From the NCBI GenBank assembly GCA_031262035.1, contig JAISIL010000172.1, positions 1-61,976 of the forward strand: a stretch of DNA of 61,976 nucleotides, written 5' to 3'. A program made the position numbers and the translations under genes. Origin of the DNA: Spirochaetaceae bacterium (lineage in GTDB: Bacteria; Spirochaetota; Spirochaetia; Treponematales; Breznakiellaceae). The notes below the pieces were generated by a model that did no database searches, had not been told where the DNA came from, and was given only the letters and a program-made list of their open reading frames with translations. Below, one piece after another: positions 1 to 61,976 of this stretch. Every line of letters starts with the position of its first letter. The stretch's first letter is position 1.

Positions 1-516
1 CCTACATTCAAGATATTTATGGCTACGAACCATAAACCACTGATAAGAGGTAATGACTACGGCATTTGGCGGCGTATAAAACTGATACCTTTTACTACGA
101 CAATACCTGCTGAAAAGAGAGACAAGCACCTTGAGGAAAAACTTTTGGAAGAAGCGCCGGGGATTTTGAACTGGCTTATTGAAGGGGCCAAGGTATGGTG
201 CGAGTTTGGGCTGATTGAGCCTGAATGCATAAGCAGTGCAACCGAGGAATACCGTGACGAGATGGATGTTATTGGCTCTTTCATAAAAGAGAACTGTATG
301 CAGGGGCCTAACTTCACTGTCAAAATCAAGGAACTGTATACAGCTTATAAAGACTGGTGCAATGAGAATAATGAACATATATGCACTGAGCGTTATCTGA
401 CTTTAAGGCTTAAAGAAATGGGCTTTACGCAAGCGAGGACTTCTAATTTCCGCTTTTGGAACGGTATCGGGCTGAAAGATACAGAGTCTTTGGGTTTGGA
501 AGAAGTTAGTAAGTAG
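1..516 (+). CDS. P4-family phage/plasmid primase-helicase, C-terminal part
   Basis: The reading frame is open from base 1, so the gene starts before the window; 171 residues are visible. The motif ATNHKP followed by IRGNDYGIWRR and IPF, then a GILNW...G segment and a TEEYR...D stretch, is the usual C-terminal end of the D5/P4-type SF3 helicase of phage and plasmid primases, followed by a small winged-helix region (about residues 100-160). Such proteins unwind and prime DNA at the origin of a mobile element. No integrase or capsid gene is visible, so element type is unknown. The stop is at 514-516. Confidence 0.85.
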   Translation, partial: PTFKIFMATNHKPLIRGNDYGIWRRIKLIPFTTTIPAEKRDKHLEEKLLEEAPGILNWLIEGAKVWCEFGLIEPECISSATEEYRDEMDVIGSFIKENCMQGPNFTVKIKELYTAYKDWCNENNEHICTERYLTLRLKEMGFTQARTSNFRFWNGIGLKDTESLGLEEVSK

Positions 517-805
517 TTTTTTTCACCCTGCGGCTCACCCCCCCTGCGCCCCTTTAAGTTTTCTAAAAAGGAAAGCACAACAGAGCAGTCTATAAAATAT
601 GTTCCTGTGTATTGAAGGCGGTGTAGGGAAAATTCTATACATTCCTCAAAATGAGTAAAAAGAACACTTGAAAAGGCAAGTGTCAATCTGTCGTTACTGG
701 CCTTGGCAAAAGGTAGCAAATAGAGCGGTTACACACGCCCCCCGATGTCCGGGGAAAAATATTTTCAACACAACAAGGATGGGTATCAATACGGCTGGAG
801 CAATC

Positions 806-1040
806 ATTGTCAATACGGTTGATGACAATTAGAATAGTCATAATGACAATTGACAAAACAATAATTGTCATTGAAAGATTGTTCCTGTGTGTTCCCCTGT
901 GTTCAAAAATGAATACCCCTATATATTATTCTTTTATATGACATGTATGTTAAAAATAAATAGTATTCATCAAGTAGAAATATATATAAGGGACTTTTCC
1001 GAAAAGCGGCTTTTAATTGTCTTTCGAGGGTGATTGTCAT
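806..1040. repeat. ATTGTCAT iteron-like cluster, candidate origin or operator
   Basis: The octamer ATTGTCAT occurs in both orientations: 822-829 and 843-850 (reverse), 864-871 and 1033-1040 (forward), with a 7/8 copy at 806-813 and a partial copy at 1015-1021. Copies at 822, 843 and 864 are spaced exactly 21 bp, two helical turns. P4-type primases recognise iterated motifs in their origin, so an origin or operator of the same mobile element is a reasonable inference; nothing proves binding. Confidence 0.45.
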
Positions 1041-1488
1041 TTTGGGAAAGTGTCAATGCTGTTGCATCAAGGCCAACGCAGTTTGTAGATAAAGGCTGGG
1101 GTTGCAGTCATCGTGGAAGCGCCGCCGAAGGCGGCGCTGCTGCCTGCGGAGTGAGGCGGTGCGTAGCGCTTGCGGAGGGGCGGCGCAGCCGACCTGGGAG
1201 CAAATGCGGAGCAGCGTCCCCGGAGCAGGCAGCTATTCACGGGGTTAATGTTTGGGTTGGCACAATTGCCGCCAACGGCGGCCACGATACGGCTGTAGAT
1301 AAAGGCTGGAGAGGGGTTTGCTCGCTGGGTGGCAGGGGCTTTGTAGGTTGCTCCGCTGGCTTGGATAGTGCGACTGCTGCCGCCCTCGTTACGGCTGGGG
1401 TTGATGCCCTGCATATCAGCCCACCAATAAGCACTTCAGAGAAAACACTTCAAACAACCCCTACAGTTAAAACCCTTAAACCCCGTTC

Positions 1489-1614
1489 AAATGGCACATA
1501 ATTTCAGCGTTTGCGACGTTTTGCCCCTTGCCCCCGAAGGGGGTGACGCCGCAGGCGGCAGGGCAAAATGTGGGGCGAAGCCCCCTTGCGCAAACGTTAA
1601 ATTATGTGCCGTTT
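1489..1614. repeat. 126-bp multi-branched hairpin, attC-like
   Basis: Left arm 1489-1515 (AAATGGCACATAATTT...CGTTTGCG) pairs with right arm 1589-1614 (CGCAAACGTTAAATTATG...). Inside, CGTTTTGCCC (1517-1526) pairs with GGGCAAAATG (1561-1570), enclosing the small hairpins CCCCC-GAA-GGGGG and GCCGC-AG-GCGGC; a GGGGC-GAA-GCCCC hairpin follows. The right arm holds GTTAAAT, matching the integron core GTTRRRY, and the left arm has an extra unpaired base. The pairing extends beyond the core, which is unusual for attC, so another structured mobile DNA or RNA is possible. Confidence 0.4.
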
Positions 1615-2321
1615 GCTACATTGGCACACCTTTGATAAAGCCCACGGAGTTAGCCGCCGCAAGGACGCGGCGGCGTTGCCTGTAGATAATGACTTTGTTT
1701 GCCTGTATTTTTGATGATGCCCCTGCTGTAAATGCTGGGGTTGTATGGCGGCAGCCTTTTTTGTGAGCGGGGTGGTGCGGAGCGGTTTTCAGAAGGGCGG
1801 CGCTTTACTGGTGTTTTGCTTTGGGCTTTCTTCCGGCCTTCTGAAAATTGCGGGAGCAGCACCCCCGAACAAAAAAGTATCTTGTGGGTAACGGTGGACT
1901 TACGGAGTGCGATGCTTGCTGAGTGCTGGGGGCTTTCACTGATGGAGTTGGCTTGAGTGATGACAGAGTAAGCTTGAATATAACTTTAACTATCCTTTTT
2001 AACGATACTTTATGTAGTATTTTTTATAATTTGTTAGAAAATATGTGAGCAGAATTATGAAAAAGTCGGGAATATAGGGGAATGAGAAAGAAAAAAAATC
2101 TATAAGGGGGTTGACTAATTTGTTGTAATACTGTAACATATGAATAGACAGGAACCGCAAGGAAGGTATAGGAAAGAGTTCGGGTGTAAACGTCGGGAAC
2201 ACCCGGAACGTTAAACGAACCTTTTCCCCCTGATTATTTTTCCCCTTACATCGTATCGAGCGGGCTTATGACCAACAAGACATCTTTTAGCGACATGGAT
2301 GTAGCGTTCTCTTTAAGTCCC

Positions 2322-3944
2322 CTATATCCTCGCAAACTTCCTCTTCCCCCAGCCATTAATGATAAGGCCAAACACTATACACAGCACAACAAGAAAAGTG
2401 CTAATAGCGATAAAGCGCATAAGAGAGGTCTTGCAAACCAGTGATAGCAGAAAAATAGACAGAAGAACTGCCCAATCAGCAAGCATCGCCGTTAAGACGC
2501 TGGCGCTCTGCTTGATTACTACAATATCATTTGTCGCGTCCATCTTTGGAAAGCGCAGGTTCATAATAAAACCGGCTTGAGAAAAACAGAGAGAGGTCAG
2601 CAATGCTATAAAAATCATCACAAGGCAGACGCTCAGTGAAAAACCGGCAGCGATTGAAAGAAATGATAAGGTCAGTATCGAAAAAACACCGCTAAAGACT
2701 GCATTGAATAGAATTTTAGCACTAAAAATAGCGCTTATTGGAACCGGCGATGTTTTCAGTATCCAAAAGTTTGCCCCTTCCAGGCTGATTGATACAGCAG
2801 AAATTAAAATAAGGCCGATAAAAAAGAGAATAAGAAGCAGCATATACCCGGGAAGGTTTGGCAAAAGGAGGCCGCCTGTTGCCGTATCAAAAGATGCAAG
2901 CAAGGGAATTATCCTCCCCCTAAAAAAGACAGCGACCAGCGAAGCTATTATAAAAAGAATCGGCATGCCTCCTGCGTTAAACAGATAGCCCGGTGTGCGA
3001 AAGAGCTTTAATGCCTCTTTCTTCAGCAAAGCAATTACGGGAGCGCTCTGCCGAAGCCTGCCAAGCCGGTAGTTAGTTTGCACAGAGGTAGAGGCCAATG
3101 AACTAATGAGCCGCTTATAGAAGGCAGCCAAAAAGGCAAGGACTAAGGCAAAAGGCAGAGTGCAGACAAGGGCACACAAAAAGGCATAGAATATATTTTC
3201 ACCTGTGGCAGCCTGGGCAAAAACCTCTAGAGCAGGCATTGCAGAAACAATTTGGTCACGCATATTCACTATAATACCAAGGTCGCCGCCGGAACTTACC
3301 GTCCGTCCGGTATAATTTCCGATAAAACTAAAACTGATACTTACTACAATAATACCGGCAAGAATAATCAGGTTAAAAAGAGTGCTGAAAAAGTTTTTAA
3401 AAGGAAGTTTTGCAACTGCAAAACTGATAAGGCCGCCAAAGGCAAGGCTGATAAACGTCGGTATAAAAGCAAGAAATATTCCCAGCACCGGCAGCGAAAT
3501 AATCGGCACCCAAAAGCCACTTGTTTTACCATAAGCAAAAACCGCATACACAATGCCGGTAGGAATTAAAAAACTTTCGATAAGAACCAGCACATCAAGG
3601 TAGAGTGCAAAGATACGGGAAAAAAGCACCTGCCAGGCAGGCAGGGGAAGGCTTAACAGAAAATCACTGTCCTTTGTGGAAAAAACCATACTTCCCGCTG
3701 CAAAAAGGGGTATAATCGTAGCAAAAAACACTGCAACAAGAGCCATAATCATCAGCAAAACATCTAAAATCCCCACCGCCGAGAATAAAACGCCGAACAT
3801 TATAGCATATACCGTAGCAATAAACATCATTATAGCCGACATTAGCAGAGCAGGCATAAGCCCCGAAGACATCTTCTTCCCAAACTTCATCGTATGGAGT
3901 ATTTGTTTAAAGCTGAGAGATAAGAGGGCAAGAAAAGGCTTCAA
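2322..3944 (-). CDS. ABC exporter permease, multi-pass membrane protein
   Basis: A 540-residue, very hydrophobic protein with about 12-14 predicted membrane segments, consistent with the large ABC-2-like permeases that pair with one ATPase. The only start in the expected place is TTG at 3944, overlapping the TGA of the ATPase gene (TTGA), with ATG at residue 19 as alternative. The sequence before TTG comes from the palindromic repeat 3946-4029 and carries GGGAGGGG, which can act as a Shine-Dalgarno. Substrate is unknown. Confidence 0.8.
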   Translation of the reverse strand: MKPFLALLSLSFKQILHTMKFGKKMSSGLMPALLMSAIMMFIATVYAIMFGVLFSAVGILDVLLMIMALVAVFFATIIPLFAAGSMVFSTKDSDFLLSLPLPAWQVLFSRIFALYLDVLVLIESFLIPTGIVYAVFAYGKTSGFWVPIISLPVLGIFLAFIPTFISLAFGGLISFAVAKLPFKNFFSTLFNLIILAGIIVVSISFSFIGNYTGRTVSSGGDLGIIVNMRDQIVSAMPALEVFAQAATGENIFYAFLCALVCTLPFALVLAFLAAFYKRLISSLASTSVQTNYRLGRLRQSAPVIALLKKEALKLFRTPGYLFNAGGMPILFIIASLVAVFFRGRIIPLLASFDTATGGLLLPNLPGYMLLLILFFIGLILISAVSISLEGANFWILKTSPVPISAIFSAKILFNAVFSGVFSILTLSFLSIAAGFSLSVCLVMIFIALLTSLCFSQAGFIMNLRFPKMDATNDIVVIKQSASVLTAMLADWAVLLSIFLLSLVCKTSLMRFIAISTFLVVLCIVFGLIINGWGKRKFARI

Positions 3945-4747
3945 ACCACCCCTCCCCCAACCCCTCCCTCAGAGGGAGGGGAGATAATGTTCTCCTCCCC
4001 CCATGGGGGGGAGGCTGGGAGGGGGGTATTCTCCCCGCTTTCCCCTTCCAATTCCAAAAACACCGTTTCCAGCGATTTCTTCCCCTTGATTTCTGCCGTA
4101 GGGCCTGCTTCAATAAGCTTCCCGTTCTTTATGATGGCAATCTTGTCACACAATTTTTCAACGACATCAAGGACATGGCTCGAAAAAAACACCGCCCCGC
4201 CCTTGTCACAGAGTTCCCGTAAAAAGCCCTTCATCAGATAGGCGGCTTTTGGATCAAGGCCGACAAAGGGCTCGTCCAAAATAAGAAGCAAGGGCTCGCG
4301 CATAAAGGCCGAAACCAAGGCCAACTTCTGTTTCATGCCATGGGAATAGCCTGAAATTTGGCTGCCCAGGTTACCGGTAATTTCAAAGGCATCGGCATAT
4401 TTACTTATTAATGGCAATCTTTTGCTTTCAGGTATACCGTAAAGGTCGGCAATCAATTTCAGGTATTCATCACCTTTCAGAAATTCATAAATATCAGGGT
4501 TATCCGGCAAAAAGGCAAGGGCTTTTTTTGCAGCAACAGAATCCCGCAGCACATCATGCCCGGCAACAGTGATACTGCCTGCATTAAAACTGATAATCCC
4601 GGCAATGCAGCGCAAAGTGGTGGTCTTCCCTGCCCCATTGTGGCCAATAAAACCGTAAATTTCACCGGGGGCAACGCTAAGTGATAAATCATCAACCGCT
4701 TTTTTATTAGCGGTATAAATTTTACTAAGACTTTTTATTTCCAACAT
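3941..4747 (-). CDS. ABC transporter ATP-binding protein
   Basis: Cytoplasmic ATPase that powers the overlapping permease. Walker A GHNGAGKT is at residues 35-42, the signature region is SGYSHGMKQK, Walker B is LLLILDEP followed by FVGLDP, and the switch is SSH. ATG at 4747 is chosen: it gives the family's usual start (MLEIKSLSKIY), while ATGs at 4762-4765 lie between the promoter -35 and -10 boxes. The last ~30 residues (from about ENTPLPASPP) are not part of the family and are encoded by a palindromic repeat. Confidence 0.93.
   Translation of the reverse strand: MLEIKSLSKIYTANKKAVDDLSLSVAPGEIYGFIGHNGAGKTTTLRCIAGIISFNAGSITVAGHDVLRDSVAAKKALAFLPDNPDIYEFLKGDEYLKLIADLYGIPESKRLPLISKYADAFEITGNLGSQISGYSHGMKQKLALVSAFMREPLLLILDEPFVGLDPKAAYLMKGFLRELCDKGGAVFFSSHVLDVVEKLCDKIAIIKNGKLIEAGPTAEIKGKKSLETVFLELEGESGENTPLPASPPWGEENIISPPSEGGVGGGVV
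3946..4029. repeat. Family B palindromic element (two hairpins) at an ABC gene junction
   Basis: The first hairpin is CCCCTCCCTC / GAGGGAGGGG; the second is CTCCTCCCCCC / GGGGGGGAGG; a short spacer lies between, and outer GGGAGGGG-type arms flank them. Related copies are at 10235-10276, 15158-15200, 27341-27437 and 35757-35844. Here it encodes the last ~30 residues of the ATPase (Pro/Gly/Glu-rich tail) and reaches the TTG start of the permease. Confidence 0.8.
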
Positions 4748-4752
4748 GCTTA

Positions 4753-4781
4753 ATACTAACATCAAAAATCAAGCATGTCAA
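4753..4781 (-). promoter_or_regulatory. Promoter of the ABC operon, leaderless start
   Basis: TTGACA at 4776-4781, 17 bp, TAGTAT at 4753-4758. Only 5 bp separate the -10 box from ATG at 4747, so transcription should begin at or beside the start codon. Confidence 0.8.
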
Positions 4782-4803
4782 GCCATAAATAGCAGGCGCC
4801 AAA

Positions 4804-5688
4804 TTAAGCCGGAATAACAACACCAGGATGCTTATACATATATTCATTACCCAAAGCGGTAAACGAAAATGCAGAACCGCTTTTGTCGCTCTTTAGTGGC
4901 CTTATTTGCAAAATATCCTTCTCGCTAATGTGCAAAACCTTACAAATAGTGGCAAGCGCTCCATTTCCTGTATTATAACCATATTCGCTGTCAAATTGCC
5001 GTAATTCTTCCATGGTTTCTATTTCAAAAATATTTTTATCGCTTTGTTTATTGATAAAAAGCCTTAACTTATCAATATTTTGCAAAAAAACATCTTCCCA
5101 AAAAAGCGTTTCCGTGCCGGGCTTGCGTGCATACTGTTCAAGAATCCGCTTAAAAGGCCGGGTAAAGTTCTTGCTTAAAAAAACCGGGCCATACATATAC
5201 CATGCATCAGCGCCGCCCACTGTAACTGCCGTAATGCGGCCTGCATCATCGGTTCGGACACACCATTCCTTTGTCGGGCCTTCGCTATACACGCAGGAAT
5301 ACCAGCTATGTTCTTCTTTATCATGAAAAACATTATCCTGTATCCAATTATCCGAGCTTAAAATATATGAATTCTTTAAGAATTGCCGTGCATAGTATAC
5401 ACTAAAAAGATTATTTTTTACCGCATAATCGGGGTTATACACCAACTGAATAGACCGGTATTTTTCTTTCAGATACTCAAACTTTTCGGACATACAGCCG
5501 GTCACAATAATGATTTCGCTAATACCGGCATCAAGAAGCTGCTCAATTTGCCGTTCAATCATCGGTTGTCCTTTAAGCGGGATAAGCCCTTTAGGTATCT
5601 CAAAACTTAAGGGAATAAAACGGCTGCCCAGGCCTGCTGCAAGAATTATTGCATTATCTACTTTGTAAGGTTTATTAAAGTGTTCCAC
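4804..5688 (-). CDS. LicC-like phosphocholine cytidylyltransferase with truncated kinase tail
   Basis: Residues ~10-235 form a nucleotidyltransferase: AIILAAGLGSRFIPL, then IPKGLIPLKG, the SSDNW segment, and YMYGPVFLS, as in LicC-type CTP:phosphocholine cytidylyltransferases that activate choline for surface decoration. Residues ~240-294 resemble the beginning of a LicA-type choline kinase lobe (ICKVLHISEKDILQIRPLK...) but the frame stops there, so the kinase is missing. GTG at 5688 is the start; it lies 7 bp after a -10 box. The next lic-type genes are not in the window. Confidence 0.8.
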   Translation of the reverse strand: MEHFNKPYKVDNAIILAAGLGSRFIPLSFEIPKGLIPLKGQPMIERQIEQLLDAGISEIIIVTGCMSEKFEYLKEKYRSIQLVYNPDYAVKNNLFSVYYARQFLKNSYILSSDNWIQDNVFHDKEEHSWYSCVYSEGPTKEWCVRTDDAGRITAVTVGGADAWYMYGPVFLSKNFTRPFKRILEQYARKPGTETLFWEDVFLQNIDKLRLFINKQSDKNIFEIETMEELRQFDSEYGYNTGNGALATICKVLHISEKDILQIRPLKSDKSGSAFSFTALGNEYMYKHPGVVIPA

Positions 5689-5695
5689 TAACTTA

Positions 5696-5724
5696 AATAT
5701 AATATATTAAAGCCAAAAAGTCAA
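5696..5724 (-). promoter_or_regulatory. Promoter of the licC-like gene, leaderless start
   Basis: TTGACT at 5719-5724, 17 bp, TATATT at 5696-5701, then 7 bp to GTG at 5688. The -35 box overlaps the stop codon of the upstream TPR gene. Confidence 0.8.
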
Positions 5725-6893
5725 GTTTCTAGCATTTTTTTTGCAAGCGGATCCTCCGGATCTATCTCCAAAACAGTGCGAAAATAGCCTTCGGCCTCAT
5801 CCTTTTTCCCCTCTTTCAGGGCAAGCACCCCCAAGTTCGAAATAATTTTTGTATTGTCGGCGTCAATTTGCAGTGCTTTTAACAAAAGTTCCTTCGCATC
5901 GGCCGTATTCCCCGTCTCTATTTTACAAATTGCAGCTTCATTCAATAATTCCGCCTCGGCTTTTTCGTCAATACTCTCTCCAAAAAGGCTAATCGCCTGC
6001 GAAAATGCCGCTGCTGCATCTTCCCAGCGTTCCAATTTCCGTAAAGCCCAGCCTAAAAGGAACCAGGCATTCCAAACTCCCGGTTTCCGTTCAATAAAAT
6101 CCCGAATTTCATCCAGGGCCTCATCTTCCCTGTCCTCTTTGATTAAACTGTAGGCATTGGCAAAAATCTCATCATCGAGGCTATTTTTATCAATCTCCGC
6201 CAACATTGCCGCTGCTTTTTCAGCCTTTTCCGGCGGAATATCTTCAAACTCAATATAACGGGCAAGATACTCGGCAGCCTTTGCATACTGATTCTGCTTA
6301 ATAAAGTAGAATGCTGCATTAAAAAAGCCATCAGGGAAAGGCGGCGTAAGCGACAAGAGGTCTATATAGGCAACTTCAGCGCTCCCATGCGAAGGTTTTT
6401 GGCCTTTTCTCTCGGCTTCATCCTCCAAAGCCTCTAAAATGAGTGCCTTATTGTATAAAACTGATGGCGAATCTGGTGTCAGCCCCTGCAAAATAGTCAA
6501 AATATCCAGTGCATCGATAAAATTTCCATCTTTTGCCTTAAAAATAGCCGCCGATGTCCATTCTTGCGGCAGTTTTGGCCGAATCGACAAGACAAAATCC
6601 CGATAATAGTCGATAGAATTCTTATCTGCCTCATATTTTTTGGGATTCTCCAGCACCCGTAACATTCCGGCCAGAACGGCCTCCCAAGTCAAATTTTCCA
6701 CCGTGTGCTGCCGGGCAGCATCAATATCAGCAAAACCTTCCATATCAATTTCTACAGGAAGTTTTTTATCCGGGTCTATATGAAAATGTTCATGATGATG
6801 CTCATCTTCATGTTCGTGTTCATGCCCACTGAGCTCTTGCCCCCGAAGCGACTCGGGAACTTCAAGAAAGATAATAGGATTATCACTTTGCAT
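5721..6893 (-). CDS. TPR protein with histidine-rich N-terminal segment
   Basis: A 390-residue soluble protein. Residues ~24-38 are a His/Glu/Asp cluster (HEHEHEDEHHHEHFH), a possible metal-binding tail. The rest is helical with TPR-like repeats, clearest in the C-terminal half (WNAWFLLGWALRKLERWEDAAAAF..., then NTKIISNLGVLALKEGKKDEAEGYF). It starts inside the 3' end of the PilZ gene (11-bp overlap), so the two are translationally coupled and probably work in one pathway. Exact role unknown. Confidence 0.75.
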   Translation of the reverse strand: MQSDNPIIFLEVPESLRGQELSGHEHEHEDEHHHEHFHIDPDKKLPVEIDMEGFADIDAARQHTVENLTWEAVLAGMLRVLENPKKYEADKNSIDYYRDFVLSIRPKLPQEWTSAAIFKAKDGNFIDALDILTILQGLTPDSPSVLYNKALILEALEDEAERKGQKPSHGSAEVAYIDLLSLTPPFPDGFFNAAFYFIKQNQYAKAAEYLARYIEFEDIPPEKAEKAAAMLAEIDKNSLDDEIFANAYSLIKEDREDEALDEIRDFIERKPGVWNAWFLLGWALRKLERWEDAAAAFSQAISLFGESIDEKAEAELLNEAAICKIETGNTADAKELLLKALQIDADNTKIISNLGVLALKEGKKDEAEGYFRTVLEIDPEDPLAKKMLET

Positions 6894-7761
6894 CGGTTTT
6901 TTCCTCAGGAGCAGCAGGGGCAGCAGGCTTAGCGGCAGGAGCAGCCGCAGGCGCAGGCGCGACCCTCTCTATTGGCTTAGAAGACAGATAATCGTTTATA
7001 CGCATCTTGTAACCCATTGGAATGAGCTCCTCGTTAAACTTCATACCAACTGCAATAAGGTCAGTCCGGCCTTCAATCATTTCCGTTCGAACAAAGGTTC
7101 CCTGTATCAGAAAACTTTCCCGTGGGTCCTGAAAATCAATACGGAGCGAGGCCTCTTTATTAAGCAAAAACTTGGCAACCCCAACCATAATGAATTTTGC
7201 ACCGGAAAAAGAGACATCACGCAAGATACACCGTCTGGGAACACCGCCAATAAACACAGCACTTTCCCCGGCCAAAATCTGCAACTTACGCATTGCCTCT
7301 TTCGAAAGCGAAATTCTTTCTTCTTTTCGCTTGGAAAAACTGATATTGGCATCAAGAACACGGCCAATTATATCAATAAAGTCATCGGGCGGCCGCTGTG
7401 TATACTGCAGGGTAAGAACAAGCATCTCATTTGTAGCCCCATAAGGATTACCCGAAGTGGCTTTTATATTGATAAAAAAAGTAAGAGGCGATGTTGAATC
7501 CGGCTCTTTAAAAGCAAGACGAAGGCTTCCCAAATTATTTACCGAATGGAGCTTTTCAATCAACTTCGATTTAGAACTTGCAACAATCTTTGCCCCCTGA
7601 AAAGAACTGGACACCACAACACAGGGCCAAAAATCTCCACCACACTTTAAATAAACCTGTTTTGTTAAAAGCCCCGTTACCTGAATAACTTCTCTACTAA
7701 AAGTAACATTGATCGCCTTATACTTCTCATAATACTGCTCGGTTTTCGCTACAGTAACCAT
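6883..7761 (-). CDS. PilZ-domain c-di-GMP-binding protein
   Basis: A 292-residue protein. The N-terminal ~130 residues form a YcgR-N-like beta region; the PilZ domain follows with the diagnostic RKEER (145-149) and DVSFSG (182-187, DxSxxG). The C-terminus is a 30-residue Ala/Pro-rich tail. PilZ proteins read cyclic di-GMP and in spirochaetes affect motility. ATG at 7761 lies 7 bp after TATAAT. It is the first gene of a two-gene operon with the TPR gene. Confidence 0.9.
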   Translation of the reverse strand: MVTVAKTEQYYEKYKAINVTFSREVIQVTGLLTKQVYLKCGGDFWPCVVVSSSFQGAKIVASSKSKLIEKLHSVNNLGSLRLAFKEPDSTSPLTFFINIKATSGNPYGATNEMLVLTLQYTQRPPDDFIDIIGRVLDANISFSKRKEERISLSKEAMRKLQILAGESAVFIGGVPRRCILRDVSFSGAKFIMVGVAKFLLNKEASLRIDFQDPRESFLIQGTFVRTEMIEGRTDLIAVGMKFNEELIPMGYKMRINDYLSSKPIERVAPAPAAAPAAKPAAPAAPEEKTDAK

Positions 7762-7768
7762 ATTTGTA

Positions 7769-7797
7769 ATTATAATAAAAAAGCCAAATTAAGTCAA
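7769..7797 (-). promoter_or_regulatory. Promoter of the pilZ gene, leaderless start
   Basis: TTGACT at 7792-7797, 17 bp, TATAAT at 7769-7774, then 7 bp to ATG at 7761. No Shine-Dalgarno could lie in such a short leader. Confidence 0.85.
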
Positions 7798-7836
7798 TAG
7801 AGACTACAAACGCTTACAAGAATAAAAAATAAGACC

Positions 7837-7865
7837 TTGAAGAATTGGCAAAAAAATGATAGTAT
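7837..7865 (+). promoter_or_regulatory. Promoter of the DinB-like gene
   Basis: TTGAAG at 7837-7842, 17 bp, TAGTAT at 7860-7865. The ~25-nt leader carries AGGAGG before ATG at 7896, so this gene uses a standard ribosome site. Confidence 0.65.
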
Positions 7866-7895
7866 AAGTTCTCTTAACAGAGAGGAGGATACAAT

Positions 7896-8408
7896 ATGAA
7901 AGAAGAATTTGTAATGTTTGCAAAGTATTTGCAAGACAAGAACGAAAAGTTTGGCGTTTTACTCGACAAACTCAGCAATGCAGAACGGGAAAAAGACCGT
8001 GGCTCCTATTACAAGAGTGCATCGGGCCTTTTTAGGCACATTATCGGCACCCCGGCCTTCTTCGCCGGCATGATTCAAGGTGCTTTAGCCGATGGCGCTC
8101 CTGCCAAAACAGTGGCCTTCCCAAACTTTGAATACCTGGAAGGCGAAATCACCGAGGCCCAGTGGAAGCAGGTCCGGGAAGTAACAGCCAAAATCGACGC
8201 CGCCTTCCTCGACCTGGTCTCCAAGCTCCGTAACGAAGACCTGCAAACCAAGGCCAAATGGTTCTCAGGCGACATGGTGCCCATCTATTTTGTGCTTCAC
8301 AGCCTCATCGCCCACCAAATCCACCACCAGGGCGCATTGTCACAGATTCTTGATGAATTAAAAATTGATAATGATTTGTCGGGAATTAATGTGGGGTTTA
8401 TGGGGTAG
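7896..8408 (+). CDS. DinB-family protein
   Basis: A 170-residue four-helix-bundle protein of the DinB/YfiT type. His in LFRHIIG (about residue 47) and the HQIHHQG motif (about residues 136-142) supply the usual three-histidine metal site. DinB relatives include thiol-dependent transferases, but the substrate cannot be told here. AGGAGG precedes ATG 7896. The stop TAG (8406-8408) is part of the GTAG end of a palindromic repeat. Confidence 0.8.
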   Translation: MKEEFVMFAKYLQDKNEKFGVLLDKLSNAEREKDRGSYYKSASGLFRHIIGTPAFFAGMIQGALADGAPAKTVAFPNFEYLEGEITEAQWKQVREVTAKIDAAFLDLVSKLRNEDLQTKAKWFSGDMVPIYFVLHSLIAHQIHHQGALSQILDELKIDNDLSGINVGFMG

Positions 8409-8481
8409 GGGCGCTGTAGGGGCGTAGCGACGCTACGCCCCTACACGCCCTACGTAGGGACACGGCTAGCCGTGTCCCTAC
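8405..8481. repeat. Family A palindromes (GTAG...CTAC), tandem pair
   Basis: Two near-perfect palindromes: 8416-8444 (GTAGGGGCGTAGCG, 1-base centre, then its complement) and 8454-8481 (GTAGGGACACGGCT and complement), with an extra GTAGGGGC half at 8405-8412. The 8454-8481 copy is identical to 28648-28675. The first GTAG contains the stop codon of the DinB-like gene. Confidence 0.9.
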
Positions 8482-8508
8482 CCCGTGGGTCAACGGGGTT
8501 AATTGCCG

Positions 8509-10155
<1,647 letters not shown>

Positions 10156-10202
10156 CTAAAAAATGAGTTTTTATAAGTCCCTAACAGGAACTATTTATAC
10201 TT

Positions 10203-10231
10203 AATATACTGAAATTCAAGAAAACAGTCAA
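10203..10231 (-). promoter_or_regulatory. groEL promoter
   Basis: TTGACT at 10226-10231, 17 bp, TATATT at 10203-10208, giving a ~55-nt leader with AGGAG before ATG 10143. It looks like a vegetative sigma-70 type promoter. Confidence 0.8.
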
Positions 10232-10234
10232 GGG

Positions 10235-10276
10235 GTCCCCCCCCACCTAAGCTCCCCCGCAAGGGGGGAGTGACTA
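10235..10276. repeat. Family B half-element after rplY
   Basis: A GC hairpin GCTCCCCC-GCAA-GGGGGGAG preceded by CCCCCCCCACC. It sits between the rplY stop and the groEL promoter and could serve as the rplY terminator, although it lacks a clear T-tract. Confidence 0.7.
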
Positions 10277-10278
10277 GA

Positions 10279-10923
10279 TTATTTCTCAGCGCCTTCAGCA
10301 GATGCAGCAGCTTCGCCCTCAGCAGGTGCAGCAGCGCCCTCAGCTTCCTCAGTCGGAGCAGCCGCAACCTCTTCCTTCATGAACTTCACCAATGCAATAA
10401 CCTGATCGGGGTTAGAAATCAGCTTGATATGTTCGTCCAGTGCAAGGTCGCGCACGTGAATAGATTGATTTGTTCCAAGATTAGCGACATCAACATTGAT
10501 TCTTTCGGGAAGATACCGGGGCAGACATTCAACTTCGATGTCCCGAAGGGGTGTTTCAAGAACGCCACCGTCGCGCACACCAATTGCCGACCCAACAATA
10601 TGAAGGGCAACACGGGCACGAAGCTCTTCGTCTGCCTTCACCTCATAAAAATCGACATGATAGATTTTTCCATCGAGGATATTGCGCTGTGTGGCCTTTA
10701 CAAAAGCTTCTTTGGTATCGCCATCAATATTTACCTTTACAATGGTAGATTCTGTGATACCCTTAATGCCTGATGAAAATTCACCTGCATCCAAATCCAG
10801 AGAAATTGATTCACCTGAATGTCCGTAAATAACGCCGGGCAGCCTTCCTGCCCTGCGAAGCCGGCGTGATGCCGCCGAACCGTGTTCTGCACGCTTTTTT
10901 GCGGCAAAGACTAGATCGCTCAT
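10279..10923 (-). CDS. rplY: Ribosomal protein bL25 (CTC family)
   Basis: A 214-residue long-form L25 that binds 5S rRNA. The N-terminal L25 domain (to ~90) has RRLRRAGRLPGVIYG and KIYHVDFYEV; the TL5/CTC C-terminal beta domain follows; the last ~35 residues are an Ala/Glu-rich tail. AGGAGA lies 7 nt before ATG 10923. It follows tRNA-Gln on the same strand and may be co-transcribed. Confidence 0.97.
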   Translation of the reverse strand: MSDLVFAAKKRAEHGSAASRRLRRAGRLPGVIYGHSGESISLDLDAGEFSSGIKGITESTIVKVNIDGDTKEAFVKATQRNILDGKIYHVDFYEVKADEELRARVALHIVGSAIGVRDGGVLETPLRDIEVECLPRYLPERINVDVANLGTNQSIHVRDLALDEHIKLISNPDQVIALVKFMKEEVAAAPTEEAEGAAAPAEGEAAASAEGAEK

Positions 10924-11001
10924 AGTTTTCTCCTACTATCATCGCCCGGAAATAGGCCAAAGGCCGTTCCAAGGCTACTTTCATGGGACTGTTCCCATTA
11001 G

Positions 11002-11073
11002 TTGGGACGACAGGATTCGAACCTGTGAATAACGGCTCCAAAGGCCGTTGGCTTACCGCTTGCCGACGTCCCA
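11002..11073 (-). tRNA. tRNA-Gln (anticodon UUG)
   Basis: 72 nt, complete cloverleaf on the minus strand. Acceptor UGGGACG pairs with CGUCCCA including the weak U1-A72 pair typical of tRNA-Gln; D arm GGCAAGCGGUAAGCC; anticodon stem ACGGC/GCCGU with loop CUUUGGA, anticodon UUG; T arm ACAGG-UUCGAAU-CCUGU. CCA is not encoded. Confidence 0.96.
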
Positions 11074-11102
11074 AAAGATAATTTGCTGCGCAAATTATCT
11101 TT
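11074..11102. repeat. Hairpin between spoVG and tRNA-Gln
   Basis: AAAGATAATTTGC and its complement around a 3-base loop (TGC). It may terminate spoVG transcripts or help process tRNA-Gln. The core TTTGC-TGC-GCAAA also appears at about 52372-52390. Confidence 0.65.
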
Positions 11103-11139
11103 GAGTAAATAATTTTGAGCGTCGGCTGATGAACAGCTT

Positions 11140-11421
11140 TTAGACTTCTACGCTCATGTCGTCCTGGACGTTGCCTGAGTCATAGGCGTCCAGGATTTTT
11201 TTCTGCAATTCAGCGCGAAAATCGGGGTTTATGGGATGTGCAACATCCTTGTACTCCCCGGCGCTGGTCTTGCGGCTCGGCATGGCGATGAAAACTCCGC
11301 TCTTGCCTTCGATGATTTTGACGTTGTGCACTACGAAGCAGTCGTCAAACGTTACTGTTACATAAGCCTTGAGCTTTCCTTCACCGGTCACTTTCCGGAT
11401 ACGAATGTCTGTAACTACCAT
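11140..11421 (-). CDS. spoVG: SpoVG-family RNA/DNA-binding regulator
   Basis: A 93-residue protein closely matching SpoVG: VTDIRIRKV, then LKAYVTVTFDDCFVVHNVKII and FIAMPSRK. In spirochaetes SpoVG binds nucleic acids and adjusts expression of other genes. AAAGGAGA precedes ATG 11421. Two tandem promoters lie upstream, inside the 3' end of ispE. Confidence 0.97.
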   Translation of the reverse strand: MVVTDIRIRKVTGEGKLKAYVTVTFDDCFVVHNVKIIEGKSGVFIAMPSRKTSAGEYKDVAHPINPDFRAELQKKILDAYDSGNVQDDMSVEV

Positions 11422-11464
11422 AAACTTTTCTCCTTTCCAATATCTTCTTGCACTTTCTTGTCAT

Positions 11465-11521
11465 ATTATATCATGAAATCATCGGTCTTGTCAATATACT
11501 AAAATTTAATTTTTTTGTCAA
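11465..11521 (-). promoter_or_regulatory. Tandem spoVG promoters
   Basis: Distal: TTGACA 11516-11521, 17 bp, TATATT 11493-11498. Proximal: TTGACA 11489-11494, 18 bp, TATAAT 11465-11470. The distal -10 and proximal -35 share bases (TATATTGACA), so only one polymerase could bind at a time. Confidence 0.8.
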
Positions 11522-12343
11522 TGGGGTCAGATGTTTTTTTTCTTGGTAATAATTTACATCAGGAATGATGCCAAAACAGCATGAACCCGACCCGGAAAGG
11601 CCAACCGATACCGCTCCGGCATCTTTTAGGGCCGCAAGCACTTCATCGTATTGGCCATTTTGGTTCAAGGCCGGCAAAAAGTCATTACGATGTGGGTCGT
11701 ATGGACGGGTTTGAAACCCGCCCACCCCTACCCTTGCAGCACGGTATGCATCCAAGACCTTATAGGCCTCCACGGTGGAGCTGGTGAATTCGGGCATGGC
11801 AAGGAGGACACAGAAGCCGGTCATGGCAGGCAGCATTTCGATATGTTCGCCACGGCCTGTCACCTGGGCACAGTTACTTTCTTCTATATAACACTTCAAA
11901 AAGAAGGGCACATCGCTGCCTAAAGCAAGGCCCATTTCCAACAGAGCCTCTTTTCCCAGGGCTTTTTCGTTGAGGGCGGTGTTTAAAGCCTCCATTGCAA
12001 GCAAGGCCGAGGCTGCATCGGATGAACCACCCCCCAGACCGGCCCCCATCGGCGTTTTTTTCATAAGCCGGACGCCCAATGGCGCATTCCAGGCAGATTT
12101 GTCCTGGTAAGAGCGAATCGCCTGCATTACCAGATTATCGTCTTCACAATTTGTAGTTTCCCTCTGCTGGAGGCCTATCTTCAATTTATCGCCAAATTCC
12201 AGGGCCAGAAATGTGCTGTCAATATCATGGAATCCGTCAGAACGCCTCTTTCCTACATGAAGGTTAAGATTGATTTTACAGGGAGCAATTAAAGAGACTT
12301 GAGAATTTTTTTTAATTTTTTTCAAAAAAAATTGCGAAAACAC
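11471..12343 (-). CDS. ispE: 4-diphosphocytidyl-2-C-methyl-D-erythritol kinase
   Basis: GHMP-family kinase of the MEP isoprenoid pathway. APCKINLNLHV opens the fold; PMGAGLGGGSSDAASAL is the ATP loop; SVGLSGSGSC is the C-terminal glycine motif. The frame begins with GTG 12343, but an in-frame TTG (~12325) also exists and conserved sequence starts only at ~residue 17, so the start is uncertain. A palindromic repeat (11692-11733) adds about 14 residues (RVGVGGFQTRPYDPHR) between conserved parts. Confidence 0.93.
   Translation of the reverse strand: MFSQFFLKKIKKNSQVSLIAPCKINLNLHVGKRRSDGFHDIDSTFLALEFGDKLKIGLQQRETTNCEDDNLVMQAIRSYQDKSAWNAPLGVRLMKKTPMGAGLGGGSSDAASALLAMEALNTALNEKALGKEALLEMGLALGSDVPFFLKCYIEESNCAQVTGRGEHIEMLPAMTGFCVLLAMPEFTSSTVEAYKVLDAYRAARVGVGGFQTRPYDPHRNDFLPALNQNGQYDEVLAALKDAGAVSVGLSGSGSCCFGIIPDVNYYQEKKHLTPLTKKLNFSILTRPMIS
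11692..11733. repeat. Family A-type palindrome inside ispE
   Basis: GGACGGGTTT / GAAACCCGCCC followed by CACCCCTACCC, a degenerate GTAGGGG-ended palindrome similar in core to 17906-17934. It keeps the ispE frame open. Confidence 0.7.
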
Positions 12344-12373
12344 TTGACAAAATACCCCTTATGGATTTATCCT
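12344..12373 (+). promoter_or_regulatory. Promoter of the polyacidic protein gene
   Basis: TTGACA at 12344-12349, 18 bp, TATCCT at 12368-12373; AAAGGAG lies about 8 nt before ATG 12422. Confidence 0.6.
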
Positions 12374-12421
12374 AGTAATTGTAAAATAAATTATATCTTT
12401 TATTCAAAGGAGAATCAAGCC

Positions 12422-12736
12422 ATGAAAAAGCATGACGATTTCGAAATGTCAGACGAAGACGATTTTGACTTCGATGACGAAGAAGAGGACTTCGATGACG
12501 AGGAGGATGACGACGACTTTGATGACTTCGACGGCTTTGATGATGAAGACGACGATGATGACGACGAAGATGAAGATGAAGATGATGAGGATGAAGACGA
12601 GGACGATGATGACGATGACGACGACTGGGATGATGATGATGAGGATGATGACGACGATTGGGATGATGATGACGACGACTGGGGCGACGATGATGAAGAC
12701 GACATGGATGACGACTTCGAAGAAGAGGACTTCTAG
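12422..12736 (+). CDS. Polyaspartate/glutamate-rich small protein
   Basis: 104 residues, mostly Asp and Glu after the first nine (MKKHDDFEM), with Phe and Trp spaced among them. AAAGGAG and ATG 12422 define the start; upstream codons in the same frame are not needed. No known domain applies. Such extreme acidity suggests binding of cations or basic proteins, but this is guesswork. It is alone on the plus strand between minus-strand genes. The opposite-strand polyserine frame is a shadow. Confidence 0.75.
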   Translation: MKKHDDFEMSDEDDFDFDDEEEDFDDEEDDDDFDDFDGFDDEDDDDDDEDEDEDDEDEDEDDDDDDDDWDDDDEDDDDDWDDDDDDWGDDDEDDMDDDFEEEDF

Positions 12737-12752
12737 TTCTTAGTCTGCGGGT

Positions 12753-13079
12753 CTAGGCCCAGAGCCGTTCAAGCTCATAAAAGGCACGGGATTTCTCTGT
12801 CATAAGATGTATGACAAGGTTTCCCATGTCTATTAAGGCCCATTCGTCTTCGGGAACCAGTTTTCGGCGGTGACGGAGTATCTCAAGGCCGTCTTCCTCT
12901 GCTTTCTCTTTGATAAAACGCAAGAGGCCTTCGGTGTGTGCCCGGCTGGTCACTGTAGCTATAACAAAAAAGTCTGTCCAGGCATTTTTTTGCCTCAGGT
13001 CAAGAACGGTAACGTCCCCGCCCTTATGTTCTTTTAGTAATTCGGCGAACTTATTTGCCTCAATTAACATATCTTCCAT
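12753..13079 (-). CDS. rsfS: Ribosome silencing factor
   Basis: A 108-residue RsfS/Iojap protein that binds uL14 and blocks subunit joining. DLRQKNAWTDFFVIATVTSRAH, the EWALIDMGNLVIHLM segment and the final FYELERLW are family hallmarks. It overlaps the end of the LCP gene by 20 bp, the last of a coupled nadD-yqeK / LCP / rsfS operon. Confidence 0.97.
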   Translation of the reverse strand: MEDMLIEANKFAELLKEHKGGDVTVLDLRQKNAWTDFFVIATVTSRAHTEGLLRFIKEKAEEDGLEILRHRRKLVPEDEWALIDMGNLVIHLMTEKSRAFYELERLWA

Positions 13080-14262
13080 TAAAATCCTTCCCTAAAATTA
13101 AAGTAAAGTCTGCTTTATAATCATAATTTTCCAAAGATTGCTCGGTATTTTCCTTATTGGCTGGGGCATCTTCTTCGATAATATTCGAACAACGAATGAC
13201 ACTGCCAAAATTCTCGGCCGCTCCAATATCGCCGGAACGGTCATGAATGACGGTTACCGTATAATTCATATTATCGGCATTTCCGATAGAAAGAACATCG
13301 TAGCCGAAACTTCGAAGCAGCTCGGCCGAACGGTTTGCCAAGCCGGTAACCCCCGAGCCATTGAGAACCTCGACGGTATATACCTTACCGCCTGAAGCCC
13401 CATCGCCTGCCCGGGTAAGGTTTCCCTGGGTTTCCCGGATAATTTCTTTTATAAGAGAACCATCATAATAGGGGAAAATCAGTGTTTCGCCGGAGACTAT
13501 TCGTGAATTTCCATTGACCGACTGAACTGCAATGCGCCCTGAATCGATAAACGAGAGCTCCGAAAGCAGGCGCTGCATAGTATCGGCATTCATCGAGGTA
13601 GACACATAATGCAAAAAGGCCCGGCCAAGCTGTTTATTTTGCAGGGCTTCGCTCTGAGCACCCAGCCTTTGAACAAAGCTGATGAAAAAACGCTGCCGGC
13701 GAAAATTAATCTGTTCAAAACTTTCATCATCAAAAGAATAAGTGATGTATTGAATGGCCTTATCGCCATCGAGGCGGGTCAGGCCCGAGGGGAAAAAGAT
13801 TGCGTCACGGGCGACAGAGTTCGGGATAAAAAGTTCAACGCCTTCCAACAGGTCAACCGTTTTGCGCAGGTTTTCCAGGCTGAAAACCAGGTAAAAATCG
13901 ATATCAATGTCGACAAGGGTTTCGATTACCCGTTCATAATTGGCAATTTTCCCCGAAACATAGGTTGCATCAAGGCGGTTATAGCGATTGGAGACCATTG
14001 TTCCGATGTTTCCGGGAATATCAAAGACTGCGGCACGCCGTGTTTGCGGGTAAAAGAGCAGAATGTAGGTGCCAAGAGGCTGAATTGTGCCGTCTTCCTT
14101 CGGTTTATCTTCTATAATAAAAAGAGTTTTGATAACCCGGTTGCCCGAAAGCGCTTCGTCTATAGGGTCGCGGCGAAGGGTATCGACAATGAAGTAGACA
14201 ACCAAGCCGGAGACAATAAGAATTGCCCCCAGCAGGATTATGCTCATATTGATGCGTCTCAT
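13060..14262 (-). CDS. LytR-CpsA-Psr family protein with LytR_C domain
   Basis: A 400-residue membrane-anchored protein. One N-terminal membrane segment (~6-28), then an LCP domain (LGTYILLFYP, IPGNIGTMV, GLTRLDGDKAIQYITY, RRQRFF), then a C-terminal LytR_C domain (VEVLNGSGVTGLANR). LCP proteins attach glycopolymers to the cell surface; spirochaete substrates are unknown. ATG overlaps the nadD-yqeK stop (ATGA), showing translational coupling. Confidence 0.9.
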   Translation of the reverse strand: MRRINMSIILLGAILIVSGLVVYFIVDTLRRDPIDEALSGNRVIKTLFIIEDKPKEDGTIQPLGTYILLFYPQTRRAAVFDIPGNIGTMVSNRYNRLDATYVSGKIANYERVIETLVDIDIDFYLVFSLENLRKTVDLLEGVELFIPNSVARDAIFFPSGLTRLDGDKAIQYITYSFDDESFEQINFRRQRFFISFVQRLGAQSEALQNKQLGRAFLHYVSTSMNADTMQRLLSELSFIDSGRIAVQSVNGNSRIVSGETLIFPYYDGSLIKEIIRETQGNLTRAGDGASGGKVYTVEVLNGSGVTGLANRSAELLRSFGYDVLSIGNADNMNYTVTVIHDRSGDIGAAENFGSVIRCSNIIEEDAPANKENTEQSLENYDYKADFTLILGKDFNGRYVN

Positions 14263-15365
14263 TGCAGGCCCTCGAGTAATTTGATGGTATCAGGCGAGGG
14301 TATTTTGCCTTTTTCCTTTAGAATTTCGAAAACATCTTCTATAACACAGGCTAAAAGGCTATCGATTGTCGGCCAGAGGCCTAAATTACGGTATTCAGGC
14401 CGGACTTTTCGCCGTGCCGGCTCGATTTTATCGGAAATATAAATAATTTTTGCCAAATCGCACATGCCGGGGGCGCCGGTAGTGTGTTTTTCTACCGCTT
14501 CAAGGATATCTTTTTCATTTTTGCCAAAGCCGAAACGGTCTTTTAGCAATTGTGCGCCGGCTTTTCCATGGGTCATGGGGCCAGGTTCTATCTGTTTTGC
14601 TATATCGTGTGCAATGCCGGCCAAATAGGCACGGGATGGATCTAAACCAAAGTGCCTTGCCAGGGCAGTAGCGGTAATGGCCACACTGCGGCTGTGGATA
14701 TAGCGGGTGGTGTTTACCAGGGCGCGGACTTCGGTTTCGATGCGATTAATTAGTTGAAATATCTCACGCGGAGGCGCGGAGGCGCGGAGGGAAGATGTGT
14801 ATAGGTTTCTATCTTCGATAATATATCTTGCCCCATTTGGCACAAGATAGCGCCATTCTTCGTTGTTTTCTATTTTTTTGCGGACTAGTGTTGAGGAAAT
14901 GTCGCCCAAGCGGTCTTTCCAGAGGATGTCACAGAGTGATTGTATTTCTTCGGCATTTTTCCACAGATGAAAGTCCTGTTTTAGGTCATTTCCAAGGATT
15001 AAACCGAGTTTGCCATCGGGGCCGTATCTTTTGATGATATCTTTTACTGTGTCTATTGTGTAGGAGACGCCTTCCCGGTTTATTTCACAATCATCTATGG
15101 TGATGGGCATTGCCGGGGGGATAGAGGCAGCCAGCATGTCGAGGCGGTCTTGGGGGCTTACCCCCCCCCAGCCCCCCCCGCAAGGGGGGGGGAGTGGACT
15201 ATCTTTATCACTCTTCCCTTGCAGGGGCAGATGCGGTTTGAAGGGGGACTGGTTGGCTGGTATCATGATGACACAATCGTAGCCCTCTGCTAAAGCAAGC
15301 CCCGCAAGATATAGGTGCCCATTATGCACCGGATTGAAGCTGCCACCTAGTATTGCATATCTCAA
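14259..15365 (-). CDS. nadD: NadD-YqeK fusion: nicotinate-nucleotide adenylyltransferase + HD hydrolase
   Basis: Residues ~1-185 are NadD (GGSFNPVHNGHL, IPANQSPFKP, ISSTLVR), making NaAD in NAD synthesis. Residues ~205-368 are a YqeK-type HD domain (IHSRSVAITATALARHFGLD, LAGIAHDIAK, HGKAG), a family that cleaves Ap4A. TTG 15365, 8 nt after AGGAG, is preferred; TTG 15371 is possible. Two repeats lie inside: 15158-15200 adds DSPLPPPCGGGWGGV in the NadD loop, 14763-14791 adds SLRASAPPRE in the linker. The NadD stretch between SLCDIL and ISST is also shorter than usual. Confidence 0.92.
   Translation of the reverse strand: MRYAILGGSFNPVHNGHLYLAGLALAEGYDCVIMIPANQSPFKPHLPLQGKSDKDSPLPPPCGGGWGGVSPQDRLDMLAASIPPAMPITIDDCEINREGVSYTIDTVKDIIKRYGPDGKLGLILGNDLKQDFHLWKNAEEIQSLCDILWKDRLGDISSTLVRKKIENNEEWRYLVPNGARYIIEDRNLYTSSLRASAPPREIFQLINRIETEVRALVNTTRYIHSRSVAITATALARHFGLDPSRAYLAGIAHDIAKQIEPGPMTHGKAGAQLLKDRFGFGKNEKDILEAVEKHTTGAPGMCDLAKIIYISDKIEPARRKVRPEYRNLGLWPTIDSLLACVIEDVFEILKEKGKIPSPDTIKLLEGLQ
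14763..14791. repeat. Family D repeat (GCGGAGGC units) in the nadD-yqeK linker
   Basis: Three successive GCGGAGGC-like units. A related piece, GGCGCAGAGGCGCGG, is at about 52397-52411. It is read in frame as the NadD-YqeK linker. Confidence 0.65.
15158..15200. repeat. Family B half-element inside nadD
   Basis: ACCCCCCCCAGCC then a C-tract, GCAAG loop and long G-tract followed by AGTGGA. It is translated in frame as a Pro/Gly-rich insert between FKPHLPLQG and SPQDRLDML of NadD. Confidence 0.85.
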
Positions 15366-15386
15366 TAACAAATCTCCTATAAATAA

Positions 15387-15478
15387 TTAACCACGGATAA
15401 CACGGATAGGGCTAAAGCCCTACGCGGATATAATAATTAAAATTTTTATCCGCGTTCATCAGCGTTATCCGTGGTTAA
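15387..15478. repeat. Family C inverted-repeat element (CCACGGATAAC)
   Basis: Arms TTAACCACGGATAAC (15387-15401) and GTTATCCGTGGTTAA (15464-15478) enclose a smaller palindrome TAGGGCT-AA-AGCCCTA. Its right part encodes the last residues and stop of obgE. Related elements: 28096-28196 and 34858-34963. Confidence 0.9.
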
Positions 15479-16495
15479 CTTCACTATTTCTTCAGCAAGA
15501 ATATCCAATCCTTCACCGCTGAATACTGAAATTCCAAAAATCTTTTCTTCCGGAAGCGCTTTTTTCAGTTCTTCCAGCCTTTCTGCTGACGATGGGCTGA
15601 TTGAGTCCCCAAAATCCATCTTGGAACCGACAATAATTCGTTTTTTTTCGGCTAAATCGCTAGAAAAAGAGGCCAGTTCGTTTAATAAGACCGAAAAGGC
15701 CGTTAAATAATTGTTTTTACTCAGGTCTATCAGAAAAACAAGGGCTCTTGTTCGGGAAATATGCTTCAAAAAGCGAATTCCCAAGCCGGCTCCTGTTGAG
15801 GCACCCTCAATTAGGCCGGGGATGTCGGCTATCAGAATGTTTTTTGCGTCAAAATCATCGTTTTTATCGCTTGCACGGGCGCCATAGGTTAAAACACCCA
15901 GGTTTGGTATCTTGGTGGTGAAGGGATAGGGTGCAATTTTTGGCCTTGCACGGGTAAAACGGTCTAAAAGGCTGGACTTGCCTGCATTTGGAAAGCCAAC
16001 AAGGCCAATATCGGCAAGGAGTTGCAGTTCTACCCGAAGATGCCTTGCTTCCCCAGGCTTTCCGGGCAAGGCCTTTTTGGGTGACTGATTTACCGATGAC
16101 TTAAAGTGAATATTGCCCCAGCCGCCATTGCCGCCTTTTAAAAAGACCCAGCGTTCCGGGTTTTTACCAAAATCACGGAGAAGCTCACCTGAGTCTGCAT
16201 CTTTTAGAATAGTGCCCGGGGGAACAGGCACGACAAGGTCTTCGCCGTTTTTGCCGTAACGGGCACGGCCTTCGCCATCATGCCCATTCTCGGCCTTAAA
16301 CTTCTGCTTGTAACGAAGGTGCGAAAGGGTGCGCAGGTTTTCCCGAACCTCAAAGATAAGGTCGCCTCCCCTACCCCCATCGCCGCCTGAAGGCCCACCT
16401 TTTGGCACAAATTTTTCCCGATGAAAAGCAGCACAACCATTGCCGCCTGAACCTGAGGATACTTCTATTAAGGCTTCGTCTGCAAACTTCTGCAT
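15446..16495 (-). CDS. obgE: GTPase ObgE
   Basis: A 349-residue ribosome-associated GTPase. The glycine-rich Obg fold is at 1-155 (VSSGSGGNGCAAFHREKF, PSGGDGGRGGD), the G domain follows: GFPNAGKSS (G1), switch PFTT, DIPGLIEGA (G3), GSKMD (G4). The Obg C-terminal tail is replaced by LTTDNADERG encoded by the family C repeat. ATG 16495 lies 6 bp after TATAAT. Confidence 0.97.
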   Translation of the reverse strand: MQKFADEALIEVSSGSGGNGCAAFHREKFVPKGGPSGGDGGRGGDLIFEVRENLRTLSHLRYKQKFKAENGHDGEGRARYGKNGEDLVVPVPPGTILKDADSGELLRDFGKNPERWVFLKGGNGGWGNIHFKSSVNQSPKKALPGKPGEARHLRVELQLLADIGLVGFPNAGKSSLLDRFTRARPKIAPYPFTTKIPNLGVLTYGARASDKNDDFDAKNILIADIPGLIEGASTGAGLGIRFLKHISRTRALVFLIDLSKNNYLTAFSVLLNELASFSSDLAEKKRIIVGSKMDFGDSISPSSAERLEELKKALPEEKIFGISVFSGEGLDILAEEIVKLTTDNADERG

Positions 16496-16501
16496 ACTTT
16501 A

Positions 16502-16530
16502 ATTATAAAGATTTTACCCACTTGTGTCAA
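16502..16530 (-). promoter_or_regulatory. obgE promoter, leaderless start
   Basis: TTGACA at 16525-16530, 17 bp, TATAAT at 16502-16507, 6 bp to ATG 16495. This is a perfect consensus promoter. Confidence 0.9.
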
Positions 16531-16550
16531 ATATCTTTTTTTGCTACAAT
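16522..16550 (+). promoter_or_regulatory. Uracil permease promoter
   Basis: TTGTGT at 16522-16527, 17 bp, TACAAT at 16545-16550 with upstream TGC. Its -35 box overlaps the obgE -35 box, so the divergent promoters should compete. Confidence 0.65.
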
Positions 16551-16579
16551 TCAGCAATTTATATTATAAGGAGATATGA

Positions 16580-17881
16580 ATGAGTAAAGCGATTTACGAT
16601 GTCGAGGCAAAGCCGCCTGTAGTAAAATCTATTTTTTACGGGCTGCAACACCTCCTGGCCTGTTTCGGGGCGACGGTTTTAGTTCCAATTTTGGTGGGTA
16701 TTCCCCCCGACCGGGCTATTTTTTCGGCAGGTTTAGGCACATTACTATATCTGGTGATAACAAAATTCAAAGTTCCTAACTTTGTAGGTTCATCTTTTGC
16801 CTTTATTGCCGTTGGAGCGGTTGCATTCGGCCTTGGGCCGGCCTACTTGGCCATTGGCGCCCTTTCAAGCTGCTTAACCTATGTCATTATTGCATTAATT
16901 GTATGGAAAGCAGGCTCAGGATGGGTCGGTAAGGTGCTGCCGCCGGTGGTTATCGGTTCGGTTGTAGCAATTATCGGGCTTTCCCTTGCAGGAACTGCGG
17001 TAAATATGGCCTTTCAGACAACAGACCTCTTTGGTGTTGCACACTTTTCCCCACAGGCTCTGCTGATAGCGGCTGTTACCCTTGCGCTGATTTTTCTTGC
17101 AATGTATTCAAAAAACAGCTTTATTTCGAGCATTTCTATTCTGATTGGCCTTGTCGGCGGGTATCTAGTTACTATTATTCTGGGTAATATCACCGATTCG
17201 AGTGCAGGTTTTAAGCAATTTCTTACTTTTAAGTGGGATGGCCACTGGTTTAACAATCCTCTGGATTTCTTCGTGAATCCCTTTGATGTCAAGCCTGCAC
17301 AGGCCGGCATTGTCGCCATTTCCTTCGTTATTACTTCTTTTGCCACAATCTGCGAACATATCGGCCACACCCTGGTTACCGGGGACATTATCGGGCGCGA
17401 CCTGGTGAAAAAACCCGGCTTGCACCGGACAATCCTTGGCGACGGCCTTGCAACAGGGCTTGCCGGTATTTTTGGCTCTGTTTCCAACACTACCTATGGT
17501 GAAAGCCTTGGCGTTATGGCAACGACAAAGGTCTATTCGGTTGCCGTTTTCATCTGGGCATCGATTATAGCAATTGTTCTGAGCCTGATTGCTCCCTTTG
17601 GTGAAATTGTCAAGAGCCTTCCCACCCCGGTTTTGGGCGGCGCCTGTATTCTTTTATATGGCACCATTGCAGCAAACGGCTTAAAGCAGCTTATTACAAA
17701 CAAGGTTGATGTAGACAATAAGCGCAACATGATTATCGTTTCGCTGATTTTCACCCTTGGTGTTGGCGGCGCTATGATACCAATCAGCTTCCAGGGACGC
17801 GAACTCGACTTGTTGTCGGCAGTAGCCCTCTCGGCGCTGGTGGGTATTGCGCTGAATCTGATTCTGCCGCGTAAAGAGTAG
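16580..17881 (+). CDS. uraA: NCS2 uracil/xanthine permease
   Basis: A 433-residue inner-membrane carrier with about 14 membrane segments. QHLLACFGATVLVPILVGIP at the start, NFVGSSFAFI, and SFVITSFATICEHIGHT with GDIIGRDLVKKPGLHRTILGDGLAT are typical of UraA-like symporters, which import uracil with protons. AAGGAG precedes ATG 16580. The stop TAG falls in the GTAG end of a palindromic repeat. Confidence 0.93.
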   Translation: MSKAIYDVEAKPPVVKSIFYGLQHLLACFGATVLVPILVGIPPDRAIFSAGLGTLLYLVITKFKVPNFVGSSFAFIAVGAVAFGLGPAYLAIGALSSCLTYVIIALIVWKAGSGWVGKVLPPVVIGSVVAIIGLSLAGTAVNMAFQTTDLFGVAHFSPQALLIAAVTLALIFLAMYSKNSFISSISILIGLVGGYLVTIILGNITDSSAGFKQFLTFKWDGHWFNNPLDFFVNPFDVKPAQAGIVAISFVITSFATICEHIGHTLVTGDIIGRDLVKKPGLHRTILGDGLATGLAGIFGSVSNTTYGESLGVMATTKVYSVAVFIWASIIAIVLSLIAPFGEIVKSLPTPVLGGACILLYGTIAANGLKQLITNKVDVDNKRNMIIVSLIFTLGVGGAMIPISFQGRELDLLSAVALSALVGIALNLILPRKE

Positions 17882-17934
17882 GGGCGGATAATTATCCGCC
17901 CCTACGTAGGGGCAGGTTTAAAACCTGCCCCTAC
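17878..17934. repeat. Family A palindromes, tandem pair after uraA
   Basis: Palindromes 17878-17905 (GTAGGGGCGGATAA and complement) and 17906-17934 (GTAGGGGCAGGTTT, 1-base centre, complement), joined as CTAC-GTAG. The first is identical to 34117-34144 inside the methyltransferase gene. Its GTAG supplies the uraA stop codon. It may also act as a terminator. Confidence 0.92.
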
Positions 17935-18021
17935 CCCCTATCCGCCATACCCCTTCGATTTTTTTTCCGGGAAATGCAAGCAAGGTGAACAATATCTCCA
18001 TACATACTATAAGAGGTATGT

Positions 18022-18921
18022 ATGAAAAGAAATTTATTGGTATCATTTTGTGCCCTTTTGCTGGCAATCCCTTTGCTCTGTGCTGCGTCTTGTAGCACAG
18101 AGCCTGCTTTGTTACAGCTTATTGGCGCAGAAAGCGAAAGCCCGGTGTTCATTGGAGCAAAGGCTTTGAGCAAGACGGAACTGGAATTCAGGTTTTCGAA
18201 GTATGTTCAATTGAACAAATGTTATTTCAGTAATAACCTGGAAATGGCAGCAAGGGAAAACGGGCAAAAGCTTGGCATCACCTTAAAGCAGGGCCTGGAT
18301 GGCGGCGAGCGTTTTACGGCAGACCTATTGGTTGAAGACGATGTGGGCAACACCTTAAATGTCCTTGTCCCCCTGACAGCACGTAATGACGATATGCCCG
18401 AACTGCTGATTAGTGAAGTGAGAAGCGCCTATAAAGGCATTCAGAACAAGGGAAAGTCTAATGAGTCTCCTGCAAAATCTGAATTTATCGAACTTTTGGC
18501 TAAAACAGACGGTAATCTGGGGGCAATTCGTCTGGATATTGAAGATGAGAAGAGGGCCGGCCCCCTCTTTGAATTTCCGCCATGCAAGGTAAAGGCAGGC
18601 GATTACATTGTGCTTTACCTTCGCACACTTGCCGATGATTCCTACAATGAGGCCGCCCCCAATGCACATATTTTCAAGCTGCCCGAAGCAAAAAAACGCA
18701 TCAAAAATGACAATGCACTAATTACATTGTTAAACCAGGATGACCAAATTATTGATTCACTTGAATTTGAGAGCAAGGATTGCTCTGAAAACAGGACAAT
18801 CAACAGAAAGGCTGACGGTTCCTGGTATGTGTCGCATCATAGCGGTGCGAAAAAAGGAGTTGCCGGATTTACACCGGGCAAGGCAAACAACACAAAGGAG
18901 TATGTGCCAAAGGTAAAGTAA
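18022..18921 (+). CDS. Lipoprotein with lamin-tail-like domain
   Basis: A 299-residue exported protein. The hydrophobic leader ends in LCAASC, a spirochaetal lipobox (Cys ~24). The second half (LLISEVRSAY...SEFIELL, ...DYIVLYLRT, ...DSLEFES, ...WYVSHHSGA) follows the pattern of bacterial lamin-tail domains, often found in secreted or cell-surface proteins. AAGAGG precedes ATG 18022. Exact role unknown. Confidence 0.75.
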   Translation: MKRNLLVSFCALLLAIPLLCAASCSTEPALLQLIGAESESPVFIGAKALSKTELEFRFSKYVQLNKCYFSNNLEMAARENGQKLGITLKQGLDGGERFTADLLVEDDVGNTLNVLVPLTARNDDMPELLISEVRSAYKGIQNKGKSNESPAKSEFIELLAKTDGNLGAIRLDIEDEKRAGPLFEFPPCKVKAGDYIVLYLRTLADDSYNEAAPNAHIFKLPEAKKRIKNDNALITLLNQDDQIIDSLEFESKDCSENRTINRKADGSWYVSHHSGAKKGVAGFTPGKANNTKEYVPKVK

Positions 18922-20628
18922 TCAATACGCATGGCCTGTGCCGAAGAACCATTCTGTGGAGCGAAGGAATTTATACATAAAATCGCCTTTTGTTCTGGGA
19001 TCTTGGGAAACAGGCCCTGTTGTTAGGGGCCAGCCGACGCTTAAACGAAGGTAGGTGCTTTTAAATTGGTTTGGAAAGAATAAAAATTCAAAGCCGGCCG
19101 TCATCAATATATCTTTAAGGTCAAGCTTTAGGTTTTCTTTTGCTGTAAATTCAGTGAGCGGCCCCATTTCCCAGCCTTTTACCAGGGCAATGTCGATAAA
19201 AGGCGATAAATGCAGGTCGAAATGTAAATAACGCATCCATTTGACGCCCCACCAGTCTGCCGGCCTGAATTCCAGAACCCTAAAGGGTAAATCTACATTG
19301 AGATAGAGCAATCGTGATCCGACAAGATAAGAATCGTTTATACCACGCAGGTAGGAACCGTAAGTAGAGGCGTCAACTGCCTTTTCGATACCCTGGGTAA
19401 AACTAAGACCGGCACGAGAAGAAATGCCCCAGAAATCAAAAAGAATAAAATGGCCTTTCCAAGAAGCCGAAAGACTGATGCTATGGGGATTAGAAATATT
19501 TTTATAAAAATTATACCCAAAGCCCGCTGTTATATCGGCCGACATGCCGCTCCTGAAATTGTCTATCCAATTGATATTGCTGAATACAGGGCCGGTTGTA
19601 AAAGAGACGCTGGGGCCGACACGGGTGTTTAACAAAGGATTTTTTCCATTACCATAATTGGCATTAAAGCTAAAGTCCATATCATAATACAGGTCGCCCA
19701 TAACAGGATTATCAAGTATAACCGGAAAAGCCATACTTATACTCGGCTTCGTGGAGGTGTAGAAGGGCAGATTCGTAGGAACAGCATAATAGGGATTAGT
19801 ATCATCATCCGGATTAGCTGAATATTCAGGATTATAGGCATAATCATCAACATGACTGCCATTTTCGAGACTCCGGCGATTGTTCGGGCTGTTTACATAA
19901 AAATTCTGTGCCAGACCAAGAGTCAATTTAAAATCGCCAAAAGGTATTTCCGCACTGACTCCTGTCGTATTTGTGTAAGAAAGAGCTTCTTTCTTTGGTC
20001 TTGTTATATCATAATCAAATTCATTATCAAAGTCTAAATCCCAGTTAAGCCCTAAAAACTTAAAAGGATAATTGGTATCGATAAGAGTATTAAAACCGAA
20101 GTTACGATCCGGGTCAGTTTTGCGACCCTTCCAAAAAAGGCCTGCGTCTACACGAAGCGTTTGCAATGTCCCCAAAAAATTGTAATCCCTATATTTTAAG
20201 GCAAAAGTAGAATCCTGGTCTATATTTTTTATTTTTGGCACGGGAAAAGCCATTATGCTGATGGTATCGACTGTTTTTACCAGCACTTCAACAGGTATTA
20301 TGCCCTCAGAAATTGAATCAGCGGCTGTATTGCCCAGTTCAGTCGAGCTTATTTCTACACTGTCAAAGGCTCTTGTATTAATAAGCTTTTGTTTAGCAGC
20401 TTCCAAATAGGCGTTCAACTCTTCCTTAGTCGAAAATTCCCGCCCTTTTTTTAATTCAGAGGTATAATCCAGCATTCTTTCCAGAGTTTTTCCTGTTATA
20501 TCATATTGAATTGACTCAATTCGATAGAGCGATGCAGTCGGCTCTTCGGCGGACAAAGTTCCAGGGCACAGGGTAGAAAATACAAAAAGCAAAAAAAATA
20601 ATAACACAATCGAGGAAAATTGCTTCAT
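18922..20628 (-). CDS. Outer-membrane beta-barrel protein, POTRA-like N-terminus
   Basis: A 568-residue protein with a signal peptide (cut near LSAEE). Residues ~35-120 look like a POTRA-type module (YRIESIQYDI...LINTRAFDSVEIS...VEVLVK). The remainder is rich in alternating aromatic beta strands and ends in an aromatic residue (GTGHAY), as in Omp85-like or other barrel proteins. Client and function are unknown. ATG 20628 lies 7 bp after a weak -10 box. Confidence 0.75.
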   Translation of the reverse strand: MKQFSSIVLLFFLLFVFSTLCPGTLSAEEPTASLYRIESIQYDITGKTLERMLDYTSELKKGREFSTKEELNAYLEAAKQKLINTRAFDSVEISSTELGNTAADSISEGIIPVEVLVKTVDTISIMAFPVPKIKNIDQDSTFALKYRDYNFLGTLQTLRVDAGLFWKGRKTDPDRNFGFNTLIDTNYPFKFLGLNWDLDFDNEFDYDITRPKKEALSYTNTTGVSAEIPFGDFKLTLGLAQNFYVNSPNNRRSLENGSHVDDYAYNPEYSANPDDDTNPYYAVPTNLPFYTSTKPSISMAFPVILDNPVMGDLYYDMDFSFNANYGNGKNPLLNTRVGPSVSFTTGPVFSNINWIDNFRSGMSADITAGFGYNFYKNISNPHSISLSASWKGHFILFDFWGISSRAGLSFTQGIEKAVDASTYGSYLRGINDSYLVGSRLLYLNVDLPFRVLEFRPADWWGVKWMRYLHFDLHLSPFIDIALVKGWEMGPLTEFTAKENLKLDLKDILMTAGFEFLFFPNQFKSTYLRLSVGWPLTTGPVSQDPRTKGDFMYKFLRSTEWFFGTGHAY

Positions 20629-20635
20629 CTACTTA

Positions 20636-20664
20636 AGATTAATAAACTATGCATAAAAAGTCAA
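20636..20664 (-). promoter_or_regulatory. Promoter of the outer-membrane protein gene, probable leaderless start
   Basis: TTGACT at 20659-20664, 17 bp, TAATCT at 20636-20641 (weak), 7 bp to ATG 20628. Confidence 0.6.
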
Positions 20665-20684
20665 TAGTATAAAATAATAAAAAA

Positions 20685-20693
20685 TGCTATAAT
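20685..20693 (+). promoter_or_regulatory. Extended -10 promoter of the uridine-kinase-like gene, leaderless start
   Basis: TGC-TATAAT (20685-20693) with no clear -35; 6 bp separate TATAAT from ATG 20700. Confidence 0.65.
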
Positions 20694-20699
20694 CCTTAT

Positions 20700-22199
20700 A
20701 TGAATGACTTACTTGAAGCGCAGGCCTACAGGCGGACTCTTGCCTATATCCTTTCTATGGCAGTGAACAAGCTTTTTCCGGAAAATTACCTTGAAATCCA
20801 GCATTCTCTGGGTAATTCCTATTATTATCTCTTAAAAAAGTCAAATTCTCCCGACACCAAGGCCATAAAAGATGAAATGAAGCGTCTTATTGATGAAAAT
20901 TTGCCTATTAGCGTGGCTTATTATTCATACGAGGAGGCCCTGGAGATGCTCAAAGACGAGCGCTTTCGGCCAAGCAGGCTTCTTGTTGAAGAAAAGAACA
21001 GGCAGTTTATTGATTTTGCTCTCTGCGGCACTTTTTATGCAGTTTATGACGAAACTTTACTGCCGACTACCGGTTTAATAGAAGATTTTGATATAATTCC
21101 CTTTAAAGAAGGCTTTTTACTCTGTTTCCCCCGTATTGGTGAGACAAAAATAGTTAAAAAAGAGAAAAATTTTAGCGATTCTGCTTTTCAAAGCTCCGGT
21201 TACAATGCCCTTTGTGAAATTTACCGCTTAAACAAGCAGTGGAATCTACAAACTGGTATTGAATATGCCGGAGAATTGAACCAAACTATCAATTCGGGCG
21301 GCATAAAAGAATATATTCGTATGGAAGAATCGTTTCAGCAAAGAAACCTGAACAAAATTGCCGATGAAATAGCGGCAAGGCATAAAACACAGGGCTTAAA
21401 GGCCGTCCTTATAGCAGGGCCTTCCAGCTCGGGGAAGACAACCACGGCAAAACGGCTTTCCATTGAGCTGAAGGTTTTAGGCCTGCTTCCCCAGCCTATC
21501 AGCCTGGACAACTATTATGTAAATACCGATAAAACACCTTTGGACGAAGCCGGCAATCCCGATTATGAATGCCTTGAAGCCCTTGATATTGCCTTTTTAA
21601 ACGAACAATTGCAGGCTCTTTTGCAGGGAAAAGAAGTCCGTCTCTGTTCCTATGACTTTAAAACAGGCAGGCGGCGCCCTGAAGGCGCTGAAACAATCAG
21701 AATGAGCGAGCGAAGTATCCTTATTATAGAAGGAATTCATGGCCTTAATGATAAGCTGACCCCGAGCATTGCAAAAAAGAGCAAGTTTAAGCTCTATGTA
21801 TCTGCCCTTTATGCCCTGAACCTTGATAACCTGAACCGTATTCCTGCAAGCGACGGCCGTATTATCCGCAGAATGGTTCGCGATAGCCAGTTTAGAAAAA
21901 CATCGGCGGAAAAGACCCTTTCCATGTGGCCTTCGGTGCAGGCCGGCGAACGAAAGCATATATTCCCCTTTCAGAATGCCGCCGACGCCTTTTTTAATTC
22001 CAGCCTTGACTATGAGGTTTCGGCATTACGGTTTTTTGCCGAGCCGCTCTTGCGTAGCGTAAAACCAACCAGCCCGGAATATGCCGAAACAAAACGCCTG
22101 CTCCATTTTATCGAAAACTTTACCCCCATTGCCCCCGAGATGGTGCCCGCGGCAAGCATTTTACGAGAATTTATTGGCGGAAGCGAATTTAAGTATTGA
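20700..22199 (+). CDS. Uridine kinase/phosphoribulokinase-family protein with tRNA-synthetase-like N-terminal domain
   Basis: A 499-residue protein. Residues ~1-200 resemble the second additional domain of threonyl-tRNA synthetase (ILSMAVNKLFPENYLEIQHS...). Residues ~220-430 are a P-loop kinase: AGPSSSGKTTTAKRL, SLDNYYVN, ERSILIIEGIHGLND, SDGRIIRRMVRD. Proteins of this architecture are common in spirochaetes and firmicutes, probably nucleoside kinases, although their substrate is not firmly established. Confidence 0.85.
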   Translation: MNDLLEAQAYRRTLAYILSMAVNKLFPENYLEIQHSLGNSYYYLLKKSNSPDTKAIKDEMKRLIDENLPISVAYYSYEEALEMLKDERFRPSRLLVEEKNRQFIDFALCGTFYAVYDETLLPTTGLIEDFDIIPFKEGFLLCFPRIGETKIVKKEKNFSDSAFQSSGYNALCEIYRLNKQWNLQTGIEYAGELNQTINSGGIKEYIRMEESFQQRNLNKIADEIAARHKTQGLKAVLIAGPSSSGKTTTAKRLSIELKVLGLLPQPISLDNYYVNTDKTPLDEAGNPDYECLEALDIAFLNEQLQALLQGKEVRLCSYDFKTGRRRPEGAETIRMSERSILIIEGIHGLNDKLTPSIAKKSKFKLYVSALYALNLDNLNRIPASDGRIIRRMVRDSQFRKTSAEKTLSMWPSVQAGERKHIFPFQNAADAFFNSSLDYEVSALRFFAEPLLRSVKPTSPEYAETKRLLHFIENFTPIAPEMVPAASILREFIGGSEFKY

Positions 22200-22224
22200 C
22201 AAAAAACGAATAATTATTTATAAT
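22196..22224 (+). promoter_or_regulatory. Perfect consensus promoter of the ferredoxin gene
   Basis: TTGACA at 22196-22201, 17 bp, TATAAT at 22219-22224. The -35 box overlaps the stop of the upstream gene. A ~25-nt leader with AGAGAGG precedes ATG 22256. Confidence 0.9.
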
Positions 22225-22255
22225 AGAAATAACTTAATAGTAGAGAGGTTTTATT

Positions 22256-22426
22256 ATGGCTTACAAAATTACAGACGCCTGTGTGAATTGCGGTTCCTGC
22301 GAAGGTGCATGCCCCGTCGGTGCTATCTCCGAGAAAGATGAGAAGAGATGGATTGACCCCGATGTATGCGCCAGCTGCGGCTCCTGCGTGTCAGAATGCG
22401 CAGTAGATGCAATTGAGGAAGGCTAA
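22256..22426 (+). CDS. 2[4Fe-4S] ferredoxin
   Basis: 56 residues beginning MAYKITDACVNCGSCEGACP and ending in EEG. Two CxxCxxCxxxC(P) clusters (CVNCGSCEGACP and CASCGSCVSECA) bind two [4Fe-4S] centres, a clostridial-type electron carrier for anaerobic redox enzymes. The perfect promoter suggests strong expression. Its last 20 bp overlap the start of the next gene in another frame. Confidence 0.96.
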   Translation: MAYKITDACVNCGSCEGACPVGAISEKDEKRWIDPDVCASCGSCVSECAVDAIEEG

Positions 22427-23330
22427 GCTTGTCCTTATCCTCTCCATTTTCCTGTTGATTCATGCAGGTATATTTGGAGAGGATAGCACTATTACCTTAC
22501 AATGGAATTCTTTTCCTCAAATTAAAGAGCTTAATGGTAGTGCCCAAAGTGGTGATGCTGTTTTCAGGCAATACCAAAAAGAAGTAGAAAACGCACGTGC
22601 TCATGTCAGTTGGGCGGGGAAGCCTGCCGGCCGTGGAGCTCTTGAAGCTGATGAATTCACTTTTTATCGCTATACCCTGCAAAATGAAGATTTTATGTCC
22701 CTCTATGCCCGCTGCAATGTGGGGCAGGCTGCTATTGCCACCTTAAACCACCTTGCAGGCCCGGAAGACATTGGCGGGGTAAAAACTATTCTCCTCCCTT
22801 CGGTTCCCGGCTTGTATATTAGTGACAGTCCCAAGACAGACCTGGAAAAGCTGCTTGCCAGCCAGGTAAACAAAGAGCTTGATGGTTTTGCTTTTACCAT
22901 TGCCTATGACAATGGCAGCCGGGAAGGTTTTTTCTGCATTCCAGGCGGCGATTTTAATAAAACTTTGCGAGCTTTCTTTCTTAACCCCGGAAAATTTGCC
23001 TTTCCTTTAAAAGAATATACAATTACCAGCCATTATGGTTCCAGAATCAATCCGATTACCGGTAATCTTCGGGTCCATCAGGGGCTCGACCTTGCTGCGC
23101 CTGCCGGAACCCCCGTCTACCCTACCCGCGAAGGCGAGATTATTGACGAGGGCTATGATGATATCTATGGGAATTACATCATCATCAAGCATGATGGAAA
23201 CTGGGCAAGCCTTTACGGGCATTTAGAAAAAATTCTGGCCCCCTTGCATTTTTCCGTAAAATCGACTACAATTATAGGGAGGGTTGGTTCTACAGGCCAA
23301 TCCACAGGGCCGCATTTACATTTTGAATGA
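22407..23330 (+). CDS. M23-family peptidoglycan endopeptidase, ended early by an in-frame TGA
   Basis: An exported LytM-type zinc metalloprotease: leader LVLILSIFLLIHAG, then a ~190-residue N-domain, then the M23 fold (HYGSRINPITG, HQGLDLAAPAGTPVYPT, GNYIIIKHDG, SLYGHL, GQSTGPHLHFE). ATG 22407 overlaps the ferredoxin gene. The frame stops at TGA (23328-23330) directly after HLHFE, but the same frame continues with RQDGRARDPAKLL, the usual family ending, to a TGA at 23379-23381 that overlaps the next ATG. So the true gene once ended at 23381. Confidence 0.9.
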   Translation: MQLRKAKLVLILSIFLLIHAGIFGEDSTITLQWNSFPQIKELNGSAQSGDAVFRQYQKEVENARAHVSWAGKPAGRGALEADEFTFYRYTLQNEDFMSLYARCNVGQAAIATLNHLAGPEDIGGVKTILLPSVPGLYISDSPKTDLEKLLASQVNKELDGFAFTIAYDNGSREGFFCIPGGDFNKTLRAFFLNPGKFAFPLKEYTITSHYGSRINPITGNLRVHQGLDLAAPAGTPVYPTREGEIIDEGYDDIYGNYIIIKHDGNWASLYGHLEKILAPLHFSVKSTTIIGRVGSTGQSTGPHLHFE

Positions 23331-23377
23331 CGACAGGACGGACGTGCCAGGGACCCGGCTAAATTATTATTTAGTAT

Positions 23378-24367
23378 ATGAAAAAAGATTTTGTTTTTTT
23401 GTTGAGCGTTTTCTTAACGCTGCAGGCAGGCGCCGACCCTTTGCGCGTTCTTCTTGCAGGAGAATCACTTCTGACACTTGACAAATTAGAAGGTGATACC
23501 CATCAATTAACCTACAATGAATCGGTTTTACTCCGTTTAAACAATGATGCACGTTTTTTTAAGGGTGTTGAGCTTGAACTGGGCATTCCGCAGAAGTATT
23601 TTGACTTTGCAGGCAGCCTTGCCCTGGCCCTTTATATAAGCCCTTCAATGGGCACAGAGGGCGCCGACACGGGCGACACGGGTATTCAGGAAGTTGATGC
23701 AGAACGGATATTTATTGAGGCCTTGCCGGTAAAACTACAGAGCATTTACCGGATTCCCCTGCGGCAGGATTCCGGCATGCGGGATAATCCCTACATCAGG
23801 GTGCCGGATAATATTGTTGAAGCCTCATCCTTCCCCTTAATTTGTAGTCTTATGCCGGTTATAAAAGGAATAAGCCCCGATGTTGAACAGATGCAGTTTA
23901 AGATGACGGTAAAACCAATATTAAGCGATGAAGGAGCGGTCCTTGTTAAGGTGCAATACCCTAATGGCCTGGAAAACCGGCCTTTTACTCTGTATATTGA
24001 TGATGAAATAACCGAGCCTGAAAAAGAAATACTTATAAAGAGCGGTGAACATAATTTACATATCGTTTCTGATGATTATCGTAATGAAAAACTTCTTTTT
24101 AAGGTAGAAAGAGCTAAAATAGAAACGATAAACCTGCAATTGCATGACCCTACCCCGCTTTTAAGCTTTAATGCCCCCGATAATACCAAAATATTTATTG
24201 ATAATGTGGAAGTCCAGGGCGGTCATAAGAATGTGCCTGTGCAAGAAGGCTCGCATACCGTCCGTTTTGACATTGGCGACTACCAAATTAGCCAGAATAT
24301 GCTGATAGAACGAGGCAAAACCTATAATGTTTCACTAGATATCGGTATAGAATTAAGCGAAAATTAA
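23378..24367 (+). CDS. Exported protein with PEGA-like C-terminal repeats
   Basis: 329 residues with a signal peptide (MKKDFVFLLSVFLTLQAGA). The C-terminal half has two PEGA-like segments (FTLYIDDEITEPEKEILIKSG..., KIFIDNVEVQGGHKNVPVQEG), a small beta module common in surface and lipoproteins. ATG overlaps the original end of the M23 gene, so the pair was coupled and may act together at the envelope. The family is not recognised. Confidence 0.7.
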   Translation: MKKDFVFLLSVFLTLQAGADPLRVLLAGESLLTLDKLEGDTHQLTYNESVLLRLNNDARFFKGVELELGIPQKYFDFAGSLALALYISPSMGTEGADTGDTGIQEVDAERIFIEALPVKLQSIYRIPLRQDSGMRDNPYIRVPDNIVEASSFPLICSLMPVIKGISPDVEQMQFKMTVKPILSDEGAVLVKVQYPNGLENRPFTLYIDDEITEPEKEILIKSGEHNLHIVSDDYRNEKLLFKVERAKIETINLQLHDPTPLLSFNAPDNTKIFIDNVEVQGGHKNVPVQEGSHTVRFDIGDYQISQNMLIERGKTYNVSLDIGIELSEN

Positions 24368-24369
24368 AA

Positions 24370-25407
24370 TTATCGCACGAAAATTAGCCCAAATTCTTTG
24401 AGAATGATGTCTTTGAGCACTTTAAGGGGTTCGCCTTCTTCGATTTTTACCGTAAAGCCGGCGGCATTGTAGTGGCCTCCACCCTGGTGCTTTGCGGCAA
24501 TTGCTGCAACATTTACCTTGTCGGCGCTCCGTAAACCCACCGTGCAGACTTGTGCGTCCTCCTGGCGAATAACGGCAATCGCTTCAACCCCTTCGATTGC
24601 CTGCAAAAGCTGATACAGGCTATCCGAATCGCGGCTTTCCTTGCCGAATTTCAGGCTTTCTTCCAGGGTTTCGTAGGAAAAAGCCAGCCGGCCGTCAAAA
24701 AAAGTCTCGGTTCTGCCCAGAATGCAGGAAAGTAAGAGCCTTGAATTAAGGCTTTTTGACCCATGCATCTTCTGAAAGGCCTTTTTGGGATTAGCGCCAA
24801 GGGCTACCAGCTTTGTGGCGCATTCAAAGGCAGCAGGCTTTCCCGCTTCGACATGGCGAAAAAAACCCGTGTCTGTACATAAACCAAAAAACAACTGTTC
24901 GGTGGCCTCGGCATCGGGTTGGACCTTAAAGGCTTCGAAAAGGCTCTCGACAATGTAGGTCGTCGAAGGAGCCTCGGCATCAACATAGACAATGGCCCCT
25001 TTATCATGGTCTTCCTTTCGCGACCTGTGGTGGTCAATCATTGCAAGAGGCAGCCCGGCAATATCTTCTATAATAGTGCTATCGCTGGTATTCTGCGTCA
25101 TTCTGTCAAGCGCAGCGCAATCGAGCACCAGACAGTGGCTTGGGGCGCCATCGGCATCAGTTAAATCATCTTGTGTTATTTGATTTTTGAATAATTTAGT
25201 AAGATTGGTAATTTCAGAACGGTTAAAGGGGCCTGCCGACACCAGCACGACCTCTTTACCCAATTGCCTTAATAAAAAAGAAGCGGCCAATTGGCTCCCC
25301 AGGCAATCGCCATCGGGTTCCGCATGGCCCAGCACGATAAATTTTTTACCGTTTTCTATAAAATTGATAACTTGATACAGTTCTTTATTAATTACTTTTG
25401 AGTCCAT
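24370..25407 (-). CDS. DHH-family phosphoesterase, NrnA-like
   Basis: Oligoribonuclease/pAp-phosphatase type enzyme. Metal motifs are visible in order: HAEPDGDCLGSQ, LVLDCA, MIDHHRS (the DHH), GLCTDTG; the C-terminal DHHA1 domain ends with GGGHYNAAGFTV. ATG 25407 is chosen because it follows a consensus promoter by 7 bp; the longer frame to 25500 would run through that promoter. AGGAG lies between -10 and ATG and so would not be in the mRNA. Confidence 0.92.
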   Translation of the reverse strand: MDSKVINKELYQVINFIENGKKFIVLGHAEPDGDCLGSQLAASFLLRQLGKEVVLVSAGPFNRSEITNLTKLFKNQITQDDLTDADGAPSHCLVLDCAALDRMTQNTSDSTIIEDIAGLPLAMIDHHRSRKEDHDKGAIVYVDAEAPSTTYIVESLFEAFKVQPDAEATEQLFFGLCTDTGFFRHVEAGKPAAFECATKLVALGANPKKAFQKMHGSKSLNSRLLLSCILGRTETFFDGRLAFSYETLEESLKFGKESRDSDSLYQLLQAIEGVEAIAVIRQEDAQVCTVGLRSADKVNVAAIAAKHQGGGHYNAAGFTVKIEEGEPLKVLKDIILKEFGLIFVR

Positions 25408-25414
25408 TACTCCT

Positions 25415-25443
25415 ATTTTAATGCTCAATCTGAATTTTGTCAA
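25415..25443 (-). promoter_or_regulatory. Promoter of the nrnA-like gene, leaderless start
   Basis: TTGACA at 25438-25443, 17 bp, TAAAAT at 25415-25420, 7 bp to ATG 25407. It lies in the end of the upstream gene. Confidence 0.8.
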
Positions 25444-25843
25444 TACCGGAGAAGTATTGTGAATAATTATTTTCGATAGGAAGGTAACCCCAGGTTTCAT
25501 TCTTTCTGTTGTTTACCAGATACAGCCTAACAAAGGCAAATTCACCATTTTTATGATAGATGTCCATGTGGGGCCAGACTGCCTTGGACGGTGTATTGCG
25601 AACCTGCAATTTCGCGCCATCCTTTTCCCAGCTCATTGGGATAAATGCCTGCGCTATTCCCCCTACAGCCGAAGGTTTTCTATATACGACAATGTAACCA
25701 TCATGGCAGACATACACCCGGTCAATCAACACAGATTGATAAAAATAGGGCGATTCCGTAACCGTATAACCATCCTGATTAGCAGAAACTGAACCGATTG
25801 CAAGCAGAGCTAGCATAATAAAGATTATAACACGCTGTTTCAT
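25418..25843 (-). CDS. Small exported protein of unknown function
   Basis: 141 residues with a signal peptide (IIFIMLALLAIGSVSA). The mature part is beta-rich and soluble, with no motif I recognise. GGGAGG precedes ATG 25843. Its 3' end carries the promoter of the nrnA-like gene. Confidence 0.7.
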   Translation of the reverse strand: MKQRVIIFIMLALLAIGSVSANQDGYTVTESPYFYQSVLIDRVYVCHDGYIVVYRKPSAVGGIAQAFIPMSWEKDGAKLQVRNTPSKAVWPHMDIYHKNGEFAFVRLYLVNNRKNETWGYLPIENNYSQYFSGIDKIQIEH

Positions 25844-25924
25844 ATAAAATACCTCCCAACCTATATAAATAATATCGGCTTGTTTTGGGAAAACTCAATA
25901 TTTTTTTTATTCAATTTTATCAGA

Positions 25925-26061
25925 AAAAAAATTCAAGGTTTTTTCAGGATTACACCGATAATATTAATGTCGGTTGCATAGTTCCCCTCCCAAATCGCTA
26001 TGTAGCCGGCATGCCTCAAGGGCAGGGCCGTTTGCGAACAAACCCGCAAGCGGCCTTTTTT
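25925..26061 (+). ncRNA. Candidate small RNA or leader ending in a strong terminator
   Basis: This 137-bp stretch has no gene but several pairings: CCGA/TCGG around 25953-25970, GCATAG/CTATGT around 25976-26003, TGCC/GGCA around 26012-26024, then an 11-bp terminator stem. No known riboswitch or RNA family was recognised, and no convincing promoter was found, so the class and 5' end are unknown. Confidence 0.35.
26026..26061 (+). terminator. Rho-independent terminator before htpG
   Basis: GGCCGTTTGCG (26026-26036), 8-base loop, CGCAAGCGGCC (26045-26055), then six T. It points in the plus direction, 15 bp before the htpG -35 box, although no plus-strand gene lies directly upstream. Confidence 0.85.
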
Positions 26062-26076
26062 ATATCCAAAAAACCC

Positions 26077-26105
26077 TTGAACTTTTCCTTAAAATTTTGT
26101 ATATT
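26077..26105 (+). promoter_or_regulatory. htpG promoter, leaderless start
   Basis: TTGAAC at 26077-26082, 17 bp, TATATT at 26100-26105, 5 bp to ATG 26111. Confidence 0.8.
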
Positions 26106-26110
26106 AAGGT

Positions 26111-28090
26111 ATGGCACAATATCAATTTCAAACAGAGGTGAGTCAGTTATTGCACCTCATCATTCATTCCCTGTATTCAAACAGGGAAATTTTCTTAAGG
26201 GAACTTGTTTCAAATGCCTCGGATGCATTAGACAAGCTAAAATATTTGACCGTTGCCGACGACAAATATAAGTCCATCGTTTTTGAACCCCGCATCGATA
26301 TTTCCTTCGATAGCACGGCAAAAACCATCACTATTGCCGACAATGGCATCGGAATGAACGAGGCCGATTTACAGGAAAGCCTCGGCACCATCGCACGAAG
26401 CGGCACCAAAGCCTTCCTTGAACAGCTCAGCGCCGATGCAAAACGGGATAGCAACCTTATCGGACAGTTCGGCGTCGGCTTCTACTCGGCCTTTATGATA
26501 GCCGACAAAATCGAAGTAATCAGCCGCAAGGCCGGCGAGGACGCTGCCTGGAAGTGGACCAGCGCCGGACAGGACAGCTACGACATCGAAGCTGCCGCCC
26601 GCGACACGCAGGGAACAACGGTTATCCTCTATCTGAGCGAAGAGGGCACCGAGTATGCCAACCGCTGGAGCATCGAAGACATCGTTAAGCGCTACTCAAA
26701 CCACGTGGCCTTCCCCATCTATCTGACCTACGACGAGAAAAAGTATGATGATAAGGGCAAGGAAAAGGGCAGCGAGCGGAAGTGTGACCGGATTAATGTT
26801 GGCACGGCAATTTGGCGGCGTTCCAAGACCGAGCTTAAGCCTGAAGATTACAATGAATTCTACAAGCAGATTAGCCACGACAGCGATGACCCCCTCTTTT
26901 ATGTGCACACCAAGGCCGAAGGCACTCTGGAATACGACACGCTGTTCTATATTCCCAAAAAAGCGCCCTTTGATATGTATCAGGTCGATTACAAGCCCGG
27001 CGTTAAGCTCTATGTCAAGCGGGTTTTTATAACTGATGATGATAAAGAGCTGATGCCCACCTGGCTGCGTTTTGTTAAGGGCGTAATAGACAGCGAAGAC
27101 CTGCCTTTAAATGTAAGCCGTGAAATTTTACAGCAGAACAAGATTTTGATGAATATCAAGAATGCATCGGTCAAGAAGCTGCTCTCGGAATTTAAGGCCC
27201 TGAGCGAAGACCCCAGCGAAGAAGGTAAGGAAAAGTGGAGCACTTTCGTCAGCCAATACAACAGGCCATTAAAGGAGGGCCTCTACCAGGACTGGGGAAA
27301 CCGTGACGCCTTGCAGGATTTAGTGAGGTTTAAGACAACCCATACCCCCCCCAACCCCCCCACAAGTGGAGGGGAGAATGGTTCTTCCAATAACACTACT
27401 CCCCTCCCGCTTGCGGGGGGGGCCGGGGGGGGGCCTTGGACATCCTTCAAAGACTATGTCTCCCGCATGAAGAGCGACCAGAAATTTATCTACTATATTT
27501 CAGGCGGCGATGAGCAGACACTGCGTTCTTCGCCCTTGCTTGAAGCCTATCGGGCAAAAGAAATCGAAGTCCTTATTATGGATGATGATATTGATGATTT
27601 GGTTATGCCGATGGTTGGCCGCTACAGCACAAAAGATGGAGACAATACAAAAGATTATGAGTTAAAAGCCGTAAACCGTGCCGGCGCCGATGAAGAACTG
27701 GGCGAAAAGAAAGACAAGGCAGCCGAAAAAGAGGCAAAACCGATTGTCGAAAAAATCAAGAAGGCCCTGGGCGATAAGGTAAAGGATGTCAAACTTTCAA
27801 GGCGGCTTCACGATAGCCCCTCCTGCATTGTTGCAGACGAAAATGACCCTTCCATGCAGATGGCACAAATGATGAAGGCCATGGGCCAATTCGGTGAGAT
27901 GCCTGATATTAAACCCATCCTCGAAATCAATGGCGAGCATTCTATTGTAACAGCCCTGAAAGACTGTGAAGACGAAGCCCACATTGCCGATGTCGCCGGC
28001 GTGCTCCTCGATCAGGCATTATTGGTCGAAGGCATTAAATTAAAGGACCCGGCGGATTTCGTAAAACGGTTGAATAGGTTGATTGGGTAA
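26111..28090 (+). CDS. htpG: Hsp90-family chaperone HtpG
   Basis: A 659-residue ATP-dependent chaperone: FLRELVSNASDALDKL, ADNGIGM, SGTKAF, IGQFGVGFYSAF in the ATPase domain; LPLNVSREILQQ in the middle domain; a dimerisation domain at the end. Between LVRFKT and WTSFKDYVSRMKS there is a ~33-residue insert (THTPPNPP...GGGP) encoded by a family B palindromic element (27341-27437). HtpG relatives normally have only a few residues there. Confidence 0.97.
   Translation: MAQYQFQTEVSQLLHLIIHSLYSNREIFLRELVSNASDALDKLKYLTVADDKYKSIVFEPRIDISFDSTAKTITIADNGIGMNEADLQESLGTIARSGTKAFLEQLSADAKRDSNLIGQFGVGFYSAFMIADKIEVISRKAGEDAAWKWTSAGQDSYDIEAAARDTQGTTVILYLSEEGTEYANRWSIEDIVKRYSNHVAFPIYLTYDEKKYDDKGKEKGSERKCDRINVGTAIWRRSKTELKPEDYNEFYKQISHDSDDPLFYVHTKAEGTLEYDTLFYIPKKAPFDMYQVDYKPGVKLYVKRVFITDDDKELMPTWLRFVKGVIDSEDLPLNVSREILQQNKILMNIKNASVKKLLSEFKALSEDPSEEGKEKWSTFVSQYNRPLKEGLYQDWGNRDALQDLVRFKTTHTPPNPPTSGGENGSSNNTTPLPLAGGAGGGPWTSFKDYVSRMKSDQKFIYYISGGDEQTLRSSPLLEAYRAKEIEVLIMDDDIDDLVMPMVGRYSTKDGDNTKDYELKAVNRAGADEELGEKKDKAAEKEAKPIVEKIKKALGDKVKDVKLSRRLHDSPSCIVADENDPSMQMAQMMKAMGQFGEMPDIKPILEINGEHSIVTALKDCEDEAHIADVAGVLLDQALLVEGIKLKDPADFVKRLNRLIG
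27341..27437. repeat. Family B element in frame inside htpG
   Basis: Two hairpin units in inverted orientation around a short AT-rich spacer: a C-tract/ACAAG/GGAGGGGAG unit (27341-27380) and a CTCCCCTCCCGC/GCGGGGGGGG unit (27398-27437). Frame is kept across the element, with no stop in this frame. Confidence 0.9.
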
Positions 28091-28095
28091 TTTTT

Positions 28096-28196
28096 AACCA
28101 CGAATAACACGAATGCCTAGCGGCACACGAATTATTAGTTAGTAATATATGATTATTCGTGTGGGAGCGTAGCGAACATTCGTGTAATTCGTGGTT
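28096..28196. repeat. Family C inverted-repeat element (CCACGAATAACACGAAT)
   Basis: Arms AACCACGAATAACACGAAT (28096-28114) and ATTCGTGTAATTCGTGGTT (28178-28196) with small inner hairpins such as TGCCTAGCGGCA. It separates htpG from the prepilin peptidase and contributes the GTG at 28191. Confidence 0.9.
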
Positions 28197-28205
28197 TTTG
28201 TTGAA

Positions 28206-28622
28206 ATGTTATTCATAATTTTAGTATTCGCCGCATTTGCCATCCCCATTACCGTCATTGATATAAAAACATACCGTATCCCCAATATATTGAACTACCT
28301 CTGCGCCATTGGCCTATTGGTTTTGCGGATTATTCAAGAACAAAACATTCCCTGGGTCTACATGGCCTGTGGGATTGGTGCATCCCTATTCCTCTTTGCC
28401 GTATCAAAAATAAAAGGCGGCATGGGTTTGGGCGATGTAAAATATGCCTTTAGTGTAGGCCTTTTATGCGGTTTCCCGGGAACAGTGCTTGCGCTATTGG
28501 TTTCTTCTATTATAGGCATCGTGTGGAGCCTCATCAAAAAACAACAACGAATGCCGTTCGCACCCTGTCTGGCAATCGGGGCATTATTGGCCTGCCTATT
28601 AGGTTGTGTGTTATCGGGGTAG
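28206..28622 (+). CDS. A24-family prepilin peptidase
   Basis: A 138-residue integral membrane aspartic protease. The two catalytic aspartates are in DIKTYRIPN and in GLGDVK (GxGD motif); about five membrane segments. It lacks the N-terminal methylase domain of PilD. It would process the pseudopilins of the secretion operon at 44232-45831. ATG 28206 is preferred over GTG 28191, which lies inside a repeat; no Shine-Dalgarno is obvious. The stop TAG lies in a palindromic repeat. Confidence 0.88.
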   Translation: MLFIILVFAAFAIPITVIDIKTYRIPNILNYLCAIGLLVLRIIQEQNIPWVYMACGIGASLFLFAVSKIKGGMGLGDVKYAFSVGLLCGFPGTVLALLVSSIIGIVWSLIKKQQRMPFAPCLAIGALLACLLGCVLSG

Positions 28623-28675
28623 GGGCGTTGCGTCGCAACGCCCCTACGTAGGGACACGGCTAGCCGTGTCCCTAC
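28619..28675. repeat. Family A palindromes between convergent genes
   Basis: Palindromes 28619-28647 (GTAGGGGCGTTGCG, 1-base centre, complement) and 28648-28675 (GTAGGGACACGGCT and complement). GGGGTAG at each end gives TAG stop codons to both flanking convergent genes (28620-28622 plus, 28672-28674 minus). Confidence 0.93.
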
Positions 28676-30591
28676 CCCGTTATCACGGTTTGTCGTTTGC
28701 GGGAAATCAATTCCACAACCACAACAAAGGCAATCAGCACAAAACCGATAACATCGGTGATTAAACCGGGATCTATGCAGCAGAGGCCGCCGGCGAGGGT
28801 CAGTATTCGTTGCCACCAGGACATGTGCTTTAGGAACCAGCCTTCAAGGCCTGCTGCAATGCCGGCCATGCCAAGCAGGCTTGTAAGGACGATACGGATT
28901 ACTTCTACTGCGTTTGTATCAATAAGAAGCATCTCGGGGCTAAAGACAAAGATATAAGGCACAATGAATGCCGCTATGGCAAGCCGTGTTGCCGTAACCC
29001 CTGTTTTAAGGGGATTACTCTTTGCAATAGCCGAACCTGCGTATGCGGCAAGGGCAACCGGTGGGGTAATATCGGCTACAATGCCAAAATAAAAGACAAA
29101 CATGTGGGCAGCCAATACCGGCGCCCCCAAGCGCACAACAATAGGCGCTGTAATAGTGGCCATGATAACATAATTTGCCGTTGTTGGTATTCCCATGCCT
29201 AAAATGATACAGGCAATCATGGTAAGGAACAATGCAAGGAGCATACTGGAACCTGCCACATGAACCAGGGCCGTAATGAGAATTTGCCCCAGGCCGGTCA
29301 TGGAAACAATGCCGATAACAATACCGGCCATAGCACAGGCCAAAGCAACACCAATCGTATTTCTTGAACCGCCGGTAAGGGCATTCACAAAACCTTTCGG
29401 CGAAAACCGTGTTTCCTTACTGAAAAAACTCACTACAATGGCGGCAAGGATTGCAAAACAGGCCGAGTATGCCGGGGTGTAGCCTATTCCCATAAGGCCG
29501 ACAAGGACAATTACCGGCAAAAATAAATAGCCTTTCTTAAGCAGGAGTTTGCCGAAATGAGGAATTTCTTCTTTGGGAAGGCCTTTTAACCCCAGCTTCT
29601 TTGCCTCAAAATGAATCATTAGAAAAATGCCGGTAAAATAGAGCACGGCGGGAAGAATTGCAGAAACGGCAATGCGTGCATAGGAAAAACCGGTCAATTC
29701 TGCCATTAAAAAGGCCGCCGCACCCATAATCGGGGGCATTATTTGCCCGCCGGTGCTGGCCGCCGCCTCTACCGCTGCTGCAAATTCAGGCTTGTAACCG
29801 GTTTTCTTCATTACAGGTATGGTTACACTGCCTGAACCGACAGTGTTGGCAACCGATGAACCTGAATACATGCCTTCAAGGGCGCTTGCAATAACGGCAA
29901 CCTTTGCCGGCCCGCCCGATGCAAAACCGGCAACCGAATTCGCCAAATCTATAAAAAAGCCTGCAATCCCCGACTTTTCAAGGAAGGATGCAAGAAAAAT
30001 AAACAAGACAATGAATGTAGAACAGACCCCAATCGGTGTGCCGATAAGCCCTTCCGTTGTGTAAAAGAGCTGGTGAACCATGCGTTTTAGGCTGTAACCC
30101 GAAGCAAAGGCATAAACGATAAAGGCTCCGGCAACAACCAGTATGGGAATGCCCACCACCCGGCGGCACAACTCAATAAGAATGACGATGCCGATAACCC
30201 CCACAACAATGTCAAGGTTGGTCAGCATAATAGCCCGGTTGATAATGGCCTGAAAATTTACTACATAATAGAAGAAAGATGCCGCCCCGACAAGGCCAAG
30301 AAGAAGGTCATACCAAGGGACATAGTTATGCCGACCGGTAAGGCCCCGGTGAATTGGATACAAAAGATAGCCCATAAACACCACCAGCCCAAGAAAGGCG
30401 CAACGGCGCACCTGTTCGGGGAGATTGATAAAAATGGTTGTTGCAAATACAAAAACGGTAAAGGCCAGCAAAATTACCTTAACGGCAATATCCCATGCGC
30501 CTGTAAACTGCCGCACATTCGATTCCCGGTCAAACTGAGCTATAAGTTTCTCAGTTTCCTGTTCTGTCATTGCTTCTAAATTTTCTGTCAA
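28672..30591 (-). CDS. TRAP transporter fused permease (TAXI type)
   Basis: A 639-residue membrane protein of the 4TM-12TM fused class: a small DctQ-like part (to ~170) and a DctM-like large part with FLEKSGIAGFFIDLA, SGSSVANTVGSGSVTIPVM, ASTGGQIMPPIMGAAAFLMAE and GMGIPTTANYVIMA motifs. It moves a small organic acid across the inner membrane using an ion gradient, with the TAXI receptor 30981-31943. Only 2 bp separate it from the DUF1850 frame. Confidence 0.95.
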   Translation of the reverse strand: MTENLEAMTEQETEKLIAQFDRESNVRQFTGAWDIAVKVILLAFTVFVFATTIFINLPEQVRRCAFLGLVVFMGYLLYPIHRGLTGRHNYVPWYDLLLGLVGAASFFYYVVNFQAIINRAIMLTNLDIVVGVIGIVILIELCRRVVGIPILVVAGAFIVYAFASGYSLKRMVHQLFYTTEGLIGTPIGVCSTFIVLFIFLASFLEKSGIAGFFIDLANSVAGFASGGPAKVAVIASALEGMYSGSSVANTVGSGSVTIPVMKKTGYKPEFAAAVEAAASTGGQIMPPIMGAAAFLMAELTGFSYARIAVSAILPAVLYFTGIFLMIHFEAKKLGLKGLPKEEIPHFGKLLLKKGYLFLPVIVLVGLMGIGYTPAYSACFAILAAIVVSFFSKETRFSPKGFVNALTGGSRNTIGVALACAMAGIVIGIVSMTGLGQILITALVHVAGSSMLLALFLTMIACIILGMGIPTTANYVIMATITAPIVVRLGAPVLAAHMFVFYFGIVADITPPVALAAYAGSAIAKSNPLKTGVTATRLAIAAFIVPYIFVFSPEMLLIDTNAVEVIRIVLTSLLGMAGIAAGLEGWFLKHMSWWQRILTLAGGLCCIDPGLITDVIGFVLIAFVVVVELISRKRQTVITG

Positions 30592-30593
30592 TG

Positions 30594-30980
30594 TTATTCT
30601 CCTATGATAAATTCAACATGCGCATTTTTGCCGCACATGTCCCGTAAACTTAACTTTTGTCCTTTTATATAGAGCCAGTGGTCGGAAACGGTACCGACAA
30701 TGTAGTTCAACTGGGGCAGCGTGTGGGAGAAGCCTCGAATCACGATTGCTCCGTCTTCAAGGCTCATTGTTTCGCCGGCATTTAACTGGCTCGCCATGCC
30801 GGCTCCGAAATCGTAAAAACGGCTTTCTAAAGGAAGAAAAGCCCATTTTACGGTGGTCTCGACAGGCTCGACCACCGTAAAGGTGTCGGTTACCGGGGTT
30901 TTATGCACCGAGTGGATAAATTCAATAGAGAACTTCTCCCCCGGTGCAAAGGGGAATCCGGCAATACCATCAATCGATAG
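30594..30980 (-). CDS. DUF1850 protein without a canonical start codon
   Basis: TAXI-TRAP operons often contain DUF1850. The conserved domain runs from LSIDGIAGFPFAPGEKFSIE and IHSVHKTPVT to the end, but the first ATG in frame (30908) would remove the conserved HSV part. Upstream the frame is open to the TGA of the receptor gene (30981-30983), with no ATG, GTG or TTG before the domain. So it needs an unusual start such as ATT, readthrough, or it is damaged. TVVEPVETTV comes from a palindromic repeat. Confidence 0.65.
   Translation of the reverse strand, partial: LSIDGIAGFPFAPGEKFSIEFIHSVHKTPVTDTFTVVEPVETTVKWAFLPLESRFYDFGAGMASQLNAGETMSLEDGAIVIRGFSHTLPQLNYIVGTVSDHWLYIKGQKLSLRDMCGKNAHVEFIIGE
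30847..30881. repeat. Family E palindrome in the DUF1850 gene
   Basis: TTTACGGTGGTC and GACCACCGTAAA flank TCGACAGGCTC, a 12-bp perfect arm. Copies of its core are at 50520-50544 (inside the GH3 gene) and 52303-52326. Confidence 0.9.
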
Positions 30981-31943
30981 TCACATTGCTCCGATTTCTT
31001 TGTAATACTTCATAGCACCGGAGTGGAAGGGCACCGAGATGCTTCCCACGGCATTTTCAGGGGAAATTTCCGCTGCTTTGGGGTGCTCAATGGCCTTTCC
31101 TGTTTCAATCAGGGTCTTTGTCATCTTGTAGACTGCATCTTCAGAGACCTTGGGGCTGACAATAATCGTCGCCTTTACCGCAACGGTCTGGACATCGGCG
31201 GTCTGGCCGGTATAGCTGTTTGCCGCAATGGGGAACTTCTGATAGAAAGGATACTTTGCCTGCAAGGCCTGCACATGGGCATCATCTACCGGCAGCAGAA
31301 TAATGCTCCTTCCCAGGGCTAAATCGACAATAGCCGGTGTGGGGGCGCCTGCAACACAGAAAAATGCATCAATTTTATTGTCCCGAAGGGCATCGGCAGA
31401 GGCGCCGAAACTTAAATTCTGCTTCTGAATATCATCAAAGGTAACGCCGTAGGCCTCGAGAATCTGCCTTGCATTAAATTCAACGCCGGAACCTGCATCG
31501 CCAACCGAAACGCGCTTCCCTTTAAGGTCTGCAATCGTGTTAATGCCCGAATTGGCCCCTGCAACAACCTGACAAACCTCGGCATAAACGCCTGCCATTG
31601 CCTGAAAACCGGTAATTGCACCATCGGCACTGAATAAATCTGTTCCCTTATAGGCATAATCCATAACATCATTCTGAACCAGCGCCATCTCGGCTTCGCC
31701 TGCCGCTATAAGCTGAATATTGGCTTTCGAAGCGCCGCTGGACTGAATTGTTACATTAAGCCCGTCTTTTTCCTGAAAGAGCTGCCCCAAAACTGTCCCG
31801 AAGGCATAATAAGTGCCTGTCGTTCCGCCTGTGGCAAAGCGCAAAGTCTCTTTTGCCCCGCCGGATGCCGCCTGCCCATTGGCAAAAACCGATCCTGCGA
31901 CGAGTGCGGCCAGCACAAAGGCCGCCAAAATCTTCTTCATCAT
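30981..31943 (-). CDS. TAXI-family TRAP substrate-binding protein
   Basis: A 320-residue periplasmic receptor. Signal peptide MMKKILAAFVLAALVAGSVFA; then LRFATGGTTGTYYAFG, the SSGASKANIQLI segment, VSVGDAGSGVEFNARQILEAYG, and the HSGAMKYYKEIGAM end, all typical of the TAXI family. AGGAGG precedes ATG 31943. First gene of the receptor / DUF1850 / permease operon. Ligand unknown. Confidence 0.96.
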   Translation of the reverse strand: MMKKILAAFVLAALVAGSVFANGQAASGGAKETLRFATGGTTGTYYAFGTVLGQLFQEKDGLNVTIQSSGASKANIQLIAAGEAEMALVQNDVMDYAYKGTDLFSADGAITGFQAMAGVYAEVCQVVAGANSGINTIADLKGKRVSVGDAGSGVEFNARQILEAYGVTFDDIQKQNLSFGASADALRDNKIDAFFCVAGAPTPAIVDLALGRSIILLPVDDAHVQALQAKYPFYQKFPIAANSYTGQTADVQTVAVKATIIVSPKVSEDAVYKMTKTLIETGKAIEHPKAAEISPENAVGSISVPFHSGAMKYYKEIGAM

Positions 31944-31967
31944 AAAAAATCCTCCTAGATTGCTTGT

Positions 31968-31996
31968 ATGATAGCATTTTTTTCAAAAAAATGCAA
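31968..31996 (-). promoter_or_regulatory. Promoter of the TRAP operon
   Basis: TTGCAT at 31991-31996, 17 bp, TATCAT at 31968-31973; leader contains AGGAGG. Confidence 0.7.
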
Positions 31997-32055
31997 GTGT
32001 TTTTCGTTCCCCAAAAATTTTTTTTATTTTTTTTAAAAAAAAACACGAAACCCAT

Positions 32056-32084
32056 TTGACAATATTTGAAAAATGTTATATAAT
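32056..32084 (+). promoter_or_regulatory. Perfect consensus promoter of the flaA pair
   Basis: TTGACA at 32056-32061, 17 bp, TATAAT at 32079-32084; leader with AGGAG before ATG 32110. It is a sigma-70 type, not a sigma-28 flagellar, promoter. Confidence 0.88.
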
Positions 32085-32109
32085 AGGGATAAAAGAACAG
32101 GAGTAACCT

Positions 32110-32958
32110 ATGAAACAAATTGTATCTAAGTTCGTTTTATTTTTTATTGTAATGGGCATTGTTGCCGGTGTTGGTTTTGCCGACGAGCGAACAATTAGCC
32201 TTCAGTCTTATTTTATCGATAATTTCGATAATGGACAGAACGGTCAGCGTTCTGCTTCTCAGGCGGATGGCAGGGTCTATGACTGGAAGGTTCAGGGAAG
32301 CGCATTTTCCCTTCAAGCTAATGATCCGGGTAGTGATGGTATAGCGTATCCCAGACAGCAGATGGTTAATACCTGGCCGGCATCTTTATTAGGAAACACC
32401 CCATCGAATTCATCAGACCTCTATGTGCTTGGTATCTATGGAAAATTTAAGAGTAATCGCAGTTATAACTGGATTGATGTTTACCCGACACTAGCCGGAG
32501 GCGATGGGTCTCCTGCCACAATCGAGATGCGGGGCCGTGTCAAGTCTATCGATATCTGGCTGTGGAATGCAAATCATAATTTTTCTATTTCTGCATACTT
32601 TAAAGACCACAATGGTATCGTTTATAACCTCCCTATGGGCAGCATCCGGCATAATGGCTGGGCAAATGTAAAAGTCGATATCCCGACAAACATTCCCCAG
32701 ACAAAAGAAACCATGCCGAAGCTGGCCAATCTGGAACTGGTAAAATTCAGGATACTGACTGCTCCGAATTCCGATGTTAAGGATTTTCAGATATACATTG
32801 ATGAAATCAAGGCGCTTTCTGATGTCTTCGAGACAGTCTATGACGGCAATGATTTAACTCTACCGAGCACAATCCAGCAAATATGGGGCACTGGAAATAC
32901 AGAGGCTGGCCCAGCCGCAGGCGGCGCTACTACCGAAGCCCCCGCAGCACAGCAGTAA
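32110..32958 (+). CDS. flaA: Flagellar filament outer layer protein FlaA (first copy)
   Basis: A 282-residue exported sheath protein of the periplasmic flagellum. Signal peptide to ~GVGFA; mature part has the family's YDWKVQGSAF, VDIYPTL-like and SIDIWLWNANHNFSISAYFKDHNGIVYNL pattern and the YIDEIKALSDVF end. The last ~20 residues are Ala/Gly/Thr-rich. It is followed after 16 bp by a second flaA-like gene. Confidence 0.9.
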   Translation: MKQIVSKFVLFFIVMGIVAGVGFADERTISLQSYFIDNFDNGQNGQRSASQADGRVYDWKVQGSAFSLQANDPGSDGIAYPRQQMVNTWPASLLGNTPSNSSDLYVLGIYGKFKSNRSYNWIDVYPTLAGGDGSPATIEMRGRVKSIDIWLWNANHNFSISAYFKDHNGIVYNLPMGSIRHNGWANVKVDIPTNIPQTKETMPKLANLELVKFRILTAPNSDVKDFQIYIDEIKALSDVFETVYDGNDLTLPSTIQQIWGTGNTEAGPAAGGATTEAPAAQQ

Positions 32959-32974
32959 TCATAAAAGGAGAAAT

Positions 32975-33799
32975 ATGATGAAATATAATAAAATAATTTT
33001 GATGGCTTTGTTCCTTCTTATGGGAACCTTGGTTATTGGTCCGGCGGTTTTTGCACAAGATGCACCAGCTCCGGCGGCAGGCGGACAAGCGGCACCGGCA
33101 GCAGGGGCTCAGGACCCGGCGACAATAGGCGGCACCGATGAAATAGGTTATTCCGAGGCAGCCAATATTGGCGCAGGCACCGCTCAATTAAATTTGAAAG
33201 AAGTTTCTGTTGATAAATTTGAACAGGAAGGCTTCTGGTCGGCTTCAATGTCTACCGAAGAAGGCTATACAAGGGCCCGCTTATTTCAGGGCGGCCCTGC
33301 CGAAAAGAAACCTTTGGATGGCCAAACACAGGATGATAGTGACAGCTACATTCTGGGTATTCGCACCGATTTCCTGAAGCGCGGTATAAACAGCATTTTT
33401 ATCATTGCCGACCGGCCAATTCCGGTAAGTGGCATTGTAAAAGATATTACCGTCTGGGTTGCAGGCCGCGGTTTTAATCATAAACTGATTCTTTTAGTTA
33501 AAGATAACTTTGGTAAAAACTATGAACTGAGCATGAACCCCAATTATATGAATTTCCAGGGTTGGAAACAAATGGTTGCCCAGGTTCCCCCTCAGAGTGA
33601 ATATGACAATACCGGTGTTCTGCAACGGAACAACCACTTCCCCAGCGATGACGGCCTTCAGATTGTCGGTTTCCGGATTGATTGCGACCCGAAAGACGCC
33701 TACGGCACCTACTATGTCTATTTTGATGACATGCGGGCAACGGTAGACCTGAACGAAGACGAAGTAAAAGCAGCCGACGACCCGACTGACAATTGGTGA
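32975..33799 (+). CDS. flaA: Flagellar filament outer layer protein FlaA (second copy)
   Basis: A 274-residue FlaA paralogue. Signal peptide ending ...AVFAQ, an Ala/Gly/Pro-rich linker (~26-50), then SIFIIADRPIPVSGIVKDIT with VWVAGRGFNHKLILLVKDNFG and the YYVYFDDMRATVD end. The pair builds the sheath around the FlaB core. AAAGGAG precedes ATG 32975. The stop TGA lies in the left arm of a hairpin. Confidence 0.9.
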   Translation: MMKYNKIILMALFLLMGTLVIGPAVFAQDAPAPAAGGQAAPAAGAQDPATIGGTDEIGYSEAANIGAGTAQLNLKEVSVDKFEQEGFWSASMSTEEGYTRARLFQGGPAEKKPLDGQTQDDSDSYILGIRTDFLKRGINSIFIIADRPIPVSGIVKDITVWVAGRGFNHKLILLVKDNFGKNYELSMNPNYMNFQGWKQMVAQVPPQSEYDNTGVLQRNNHFPSDDGLQIVGFRIDCDPKDAYGTYYVYFDDMRATVDLNEDEVKAADDPTDNW

Positions 33800-33901
33800 T
33801 AAACGAAATTTTGCTTCGCAAAACTTCGCTTATCACAAGATAGGCGCCATTAAAACGGCGCCTATCACAGGTGTTTCCGCCATTGAAACGGCGGAAACAC
33901 C
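33797..33901. repeat. Three successive hairpins after the flaA pair
   Basis: (1) 33797-33837, GTGATAA...TTTTGC-TTC-GCAAAA...TTATCAC. (2) 33839-33866, GATAGGCGCC-ATTAAAAC-GGCGCCTATC. (3) 33870-33901, GGTGTTTCCGCC-ATTGAAAC-GGCGGAAACACC. Hairpins 2 and 3 share an 8-base loop but have different arms. They probably terminate or stabilise the flaA mRNA. Confidence 0.85.
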
Positions 33902-33909
33902 CATATTTT

Positions 33910-34869
33910 ATGGATTATCAAGCAGAATTTCTATTAAATCGCCTCACAAAGCGTTTCAAACATCTCTCTAAATGGGCAAGGCGGACGAATGTTTGTGCGT
34001 TTCGGCTTTATGACCGTGATATTCCGGAATTTCCCCTTGTTCTTGATTACTATGATGGTTTTGTTGTGGGGGCACTGTATGCAAAAACAGATGCGGGGGC
34101 CACCGGGACGGTGGCCGTAGGGGCGGATAATTATCCGCCCCTACACACATATGTCCAAACCGTTTCCCAAGCCCTGAATGTTCTGCCTGAAAAGATTTAT
34201 ATTAAAACACGGCAAAAATTTTCGCATGGTAGCGCAGGGGAACAATATGAAAAACAAGCTGATGAAAAAAAGACAATTATAATAGAAGAAAATGGCCTTA
34301 AATTCAGGGTGAATTTGTCTGATTACCTGGATACGGGGCTTTTTTTGGAAAAACGGCTCTTGCGAAAACGGCTTTTTGATGAAGTAACGGGGATGCGGGT
34401 GCTGAATTTATTCTCTTATACCGGCGCTTTTTCCGTTTATGCCCTTGCCGGTGGGGCAATTAAAGTAGATTCCGTAGATATTTCCAATACCTACAATGCC
34501 TGGGCTGCCGAAAACATGCAGCTTAATCAATATACTCCCAATGCAGACAACCGTATAATCCGTGCCGATGTGCTGAAGTTTTTGGCTGAGGCAAAGCGGA
34601 AATACGAGATAATCATTTTAGACCCGCCTGCATTCTCAAACTCGAAAAAAATGGAGGGCACTCTTGACCTTAAACGGGATGCCGCTATGCTTATAGACCA
34701 TTGTTTAGGGCTTTTAACGCCGGGCGGGAAGGTATATTTTTGTTCGCAGGTAAAAACAACCACGGATTACGCAGATGGCACGCGGATAAAAGACATTACA
34801 AGGCAGGTTACGGATGAGGATTTTCGGGGTAAAAGGATGCAGGCGGTATATGAAATTAACTACGAATAG
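33910..34869 (+). CDS. RlmK/RlmI-type 23S rRNA methyltransferase with repeat inserts
   Basis: An S-adenosylmethionine-dependent enzyme like the RlmK half of RlmKL. N-terminus FLLNRLTKRFKHLSKWAR and RLYDRDIPEF; SAM site VLNLFSYTGAFSVYAL; catalytic IILDPPAFSNSK. ATG 33910 is chosen since the 13 residues before it come from the flaA hairpin. Three repeat-derived pieces lie inside: TVAVGADNYPPLHT (34117-34144), TTTDYADGTRIK (34757-34790) and the final NYE plus stop (34858-34869). Confidence 0.85.
   Translation: MDYQAEFLLNRLTKRFKHLSKWARRTNVCAFRLYDRDIPEFPLVLDYYDGFVVGALYAKTDAGATGTVAVGADNYPPLHTYVQTVSQALNVLPEKIYIKTRQKFSHGSAGEQYEKQADEKKTIIIEENGLKFRVNLSDYLDTGLFLEKRLLRKRLFDEVTGMRVLNLFSYTGAFSVYALAGGAIKVDSVDISNTYNAWAAENMQLNQYTPNADNRIIRADVLKFLAEAKRKYEIIILDPPAFSNSKKMEGTLDLKRDAAMLIDHCLGLLTPGGKVYFCSQVKTTTDYADGTRIKDITRQVTDEDFRGKRMQAVYEINYE
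34117..34144. repeat. Family A palindrome in frame inside the methyltransferase gene
   Basis: Perfect 28-bp palindrome GTAGGGGCGGATAA plus complement, identical to 17878-17905. A smaller hairpin GGCCACCG/CGGTGGCC (34098-34116) precedes it. The peptide is VGADNYPPL. Confidence 0.93.
34757..34790. repeat. Family C partial element in frame inside the methyltransferase gene
   Basis: ACCACGGATTACGCAGAT followed by GGCACGCGGATAAAA, matching the arm of the element at 15387-15478. It codes for TTTDYADGTRIK. Confidence 0.75.
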
Positions 34870-34963
34870 CACGAATACAACGGCCTTCGGCCTTATGTTA
34901 CACGAATGTCCAATGTCTAAAATTCGTGTAGCAACGAAGTTGCTATTCGTGTTATTCGTGGTT
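34858..34963. repeat. Family C element overlapping two genes
   Basis: Arms AACTACGAATAGCACGAAT (34858-34876) and ATTCGTGTTATTCGTGGTT (34945-34963), with inner hairpins AAGGCC-type (ACGGCCTTCGGCCTT) and TAGCAAC-GAA-GTTGCTA. The left arm gives the methyltransferase stop codon; the right arm encodes the hydrophobic core of the next gene's signal peptide. Confidence 0.92.
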
Positions 34964-35752
34964 TGTATTTCTAAACTACCGGCACAGGATACCAACACAA
35001 TTCGTATAATGTCCTACAATATGCAGATATTTGGTGTGTCCAAGATGAATAAGCCTGATGTGGTTGCTACTCTCCTTGATATTGTCGATGATGCTGATGT
35101 AATTGCCATTCAGGAGGTTCGTAGTGCCAGTCCTGCACCGGTGGAAGAATTTATGGCACGATTGCCTTTACATTATGATTATGTCCTGGGCCCACGGGAA
35201 GGCCGTTCGTCTTCTAAAGAACAGTTTTGGCTTATATATGATACCCGGAAAATTGCCCTTTTAGGCACTGAAAATTATGCCGACCCCGACGACGCCTTTG
35301 AACGAAGCCCCTTCGCTGTGCATCTTCGGTGCATAGGCGGGGAAAATGCTGAGGGCACCATGCCTTTTGATTTTATCATTGTGAATAATCACCTGAAACC
35401 GGGTGATGTCCATGCAGAAATTGCATTACTGCCTGCAATAGGGGGCTCTTTAACAGAGACATGGCAAGAGGCCGATGTAATTTACCTGGGCGATTTTAAC
35501 AGCGACGGCAACTATTACGATGAGGCCCACTTGGGTAACATCTTTCCCCAAGCCGCATACACAAGCATCATTGGGAATGAGGCCGATACCACTACGGCTT
35601 CCAGTAGCAACACCTACGACCGGATTATCATGAGCAATAGTGCAAAAGAAGATTGGACAGGGAATTGGGGTGTTGAGATAATAGCCCAACCGGGGGTCAG
35701 CGACCATTACCCGGTTTGGGCGGAGTTTTATACTGACAGAGACAGGGATTAG
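34913..35752 (+). CDS. Exported endonuclease/exonuclease/phosphatase-family protein
   Basis: DNase I-like fold: IRIMSYNMQIFG, VIAIQEVRS, FIIVNNHLKPGD, VIYLGDFNSDG and VSDHYPVWAEF supply the metal and catalytic residues. Substrate could be nucleic acid or a phosphoester. ATG 34913 gives a classical signal peptide (MSKIRVATKLLFVLFVVC, then ISKLPAQD), whose hydrophobic core is the translated arm of a family C repeat. The ATGs upstream (34814, 34850) lie within the methyltransferase gene. No Shine-Dalgarno is obvious. Confidence 0.85.
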   Translation: MSKIRVATKLLFVLFVVCISKLPAQDTNTIRIMSYNMQIFGVSKMNKPDVVATLLDIVDDADVIAIQEVRSASPAPVEEFMARLPLHYDYVLGPREGRSSSKEQFWLIYDTRKIALLGTENYADPDDAFERSPFAVHLRCIGGENAEGTMPFDFIIVNNHLKPGDVHAEIALLPAIGGSLTETWQEADVIYLGDFNSDGNYYDEAHLGNIFPQAAYTSIIGNEADTTTASSSNTYDRIIMSNSAKEDWTGNWGVEIIAQPGVSDHYPVWAEFYTDRDRD

Positions 35753-35756
35753 ATTT

Positions 35757-35844
35757 ACTCCCCTCCCCTTGCGGGAGGGGCTGGGGGCGGGGTTTATATG
35801 CACCCTACCCCCACCCAGCCTCCCCCAAGGGGGGTGGAGTGAAG
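35757..35844. repeat. Family B full element between nuclease and rpmE
   Basis: Two hairpins, CCCCTCCCCTTGCGGGAGGGG and CCTCCCCC-AA-GGGGGGTGG, in inverted arrangement with GGGGCTGGGGGCGGGG / CCCCCACCCAGCC inner arms. It is the clearest intact copy of the paired (inverted) form and lies between convergent genes. Confidence 0.9.
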
Positions 35845-35853
35845 GCCTGGTTT

Positions 35854-36054
35854 TTACTTGATTCCGTATTTCCTTCGGTCCCGGTCGATGCGGCCGGCGG
35901 TGTCTACTAGTTTTTGTTTGCCGGTGAAGAAGGGATGGCAGGCGGAACAAATTTCTACCTTTATATCCTTGACTGTTGACCGTGTTTCAATCACATTACC
36001 ACATGCACAGGTAATTGTTGTCGGTTCATACTTCGGATGAATCTTGTCTTTCAT
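35854..36054 (-). CDS. rpmE: Ribosomal protein bL31 (zinc-binding form)
   Basis: 66 residues: [11 protein letters not shown], zinc cysteines in CACGN and [21 protein letters not shown], ending in DRRKYGIK. The four-cysteine site is the C+ type. AGGAG lies 8 nt before ATG 36054; the GTG at 36063 is not used. It follows rho on the same strand, a common bacterial pair. Confidence 0.97.
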
Positions 36055-36077
36055 AAAAAACACTCCTAAAAATCTAT

Positions 36078-37631
36078 TTACTCTCCGGAAAGCCCGGAAT
36101 TCATTGAATTAATGAATGCTTCATTATCCTTTGTTTTCTTCATTTTGTCAAGTAGCATTTCGATAATTTCTACATCGTCCATGCCGCTAATGACCTTACG
36201 AAGAATCCACATGCGTTGCAGGGTCTTTTCGTCGAGTAAGAGTTCCTCTTTACGGGTGCCGCTCTTCTTGATGTTGATTGCCGGGAAGACACGGCGGTCG
36301 CTTATGCGGCGATCGAGGACTATTTCGTTGTTGCCTGTTCCCTTAAACTCTTCGAAAATAACTTCGTCCATGCGGCTACCCGTTTCGATTAAGGCCGTGC
36401 TGATGATGGTAAGGCTGCCGCCTTCTTCTATATTACGGGCTGCACCAAAAAACCGTTTCGGCTTGTGTAATGCATTGCTGTCGACACCGCCTGAAAGGAT
36501 TTTGCCACTGGATGGCACTGTTTGGTTATAGGCACGGGCTAAACGGGTAATGCTATCGAGGAGGATTACCACATCTTTTCTATGTTCGGTAAGCCGTTTT
36601 GCCTTTTCCAGAACCATTTCTGTTACCTGCACGTGCCGGGTTGCCTGTTCATCAAAGGTGCTGGACACAACCTCGGCCCGGACGGAACGCTCCATATCGG
36701 TTACTTCCTCGGGGCGTTCATCAATCAAAAGGACAATGAGATATACTTCGGGATGATTTTTCGAGATAGCATTGGCTATCTGCTGCATCATAATTGTTTT
36801 ACCGGTGCGCGGGGGCGCCGTAATCAGAGCGCGCTGGCCCTTCCCTATCGGACAAAAGAGGTTGATAATTCTTTCGCTTACCGCAGTGCTCAGTGTTTCA
36901 AGGTTTAAAAGCTCGTCCGGATAGAGCGGGGTGAGGTTATCAAAAGGAATTCTATTCTGGGCAACGGTTGGGTCGTCGTAATTGACGCTTTCCACACGAA
37001 GCATAGCAAAAAAACGCTCGCCTTCTTTGGGGCTGCGGATTTGGCCGTAGACGGTGTCGCCGGTTTTTAGGGCAAAAAGCCGTATTTGGCTGGGGCTCAT
37101 GTAGATGTCGCTTGAACCGGGCAGGTAGGAGTTTTGCGGATTGCGTAAAAAGCCATAGCCGTCGGGGAGGATTTCCAGGCAGCCGTAAGCAAAAATGACC
37201 CCGCCCCTTTCGGTGTGGGCCTTAAGGACGCTGAATACCACATCCTGTTTTTTCATGGAAACAAGGTCTTCGTGGTTTACACCGTATGCAACAGCCAGTT
37301 CGCGCAGGTCCTTCATGTTAAGACCAAAAAGCTCGTTGATTGTAAGCCGGGGTTTACCGCCGTCGTTGCCCTCACGGGGTTTGGGGCTGCCGTAAAGGTC
37401 GGGCATTTTAGGCATGCGAACCGGTTCAAAATGCACCGGGGAAGCAGCTTCCTCGTGGAATAAAGCGTCTAAGGCGCCATGTTCAGAGCCATTGGCAAAA
37501 TCATCTTTGGGAAGGCCGTCTTCCACCTGTTCATGTGCAGAAGCATGCTCGGATTGAGGCCGTTTTACACGGCGAACCACCCGAACCGGCCTTTCAGCAC
37601 CCTCGTTATCAGTGTTTTTTCTAATTGGCAT
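36078..37631 (-). CDS. rho: Transcription termination factor Rho
   Basis: A 517-residue hexameric RNA helicase. The first ~100 residues are a charged, low-conservation extension; then a Rho N-terminal helical domain ([15 protein letters not shown]), RNA-binding domain ([20 protein letters not shown]), and ATPase core with [30 protein letters not shown] and the Q-loop/R-loop [20 protein letters not shown] precedes ATG 37631. Confidence 0.98.
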
Positions 37632-37762
37632 TATCTATTACTCCAAAAAACATACATATCTTTAGCTATTGCGGATTTTATAAAGAAATGACATAAATAT
37701 ACTTAGAATATAACATTTTTTAACTTTTTAGTCAAGCGGTTTTGCAAAAAAGTTTCAAAAAA

Positions 37763-38242
37763 TTATACGCCATTCTTTATTGTTTCTTCCAGCAGAGCTA
37801 AGGCAAAGAGCGCTGCCGCTTTCCGCACGGTGTTTCTGCCGCCTTCAAAATGTTTTTCGTAGACCTCCGGCTGGATTTCTGCCCTTCCCTGCCCTTTTTT
37901 TGCCAGGCCGATGTAGACCAAGCCGGTGTCTGCATAGCCGGTGGCGGATAGGGCAATGTCGACGCCGCTTTTTTCCAGGGCGGCTTTTGCCATTGCGGCG
38001 GCGGTTTCCCGGTTTACCGCGCCGTTTTTATCAAGAAAGCTCTTGTCAAGGCCAAGAAGGGCGACTTTTGCATCAATAGCATAGCTGACAAAGGCTCCCC
38101 AGAAGATATCGGAAGCGCCGGGGATCGACACAATGCTTGATGCGATAAGACCGCCGGTGCAGGATTCTGCTGTTGCAATCTTCAAGCCCTCTGCCTTCGC
38201 TTTTTTGACAATTTCCTTTGCTCTACTTGACAAAGTCGCCAT
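37763..38242 (-). CDS. pncC: Nicotinamide-nucleotide amidase (CinA C-terminal domain)
   Basis: A 159-residue stand-alone CinA-C protein that recycles NMN to NaMN for NAD. TAESCTGGLIASSIVSIPGAS is the catalytic signature, followed by VSYAIDAKVALLG and the LSATGYAD segment. ATG 38242 lies 6 bp after TAATAT, facing the P83/100 gene promoter. Confidence 0.93.
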   Translation of the reverse strand: MATLSSRAKEIVKKAKAEGLKIATAESCTGGLIASSIVSIPGASDIFWGAFVSYAIDAKVALLGLDKSFLDKNGAVNRETAAAMAKAALEKSGVDIALSATGYADTGLVYIGLAKKGQGRAEIQPEVYEKHFEGGRNTVRKAAALFALALLEETIKNGV

Positions 38243-38255
38243 AATGTTATATTAT
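38227..38255 (+). promoter_or_regulatory. P83/100 promoter, leaderless start
   Basis: TTGACA at 38227-38232, 17 bp, TATTAT at 38250-38255, 6 bp to ATG 38262. The -35 box lies inside the start of the divergent pncC gene. Confidence 0.85.
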
Positions 38256-38261
38256 CAGAGT

Positions 38262-39878
38262 ATGAATAAAATTAAAAGATATCAAGTAAGCATCTGTTTC
38301 GCAGTGTTTTTTCTCTTTTCTTCTATTAATATATACGCTCAGGAACAAAGCAATACTCAAGACCAAATCAATACTGATGAGCTTGAGCAGAGCCTGCCTG
38401 AGGTGACTTTCATCAATTATGAGGGGCCGCAGGCTGTTATCAATACCCGGGCGCAGATTACCAGTATCGGGACGAGCCTCGGCTCGGGCAGCGGAGACTC
38501 ACGCTATTTTGTAGTCCGTTCGATTACTGATGACGAGCCGGATAAGCTCAATGCAGATATTATCGGGCTTGGCCCCGGCGCGGGCGTTGACCATATTCGA
38601 AACCTCCGCCTGATTATTGCCGGGTATCTGGTGGCCTCTTATAATTATTCGGCCGAGGATGCGGCGACGCTGGCCAGTTTTATCACCGTGTATAATGCCG
38701 TGTATCGGGGTAATATGAATTATCTCGGCGGGAAGTATAAGAGCGCGGTGATGGGCCATATCACTCAGGATAATGCGGGGCTTTCGACCAATTATCAGGA
38801 TTGGCCGGGAAAGACGATGATGCTGATTCCACTTGGGAAGCCGGTAACGCCTCTGAGCACTGTGGATACTTCTGCGCTTACCGAGCCTGCTGTTGTTGAT
38901 AATCTGCGGAATAATGAGGACAATCAGGGTGTGGAGCAGCGGCAGAATATGGTTGACCTGAAGGAGCGCGAGTCGGATGCGGCAAATCAGCAGGCGCAGG
39001 ATTTGCGTGACGATGCGGCCAAGCAGCAGGAGGCTGTTGACACCGGGAAGCAGGAAGTGGCCCAGCAAAAACAGGAAGTGGAGACCGAAAAGCAAAATAT
39101 TGCCGACGAGCAGCAGAAATTGGACCAGGATAAGGCGGCAGGGAATGTGACGCCCCAGGAAGCACAGGCTAAACAGGATGAATTAGACCAGCGGGCCCAG
39201 GATAATCAGCAAAAAGAGCAGGAAGTGGCACAAAAAGAGGATGATTTAAACCAGCAGCAGGCGCAAGCGACACAAACCAAGCAGGCTGCAGATGATGCTC
39301 AGGCTGTTGCCGACCAGAAATCCGGGGAGGCCCAGGCGGAACGGGACGGTATTCAGCAGGACCAGCAAAATCAGATTGATAATGCGCCCCCTGCCCCGGC
39401 GGCAGATACAAGTGTGCTTGCAATAAAGATGGCCGGAACAAATGCCAAGCAAGGCCAGTTTGTTATAATTGATACGAAAACAGGCAGCACAGCCAAGACT
39501 TCGGCATTGAACACCGTGGCTATTCGCAGTGTGCAGATGGTTGGCGGAAAGGTTTTCGCCATTGCAGGCGACGCAAGTGCGGCAACAGGAGCCGTTCGGC
39601 TGATTGAGCTTGACACAACAGGGCTTACCATTGCTACACAGGGAACCGATGACATTAATGCAGATAGTTTATTGTGGGTGAATGGGAATGATTTATACGC
39701 AATAACGGCCAGCGGAGGCAAAAATTACATTGCACGCTTTAATGCAAGCCTTGCCAAGCAGGCCCAAAGTGCCACAGCGGTGAATGCAAGCGCCGGGGTG
39801 TTTATTCAAAATGGTAAATTGATGACGCAGGCGGAAAACGGTTCGGCATTGGTGCTGGATGCTTCAACTTTAAACTAA
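38262..39878 (+). CDS. P83/100-family periplasmic protein
   Basis: 538 residues with a signal peptide (FAVFFLFSSINIYAQ). The first half is a globular domain (VTFINYEGP..., YFVVRSITDDEPDKLNADIIGLGPGAGVDHIRN...), as in the spirochaetal P83/100 antigen. Residues ~240-385 are a long Gln/Glu/Lys/Asp-rich coiled coil; a small beta-domain ends the protein. The function of the family is unknown. ATG 38262 is fixed by the promoter; earlier in-frame codons lie in pncC antisense. Confidence 0.85.
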   Translation: MNKIKRYQVSICFAVFFLFSSINIYAQEQSNTQDQINTDELEQSLPEVTFINYEGPQAVINTRAQITSIGTSLGSGSGDSRYFVVRSITDDEPDKLNADIIGLGPGAGVDHIRNLRLIIAGYLVASYNYSAEDAATLASFITVYNAVYRGNMNYLGGKYKSAVMGHITQDNAGLSTNYQDWPGKTMMLIPLGKPVTPLSTVDTSALTEPAVVDNLRNNEDNQGVEQRQNMVDLKERESDAANQQAQDLRDDAAKQQEAVDTGKQEVAQQKQEVETEKQNIADEQQKLDQDKAAGNVTPQEAQAKQDELDQRAQDNQQKEQEVAQKEDDLNQQQAQATQTKQAADDAQAVADQKSGEAQAERDGIQQDQQNQIDNAPPAPAADTSVLAIKMAGTNAKQGQFVIIDTKTGSTAKTSALNTVAIRSVQMVGGKVFAIAGDASAATGAVRLIELDTTGLTIATQGTDDINADSLLWVNGNDLYAITASGGKNYIARFNASLAKQAQSATAVNASAGVFIQNGKLMTQAENGSALVLDASTLN

Positions 39879-39938
39879 TTTTTTATTTTTTTTCTCGTAA
39901 ACTGAAAGCAAAATAAGCAATCTTGCCATACTTAGTGT

Positions 39939-41885
39939 ATGAAGCAGATATGCATTAGATTGGTTTTAGTATCTTGCCTCCTTGTATTAGGGGGCAAGAG
40001 ATTTGTTGTATTCGCTGAGGCGCTTGATTCCACCCTTCCTCCTGTGGAATTGAGCAGCCTCAATTTTGTTAATCAAAATATTAGCGATATACTAATGGTC
40101 TTTGCAGAACTTACCGGCAAGTCCATTATTGCAGACGAGTCGATAAAGGGTAGCACCTCTTTTTATTTCAATAATGTTGATGATATTGAAACCTCATTCA
40201 ACAAGTTTTTGCTACTCAACAAACTGAATGCTAGTGTAGAAAGCGGTATTACTATTATATCAAAGAATGCAGCCGGCGGTATAAAGAAGCAGGAAGAGAA
40301 AAAAGATTTTCTGCAATATGAAAATGGTTCGTATTCGCTTTTTATTAATCAGGTAAAACTAAGTGATTGTATTAATGAGTTGTTTTTAAAAGCAGGCAAG
40401 GAATACAGTTTACTCTTTAAAGCAGATATGATGCTTGACAAATTGTATTTCAGCAATAAGTCCTTTGATGAAATTCTAAAGATTGTTCTTGAACAGGGTA
40501 ATGCCGATTATGTTTTGCGTGATAATATTTATTATATTACCGAAGTGCAGAAGCGTGATATTGTTAAGAAGTTTAAGGAAACACAGCTTATTCCCTTGAA
40601 GTTTATTTCCGTGCAGGAAATACAAAATATTCTTCCCCATGAATTAAGTGCAGGGAATTTTATCAAGGTGGCAACAGGAACTAATTCACTGATTGTAACA
40701 GGAAGCAGTGAAGAGATTCAGCCTATTATTGCATTTATTGAAAAAATAGACAGTGAAAACAGCAATTTAACACGGCAGCGTTTTGATTTAAAGTATCAGA
40801 ATGTAAAAGATATTGTGCCTGCCCTGCCACAATCAATACACACAAACGCTGTGCAGATAATTCCGGGAACTAATTCTTTTGTTACAAGAGGGACAAAAGC
40901 GCAGATAGAAGAATTGGCTCAGTATATAAGCACTATTGATATAAACGAGACTATGTATCCGGTGCAATTACGGTATATTAAGACAGAAGATTTACTTAAG
41001 AACCTGCCGCCTTCTGCACAAAATAGCAGTGTTCCCATGCTTTTTGATTCAGGTTACCCGAATAAGGTCTTTTTTAAAGGCAGTGCGGAAATGTATGCAC
41101 GGTTTACCGAAGAGCTTAAGGAAATTGACCGTCCCAAGCCGCAATTGCGCTATGAGCTTTTGGTTATTGAGTATACCAAGAACAAGGATACAAAGGCATC
41201 AGCAAGTTTAGCAGTGGAGAAGGCAAAGAAATTAGGCGACGGCAACTATTCATTGTTGGGGAATTTAAGCAATATTCTTAATATCAATTTTGATGTTATA
41301 TCAAAGTTTGGCTATCAATTTGCTGCTTCTCTTAATATGCAGCTTAGTGATAATACAGCAAAGGTTTATGCAGATACTACCTTGCATGGGATAAGCGGCG
41401 AGGAAATTCGTTTTCAGAACACAGACACTTACCGGTATCAGGAGCTGGAAACGGATTCAGACACGGGGAAGCTTATCCGATCGGGTGTCACCAGGGAGAT
41501 AAGCTCCGGTTTGATTGTCGGCCTTAATGGCTGGGTTTCAGGTGATGATATGATTACCATTAATGTCAATGCAACGGTTTCCAAGCAGAACAACAATGGT
41601 TCACGGGAAGGGGGCAGTTCAATTCCTTCTACTTCGGAACGGATTATAAACACACAGATTCGTTCGCCTTCCGGCAAACCAATTGTGCTGAGCGGATTGA
41701 TGAAAGAGACAAGTAATGCACGGAAAAACGGTCAATTATTTGCAGGTGACAGAAGTATCTCAAACGAAAAGACAGAGGTAGTAATTTATATTGTTCCCTA
41801 TTTGGTTCGCGATACTGCAGGGAATACAAATCTTTCAGAAGAACTTGAACAGTATTATAACAAGCTTATAGGAGAAGCAAAATAA
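39939..41885 (+). CDS. gspD: Secretin (GspD/PilQ family)
   Basis: A 648-residue outer-membrane ring protein that opens the secretion operon. Signal peptide, N0/N1-like domains (ELSSLNFVNQNISDILMVFAELTGKSIIADESI), repeated ring modules (PLKFISVQEIQNILP..., RFDLKYQNVKDIVPAL...), and the C-terminal secretin domain ending in KPIVLSGLMKE...KTEVVIYIVPYLV. The start may be leaderless: TGC-CATACT lies 6 bp before ATG, but the -35 is unclear. Confidence 0.93.
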   Translation: MKQICIRLVLVSCLLVLGGKRFVVFAEALDSTLPPVELSSLNFVNQNISDILMVFAELTGKSIIADESIKGSTSFYFNNVDDIETSFNKFLLLNKLNASVESGITIISKNAAGGIKKQEEKKDFLQYENGSYSLFINQVKLSDCINELFLKAGKEYSLLFKADMMLDKLYFSNKSFDEILKIVLEQGNADYVLRDNIYYITEVQKRDIVKKFKETQLIPLKFISVQEIQNILPHELSAGNFIKVATGTNSLIVTGSSEEIQPIIAFIEKIDSENSNLTRQRFDLKYQNVKDIVPALPQSIHTNAVQIIPGTNSFVTRGTKAQIEELAQYISTIDINETMYPVQLRYIKTEDLLKNLPPSAQNSSVPMLFDSGYPNKVFFKGSAEMYARFTEELKEIDRPKPQLRYELLVIEYTKNKDTKASASLAVEKAKKLGDGNYSLLGNLSNILNINFDVISKFGYQFAASLNMQLSDNTAKVYADTTLHGISGEEIRFQNTDTYRYQELETDSDTGKLIRSGVTREISSGLIVGLNGWVSGDDMITINVNATVSKQNNNGSREGGSSIPSTSERIINTQIRSPSGKPIVLSGLMKETSNARKNGQLFAGDRSISNEKTEVVIYIVPYLVRDTAGNTNLSEELEQYYNKLIGEAK

Positions 41886-43234
41886 TGCATTCGATTCAGG
41901 ATTTTATGCCCTTACCGGAAAAAGAACAACACAGCTATCAATTTATTGAAGAAACAGGATTGATAGTTTTAAAAACAGATAATGAACATGTGTATTTGGG
42001 GTATGCACATGAAAATTATATTATCCATAGCAATCTTCTTTCTCGTTTCCATTTAAAAAAGTTAGTCTTTTACCCCATTTTGCACAATGAGCTGATTCAA
42101 TGGCTTGGAGAAGAAGCAATCAGGCAGAGCAGGCAGAGCGATACCGAGTCTGGCAAGGCGGCAAACACAGACAGTATGACCCTTGACACTCTTGCCAATG
42201 ATGCACCGATTGTAAATCTGGTAAATGCACTGTGTATAGAAGGTATACGCAAGGGGGCATCGGATATACACATTGAAACAATGGAAGGAAAGATGCAGGT
42301 GCGTTACCGTATTGATGGTGCATTAATCAATACAAAAGAATATGCTGTGCAGTATTTTAAGGCTGTATCTTCGCGTATAAAGGTAATGGCTAATTTAAAT
42401 ATCCTTGAAAACAGAATGCCGCAGGACGGCCGTATTACCGTTGAAACAGATAGTGAAAAGATTGATTTTCGTGTATCAATTATTCCTGTTACAAGCGGTG
42501 AATCAATTGTGCTGCGTATTTTAGGCAGAAAGAACTGTGCTGCAGGCTTTGAAGAACTGGGTTTTTCTGCAAAACAGATAGAAACCTTGCATAAAATGCT
42601 TTCTTCGCCACAAGGTTTGGTGCTGGTAACAGGGCCTACAGGCAGCGGTAAAACTACTACCTTAAACACCATGCTTAAAATTTTGAGCAGCAGCGAAAGA
42701 AAGATTATCAGCATAGAAGACCCGGTTGAATATTCTGTTCCCGGGGTAAATCAGATTCAGATTAATGAGAAAATAGGTTTAAGTTTTGATGTGCTGCTTC
42801 GCCGTGTATTAAGGCAGGACCCAAATATTATTATGATTGGTGAAATTCGCGATAAGGCAACGGCAGATATTGCTATTCGTGCGGCCCTTACCGGCCATCT
42901 GGTGCTTTCTACTATGCACACAAACGATGCAGCATCGGTGATTCCCCGCCTTTTGAATATGGGCATTGAAAGTTATTTATTGGCTGCCGTTTTACGAGGG
43001 GCACTTGCACAAAGGCTTGTTCGTAAAAGCGCTGGAGGCAGAACCGTTATCGCAGAACTTTTTTGCAATTCCAATTTGCTTGAAGACCTGATTATCGGAA
43101 AGAATACCCATGCCGCTATTCTGCAATTTCTGAAAGAGGCCGGAATGAAAACACTTTGGGAAGAAGGTATGGAGAAGGTAAAACAGGGTATAACGACTAT
43201 CGAAGAAATTTCGGAGGAGATTGCAGTTGAATAA
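41885..43234 (+). CDS. gspE: Type II secretion/pilus assembly ATPase (GspE/PilB)
   Basis: A 449-residue cytoplasmic hexameric ATPase. Walker A GPTGSGKTTTL (~249-259), Asp box ISIEDPVEY, Walker B IIMIGEIRD, His box AALTGHLVLSTMHTNDA. The four-cysteine zinc motif of many GspE proteins is missing and the N-terminal domain is short. It overlaps the secretin stop (TAATG). Confidence 0.96.
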   Translation: MHSIQDFMPLPEKEQHSYQFIEETGLIVLKTDNEHVYLGYAHENYIIHSNLLSRFHLKKLVFYPILHNELIQWLGEEAIRQSRQSDTESGKAANTDSMTLDTLANDAPIVNLVNALCIEGIRKGASDIHIETMEGKMQVRYRIDGALINTKEYAVQYFKAVSSRIKVMANLNILENRMPQDGRITVETDSEKIDFRVSIIPVTSGESIVLRILGRKNCAAGFEELGFSAKQIETLHKMLSSPQGLVLVTGPTGSGKTTTLNTMLKILSSSERKIISIEDPVEYSVPGVNQIQINEKIGLSFDVLLRRVLRQDPNIIMIGEIRDKATADIAIRAALTGHLVLSTMHTNDAASVIPRLLNMGIESYLLAAVLRGALAQRLVRKSAGGRTVIAELFCNSNLLEDLIIGKNTHAAILQFLKEAGMKTLWEEGMEKVKQGITTIEEISEEIAVE

Positions 43235-44222
43235 TAAGATTAAGAATAAAAAAATTCTTTCATGGATCTCTATGTTATCAATGCTTTTGGGTGCAGGCCT
43301 GACCATACGGGAAGCGCTTGCCATTATTGGCGATGAGCTTTCGAAGAGCATACTGGCTTCTATAGAAAAGGGAAAGACATTTTCTGCATCTTTACGGGAA
43401 AACTGTATTGCCTTGCCGGCTTATATAATAGAGCTTTGCAGTTCCGGTGAAGCGCTTGGCACACTGGAAAGTATCTTTGTGCAGATTAAAATGATACTTG
43501 GTGAAAAAGAAAAGGTGCGTGAAAAGATTATATCATCTTTACTGTATCCCTGTATTATTTTGGCCTGTCTTGTTCTGGGGATTGCAGGTATTTCAATCTT
43601 TCTTTTACCACAAATTGAAATTATCTTTTCCGGTTTTGCTAAAGATGCAGGCAATGAAATAAGGCAGAACATTAAAATAATCAAAATACTGCTCTTTTCA
43701 TTGTCCGGCTTTGTAGTGTTTATTATACTGTTTTTTCTTCTGCTTAAAAAAGAAGACCGGGATGCTTTTGTTTTAAGGATACCTCTTGCAGGCAGATTTA
43801 TATCATCTTACCTTACACTGAATTTCTGCTTTACTATGGAGATACTTTGTAATGGCGGCTTCCCCTTGAATCAGAGTCTTGAAAAATCGGCAGTGTCTAT
43901 TGGCAATGCAGTTTGGAAAGATGCATTACTGCGCATTAAGGCAAAGACTGAAAGCGGTATCAATGTAGCCCAGTGTTTTCTGGAAGAAAAAGTATTCCCC
44001 GGCATTTTGGTAAAATGGATACAGATTGGGAATCATTCCCAGCAAATAGGCCCTGTTTTTTCGCAAATGCGCCATTATTTTGCCCTGGATATCGAGAGGC
44101 AATGTGAAAATATGATGAAGCTTATAGAACCGGCTATTACCCTGGTGGTAGGAATTGTAACACTGGTATTGATTGTATCGATTATATTACCCTTGTATAA
44201 AATTTTTGGAACTATTATATAG
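43227..44222 (+). CDS. gspF: Inner-membrane platform protein (GspF/PilC)
   Basis: About 331 residues with the GspF repeat: the first copy (MLGAGLTIREALAII..., SLRENCIALPAYIIELCSSGEALGTLESI) and the second (FTMEILCNGGFPLNQSLEKSA..., FPGILVKWIQIGNHSQQIGPVFSQM), and three membrane segments. TTG 43227, 7 nt after GGAGGAG, is preferred over TTG 43221. It overlaps gspE. Confidence 0.93.
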   Translation: MNNKIKNKKILSWISMLSMLLGAGLTIREALAIIGDELSKSILASIEKGKTFSASLRENCIALPAYIIELCSSGEALGTLESIFVQIKMILGEKEKVREKIISSLLYPCIILACLVLGIAGISIFLLPQIEIIFSGFAKDAGNEIRQNIKIIKILLFSLSGFVVFIILFFLLLKKEDRDAFVLRIPLAGRFISSYLTLNFCFTMEILCNGGFPLNQSLEKSAVSIGNAVWKDALLRIKAKTESGINVAQCFLEEKVFPGILVKWIQIGNHSQQIGPVFSQMRHYFALDIERQCENMMKLIEPAITLVVGIVTLVLIVSIILPLYKIFGTII

Positions 44223-44231
44223 GAGATTTTT

Positions 44232-44675
44232 ATGAACAAGCAGAAACAGAGAAACAGACATGATGAAGGCTGGACACTCATTGAAACACTCATCGTAATT
44301 GGTATTGTTTTGGTGCTCAGCTCTTCGGTTGGTTTTATGGCTATCAAGTATCTGGACAGAGCAAAAATGGTAAGCGCCAAAAGCCAGATTGAAACCTTTT
44401 GCCTTGCACTGGACGCCTATTATCTTGATTGTGGTGAGTATCCCAGTGAATTACAGGGCCTAGCGGCATTGTGGAGCCAGCCGAATAGCAGTCAGGCGCT
44501 GAAATTTTGGAACGGCCCCTATCTTTCTAAAAATATACCCGATGACCCTTGGGGACGGGAATACGAATACCGGATGCCCGGTGTAAACCATATGGCCTAT
44601 AGTATTCGTTCATTCGGAGCAGACGGCCTGGAAGGTGGAACAGGAAATGAAGCAGATATTTGTTCATGGGAATGA
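44232..44675 (+). CDS. gspG: Major pseudopilin (GspG-like)
   Basis: 147 residues with a prepilin leader: cleavage after Gly13 in DEG|WTLIETLIVIGIVLVLSSSVG, Glu at +5, then YYLDCGEYPSELQGLAAL, DPWGREYEYRMPG, and the FGADG segment near the end, as in GspG. Trp at +1 replaces the usual Phe. Requires the A24 peptidase (28206). GGAG precedes ATG 44232. Confidence 0.92.
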   Translation: MNKQKQRNRHDEGWTLIETLIVIGIVLVLSSSVGFMAIKYLDRAKMVSAKSQIETFCLALDAYYLDCGEYPSELQGLAALWSQPNSSQALKFWNGPYLSKNIPDDPWGREYEYRMPGVNHMAYSIRSFGADGLEGGTGNEADICSWE

Positions 44676-44979
44676 GGGCTCGGCCCTTTTGGATAGTATT
44701 TTGGCATTGTTTATATCACTGCTTATCATCTCGACTATTAGTTTTTCTGTTTTTTCGCTGATGAAAAATAATGACAGGCTGATTGAAAAAACAATGAGTC
44801 TGTCCAAAGAGACTTACAAGGCTATCAAACTGAAGAATACCCTTGATGAAAAACTTGAATCGATAAATATTCCCTATTGGTGTAATAACTTTACCATTAT
44901 TGAAAACGGTTCTTCGGTTTTGATTCCCTGGAAAGAGGGCATTGAAAATAACTACCTTGAATTGAAATTGGCAGAATGA
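44647..44979 (+). CDS. Minor pseudopilin-like protein
   Basis: About 110 residues. A leader NEG|SALLDSILALFISLLIISTISFSVF resembles a prepilin signal, with Asp instead of Glu at +5 and Ser at +1. The rest is short and weakly conserved; by position it is GspI/H-like. ATG 44647, 8 nt after AAGGTGG, is preferred over GTG 44635. It overlaps gspG by 29 bp. Confidence 0.65.
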   Translation: MKQIFVHGNEGSALLDSILALFISLLIISTISFSVFSLMKNNDRLIEKTMSLSKETYKAIKLKNTLDEKLESINIPYWCNNFTIIENGSSVLIPWKEGIENNYLELKLAE

Positions 44980-44988
44980 GGTGAAAGA

Positions 44989-45831
44989 ATGAAGTCGATA
45001 CATTTTTTGTTTATTGCATTTTTTATAATCACCAATCTGGGCGCTGTAGCACTGTATAATAGCGCTGTTACGAAGTATGTGAGTAAGGCAGAAGATGAAG
45101 GCAAGAGAAAAGAGATATTGGTGAGAATGACAGAAGAAGTGATTAAAAGACTGAGTGCAGAAGATTTTGCCACACCATATCAGGAATGGGAAAGTGAGCA
45201 TATCAGTATTAGTCCTCTCTCTGACCGTTTAAACATCAATTATGTAGGGCGGAATATATTTCGGAAAACAAGGCTTGGTGAAACACTAAAGGCTAACACT
45301 TCGATAGAACAATTGCAGGATTATCGTGATAAAAACGGCCTTTCGCTCAATATAAGTTTTTACGATGATTTTATTGACTTTGAGGAATACCCCGATATAT
45401 TTGGTGTTTACGGCTGGGCAAACAAAAAACAGCTCGATGTTTTTGCCGGAGAAAGGCTGAAACAATACATTAATGAGGATGATTACTTTCCCTATATAAA
45501 CACTGAAAGCATGTTAAACTGTAATTATATCGATGCATTTTTGCTGGAATGTATTCTTTCTTACCCCGATTATAAGATTACAGGCTTTCGGGCAAAGGCA
45601 AAAACTATTATTGAAAGGCGGGAACAGCACTACATTCAAGAGGATGAATTAAGGCGTATACTAAAAGTAGCCAACACAAATCCTGTCTATGATTACCTGG
45701 GAACAATTACCTGGTTCTGGGAAATTAATGCAGCAGATAGCAAAGGCGGCTGTAGAACAATTATTGCAAGGCTGCCTGCAAAAGACAATGAGGAGAAGGA
45801 GTATAGAGTATATGAACAGAGATTTTATTAG
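44989..45831 (+). CDS. GspK-like minor pseudopilin
   Basis: 280 residues: an N-terminal membrane helix (FLFIAFFIITNLGAVALYNSA) and a large periplasmic domain. Position after the small pseudopilins, length and the INTESMLNCNYIDAFLLECIL segment fit GspK, which caps the pseudopilus tip, but no Gly-type prepilin site is present. GAGG precedes ATG 44989. Confidence 0.6.
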   Translation: MKSIHFLFIAFFIITNLGAVALYNSAVTKYVSKAEDEGKRKEILVRMTEEVIKRLSAEDFATPYQEWESEHISISPLSDRLNINYVGRNIFRKTRLGETLKANTSIEQLQDYRDKNGLSLNISFYDDFIDFEEYPDIFGVYGWANKKQLDVFAGERLKQYINEDDYFPYINTESMLNCNYIDAFLLECILSYPDYKITGFRAKAKTIIERREQHYIQEDELRRILKVANTNPVYDYLGTITWFWEINAADSKGGCRTIIARLPAKDNEEKEYRVYEQRFY

Positions 45832-46660
45832 TTTTGTTGTGCCTATCGAAAAAGGCAGTAAACCCAATGCCGCTTCGGTCCGAGGCATTGCCGAAAAGAG
45901 TTACCCAGGTTATTTAAACGAGGGCGCCTTTGGCTGGGTTTTATTGGGCAATTATATTTTGTTTTATGTCCAAAGGGATGGCAGCCCTATTCTGAGCACT
46001 GAAATGCCGGGCATTCTTCTTTTAGCCACTGCGTATAAACACTGTGTAAAAGGCAGGCAGCGCAAAGAGGCCAACGAACTGCTGCTTATCGAAAAAGGCT
46101 GGACCGAAATGCTTCGAATTGATGCTGAGGGTATAGTGAGCTACGATACTTTTGTCAATGCCAGTGCTGAGGAAAGGGCTAAATTACTGATAAATGACAG
46201 TGAAATAAGCTTAAAGAAGGTGTTAAAAAAGATAAAACACCGGAAGCATATTTCGGCGCCGGTATTTCTTTTGATTATTTCTATTCTTCTCTTGCTTCTT
46301 TCCTTATTATTTTGCTATCAATCACAGAGAACAGTGAAAGCAAATGAAAGATTGGAAAACATCATAAAACTTGAGAAAAATATACTAAGGCAGAACAATG
46401 AGGTAAATAAACAGAAGGCCGGCGAACAGTATCTTTACAATATACTTTTGGGAATACTGAATAAGAGTGCAGGTTATACTATTCATAACCTTTTTATAGA
46501 AGGCTCTAGTTTTCGTATTGAGGTAGAAGGCCCGGATAGTTTTTCTTTGTTGAAGGCACTGGAAGAATCGCCTGAATTTAGTTCGCTTGTGCTGCACAAT
46601 ACCAATTCAGTAAACGATACAACAGAACAGTTTATTATATCGGGGGTGTATAATGAATAG
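45812..46660 (+). CDS. GspL-like inner-membrane assembly protein
   Basis: 282 residues. A cytoplasmic N-terminal part of ~145 residues, one membrane helix (FLLIISILLLLLSLLFCY, ~155-172), a coiled stretch, and a periplasmic ferredoxin-like end (YTIHNLFIEGSSFRIEVEG). This matches the topology of GspL, which ties the ATPase to the platform. ATG 45812 overlaps the previous gene by 20 bp. Confidence 0.7.
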   Translation: MNRDFISFVVPIEKGSKPNAASVRGIAEKSYPGYLNEGAFGWVLLGNYILFYVQRDGSPILSTEMPGILLLATAYKHCVKGRQRKEANELLLIEKGWTEMLRIDAEGIVSYDTFVNASAEERAKLLINDSEISLKKVLKKIKHRKHISAPVFLLIISILLLLLSLLFCYQSQRTVKANERLENIIKLEKNILRQNNEVNKQKAGEQYLYNILLGILNKSAGYTIHNLFIEGSSFRIEVEGPDSFSLLKALEESPEFSSLVLHNTNSVNDTTEQFIISGVYNE

Positions 46661-47063
46661 GATAAAAACCAGCACAAAATTGCTCGGCCTGTTTTGCCTT
46701 TGCACACTGGCCTTTTGCCTTATATCTGCATTGTCATTGCACAATACACAGAAACGCTACCGGGAAAACTTTTCTATTGTAGCCAACACAAGGCCGCCTT
46801 CCCAAGCCCTCATTGAAACTGCCTTTGACGAAGAGCTTAATACCCATGCCTTTACCCGCAAGGCTCTTTCGGAAGCAGGCATTGGCAGTATCCGCATGAA
46901 AGGCTCTGATACCGCTGAATTTAATTTTGATGCATCACCAGAGTGCATTAACAATCTGCTCTTTACACTGAGTGCAAAACTAAAGCATAAGTTTAGTTTT
47001 TTGCAAATAAAACAGGGAATAGGGCCCGGTAAACTACACATTACTATGAGGATACAGAAATGA
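46653..47063 (+). CDS. GspM-like inner-membrane protein
   Basis: 136 residues with one N-terminal membrane helix (LLGLFCLCTLAFCLISALSL) and a small periplasmic domain. It follows and overlaps the GspL-like gene, as GspM does. Sequence similarity alone is not decisive. Confidence 0.55.
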   Translation: MNRIKTSTKLLGLFCLCTLAFCLISALSLHNTQKRYRENFSIVANTRPPSQALIETAFDEELNTHAFTRKALSEAGIGSIRMKGSDTAEFNFDASPECINNLLFTLSAKLKHKFSFLQIKQGIGPGKLHITMRIQK

Positions 47064-47542
47064 AACTAAAACAAGGACAATTATTGTCTATCTTGCTCTT
47101 GCTTACAGTCATTGGAATAAGCTTTTACCAAGGCATGCATGAACCATTGGCTGAACCAAAGAGGCTCCCCGCACTCGTTGAGACCAAAAAGGCAGTGAGC
47201 ATTGAGAAAGGTGAAATAGACTTTTCGAAGAGTTTTTTGGTAAAAGCTGAGGTTCAAGAGCCTAAAGGAGCAGTTTCTGCGAATAAAACAGCGGGGAAAC
47301 AGCAAATGCAAGCAGAATCTGCACAACGAACAGAGTTTGCAAAGCAAGGAGATTCCGCAAAGAAAGATGCACAAACAGAGCAGAAAAAAACAGCGGGGCA
47401 AACAAAAGCTCTGAACAAAAAATATAAGTATTTAGGTTCTGTTAAAAACAATAGCACAATAACCTATTACTTAAAGAATATTGATACCATGCAATTGGTA
47501 AAAACAGAAACACTAAAGCAATACGAAGGAGAAATTTTATGA
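47060..47542 (+). CDS. GspC-like protein, single membrane helix and basic linker
   Basis: 160 residues: one membrane segment (LLSILLLLTVIGISFYQG), a ~70-residue Lys/Ala/Gln-rich periplasmic linker, and a short end domain (YKYLGSVKNNSTITYYLKNID) resembling the homology region of GspC/PilP, which links the inner membrane to the secretin. ATGA overlap with the previous gene. Confidence 0.6.
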   Translation: MKLKQGQLLSILLLLTVIGISFYQGMHEPLAEPKRLPALVETKKAVSIEKGEIDFSKSFLVKAEVQEPKGAVSANKTAGKQQMQAESAQRTEFAKQGDSAKKDAQTEQKKTAGQTKALNKKYKYLGSVKNNSTITYYLKNIDTMQLVKTETLKQYEGEIL

Positions 47543-48111
47543 AGATGCGTGTAAAAAAGCTAGTCATAAGCAGTATAGTGATGCTGCTCGTCTTAGTCTT
47601 AAGCGCTTGCCAAAGTATGCGCTCGTATACCGGGCCGGACCTCCATTGCCTTATATACGACAATGAAAACCTGCCGGTGCATAATGTATCAATTGCCATT
47701 AATGATAAACAACAGGGCGCAAGCGACATCCGAGGCCATTTTGCCATAGCATTAAAACAGGGCAAAACATACACCATAAGGCTTTCCAAAGAAGGCTATG
47801 AAACAATTGAGAACAAAATAACATTCGACGGCCCTTCTTCATTGTTTTATGTCAATATGGTTTCGGAAAAGCAGCTTCTTGACGATGCTTTTAAGGCATT
47901 AAGGCAGAAGAAATGGGCTGAGGCAAAGAAATTACTGGAACGGGCACAGGCAATTAATCCTTCGATTGGAAGCTCTTACCTTATGGCTATATATTATTTC
48001 AGAACAGGGCAGAAAGAACAATCGCTTAATCTGCTACAGAGCCTATTGGAAGAAAGCAGTGAAAACGAATATGTAGTGAAGCTGATTGGGTATATAAGCT
48101 CTACAGACTAA
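47539..48111 (+). CDS. Lipoprotein with carboxypeptidase-like and TPR regions
   Basis: 190 residues. Leader ends in VLSAC (lipobox). Residues ~40-105 look like a carboxypeptidase-regulatory beta domain (CLIYDNENLPVHNVSIAIND...), followed by two or three TPR-like helices (AFKALRQKKWAEAKKLLERAQAINP). As the last gene of the secretion operon (ATGA overlap) it may act as a secretin pilotin, by analogy only. Confidence 0.7.
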   Translation: MKMRVKKLVISSIVMLLVLVLSACQSMRSYTGPDLHCLIYDNENLPVHNVSIAINDKQQGASDIRGHFAIALKQGKTYTIRLSKEGYETIENKITFDGPSSLFYVNMVSEKQLLDDAFKALRQKKWAEAKKLLERAQAINPSIGSSYLMAIYYFRTGQKEQSLNLLQSLLEESSENEYVVKLIGYISSTD

Positions 48112-48137
48112 TATTGTGTAGACTAGTACTCTACAGA

Positions 48138-48563
48138 CTAACACTGTATATCAAGCATAACCGATGAGTGCTGGGGAGCAAATACTGTTTTAGGCCGGGA
48201 AGCAAGATTTTTATGGATAAGCTGAATCTCCTCTTGCACTTCATCCATTCGCTTATCGAGGAGTTCTTTGTTACGCTTAATATTCTGTGTAATACGTTCT
48301 TTGACAGTATCAATCTCTGCATAAAGGTTTTTGCAGGTAGAAAATTGTTCTTCGGGGCTGAGCATCTTTTCGAGGGCAGTAATTACTTTTTGCAGGCTTT
48401 CAATGTTTTCCCGAAGTGATGCTTCCAGCCTTATATGCACCTGGATAGATTCAGAAGAACCGGCTTGTATCGCATCATACTGAGAATCCAATATATCAAG
48501 GTACTCAAAATATTTTTCATATTGGGCGGATAGTATCGCCTCGAGTCTTTCGGCTGCCTGCAC
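48138..48563 (-). CDS. FlgN/FliT-like helical protein
   Basis: 141 residues, almost entirely helical with coiled-coil heptads (LEASLRENIESLQKVITALEKML...). It lies 9 bp downstream of fliS. Size, composition and context fit a flagellar export chaperone of the FlgN/FliT kind, but no specific motif proves it. Confidence 0.5.
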   Translation of the reverse strand: MQAAERLEAILSAQYEKYFEYLDILDSQYDAIQAGSSESIQVHIRLEASLRENIESLQKVITALEKMLSPEEQFSTCKNLYAEIDTVKERITQNIKRNKELLDKRMDEVQEEIQLIHKNLASRPKTVFAPQHSSVMLDIQC

Positions 48564-48572
48564 TATAAACTC

Positions 48573-49022
48573 CTAACCGGAAATGCTAAAGCCCTGCGGG
48601 TTTGCCATGCCTTCCGTAGAAGTTCGTGCAGCAATATCCACCCAGGCCGAACGGAGGTCTGCTATCATGGCACGCACCTTAGTTATGCGTTTAGCATCAT
48701 GAGAAATATTGGATTCAAAAAGCTCCTGATTAAACCAGGTGTAAAGCGCAAAAAGATTTTTTGCAATCTCGCCGCCCTTATCAAAGTCCAGCGAAACCAT
48801 CAACTCGGTGATTACTTCCTGTGTCTTGATTATCGTTTTGCCTAAATTTTCAATCTTTGTCGGGGCAAGTCTGGATGCAGCGTTCTCTGTAGAACCGATT
48901 AAATCAAGGCTCTTATCGAGCTGCCTAAGAGCCTCGTCATAGAGCATTATCACAAGCTGCCCCTGGCTTGCAGTCCGGACACGAGTTTCGCGGTAGGCGG
49001 ATATAGGGTTTGTATATGCCAT
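48573..49022 (-). CDS. fliS: Flagellin export chaperone FliS
   Basis: 149 residues: YRETRVRTASQGQLVIMLYDEALRQLDKS at the start and LYTWFNQELFESNISHDAKRITKVRAMIADLRSAW later are typical FliS helices. FliS holds flagellin (FlaB) before export. GAGGAG precedes ATG 49022. Confidence 0.95.
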   Translation of the reverse strand: MAYTNPISAYRETRVRTASQGQLVIMLYDEALRQLDKSLDLIGSTENAASRLAPTKIENLGKTIIKTQEVITELMVSLDFDKGGEIAKNLFALYTWFNQELFESNISHDAKRITKVRAMIADLRSAWVDIAARTSTEGMANPQGFSISG

Positions 49023-49058
49023 AAAAATCTCCTCACCTAAAGTATCGACAAAAGGGGA

Positions 49059-51503
49059 CTATTTCTTCAATAGTTTTGCAAAACCTTTAATGTAATGCCC
49101 GTTAAACAAGGTGATAAAGGCATCGGCCTGTTTGTCTGTAATACTGCCGCCCGACATGTTTACCAGTGCACGGAGGGGCATCTCGAGCATCATCGCCTCG
49201 GCAATAGAGCTGGCCTCATCACTTTCGTCTACGACATTGCCCACATTTTTCCGCATTCCCTTGATAAAGTTCTTGCCGAACCAGGTATTCTGCACATCGC
49301 CAAGGGTACTAAGCATGTCGTAACGGCCTTTCTTGTTGCTGGTAACTTCCGGTATCGGCTTGTTGTAGAGGGCCAGCCATTCCGCTTCAGGCGGATTAAA
49401 TGACCCGCTTGCAGGTAGATTGAAGTAAGCCTTTGTCTTATCCGACAGAGAGCCGAGCAGAGCTTCCTTGCCATCACCTTCTATATCGATACTTTTTTCT
49501 GCAACAATATCCCGGCTTGATGTTCCCAACGAGATAGAATATTTTCCGCCCTCGGTCGCCCAGCAATTCGCCGCACTATTGAAATACTTGAATGCATCCT
49601 CATCAATAGTGATAGCTACTTTCTTCGACTCGCCCGGCTCAAGATAGACCTTCGCAAAGCCCTTGAGCTCTTTCGGCGCCCTGAAAAGAGGAGAGGCCCC
49701 AGCGGCCTCATCCTTCTTCCCCACATAGACCTGCAGGACCTCAGACCCGGCTATCTTCCCCGTGTTGGTCACGGTAGCACTCAGGGTGGGTGCACGAGCG
49801 GACTTGGCACCCGCCTTTATGGATACATCGCTAATAGCAAAAGTTGTATATGAGAGCCCGAAACCGAAGGGATAGGCGGGCTCGCGTTTGGCTGCATCGG
49901 CCCAGCGGTAACCGATATAGATGCTTTCCTTATAAAAGGCTTCTCGTCCTGCACCGGGATAGTAATTGGCATTGGGAATATCGGCAAGGGACTTAAACCA
50001 GGTTTCGGGAAGCTTGCCGCCGGGGTTGGCCTTGGCAAAAAGCAGGTCCACCACGGCACTGTTCACTGCCTGCCCACCAAGATACATCAGCAAAATGGAC
50101 TTGACCTTTGAGGCCCAGGGAAGGAAGACCGGGGCGCCGCACATCAGCACAACAACCGTGTTGGGATTGGCCTCGGCAACAGCGGCAATCAATTTATTGT
50201 GGGCTTCGGGCATGGCAAGGTTCTTCCGGTCATAGCCTTCAGACTCATACTCATCGGGCAGGCCGGCAAAGATGATTGCAGCATCCTTGCCCTTGGCAGC
50301 TTCCACTGCAGCCTTGATAAGAGCATCATCGGGAGGGGCCATGGGTTTTAGGCTGTAACCCGGTGCATATTCGAACTGCACACCGGCCGCCTTTAAACAA
50401 TTCAGGGCATTATCGACCTTGTGCGGATTGATTTTACTGGAACCGCCGCCCTGGAACCTCGGCTTTTCGGCAAAAGCCCCAATAATGGCCACCTTGGACG
50501 ATGTTTTAAGCGGCAGCAAGGTGGTCTCGACAGGCTCGACCACCGCGTTTTTTAACAAGACAGCGGCATCGCAGGCTGCTTTTCGGCATAATTGGTGATG
50601 TTCTTCCTTATCATAGCTGGCGCCGGCCTTGTGATTGGCCTTATAGTCCAGTATCAATTGAACGACCCGTTCGACACAGGCATCGAGGGCAGCCACATCA
50701 AGTGTGCCATTCTGCACCGCCTCGACAATTTTTGCATCGTTACGGCCGCCGGAGGAAGGCATTTCCAGGTCTAGCCCGGCGACAATGCCCTTTGCCCTAT
50801 CGGCAATGGCTCCCCAGTCGGTCATAATAAGGCCCTTAAAACCCCATTCATCACGAGGAATATCAGTTAATATCTTCTTGTTTTCGGCAGCATAGGTTCC
50901 ATCAATCTGGTTATAAGAACACATCAGCGTGGCAGGATTGGCCTTCTTCACAGCAATCTCGAAGGGCTTAAGATAAATTTCCCGAAGCGCCCGCTCATCG
51001 ACACAGGAATTGGAGACCATCCGGCCCTGCTCCTGATTATTTGCCGCATAGTGCTTCATACTGACGCCAATGCCCTGAGACTGAACGCCCTGAATGTGAG
51101 CGGCGGCGATGTCGCCGGCAAGGTAAGGGTCTTCGCTCAGATACTCAAAATTTCTTCCACAGAGAGGATTCCGCTTGATGTTCACCGCAGGACCAAGGAC
51201 AACAGCAATATCTTCCGCCTGGCATTCCTCGCCGACAGCAGCGCCAATTTGCCGGGCATTTTCCGGATTAAAGCTTGCCGCAATAGCACAAGCCGGGGTA
51301 AAACAGGTTGCCGGTTTACTCATGTTAAGGCCCACATGGTCAGAAGCCCCTTCCTGTTTCCGCAGGCCATGCGGCCCATCGGTGACCATTATCGAAGGCA
51401 GGTCATGGTTCGCCAGCCCCTTCAAATGCCAAAAATCCAAGCCGGAACAGAGCGAAGCCTTTTCCTCAAGGCTCAATTGCCCAACAATTTCCTTTGCATT
51501 CAT
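49059..51503 (-). CDS. Glycoside hydrolase family 3 (beta-glucosidase-like)
   Basis: 814 residues, no signal peptide, so cytoplasmic. LTLEEK-type start (LSLEEKASLCSG), KHYAANNQE, MTDWGA with the nucleophile Asp, a C-terminal GH3 domain (AIIFAGLPDEYESEGYDR), and a fibronectin-like domain (GSEVLQVYVGKK); ~100 further residues follow. It likely hydrolyses imported beta-glucosides. VVEPVETTL near the middle is encoded by a family E palindrome. Confidence 0.95.
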   Translation of the reverse strand: MNAKEIVGQLSLEEKASLCSGLDFWHLKGLANHDLPSIMVTDGPHGLRKQEGASDHVGLNMSKPATCFTPACAIAASFNPENARQIGAAVGEECQAEDIAVVLGPAVNIKRNPLCGRNFEYLSEDPYLAGDIAAAHIQGVQSQGIGVSMKHYAANNQEQGRMVSNSCVDERALREIYLKPFEIAVKKANPATLMCSYNQIDGTYAAENKKILTDIPRDEWGFKGLIMTDWGAIADRAKGIVAGLDLEMPSSGGRNDAKIVEAVQNGTLDVAALDACVERVVQLILDYKANHKAGASYDKEEHHQLCRKAACDAAVLLKNAVVEPVETTLLPLKTSSKVAIIGAFAEKPRFQGGGSSKINPHKVDNALNCLKAAGVQFEYAPGYSLKPMAPPDDALIKAAVEAAKGKDAAIIFAGLPDEYESEGYDRKNLAMPEAHNKLIAAVAEANPNTVVVLMCGAPVFLPWASKVKSILLMYLGGQAVNSAVVDLLFAKANPGGKLPETWFKSLADIPNANYYPGAGREAFYKESIYIGYRWADAAKREPAYPFGFGLSYTTFAISDVSIKAGAKSARAPTLSATVTNTGKIAGSEVLQVYVGKKDEAAGASPLFRAPKELKGFAKVYLEPGESKKVAITIDEDAFKYFNSAANCWATEGGKYSISLGTSSRDIVAEKSIDIEGDGKEALLGSLSDKTKAYFNLPASGSFNPPEAEWLALYNKPIPEVTSNKKGRYDMLSTLGDVQNTWFGKNFIKGMRKNVGNVVDESDEASSIAEAMMLEMPLRALVNMSGGSITDKQADAFITLFNGHYIKGFAKLLKK
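50520..50544. repeat. Family E palindrome inside the GH3 gene
   Basis: GGTGGTC-TCGACAGGCTC-GACCACC, the same core as 30847-30881, translated in frame as AVVEPVETT between conserved GH3 segments. Confidence 0.85.
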
Positions 51504-51523
51504 AACGTTTTCCTCTTTGTTAT

Positions 51524-51552
51524 AGTATACACCGGTTTGGGGTTTTTGTCAA
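51524..51552 (-). promoter_or_regulatory. GH3 gene promoter
   Basis: TTGACA at 51547-51552, 17 bp, TATACT at 51524-51529; leader with AGAGG before ATG 51503. Confidence 0.8.
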
Positions 51553-51582
51553 TGGGCGCTAACACATTCTCACGCCCACCCC

Positions 51583-51610
51583 TTGACACCTCACCGAAGT
51601 TCGCTATACT
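51583..51610 (+). promoter_or_regulatory. Promoter of the YafQ toxin-antitoxin operon
   Basis: TTGACA at 51583-51588, 16 bp, TATACT at 51605-51610; AAGGAG before ATG 51629. Confidence 0.75.
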
Positions 51611-51628
51611 AGATATAAGGAGACTATT

Positions 51629-51940
51629 ATGCCGGTAGCAAAAAAACACATTACAAATGAAATGATTTGGGGTCTGCTCTTGAAAATGCAAGCCGAACTG
51701 GTAGCACAGCGAAATCGAAATGAGGTTCCGCGCTGCTATGATATACCCAATGCAGAGACGCAAGAGGCCATCCGCAAGACCGATGAGGCCATTGCAGAAG
51801 GCCGGGTAAAGCACATCACCTCCCTGGAGCAGTATAAAGCCTGCGTTGACACCGATGACGACGACACAGTCTACTCGTTTGACCCTCCAAGCCTCTTCCT
51901 TGAGACACTGCACTACGATGCCGAACACATGGAGGTCTGA
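51629..51940 (+). CDS. Antitoxin of a YafQ-type module (RelB/DinJ-like)
   Basis: 103 residues. The motif CYDIPNAETQEAIRKTDEAIAEG and the following SLEQYKACV are typical of RelB/DinJ-like antitoxin C-terminal regions that wrap the toxin; the N-terminal DNA-binding part is less clear. It lies 3 bp before the toxin gene. The antitoxin would repress its own promoter at 51583-51610. Confidence 0.75.
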   Translation: MPVAKKHITNEMIWGLLLKMQAELVAQRNRNEVPRCYDIPNAETQEAIRKTDEAIAEGRVKHITSLEQYKACVDTDDDDTVYSFDPPSLFLETLHYDAEHMEV

Positions 51941-51943
51941 CAG

Positions 51944-52216
51944 ATGCTTACACCAATCAGACGCAAGCCATTCAACAAGGACTGCGCATTGCTCACCAGA
52001 CGTCATTATGATATGGCCTTACTCGACGACATCGTGAATAAGCTGTTCATGGAGGAGCCCCTGCCGCCACAGGCTCGTCCTCACTGGCTTTCCGGCAACT
52101 GGGCAGGCTACATGGAGTGCCATGTAAAGGGAGACTGGGTTATCATATATATGCCGAACCCGGAAGAAGGCACCATCACCTTCTACCGCACCGGCACCCA
52201 TTCTGACCTGTTCTGA
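51944..52216 (+). CDS. YafQ-family mRNA interferase toxin
   Basis: 90 residues: RRHYDMALLDDIVNKL, the PLPPQARPHWLSGNWAGYMECHV stretch, DWVIIYM and the final FYRTGTHSDLF with the catalytic histidine. Such toxins cut mRNA on the ribosome. Its last 56 bp plus 65 bp of downstream DNA are repeated at 55524-55639. Confidence 0.9.
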   Translation: MLTPIRRKPFNKDCALLTRRHYDMALLDDIVNKLFMEEPLPPQARPHWLSGNWAGYMECHVKGDWVIIYMPNPEEGTITFYRTGTHSDLF

Positions 52217-52281
52217 GCTCTACCCCCCCCCCAGCAGTATTTAACCGCGAACCACGCTGACCACGCGAACGGGGGTGTTGG
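52161..52281. repeat. Direct repeat (copy 1): 3' end of the YafQ gene and following DNA
   Basis: 121 bp, matching 55524-55639 except for C-tract length (10 vs 5) and one base (AGCAGT vs AGCAAT). It covers the last 18 codons including the stop. The interval between copies holds the 2.8-kb lipoprotein gene. Confidence 0.93.
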
Positions 52282-52582
52282 TGGTGGTCGGAAGCCCTCT
52301 CCGGTGGTCGAGCCTGTCGAAACCACTTGTGGCGCCAGGTACTTTTTCACTTTTTTGCTGTTTAAAAGCTCACGTAAGTTTGCTGCGCAAACTTTAGGCG
52401 CAGAGGCGCGGTGAAATGGTAAAACATCAGATTTGATAGCAAAGCCCTGCGTTCTTTTTTTCTACTTTATTTTCCAAAACTCTTGACGAAAAGATATTAA
52501 GGTGTTATATTGTAAGTAAGATAAATAGTAATTGACAGCTGGAAAGACAGCAAGCGGTTGGAAACCGCAGGGAGGATTTATT
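52217..52582. other. Cluster of palindromic repeat pieces before the lipoprotein gene
   Basis: No gene here. In order: a C-tract, a family C-like piece (AACCGCGAACCACGC), a GGTGGT run, a family E copy (52303-52326), a TTTGCTGCGCAAA hairpin (~52372-52390), a family D piece (GGCGCAGAGGCGCGG), then the lipoprotein promoter (52483-52511). Confidence 0.7.
52483..52511 (+). promoter_or_regulatory. Promoter of the glycine-rich-linker lipoprotein
   Basis: TTGACG at 52483-52488, 17 bp, TATATT at 52506-52511; leader with GGGAGGA before ATG 52583. Confidence 0.78.
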
Positions 52583-55387
52583 ATGAGAAAGAACAAAGTG
52601 TTCTTCGGATTGCTGGCAGGGCTGCTGGCAATGAGTATGTTATTTGCCGGATGCGACATGATCGGCGGCGGCGGCAACGGCGGCGGCGGGGGTGGCAACG
52701 AAAATGGCGGTGGTGGTGGCAGCAACGAAAATGGCGGCGGCGGTAACCCCGGCTTCTCGATTACAGCGACCTTCCCGAGTACCCAGAACGCGGGCCAAAA
52801 CGCGGCTCTCAGCCTTGCTCCGGATGCCGGCGTAAGTTCGTCGTGGGCGGCTCGTGACGCTGCTGCTACCACAACAGCCATCAAGGGCACGCTTGTGGAC
52901 GGCGACATCACCTTTAACATGAAGGGCGCTTATGACGCCACAACCAACTCCTACTCGGCATCGGCTGTTTCCACCTACATCAAGTACGTGGTCTCCGGTG
53001 CGGTGGCAAACACGGTGAAGGACAGCAGTATGCAGGTTGCCATCAATACCAGGAGCGGGTCAACTGCCGACTGGAACCCCACGCAGATTTTGACGAACAA
53101 CGGAACGGGCAGCAGCGCCATTACGATTGAGTCGGCTTCCACGGCCGCTTCTGAAAGCGTGAATGGCACGCCTGCCACGGTTGAAGCCACGGACAATAAA
53201 GCTGAGGATACCTCCGCGAAGGAGAAGGCCGTTCCTTCCGGCTTCCAGGGCACCTGGTACGGCACGGGTGACAACGCCGGCCTCCAGTTTGTGTTTAACG
53301 CCCAGAGCGTCCAAACCTACATGTGGAAGGGCGGCAAATGGGTCATGGCACCCGAAAGCTACTCGCCCAACATGGCATTTCTTTACCAGGCTTACCGGGA
53401 TACTGACGGCAGCGATAGCACCACCGACAAGAACCTTGGTTCCAATGTCATTGTCAGCGCGGCTTCCTATACCGTCACCAATGGTGGTGCGCCGGTTTTT
53501 GACAAAACCGTATACCTGAACATGGCGCTTGTGCCCGACGGGGATACGCTCACCATCTATGAGGTCAATTTTGCCGATTCCGTTACCCAGGCTAAGTCGA
53601 ACTATGTTAGGCAAACGCAAATCGATAATGTCGACACAAGCCTCTATGTGATTGAACTGCAAAAGACGGCGCCTACACTAACAGGTGATTATGACGAAAG
53701 CCAGGCCAATCCCTCAAGCGTGGATGACAGCACATTTGTTACGGCACTGCTTAATGTTCAAAACTTGCCCACCACCATCCCCGGCGACAGTACCGGGACC
53801 CCTGGCGATGGTGGCTCGAGTGCTGCTGGGCCAGGCGCTCAGCTCTATGCATATATTGTTGATGACACCGTAGGCAACAGCTATACTATTTATCAGGAGA
53901 GCGCTTTGGGCCAGTCCTTTACCTGGGGCGGCTACCGGGGGAGGACTGCCAACGAAATCTTCCTTCACCTTAACAAGAAGCCCTCCAGTACCACAACCTA
54001 TACGGTTATAATTGGTATTGGGAATGGCGCCCAGCCTGCCACTTATACCTATAAATATGGAGAGGTCAAATTCTCTGCTCTTACAGGCACCACAATTCAA
54101 TACACAACTGTCGGCTTTACCTCATCCGAATCCCCGATTGTTGACTGGAACTCCATGACCGATGTTTTAGTGACCCAGGGCACAGGGCGGAAGCCCCTTT
54201 CAACCGGCACCTTAACTATCAACAACCTGCCGGAGTACGATGGCACCACTGTCACTGCCCAGTACAGTACCTTCTATGTGGTGCAGGGGGTTCTTGCGAA
54301 CTCGGAAGACGCCAAGATTTGGGGGAACGAACCCCAGGTTATCGGAGGCGGGACTGTATTTGAGTCTGGACCCCCGGCTATCGAAGGCGGGGATGCAATG
54401 GAAGAGAGTGGGAATACCAATTGGTATACAGCCGATAACAGCGGCACATTCGCCGTGGTGTTTGATGTCACGGAAGACGTCATCAGGGAAGGCCTCGAAT
54501 ATCCGGATCACGAAAACTACCAGGTTTATGTCAACAACGTGGTCTTTAGCAACGGCAGCGGCACGCTGGACTTTAAGAACGCGGCGCGCCTTGACGCCTC
54601 CTCCGACAAGATTATTAAAGACGCCTTAACGATTCAGAACGCGCCCACCAATTTAGCTGCAGTGTGGGTATCAGGCGCGGGTTCCGACGGCAGATGGAAA
54701 AGGCTTGCCTTTGCGGAGGCCAGCGTGTCTGTGGACAGCCGCACCGGCGTCATGACCTGGATGGACGCGCCCCTTAAAAGCCCTGTTTCCCTTAGCTGGT
54801 ATGCCAATAGCGACAACACATACCCCACAGACGGCAAATACACCGTGGAGTTCTGGCTCAAAGATAATTATCTTAATTACCAGAACCACACGGGCAGCAC
54901 CAGCTGGAGCCCCGACAAAACGATTTCCAATGTTACCTTTGCGGGCGGCAAGGCCACTGTGAATTATACCCTTACCCCCGGGCAGGCAGACATTACCATT
55001 ACCGGCATTCCGGATGGCGCGTCGGTCTACATTGTCGATCCGAGCAGCCTTCCCAACAGCCTCATAACAAGCACCGGGACCACGATCAACGACAATGACA
55101 AGGCACTGTTTAGTGATGTGTTCAGCAAGAATCCCACAAAGATGATTGCGGTAGGTAGCCAGTCTGCCGCCGACACAGCCAAAATTTACTTCTGGGACGG
55201 GAGCGCGAGCATTACAGCCGGTAATTACGCGGTGGTTGTTTGGCCCATCAACTCGAATACTATTTACTATCAGAACAGCGTTAGCTTTGCCGCGGATGGC
55301 TCTACGACCGCAACGATAACATACAACGGAATGACTGCTGTTAAGATTTCCTCCGCACAGTCCGAGGGACAGAAAGGAGACCGCTGA
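52583..55387 (+). CDS. Large surface lipoprotein with glycine-rich linker
   Basis: 934 residues. Leader ends in MLFAGC (lipobox), then a ~35-residue Gly/Asn/Glu linker and several beta-rich segments, three sharing a start pattern (LTINNLPEYDGTTVTAQY, LTIQNAPTNLAAVW, ITITGIPDGASVYI). No known enzyme motif. The gene is richer in G+C than the neighbouring NHL lipoprotein and is enclosed by direct repeats, so it may be acquired. Probably outer-membrane surface exposed. Confidence 0.8.
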   Translation: MRKNKVFFGLLAGLLAMSMLFAGCDMIGGGGNGGGGGGNENGGGGGSNENGGGGNPGFSITATFPSTQNAGQNAALSLAPDAGVSSSWAARDAAATTTAIKGTLVDGDITFNMKGAYDATTNSYSASAVSTYIKYVVSGAVANTVKDSSMQVAINTRSGSTADWNPTQILTNNGTGSSAITIESASTAASESVNGTPATVEATDNKAEDTSAKEKAVPSGFQGTWYGTGDNAGLQFVFNAQSVQTYMWKGGKWVMAPESYSPNMAFLYQAYRDTDGSDSTTDKNLGSNVIVSAASYTVTNGGAPVFDKTVYLNMALVPDGDTLTIYEVNFADSVTQAKSNYVRQTQIDNVDTSLYVIELQKTAPTLTGDYDESQANPSSVDDSTFVTALLNVQNLPTTIPGDSTGTPGDGGSSAAGPGAQLYAYIVDDTVGNSYTIYQESALGQSFTWGGYRGRTANEIFLHLNKKPSSTTTYTVIIGIGNGAQPATYTYKYGEVKFSALTGTTIQYTTVGFTSSESPIVDWNSMTDVLVTQGTGRKPLSTGTLTINNLPEYDGTTVTAQYSTFYVVQGVLANSEDAKIWGNEPQVIGGGTVFESGPPAIEGGDAMEESGNTNWYTADNSGTFAVVFDVTEDVIREGLEYPDHENYQVYVNNVVFSNGSGTLDFKNAARLDASSDKIIKDALTIQNAPTNLAAVWVSGAGSDGRWKRLAFAEASVSVDSRTGVMTWMDAPLKSPVSLSWYANSDNTYPTDGKYTVEFWLKDNYLNYQNHTGSTSWSPDKTISNVTFAGGKATVNYTLTPGQADITITGIPDGASVYIVDPSSLPNSLITSTGTTINDNDKALFSDVFSKNPTKMIAVGSQSAADTAKIYFWDGSASITAGNYAVVVWPINSNTIYYQNSVSFAADGSTTATITYNGMTAVKISSAQSEGQKGDR

Positions 55388-55396
55388 AGCATTCCT

Positions 55397-55433
55397 GAGC
55401 CATTTTCGAAATAAGCGATTTTGAAAATGGCTC
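55397..55433 (+). terminator. Terminator-like hairpin after the lipoprotein gene
   Basis: GAGCCATTTTC (55397-55407) pairs with GAAAATGGCTC (55423-55433), an 11-bp perfect stem. The T-tract is weak (CTATTAC). Confidence 0.6.
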
Positions 55434-55523
55434 CTATTACTAAAAGTACCGGTGTCCTGGTTCCCGCCCGTTATTGCGTAAGCAATTGGCGCGGGGCCGG
55501 GCGTCGGCGCTACGATGCCGGTG

Positions 55524-55639
55524 CGGAAGAAGGCACCATCACCTTCTACCGCACCGGCACCCATTCTGACCTGTTCTGAGCTCTACCCCCAGCAATATTT
55601 AACCGCGAACCACGCTGACCACGCGAACGGGGGTGTTGG
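55524..55639. repeat. Direct repeat (copy 2) of the YafQ 3' end
   Basis: 116 bp. The upstream side has no YafQ homology, so the junction is sharp at CGGAAGAAGG. It encodes EEGTITFYRTGTHSDLF and the stop without the rest of the toxin. Confidence 0.93.
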
Positions 55640-55682
55640 CAGTGTAGTTACTTTTCATCATTTACCGTCTTAACCCACTTGT

Positions 55683-56009
55683 CTAGGCCAAATTTGCCGG
55701 ATTTACTTGTGTATGCGGACAAGTTATTTCCTTTAATTTCTTATCGATTACCTGCCCAAGGTCAGTGAGAAGTTCTTTTCGCCATTCAAAATTAATGGGA
55801 TTTTCAGAAAAAAGTTCTACAGGCTCCTTGTTCATTGCTTTTGCGATTTTTTCAAGCATAGTATCTGTAGGAAAACGTCTCTCACCCTCTATCATGGCTA
55901 TGTAATTGGAAGCAGTACCGACTAACTCAGCTAATTTTTCCTGTGAAAACCCCAATTCTTTACGATATGTCTTAAGATTTGTAGCCAATACCTGTCTTAA
56001 AGAAGCCAT
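55683..56009 (-). CDS. XRE-family helix-turn-helix regulator
   Basis: 108 residues; the HTH spans ~5-60 (LATNLKTYRKELGFSQEKLAELVGTASNYIAMIEGERRFP). The rest is a short helical tail. It is divergent from the NHL lipoprotein gene and could control it. GGAGAG precedes ATG 56009. Confidence 0.88.
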   Translation of the reverse strand: MASLRQVLATNLKTYRKELGFSQEKLAELVGTASNYIAMIEGERRFPTDTMLEKIAKAMNKEPVELFSENPINFEWRKELLTDLGQVIDKKLKEITCPHTQVNPANLA

Positions 56010-56054
56010 ATCACTCTCCGTTATAATTTTTTTATTTTATTATACAAAAAGATA

Positions 56055-56083
56055 TTGACAAAATTGACTTTATGTTATATAAT
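56055..56083 (+). promoter_or_regulatory. Perfect consensus promoter of the NHL lipoprotein
   Basis: TTGACA at 56055-56060, 17 bp, TATAAT at 56078-56083. A ~95-nt leader follows, long enough for regulation, ending in AAGGAG. Confidence 0.88.
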
Positions 56084-56182
56084 ATATCAATCTATATCCC
56101 TAAGAGATAGAAGCAGATTTTGGCTCTTATTGACAAAGTATAGATGAATTGTAAGAAAAATAAAAATCGTAAGGAGAAAGTT

Positions 56183-59100
56183 ATGAAAAAGCTTAAATTA
56201 TTTTCAATTGGTTTTGCCCTTCACATGCTTTGCGTGCTCATGGTCGGCATTTCACTCATGCTTACAGCTTGTCAGCCACCTGTGAGGCCTGGTGACAAAA
56301 CGGCGCCTACACTTGGGACGCCTGCAATAAACAATATTACCCAAACTACGGCAACAGCAAGTTTCACTTCGGATGAAGGTGGAACCTACTATTATCTGGT
56401 TCTCCCTTCAGCCGATGAAGTGCCGAAGGCAGCTGATATTATTGAGGCCACAAGTGGTATTTACGGTTCGGCCGATGCAGTCGAAGGCAGTAATACAATC
56501 AATCTGAAAGGACTTAGTGCCGACACAGTTTATAAAATTTATCTTGTAGTAGAAGATGATGCAGAGAATGTATCTACTGTTAATGCAAGCGAGGAATGGA
56601 GCACATTGCCGCCTGACCCAGACCTAATAGGTTTTACCTGGACTTCAGCAGCCGGCTTACAGCTTGGTGTAGGAACTGTTGATGCAGGCGATACTGTCGG
56701 CACATTCAGCATTCCACTTGGCGGAACCTCACCATTTAGTTATTCGCTTGTTTCGGGAACAGGTGATACCGATAATGCTCTTTTTAAAATTGATGAAACA
56801 TCTTTGAAAATTGGAAACAATCCATTAACAGAATATAAAACCTATAGTGTTCGGGTGCAGATCAGCGACAGCAAGGGGAAAACATTTGCGAAGGCTTGCA
56901 CGCTGGATGTAGCAGCCTCAAACCCTGAAATTAGTGGATTTACCTGGATTGCAACAGAAGGCTTGCGTCTGGGAACAGGAACTGTTGATGCAGGCGATGC
57001 TGTCGGCACATTCAGCATTCCACTTGGCGGAACCTCACCATTTAGTTATTCGCTTGTTTCGGGAACAGGTGATACCAATAATGTTCTTTTTAAAATTGAT
57101 GGAACATCTTTGGAAATTGGAAACAATCCATTAACAGAATATAAAACCTATAGTGTTCGGGTGCAGATCAGCGACAGCAAGGGGAAGACATTTGCCAAAG
57201 CTTGCACGCTATATGTAGCAGCGCCAAACCCTGAAATTAGTGGATTTACCTGGACTGCAACAGAAAATTTACAGATCGGCGCAGACAATGTAGATGTTGG
57301 GGATACAGTCGGCACATTTAGCGTTCCTATCGGCGGAACCTTGCCATTCAGCTATTCGCTGGTAGAAGGTGATGGAGATACCGATAATGATTTATTTGTA
57401 ATAGGAACGGATGATGATTACAATAAACTTAAGGTAAAGAGTGATGTTACAATCACTGCAAAAGAGGATTATAGTGTCCGTGTCCAAATAGAAGATAGTG
57501 CAGGTAAAACTTTTGCACAGGTATGTACTTTTGATGTATTACCTGGTAGTGTGCGAGCAATACTTACTGGTGCACCGGTAACTATTACCGCAACAGCAGA
57601 AAATTCTAGCGGTATTAATCAAGACGCAAATACAATATTGGAAATAACTCTTGAACATGCAAGTGTAAAAACAGCTCTTTCTGGGACGGATGTAAGCTCA
57701 TGGGTGTATACATGGATTGGTGGGCTTACATTTAATGCGATGGCTGATGCTGGCGGAACAAATATTAGCATAGTGATAGCAGGAACACCAGGAGGGTCAT
57801 TCAATCCGAGTAATGTACAAATTACTATTCCAAAAGAATATCTTAATATAGAAAATGGTTATACCATAGAAGAAGATGGCCTAATTGTATCGGGAACGAT
57901 TACATACAATATAACACAGGAGCCGGAAGAGATTAGTGATTTTACCTGGACTGTTACATCTGAAATACAGGAAGGCGAGGATAATGTAGCCTCTGGTGCT
58001 GCTGTAGGTACATTTAGTAATCCGGTCGGTGGTGCAGCAGAGTATAGTTATTCATTGGTAGAGGGCGAAGGTGATGATGACAATGATTCTTTTGAAATAA
58101 ACAATACAAATTTGATTGTAAAAACCGGAGTAACTATAACCGGAAAGGATTACAGTGTTCGTGTTAAAGTTACAGATAACGGGAGTAAAGTTTTTACCAA
58201 AATTTGCACTTTTACCGTTGCAGGACCAAGAATACAGGATGTTACATTCACTGTAATAGATGGCTTGAGTGTTGGAAACAATATGATTGATGCAGGCGAT
58301 GTAATTGGCACTTTTAGTGATGTTGTTGGCGGAACACCTGGTTTTACTTATTCTTTAGATTATACCAATAGCAATTGGCCAGATACTGCCCTGTTTGTTA
58401 TTGGAACTGGTGATAATGCAAACAAAATACTGGTAGGCGCTGAAAAATTGAGTGAAGCAAGGAATTATCAGATTGTGGCCAACATAACTGATAGTAAATC
58501 TCAGACTTTAAATACTCTTATTTCTTTTCTGGTTGATGCAAAAGTAACAACTCTGGCAGGTTATACAGGGACTCCGAGTGATTATATGGAACCACGGGGA
58601 TTTCAAGATGGAACCGGAACAGAAGCAAGGTTTGGTCGATTGAGTGGTATAACTATTGATAATTCAGGTAATCTTTATGTCGCTGATTATGATAATCATA
58701 GAATACGCAAAATTACACCTGCCGGTGTCGTTACAACTTTAGCAGGTTCAGAGGAAGGTTATCGTGATGGTAATATTAGTGAAGCACTTTTTGATTTACC
58801 ATCTAGTATTACGATTGATTCATCTAATAATCTCTATATTGGGGAATCGAATGGTAGAATACGTAAAATTTCATCGGATGGCATTGTTTCAACATTAACA
58901 GGTGTAGGAGAGGGATTTAAGGATGGTGATAAAACAGAGGCCTTGTTCGGTTTTTTAATTTGCGATATGGCAATAGATTCTTCCGGTGTTCTCTATGTCG
59001 CTGACTATAATAATCACCGCATTAGAAAAGTAACACCAGATGGTTATGTTACAACCTTGGCAGGCGGAGAAATAGGGGAATGGAATGGTGTAGGTACAAA

Positions 59101-59545
59101 CGCAGAATTTCGTTACCCTATGGGAATAACTATTAATTCTTCCGGCATAGTTTTTGTTGCTGACAACAATAATAGAATACGCAAAATTACACCTGATGGT
59201 ACAGTATCATATTTTTCAGGAACTGGAGAGTTAGGCTTTTCTGATTCGCCTGCACGATACTGGCGGCCACAGGGCTTAACAATAGACTCATTGGGTAATA
59301 TTTATGTTGCTGACTCAGCAAGTTACAGGGTTCGTAAAATAACACCCTATTATGTGGGAACACTTATTGGTTCTAACACTACTTCTCTTACCGGTTCTAC
59401 TTCACGAATTCAAGGGAATCAGGACGGATTAGGCAAAGCAGCCACATTGGGGGAACCACAAGATGTAGCAGTTGACTCTTCATTCAATGTATATGTTACA
59501 GATAATGAAAATTGCAATATTCGCAAAATTCAAACTCGCGAATAA
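56183..59545 (+). CDS. Lipoprotein with Ig-like repeats and NHL beta-propeller
   Basis: 1120 residues. Lipobox LMLTAC (~Cys 30). After a fibronectin-like domain come several ~100-residue repeats (ISGFTWTATE...VGTFSIPLGGTSPFSYSLV...KTFAKACTL); two (about 56628-57230) are almost identical in DNA. The C-terminal third holds five or six NHL repeats (ITIDNSGNLYVADYDNHRIRKITP), forming a binding propeller. ATG 56183 follows AAGGAG; the upstream ATG 56144 is not needed. Likely surface binding protein. Confidence 0.88.
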   Translation: MKKLKLFSIGFALHMLCVLMVGISLMLTACQPPVRPGDKTAPTLGTPAINNITQTTATASFTSDEGGTYYYLVLPSADEVPKAADIIEATSGIYGSADAVEGSNTINLKGLSADTVYKIYLVVEDDAENVSTVNASEEWSTLPPDPDLIGFTWTSAAGLQLGVGTVDAGDTVGTFSIPLGGTSPFSYSLVSGTGDTDNALFKIDETSLKIGNNPLTEYKTYSVRVQISDSKGKTFAKACTLDVAASNPEISGFTWIATEGLRLGTGTVDAGDAVGTFSIPLGGTSPFSYSLVSGTGDTNNVLFKIDGTSLEIGNNPLTEYKTYSVRVQISDSKGKTFAKACTLYVAAPNPEISGFTWTATENLQIGADNVDVGDTVGTFSVPIGGTLPFSYSLVEGDGDTDNDLFVIGTDDDYNKLKVKSDVTITAKEDYSVRVQIEDSAGKTFAQVCTFDVLPGSVRAILTGAPVTITATAENSSGINQDANTILEITLEHASVKTALSGTDVSSWVYTWIGGLTFNAMADAGGTNISIVIAGTPGGSFNPSNVQITIPKEYLNIENGYTIEEDGLIVSGTITYNITQEPEEISDFTWTVTSEIQEGEDNVASGAAVGTFSNPVGGAAEYSYSLVEGEGDDDNDSFEINNTNLIVKTGVTITGKDYSVRVKVTDNGSKVFTKICTFTVAGPRIQDVTFTVIDGLSVGNNMIDAGDVIGTFSDVVGGTPGFTYSLDYTNSNWPDTALFVIGTGDNANKILVGAEKLSEARNYQIVANITDSKSQTLNTLISFLVDAKVTTLAGYTGTPSDYMEPRGFQDGTGTEARFGRLSGITIDNSGNLYVADYDNHRIRKITPAGVVTTLAGSEEGYRDGNISEALFDLPSSITIDSSNNLYIGESNGRIRKISSDGIVSTLTGVGEGFKDGDKTEALFGFLICDMAIDSSGVLYVADYNNHRIRKVTPDGYVTTLAGGEIGEWNGVGTNAEFRYPMGITINSSGIVFVADNNNRIRKITPDGTVSYFSGTGELGFSDSPARYWRPQGLTIDSLGNIYVADSASYRVRKITPYYVGTLIGSNTTSLTGSTSRIQGNQDGLGKAATLGEPQDVAVDSSFNVYVTDNENCNIRKIQTRE

Positions 59546-59566
59546 ATAATTTTTAGGAGGTTTATT

Positions 59567-59845
59567 ATGTGTTTAGAAGATGCAATTAAAGAAATTATTA
59601 ATTCATTGCACGGTAGGTATTTCGATAGCCATACGGTATTATCAGAGTTATTGAAAAACAATGAGTATCATCTGGCTTACATGAAGGATTTTTGTGAAGG
59701 AAATTATTCAACGATACCTTTATTCCATAGCCATATAGCAAAATGCATAGGTTCAACAGGCTTGGTAAAGCAAAAACTGGATAATGTTATAACATTAAGT
59801 CTACATGGGCAGCCGGTACCAAACATGTTGTGGGAAAAGGTATAA
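59567..59845 (+). CDS. Small protein of unknown function
   Basis: 92 residues, soluble, with no recognised motif. AGGAGG lies 7 nt before ATG 59567, and it follows the NHL lipoprotein by 21 bp, so it is probably in the same operon. Confidence 0.65.
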   Translation: MCLEDAIKEIINSLHGRYFDSHTVLSELLKNNEYHLAYMKDFCEGNYSTIPLFHSHIAKCIGSTGLVKQKLDNVITLSLHGQPVPNMLWEKV

Positions 59846-59865
59846 TAAATTACCTAAAAAATGCC

Positions 59866-59924
59866 CTAAAACGCCGATGCCATCAGGTCCTGTTCGTTTC
59901 TTGATATACCGCAGTTTCCGGCGA
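59866..59924. repeat. Direct repeat (copy 1) of the hipA 3' end
   Basis: Matches 60226-60283 with a few changes. Read on the minus strand it codes AGNCGISRNEQDLMASAF followed directly by TAG, which looks like a natural HipA C-terminus. Confidence 0.85.
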
Positions 59925-59972
59925 GGGGAAAATGTTCGATAACTTTGAAGATACCCGCCCTAAGTTAGTCTA

Positions 59973-60188
59973 TCAGTGTTTTGCGCCTGTGGCATAGGCA
60001 GCTATGGGTGGTGTATAGGAGGAAGAAGCCATTACCTGAGTTTTTTTTGGCTTAGCAGAAGTTACATCTTTCTTATACCATTTTTCATATACTTTAATTC
60101 TCGCGTCATTGATAAGCCCGATGCGGTGCATACCCTCAACTGTTTCTTGAAGAGCATTCAATGCTTCCTTATTTACATCTTTTTTCAT
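59973..60188 (-). CDS. Small protein resembling the N-terminus of XRE-type antitoxins
   Basis: 71 residues. ALNALQETVEGMHRIGLINDARIKVYEKW resembles the N-terminal helix of some HigA/XRE antitoxins, but the HTH is absent; the end is a Lys/Pro/Ser/Ala tail. AGGAGG precedes ATG 60188. It lies 18 bp after hipA and is enclosed by the two copies of the hipA 3' end. Confidence 0.6.
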   Translation of the reverse strand: MKKDVNKEALNALQETVEGMHRIGLINDARIKVYEKWYKKDVTSAKPKKTQVMASSSYTPPIAAYATGAKH

Positions 60189-60206
60189 ATATTACCTCCT
60201 GTAATA

Positions 60207-61466
60207 TCATATAATTCCCCGCCGTAAAAACGCCGGGGACATCAGGTTCTGTTCGTTTCTTGATATACCGCAGTTTCCGGCGATGCTTCGCCAGCGGGCT
60301 ACCGAGGATTGGACTTCATCAAGTATAGCGAGCGCTCTCTTTTCGCTTAGCCTGAAATATCCTCGCACTTCCATTGCAAGAGCGAGGTCGAGCGAGTTGT
60401 CTGTTTCGTTGATATTCAGGGAAAGTCCCTTGCCGTTTTCATCAGGATTCATGTCATAGGCAGGAGAGAGCGACCAGCCTTGAGGACTCAAAAGAAAACC
60501 ATGATTCCGCAGATGGTCGTCGCAGTTAGATACCGCAATATTGAAGACCATCCTTCGCCAGAGTTCTTCCAGATCTTTTTCAACCTGTGTGCTGTATTTT
60601 ATAATGATGCCGGCAATATCAAGATAGCCGATACCGCTTGCAGTTCCATCGCCATCTGATGCACCAAGTAATGTCATTGCTGAAGCAAAGTGAATACGGC
60701 GACCCCTTGCATCCCGGTCAAAGCGTTTTGTCAAGAAAGTGCTTCCTTTGTCAGAAAAATTGCTACACATTGATTCGGCCACACTAATTCCGCAGTCTGC
60801 TGCTAAAACACTGAGCGTTTGTTCCCATGCGCCTATGTTCTTTTCGTCTTTTCCTGAGGGGAATTTCGCAATCCAAAGCGCAGCGTTTTTATCTGCTATA
60901 TTTGCTTTCGGCCTTGCTCCACCTAAAGAAGAACCTGGTTGAACAAGCATGCTAAACCAATGCCTATATTCACTTTCTGATATGTCTTCCCGTTCGATTT
61001 GCCTGCTTGCATACTCTAATTCCCGAATTGATGTCCATGGCGGAATTGCCATGTCGGCATTGTTATCAAGAAAATCACCGTCCGGGTCAAGTTTCAGACG
61101 AAGCGCGCCCATCCTGCTGCCATCGAAAACACTCAAAAGATAGTCACTTTCATCAAGCATTCTTTGCGGACGGCCTTCCTGTTTTGCTTCAATAAGTTCC
61201 CTTCGTTGTAAGAGGCGTCGGCCCCAACGGTCCGGAGCAGAATCAAGAAAAATACCGAAATTGAGTTTGCCGGGACGCAAGAATTGTCTGCCTTCAAAAG
61301 GGCCAAGGTCGGGGTCAAGCAAGCGCGCCTGATTAAACTGAAGCCATTGCGCACTTCCGCTAAATGAAAAAACTTCTTTTCCCCGGATAGTTTCACAGTG
61401 CAGGGTGCCAATATGCAAGGGTGAATTGCCGGTATCAAGATAGGCGTAAATATCTTTGCCTTTCAC
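60207..61466 (-). CDS. hipA: HipA-family serine/threonine kinase toxin
   Basis: 419 residues. N-subdomain FLRPGKLNFGIFLDSAPDRWGRRLL; Gly-rich loop SSLGGARPKANI; catalytic SNCDDHLRNHGFL; metal motif SPAYDMNP. HipA toxins phosphorylate a translation protein such as an aminoacyl-tRNA synthetase and cause dormancy. ATG overlaps the hipB stop (ATGA). The last residues FLRRGII differ from the copy at 59866-59924, so the end may have been replaced. Confidence 0.95.
   Translation of the reverse strand: MKGKDIYAYLDTGNSPLHIGTLHCETIRGKEVFSFSGSAQWLQFNQARLLDPDLGPFEGRQFLRPGKLNFGIFLDSAPDRWGRRLLQRRELIEAKQEGRPQRMLDESDYLLSVFDGSRMGALRLKLDPDGDFLDNNADMAIPPWTSIRELEYASRQIEREDISESEYRHWFSMLVQPGSSLGGARPKANIADKNAALWIAKFPSGKDEKNIGAWEQTLSVLAADCGISVAESMCSNFSDKGSTFLTKRFDRDARGRRIHFASAMTLLGASDGDGTASGIGYLDIAGIIIKYSTQVEKDLEELWRRMVFNIAVSNCDDHLRNHGFLLSPQGWSLSPAYDMNPDENGKGLSLNINETDNSLDLALAMEVRGYFRLSEKRALAILDEVQSSVARWRSIAGNCGISRNEQNLMSPAFLRRGII
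60226..60283. repeat. Direct repeat (copy 2) inside hipA
   Basis: The segment that encodes AGNCGISRNEQNLMSPAF near the hipA C-terminus; copy 1 is at 59866-59924. Confidence 0.85.
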
Positions 61467-61801
61467 TCCGGCCTCCTCGTAACTTTGGAAGCCCGTATGC
61501 GGGAAGGGAGTTTTGCATCTTGCAGGATTCTTCCAAAATCGTCATCTGCAGCCACTTTGAGAAGGTCGCTATCGAGCCCCAGAACATAGAGGAGCTTGAG
61601 CCAGGAGCCGATTGCCACGCCACTGTCGCCCGCTTCCATTTTTCCAAGGGTTGCACGACTTACCCCTGCTCGTTCGGCAGCCTGTTCCATAGAAATATCC
61701 CGCCTGAGTCTTGCGTATCTGATATTTTCCCCCAACTTAACAAGCGTCCGCCTTTGAGCGGGCAGCAAAGGGGCTGATGGTTTTCTCTTATCCATATCCA
61801 T
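61463..61801 (-). CDS. hipB: HipB-like XRE antitoxin
   Basis: 112 residues (110 from the second ATG at 61795). HTH at ~20-75 (LVKLGENIRYARLRRDISMEQAAERAGVSRATLGKMEAG). It would bind HipA and repress its own promoter. The transcript probably starts about 3 nt before ATG 61801, so the first ATG is likely used. Confidence 0.92.
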   Translation of the reverse strand: MDMDKRKPSAPLLPAQRRTLVKLGENIRYARLRRDISMEQAAERAGVSRATLGKMEAGDSGVAIGSWLKLLYVLGLDSDLLKVAADDDFGRILQDAKLPSRIRASKVTRRPE

Positions 61802-61811
61802 AATGTTAATA

Positions 61812-61840
61812 ATTATAGCCTAAATAACTATTTATGTCAA
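61812..61840 (-). promoter_or_regulatory. hipBA promoter, near-leaderless
   Basis: TTGACA at 61835-61840, 17 bp, TATAAT at 61812-61817, 10 bp to ATG 61801. Confidence 0.85.
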
Positions 61841-61955
61841 GTATTAGATTTGTTAATCCAGCAATTCTACATTTAAGAGAAAATCATAGGGGTTCTGTAT
61901 AAAATTGAGGTGAAGTGATATAATAGAGCAAGAATGTTACTCTGGGAGGGGAAGC

Positions 61956-61976
61956 ATGAGTGGTTTATTAAAGAAG
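61956..61976 (+). CDS. Start of a gene cut by the window end
   Basis: GGGAGGGG lies about 5 nt before ATG 61956, and TATAAT is at about 61919-61924. Only MSGLLKK is visible, so the product cannot be identified. Confidence 0.5.

Follow-up and report, generated by a model that had tools for sequence, protein, structure and literature searches.

A palindromic repeat copy as the source of a predicted export signal in a DNase I-like nuclease of a spirochaete

Can a copy of a short repeat provide the export signal of a conserved enzyme? This question is raised by a locus in the draft genome of a spirochaete related to the termite-gut Treponema (3.07 Mb in 215 contigs, 99% complete). The window, which means the whole stretch of DNA analysed here, comprises 61,976 nucleotides. 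A preliminary description had proposed that one arm of a repeat is translated as the hydrophobic core of a secretion signal and that the other end of the same repeat provides the stop codon of the gene upstream. The repeat copy in question (34858-34963, no strand assigned) is a MITE-like imperfect palindrome of 106 bp and one of about 190 copies in the genome; a second copy of the family lies in the window at 28096-28196 (likewise without strand). The focal copy fills exactly the gap between two genes, ending the upstream one and giving the leader of the downstream one.

The repeat copy and its two neighbouring genes

The upstream gene (33871-34869, plus strand) encodes an RlmK-like 23S rRNA methyltransferase. 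Its conserved part ends with GKRMQAVYEI, after which the left arm of the element, AACTACGAATAGCACGAAT (34858-34876, plus strand), supplies the final three codons (NYE) and the stop codon TAG (34867-34869, plus strand), so that the proposed donation of the stop is borne out. Most methyltransferase orthologues end within about 10 residues of the point where the element starts. The left arm matches the genome-wide arm at 17 of 19 positions and is followed by a GC hairpin module with inner box (34877-34907, plus strand), which is present in other copies too (e.g. L087:17478), and by the short spacer GTCCAATGTCTAAA. The right module, GCAACGAAGTTGC, is rare, with three copies in the sampled half of the genome; in the nuclease frame it reads ATKLL and links the basic IRVATK to LFVLFVV. 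The right arm, ATTCGTGTTATTCGTGGTT (34945-34963, plus strand), is identical to the genome-wide arm at all 19 positions.

Read from the ATG at 34913, the frame runs as ATG TCT AAA ATT CGT GTA GCA ACG AAG TTG CTA TTC GTG TTA TTC GTG GTT to the end of the element and continues with TGT ATT TCT AAA CTA CCG GCA CAG GAT before the nuclease domain. It translates as MSKIRVATKLLFVLFVV (34913-34963, plus strand), followed by CISKLPAQD (34964-34990, plus strand) and an intact DNase I-type domain. Coordinates and translations of the preliminary description were exact, and the right arm, read in frame as (L)FVLFVV, does form the hydrophobic core. The contribution of the repeat is even larger than proposed, as the start codon at 34913, the n-region with its basic residues and the h-region are all element DNA. 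The segment LLFVLFVVCI (10 residues) has a mean hydropathy of 3.66, which is above 98.6% of 581 predicted N-termini, i.e. in the top 1.4%. AlphaFold2, run with the orthologue alignment, places a separate helix at residues 23-41, preceded by a disordered stretch; the confidently predicted fold begins at residue 50. Charge precedes hydrophobicity, as in a signal peptide, and by hydropathy and predicted helix the leader is a predicted export signal. The c-region, which is not element DNA, may be cleaved between LPA and QD, where L at -3 is presumably tolerated rather than favoured, or may hold an atypical lipobox, FVVC; we take V at -1 of the sole cysteine not to belong to a normal lipobox. As a speculation, this cysteine, directly after the VV that closes the element, might be a remnant of an ancestral lipobox.

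The DNase I / Exo_endo_phos domain (34991-35749, plus strand) matches Exo_endo_phos with 6.8e-7, and vertebrate DNase I both by sequence with 1.6e-23 (PDB phmmer) and by fold with 1e-23 (Foldseek). It contains no stops and keeps all conserved catalytic residues (N57, E89, H181, D215, N217, D285 and H286 in A1 numbering); fold and catalytic residues are those of a DNase I-type EEP nuclease. Many methanogenic archaea (Methanolobus, Methanosarcina and others; L182-L224) have relatives of the nuclease with about 28-38% identity, which suggests lateral transfer or a wide distribution.

The start at 34913 was confirmed as being in frame and inside the element, but it is not the sole possible one, since the open frame extends upstream to 34850 and 34814. 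An alternative in-frame ATG (34850-34852, plus strand) lies just outside the element, preceded by AGGA at a distance of 12 nt and by an imperfect AGGCGG at 3 nt. From there both arms would be coding, with a tail beginning LTTNSTNTTAFGLMLHECPMSKIRVATKLLFVLFVV after MK. This ATG is located at the foot of a strong predicted stem, while 34913 sits in the apical loop of a predicted hairpin without a Shine-Dalgarno-like sequence; a strong Shine-Dalgarno sequence is found at neither position. Translation probably starts at either 34850 or 34913, and the repeat-made core is independent of this choice because both use the same hydrophobic stretch. The sole downstream ATG before the domain motif is 35009 (residue 54 in 34850 numbering). 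It has no Shine-Dalgarno-like sequence, and a start there would trim the conserved beginning of the first beta-strand (residues 50-61), so that the downstream start named earlier as a possible refutation is unlikely at this site.

A repeat family at the ends of genes

Throughout the 3.07-Mb genome, 186 forward and 186 reverse matches to the arm were found with up to three mismatches, against 0 and 1 for a reversed control pattern. As RNA, the region 34830-34975 has a folding energy of -54.8 kcal/mol, with z = -7.25 relative to dinucleotide-shuffled sequences. On these two grounds the repeat is not due to chance. Copies have a common plan of four boxes, AACCACGAATnnCACGAAT, GC hairpin, ACACGAAT, spacer, ATTCGTGT, GC hairpin and ATTCGTGnnATTCGTGGTT, in which the hairpin modules are exchangeable between copies. 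With lengths of 61-117 bp (about 100 bp), multiple copies, inverted terminal arms and no transposase or other gene inside, the family has the features of MITE-like elements. Target-site duplications gave no clear signal: the flanks had 15 matches of 2 nt against 7.8 expected, with about six copies sharing one co-amplified flank, and no signal was seen at 3 nt or more. Searches of an open-access library brought up no account of this family in Treponema.

A census was performed on half of the genome (1.53 Mb in 121 stretches, L075-L114 and L243-L322). With gene starts taken from a simple hexamer model and therefore approximate, 88 of the 120 complete copies are intergenic, 32 touch a gene end and none is located inside a gene, against about 90 expected at random; in-frame insertion within ORFs was thus not observed among them. 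The copies hug stop codons: 68 of 104 overlap the stop of a gene reading towards the element or begin at most 10 bp from it. The stop of the upstream gene lies at position 12 of the element in 15 of the 120, among them the focal copy, the C-terminus being NHE (14 copies) or NYE (focal copy). In 19 further copies the upstream stop is completed by the A or AA with which the element begins, and four genes run deeper into it. Complete copies cluster at stop codons as if targeting 3′ ends, or as if tolerated only there, and they may act as terminators or as hairpins that stabilise mRNA.

Donation of stop codons by the repeat is common, whereas donation of a leader is convincing for the focal copy alone among the 120. 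Several other copies are open into the following gene (e.g. L082:15021, L296:4843 and L102:9921) and were rejected as leader donors, each downstream gene having its own start nearby. The copy at L296:4843-4927 carries the same right module as the focal one, and its hydrophobic frame (TKLLFVSFVVINRRIS) is open straight into a lipoprotein gene with its own MKKILVGVAAIAVLLFVGC start.

Some copies are embedded in a longer repeat of about 165 bp with shared flanks, taactttatagt before and gttttttatgatttcaaagtta after the element (L078:14156, L081:10140, L085:11318, L096:6521, L100:12126, L107:14556 and others), and many assembly contigs end there. Sister families with the altered boxes AACCACGAAGGACACAAAG and AGCCACGAACGACACGAAC were seen at L087:10880, L101:9763 and L112:7124, and the box AACCACGAACCACACGAAC in the relatives G007, G013 and G047, which suggests repeat families co-diverging across the spirochaete family. 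Within the window, an element of a related family, with the sequence AACCACGGATAACACGGAT (15389-15476, no strand assigned), gives the C-terminus of Obg (gene at 15446-16495, minus strand), whose last residues, TTDNADERG, and stop codon come from this family.

Origin of the leader

The nuclease is encoded in 20 of 99 relatives and in 36 of 200 genomes of the family. Of the orthologues, 40 distinct ones have a readable N-terminus, and each of these shows a hydrophobic 10-mer (hydropathy at least 2.0) upstream of the domain; some look like lipoproteins (e.g. FESCNS, LSCNSA). None of these 40 leaders is made of this repeat and all differ in sequence, so that the objection of the same leader existing elsewhere without the repeat does not apply, and a leader common to the orthologues was rejected by the N-terminal comparison. 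The sole nearby CCACGAA match among the orthologue loci (L175) falls in an upstream gene. Because all 40 orthologues have unrelated hydrophobic leaders, export of the nuclease is probably ancestral, and the signal would have been replaced here rather than invented.

The neighbourhood in relatives is informative for the junction. In the MAG Treponema sp. Po218_bin6 (G026) the methyltransferase is likewise followed by the nuclease, whose GTG overlaps the methyltransferase stop in a 4-nt GTGA; its leader is a normal MKGTFLLTGRVLALLLLLPAALLPATLRADA and the junction is free of the element. The methyltransferase has rpmE and rho nearby in eight relatives, six of which carry a different lipoprotein gene directly after it. 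The gene directly after the methyltransferase in L118, L119, L120, L121, L123, L126 and L127 encodes a different conserved lipoprotein (AYL..LA.AF....FLLAQGE).

We consider it likely that the repeat copy located where the methyltransferase gene ends and the nuclease gene begins represents a signal-peptide replacement in an already secreted gene. A short non-coding palindromic repeat of mobile type would have come to lie between the two genes, either by inserting at the expense of the old leader or by recombination between copies. Its left arm now ends the methyltransferase with NYE and stop, and its right half is in frame with the nuclease and encodes basic residues followed by LLFVLFVV. It could take the place of the ancestral start and of the hydrophobic part of the leader because the arm, when read in the nuclease frame, by coincidence resembles a finished signal-peptide core. 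The ancestral leader would have been lost when the element arrived, with the old c-region ISKLPAQD left behind. The protein would be expressed, the leader would work in the Sec pathway and the nuclease would be exported as before. Since a search for an empty-site allele from a close strain found none, the replacement is deduced from relatives at about 55% identity.

Other explanations account for parts of these data. Instead of the element entering an existing junction, recombination between two element copies may have joined the methyltransferase to a nuclease from elsewhere, and the leader would still be repeat-derived. About 190 copies are available as recombination sites, and the nuclease may have entered the slot held by the other lipoprotein gene in the six relatives with rpmE and rho nearby; yet G026 has the two genes adjacent without any element, and we regard this route as unlikely, if with an appreciable chance. 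It is doubtful that the leader is non-functional, i.e. that the nuclease lost its export signal, the element frame is open by chance and the protein has a downstream start or its gene is in decay. An open frame alone is indeed unremarkable, with 112 of 408 copy-frames being free of stops from end to end, and a coding-potential model puts the start at 35009. This model is biased against repeat hexamers, though, and the properties of 35009 given above, the intact domain, the order of charge and hydrophobicity and the hydrophobic leaders of all orthologues speak against it.

A misassembly of the short-read draft at a repeat is very improbable. Many contigs do end in the longer repeat copies, but the junction is backed on both sides by independent gene order (methyltransferase and nuclease in G026, methyltransferase near rpmE and rho in others), which argues against such an error, as do the focal spacer, absent from the other copies listed, and the fit of frame and ISKLPAQD c-region to a real gene. 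Beyond the single replacement favoured here, the repeat could be seen as a portable gene-boundary cassette, with a stop in one arm and a basic-plus-hydrophobic leader in the other, used repeatedly in related spirochaetes. We give little credence to this extension; if true, a single insertion could terminate one gene and simultaneously redirect the product of the following one to secretion.

Comparison with known systems

REP and BIME elements with their RAYT (Y1) transposases are many small imperfect palindromes by gene ends, and the family described here resembles them in number, size and adjacency to gene ends. It differs in being a four-box palindrome of about 100 bp with exchangeable hairpin modules. 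Moreover, a search for Y1_Tnp (RAYT) proteins gave 0 matches in the draft genome, while positive control genomes gave matches, and a REP/RAYT origin was rejected on this ground. With secreted nucleases of the DNase I and EEP families the enzyme has fold, catalytic residues and an N-terminal export signal, here a predicted one, in common; unlike in these, the leader is made of repeat DNA.

A natural replacement of this kind would be a clean case in which repeat DNA took over as the signal peptide of a conserved enzyme, and both the orthologues and a related junction can be compared with it. The case speaks for the idea that the constraints on signal peptides are loose enough for an in-frame hairpin arm to do the job, and one repeat copy shapes both neighbouring proteins. 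Annotators should be warned that NHE, TTNNTN, FVLFVV and similar termini of this genome are repeat-derived.

The best-known coding palindromes are the Rickettsia palindromic elements (RPE), as summarized from Ogata 2000 and 2002 in PMC10969869 and PMC2229807. By these summaries, a palindromic repeat is translated in frame within conserved proteins in both cases, but RPE often lie inside ORFs, whereas here coding use is confined to gene ends (0 of 120 copies inside genes). The closest parallel is Yersinia YPO1552, in whose predicted signal peptide (residues 1-41) the stretch 1-30 is encoded by the 168-bp repeat RU-2/YPAL (Delihas 2007, PMC2759123; review PMC2229807); the homologues in Salmonella, Vibrio and Burkholderia carry signal sequences that have no relation to this repeat (PMC2759123). 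The nuclease corresponds to this case in that a short palindromic repeat encodes the n- and h-region of the predicted signal peptide and the leaders of homologues are unrelated. It departs from YPO1552 in the unrelated repeat sequence and the other phylum, in the protein being identifiable as an enzyme of DNase I type whose active site is intact, and in the focal copy also ending the upstream gene. Repeat-derived signal peptides thus have a precedent in YPO1552 and coding palindromes are known from Rickettsia; the present case differs in the repeat family, the recognisable enzyme and the double effect of one copy on two genes.
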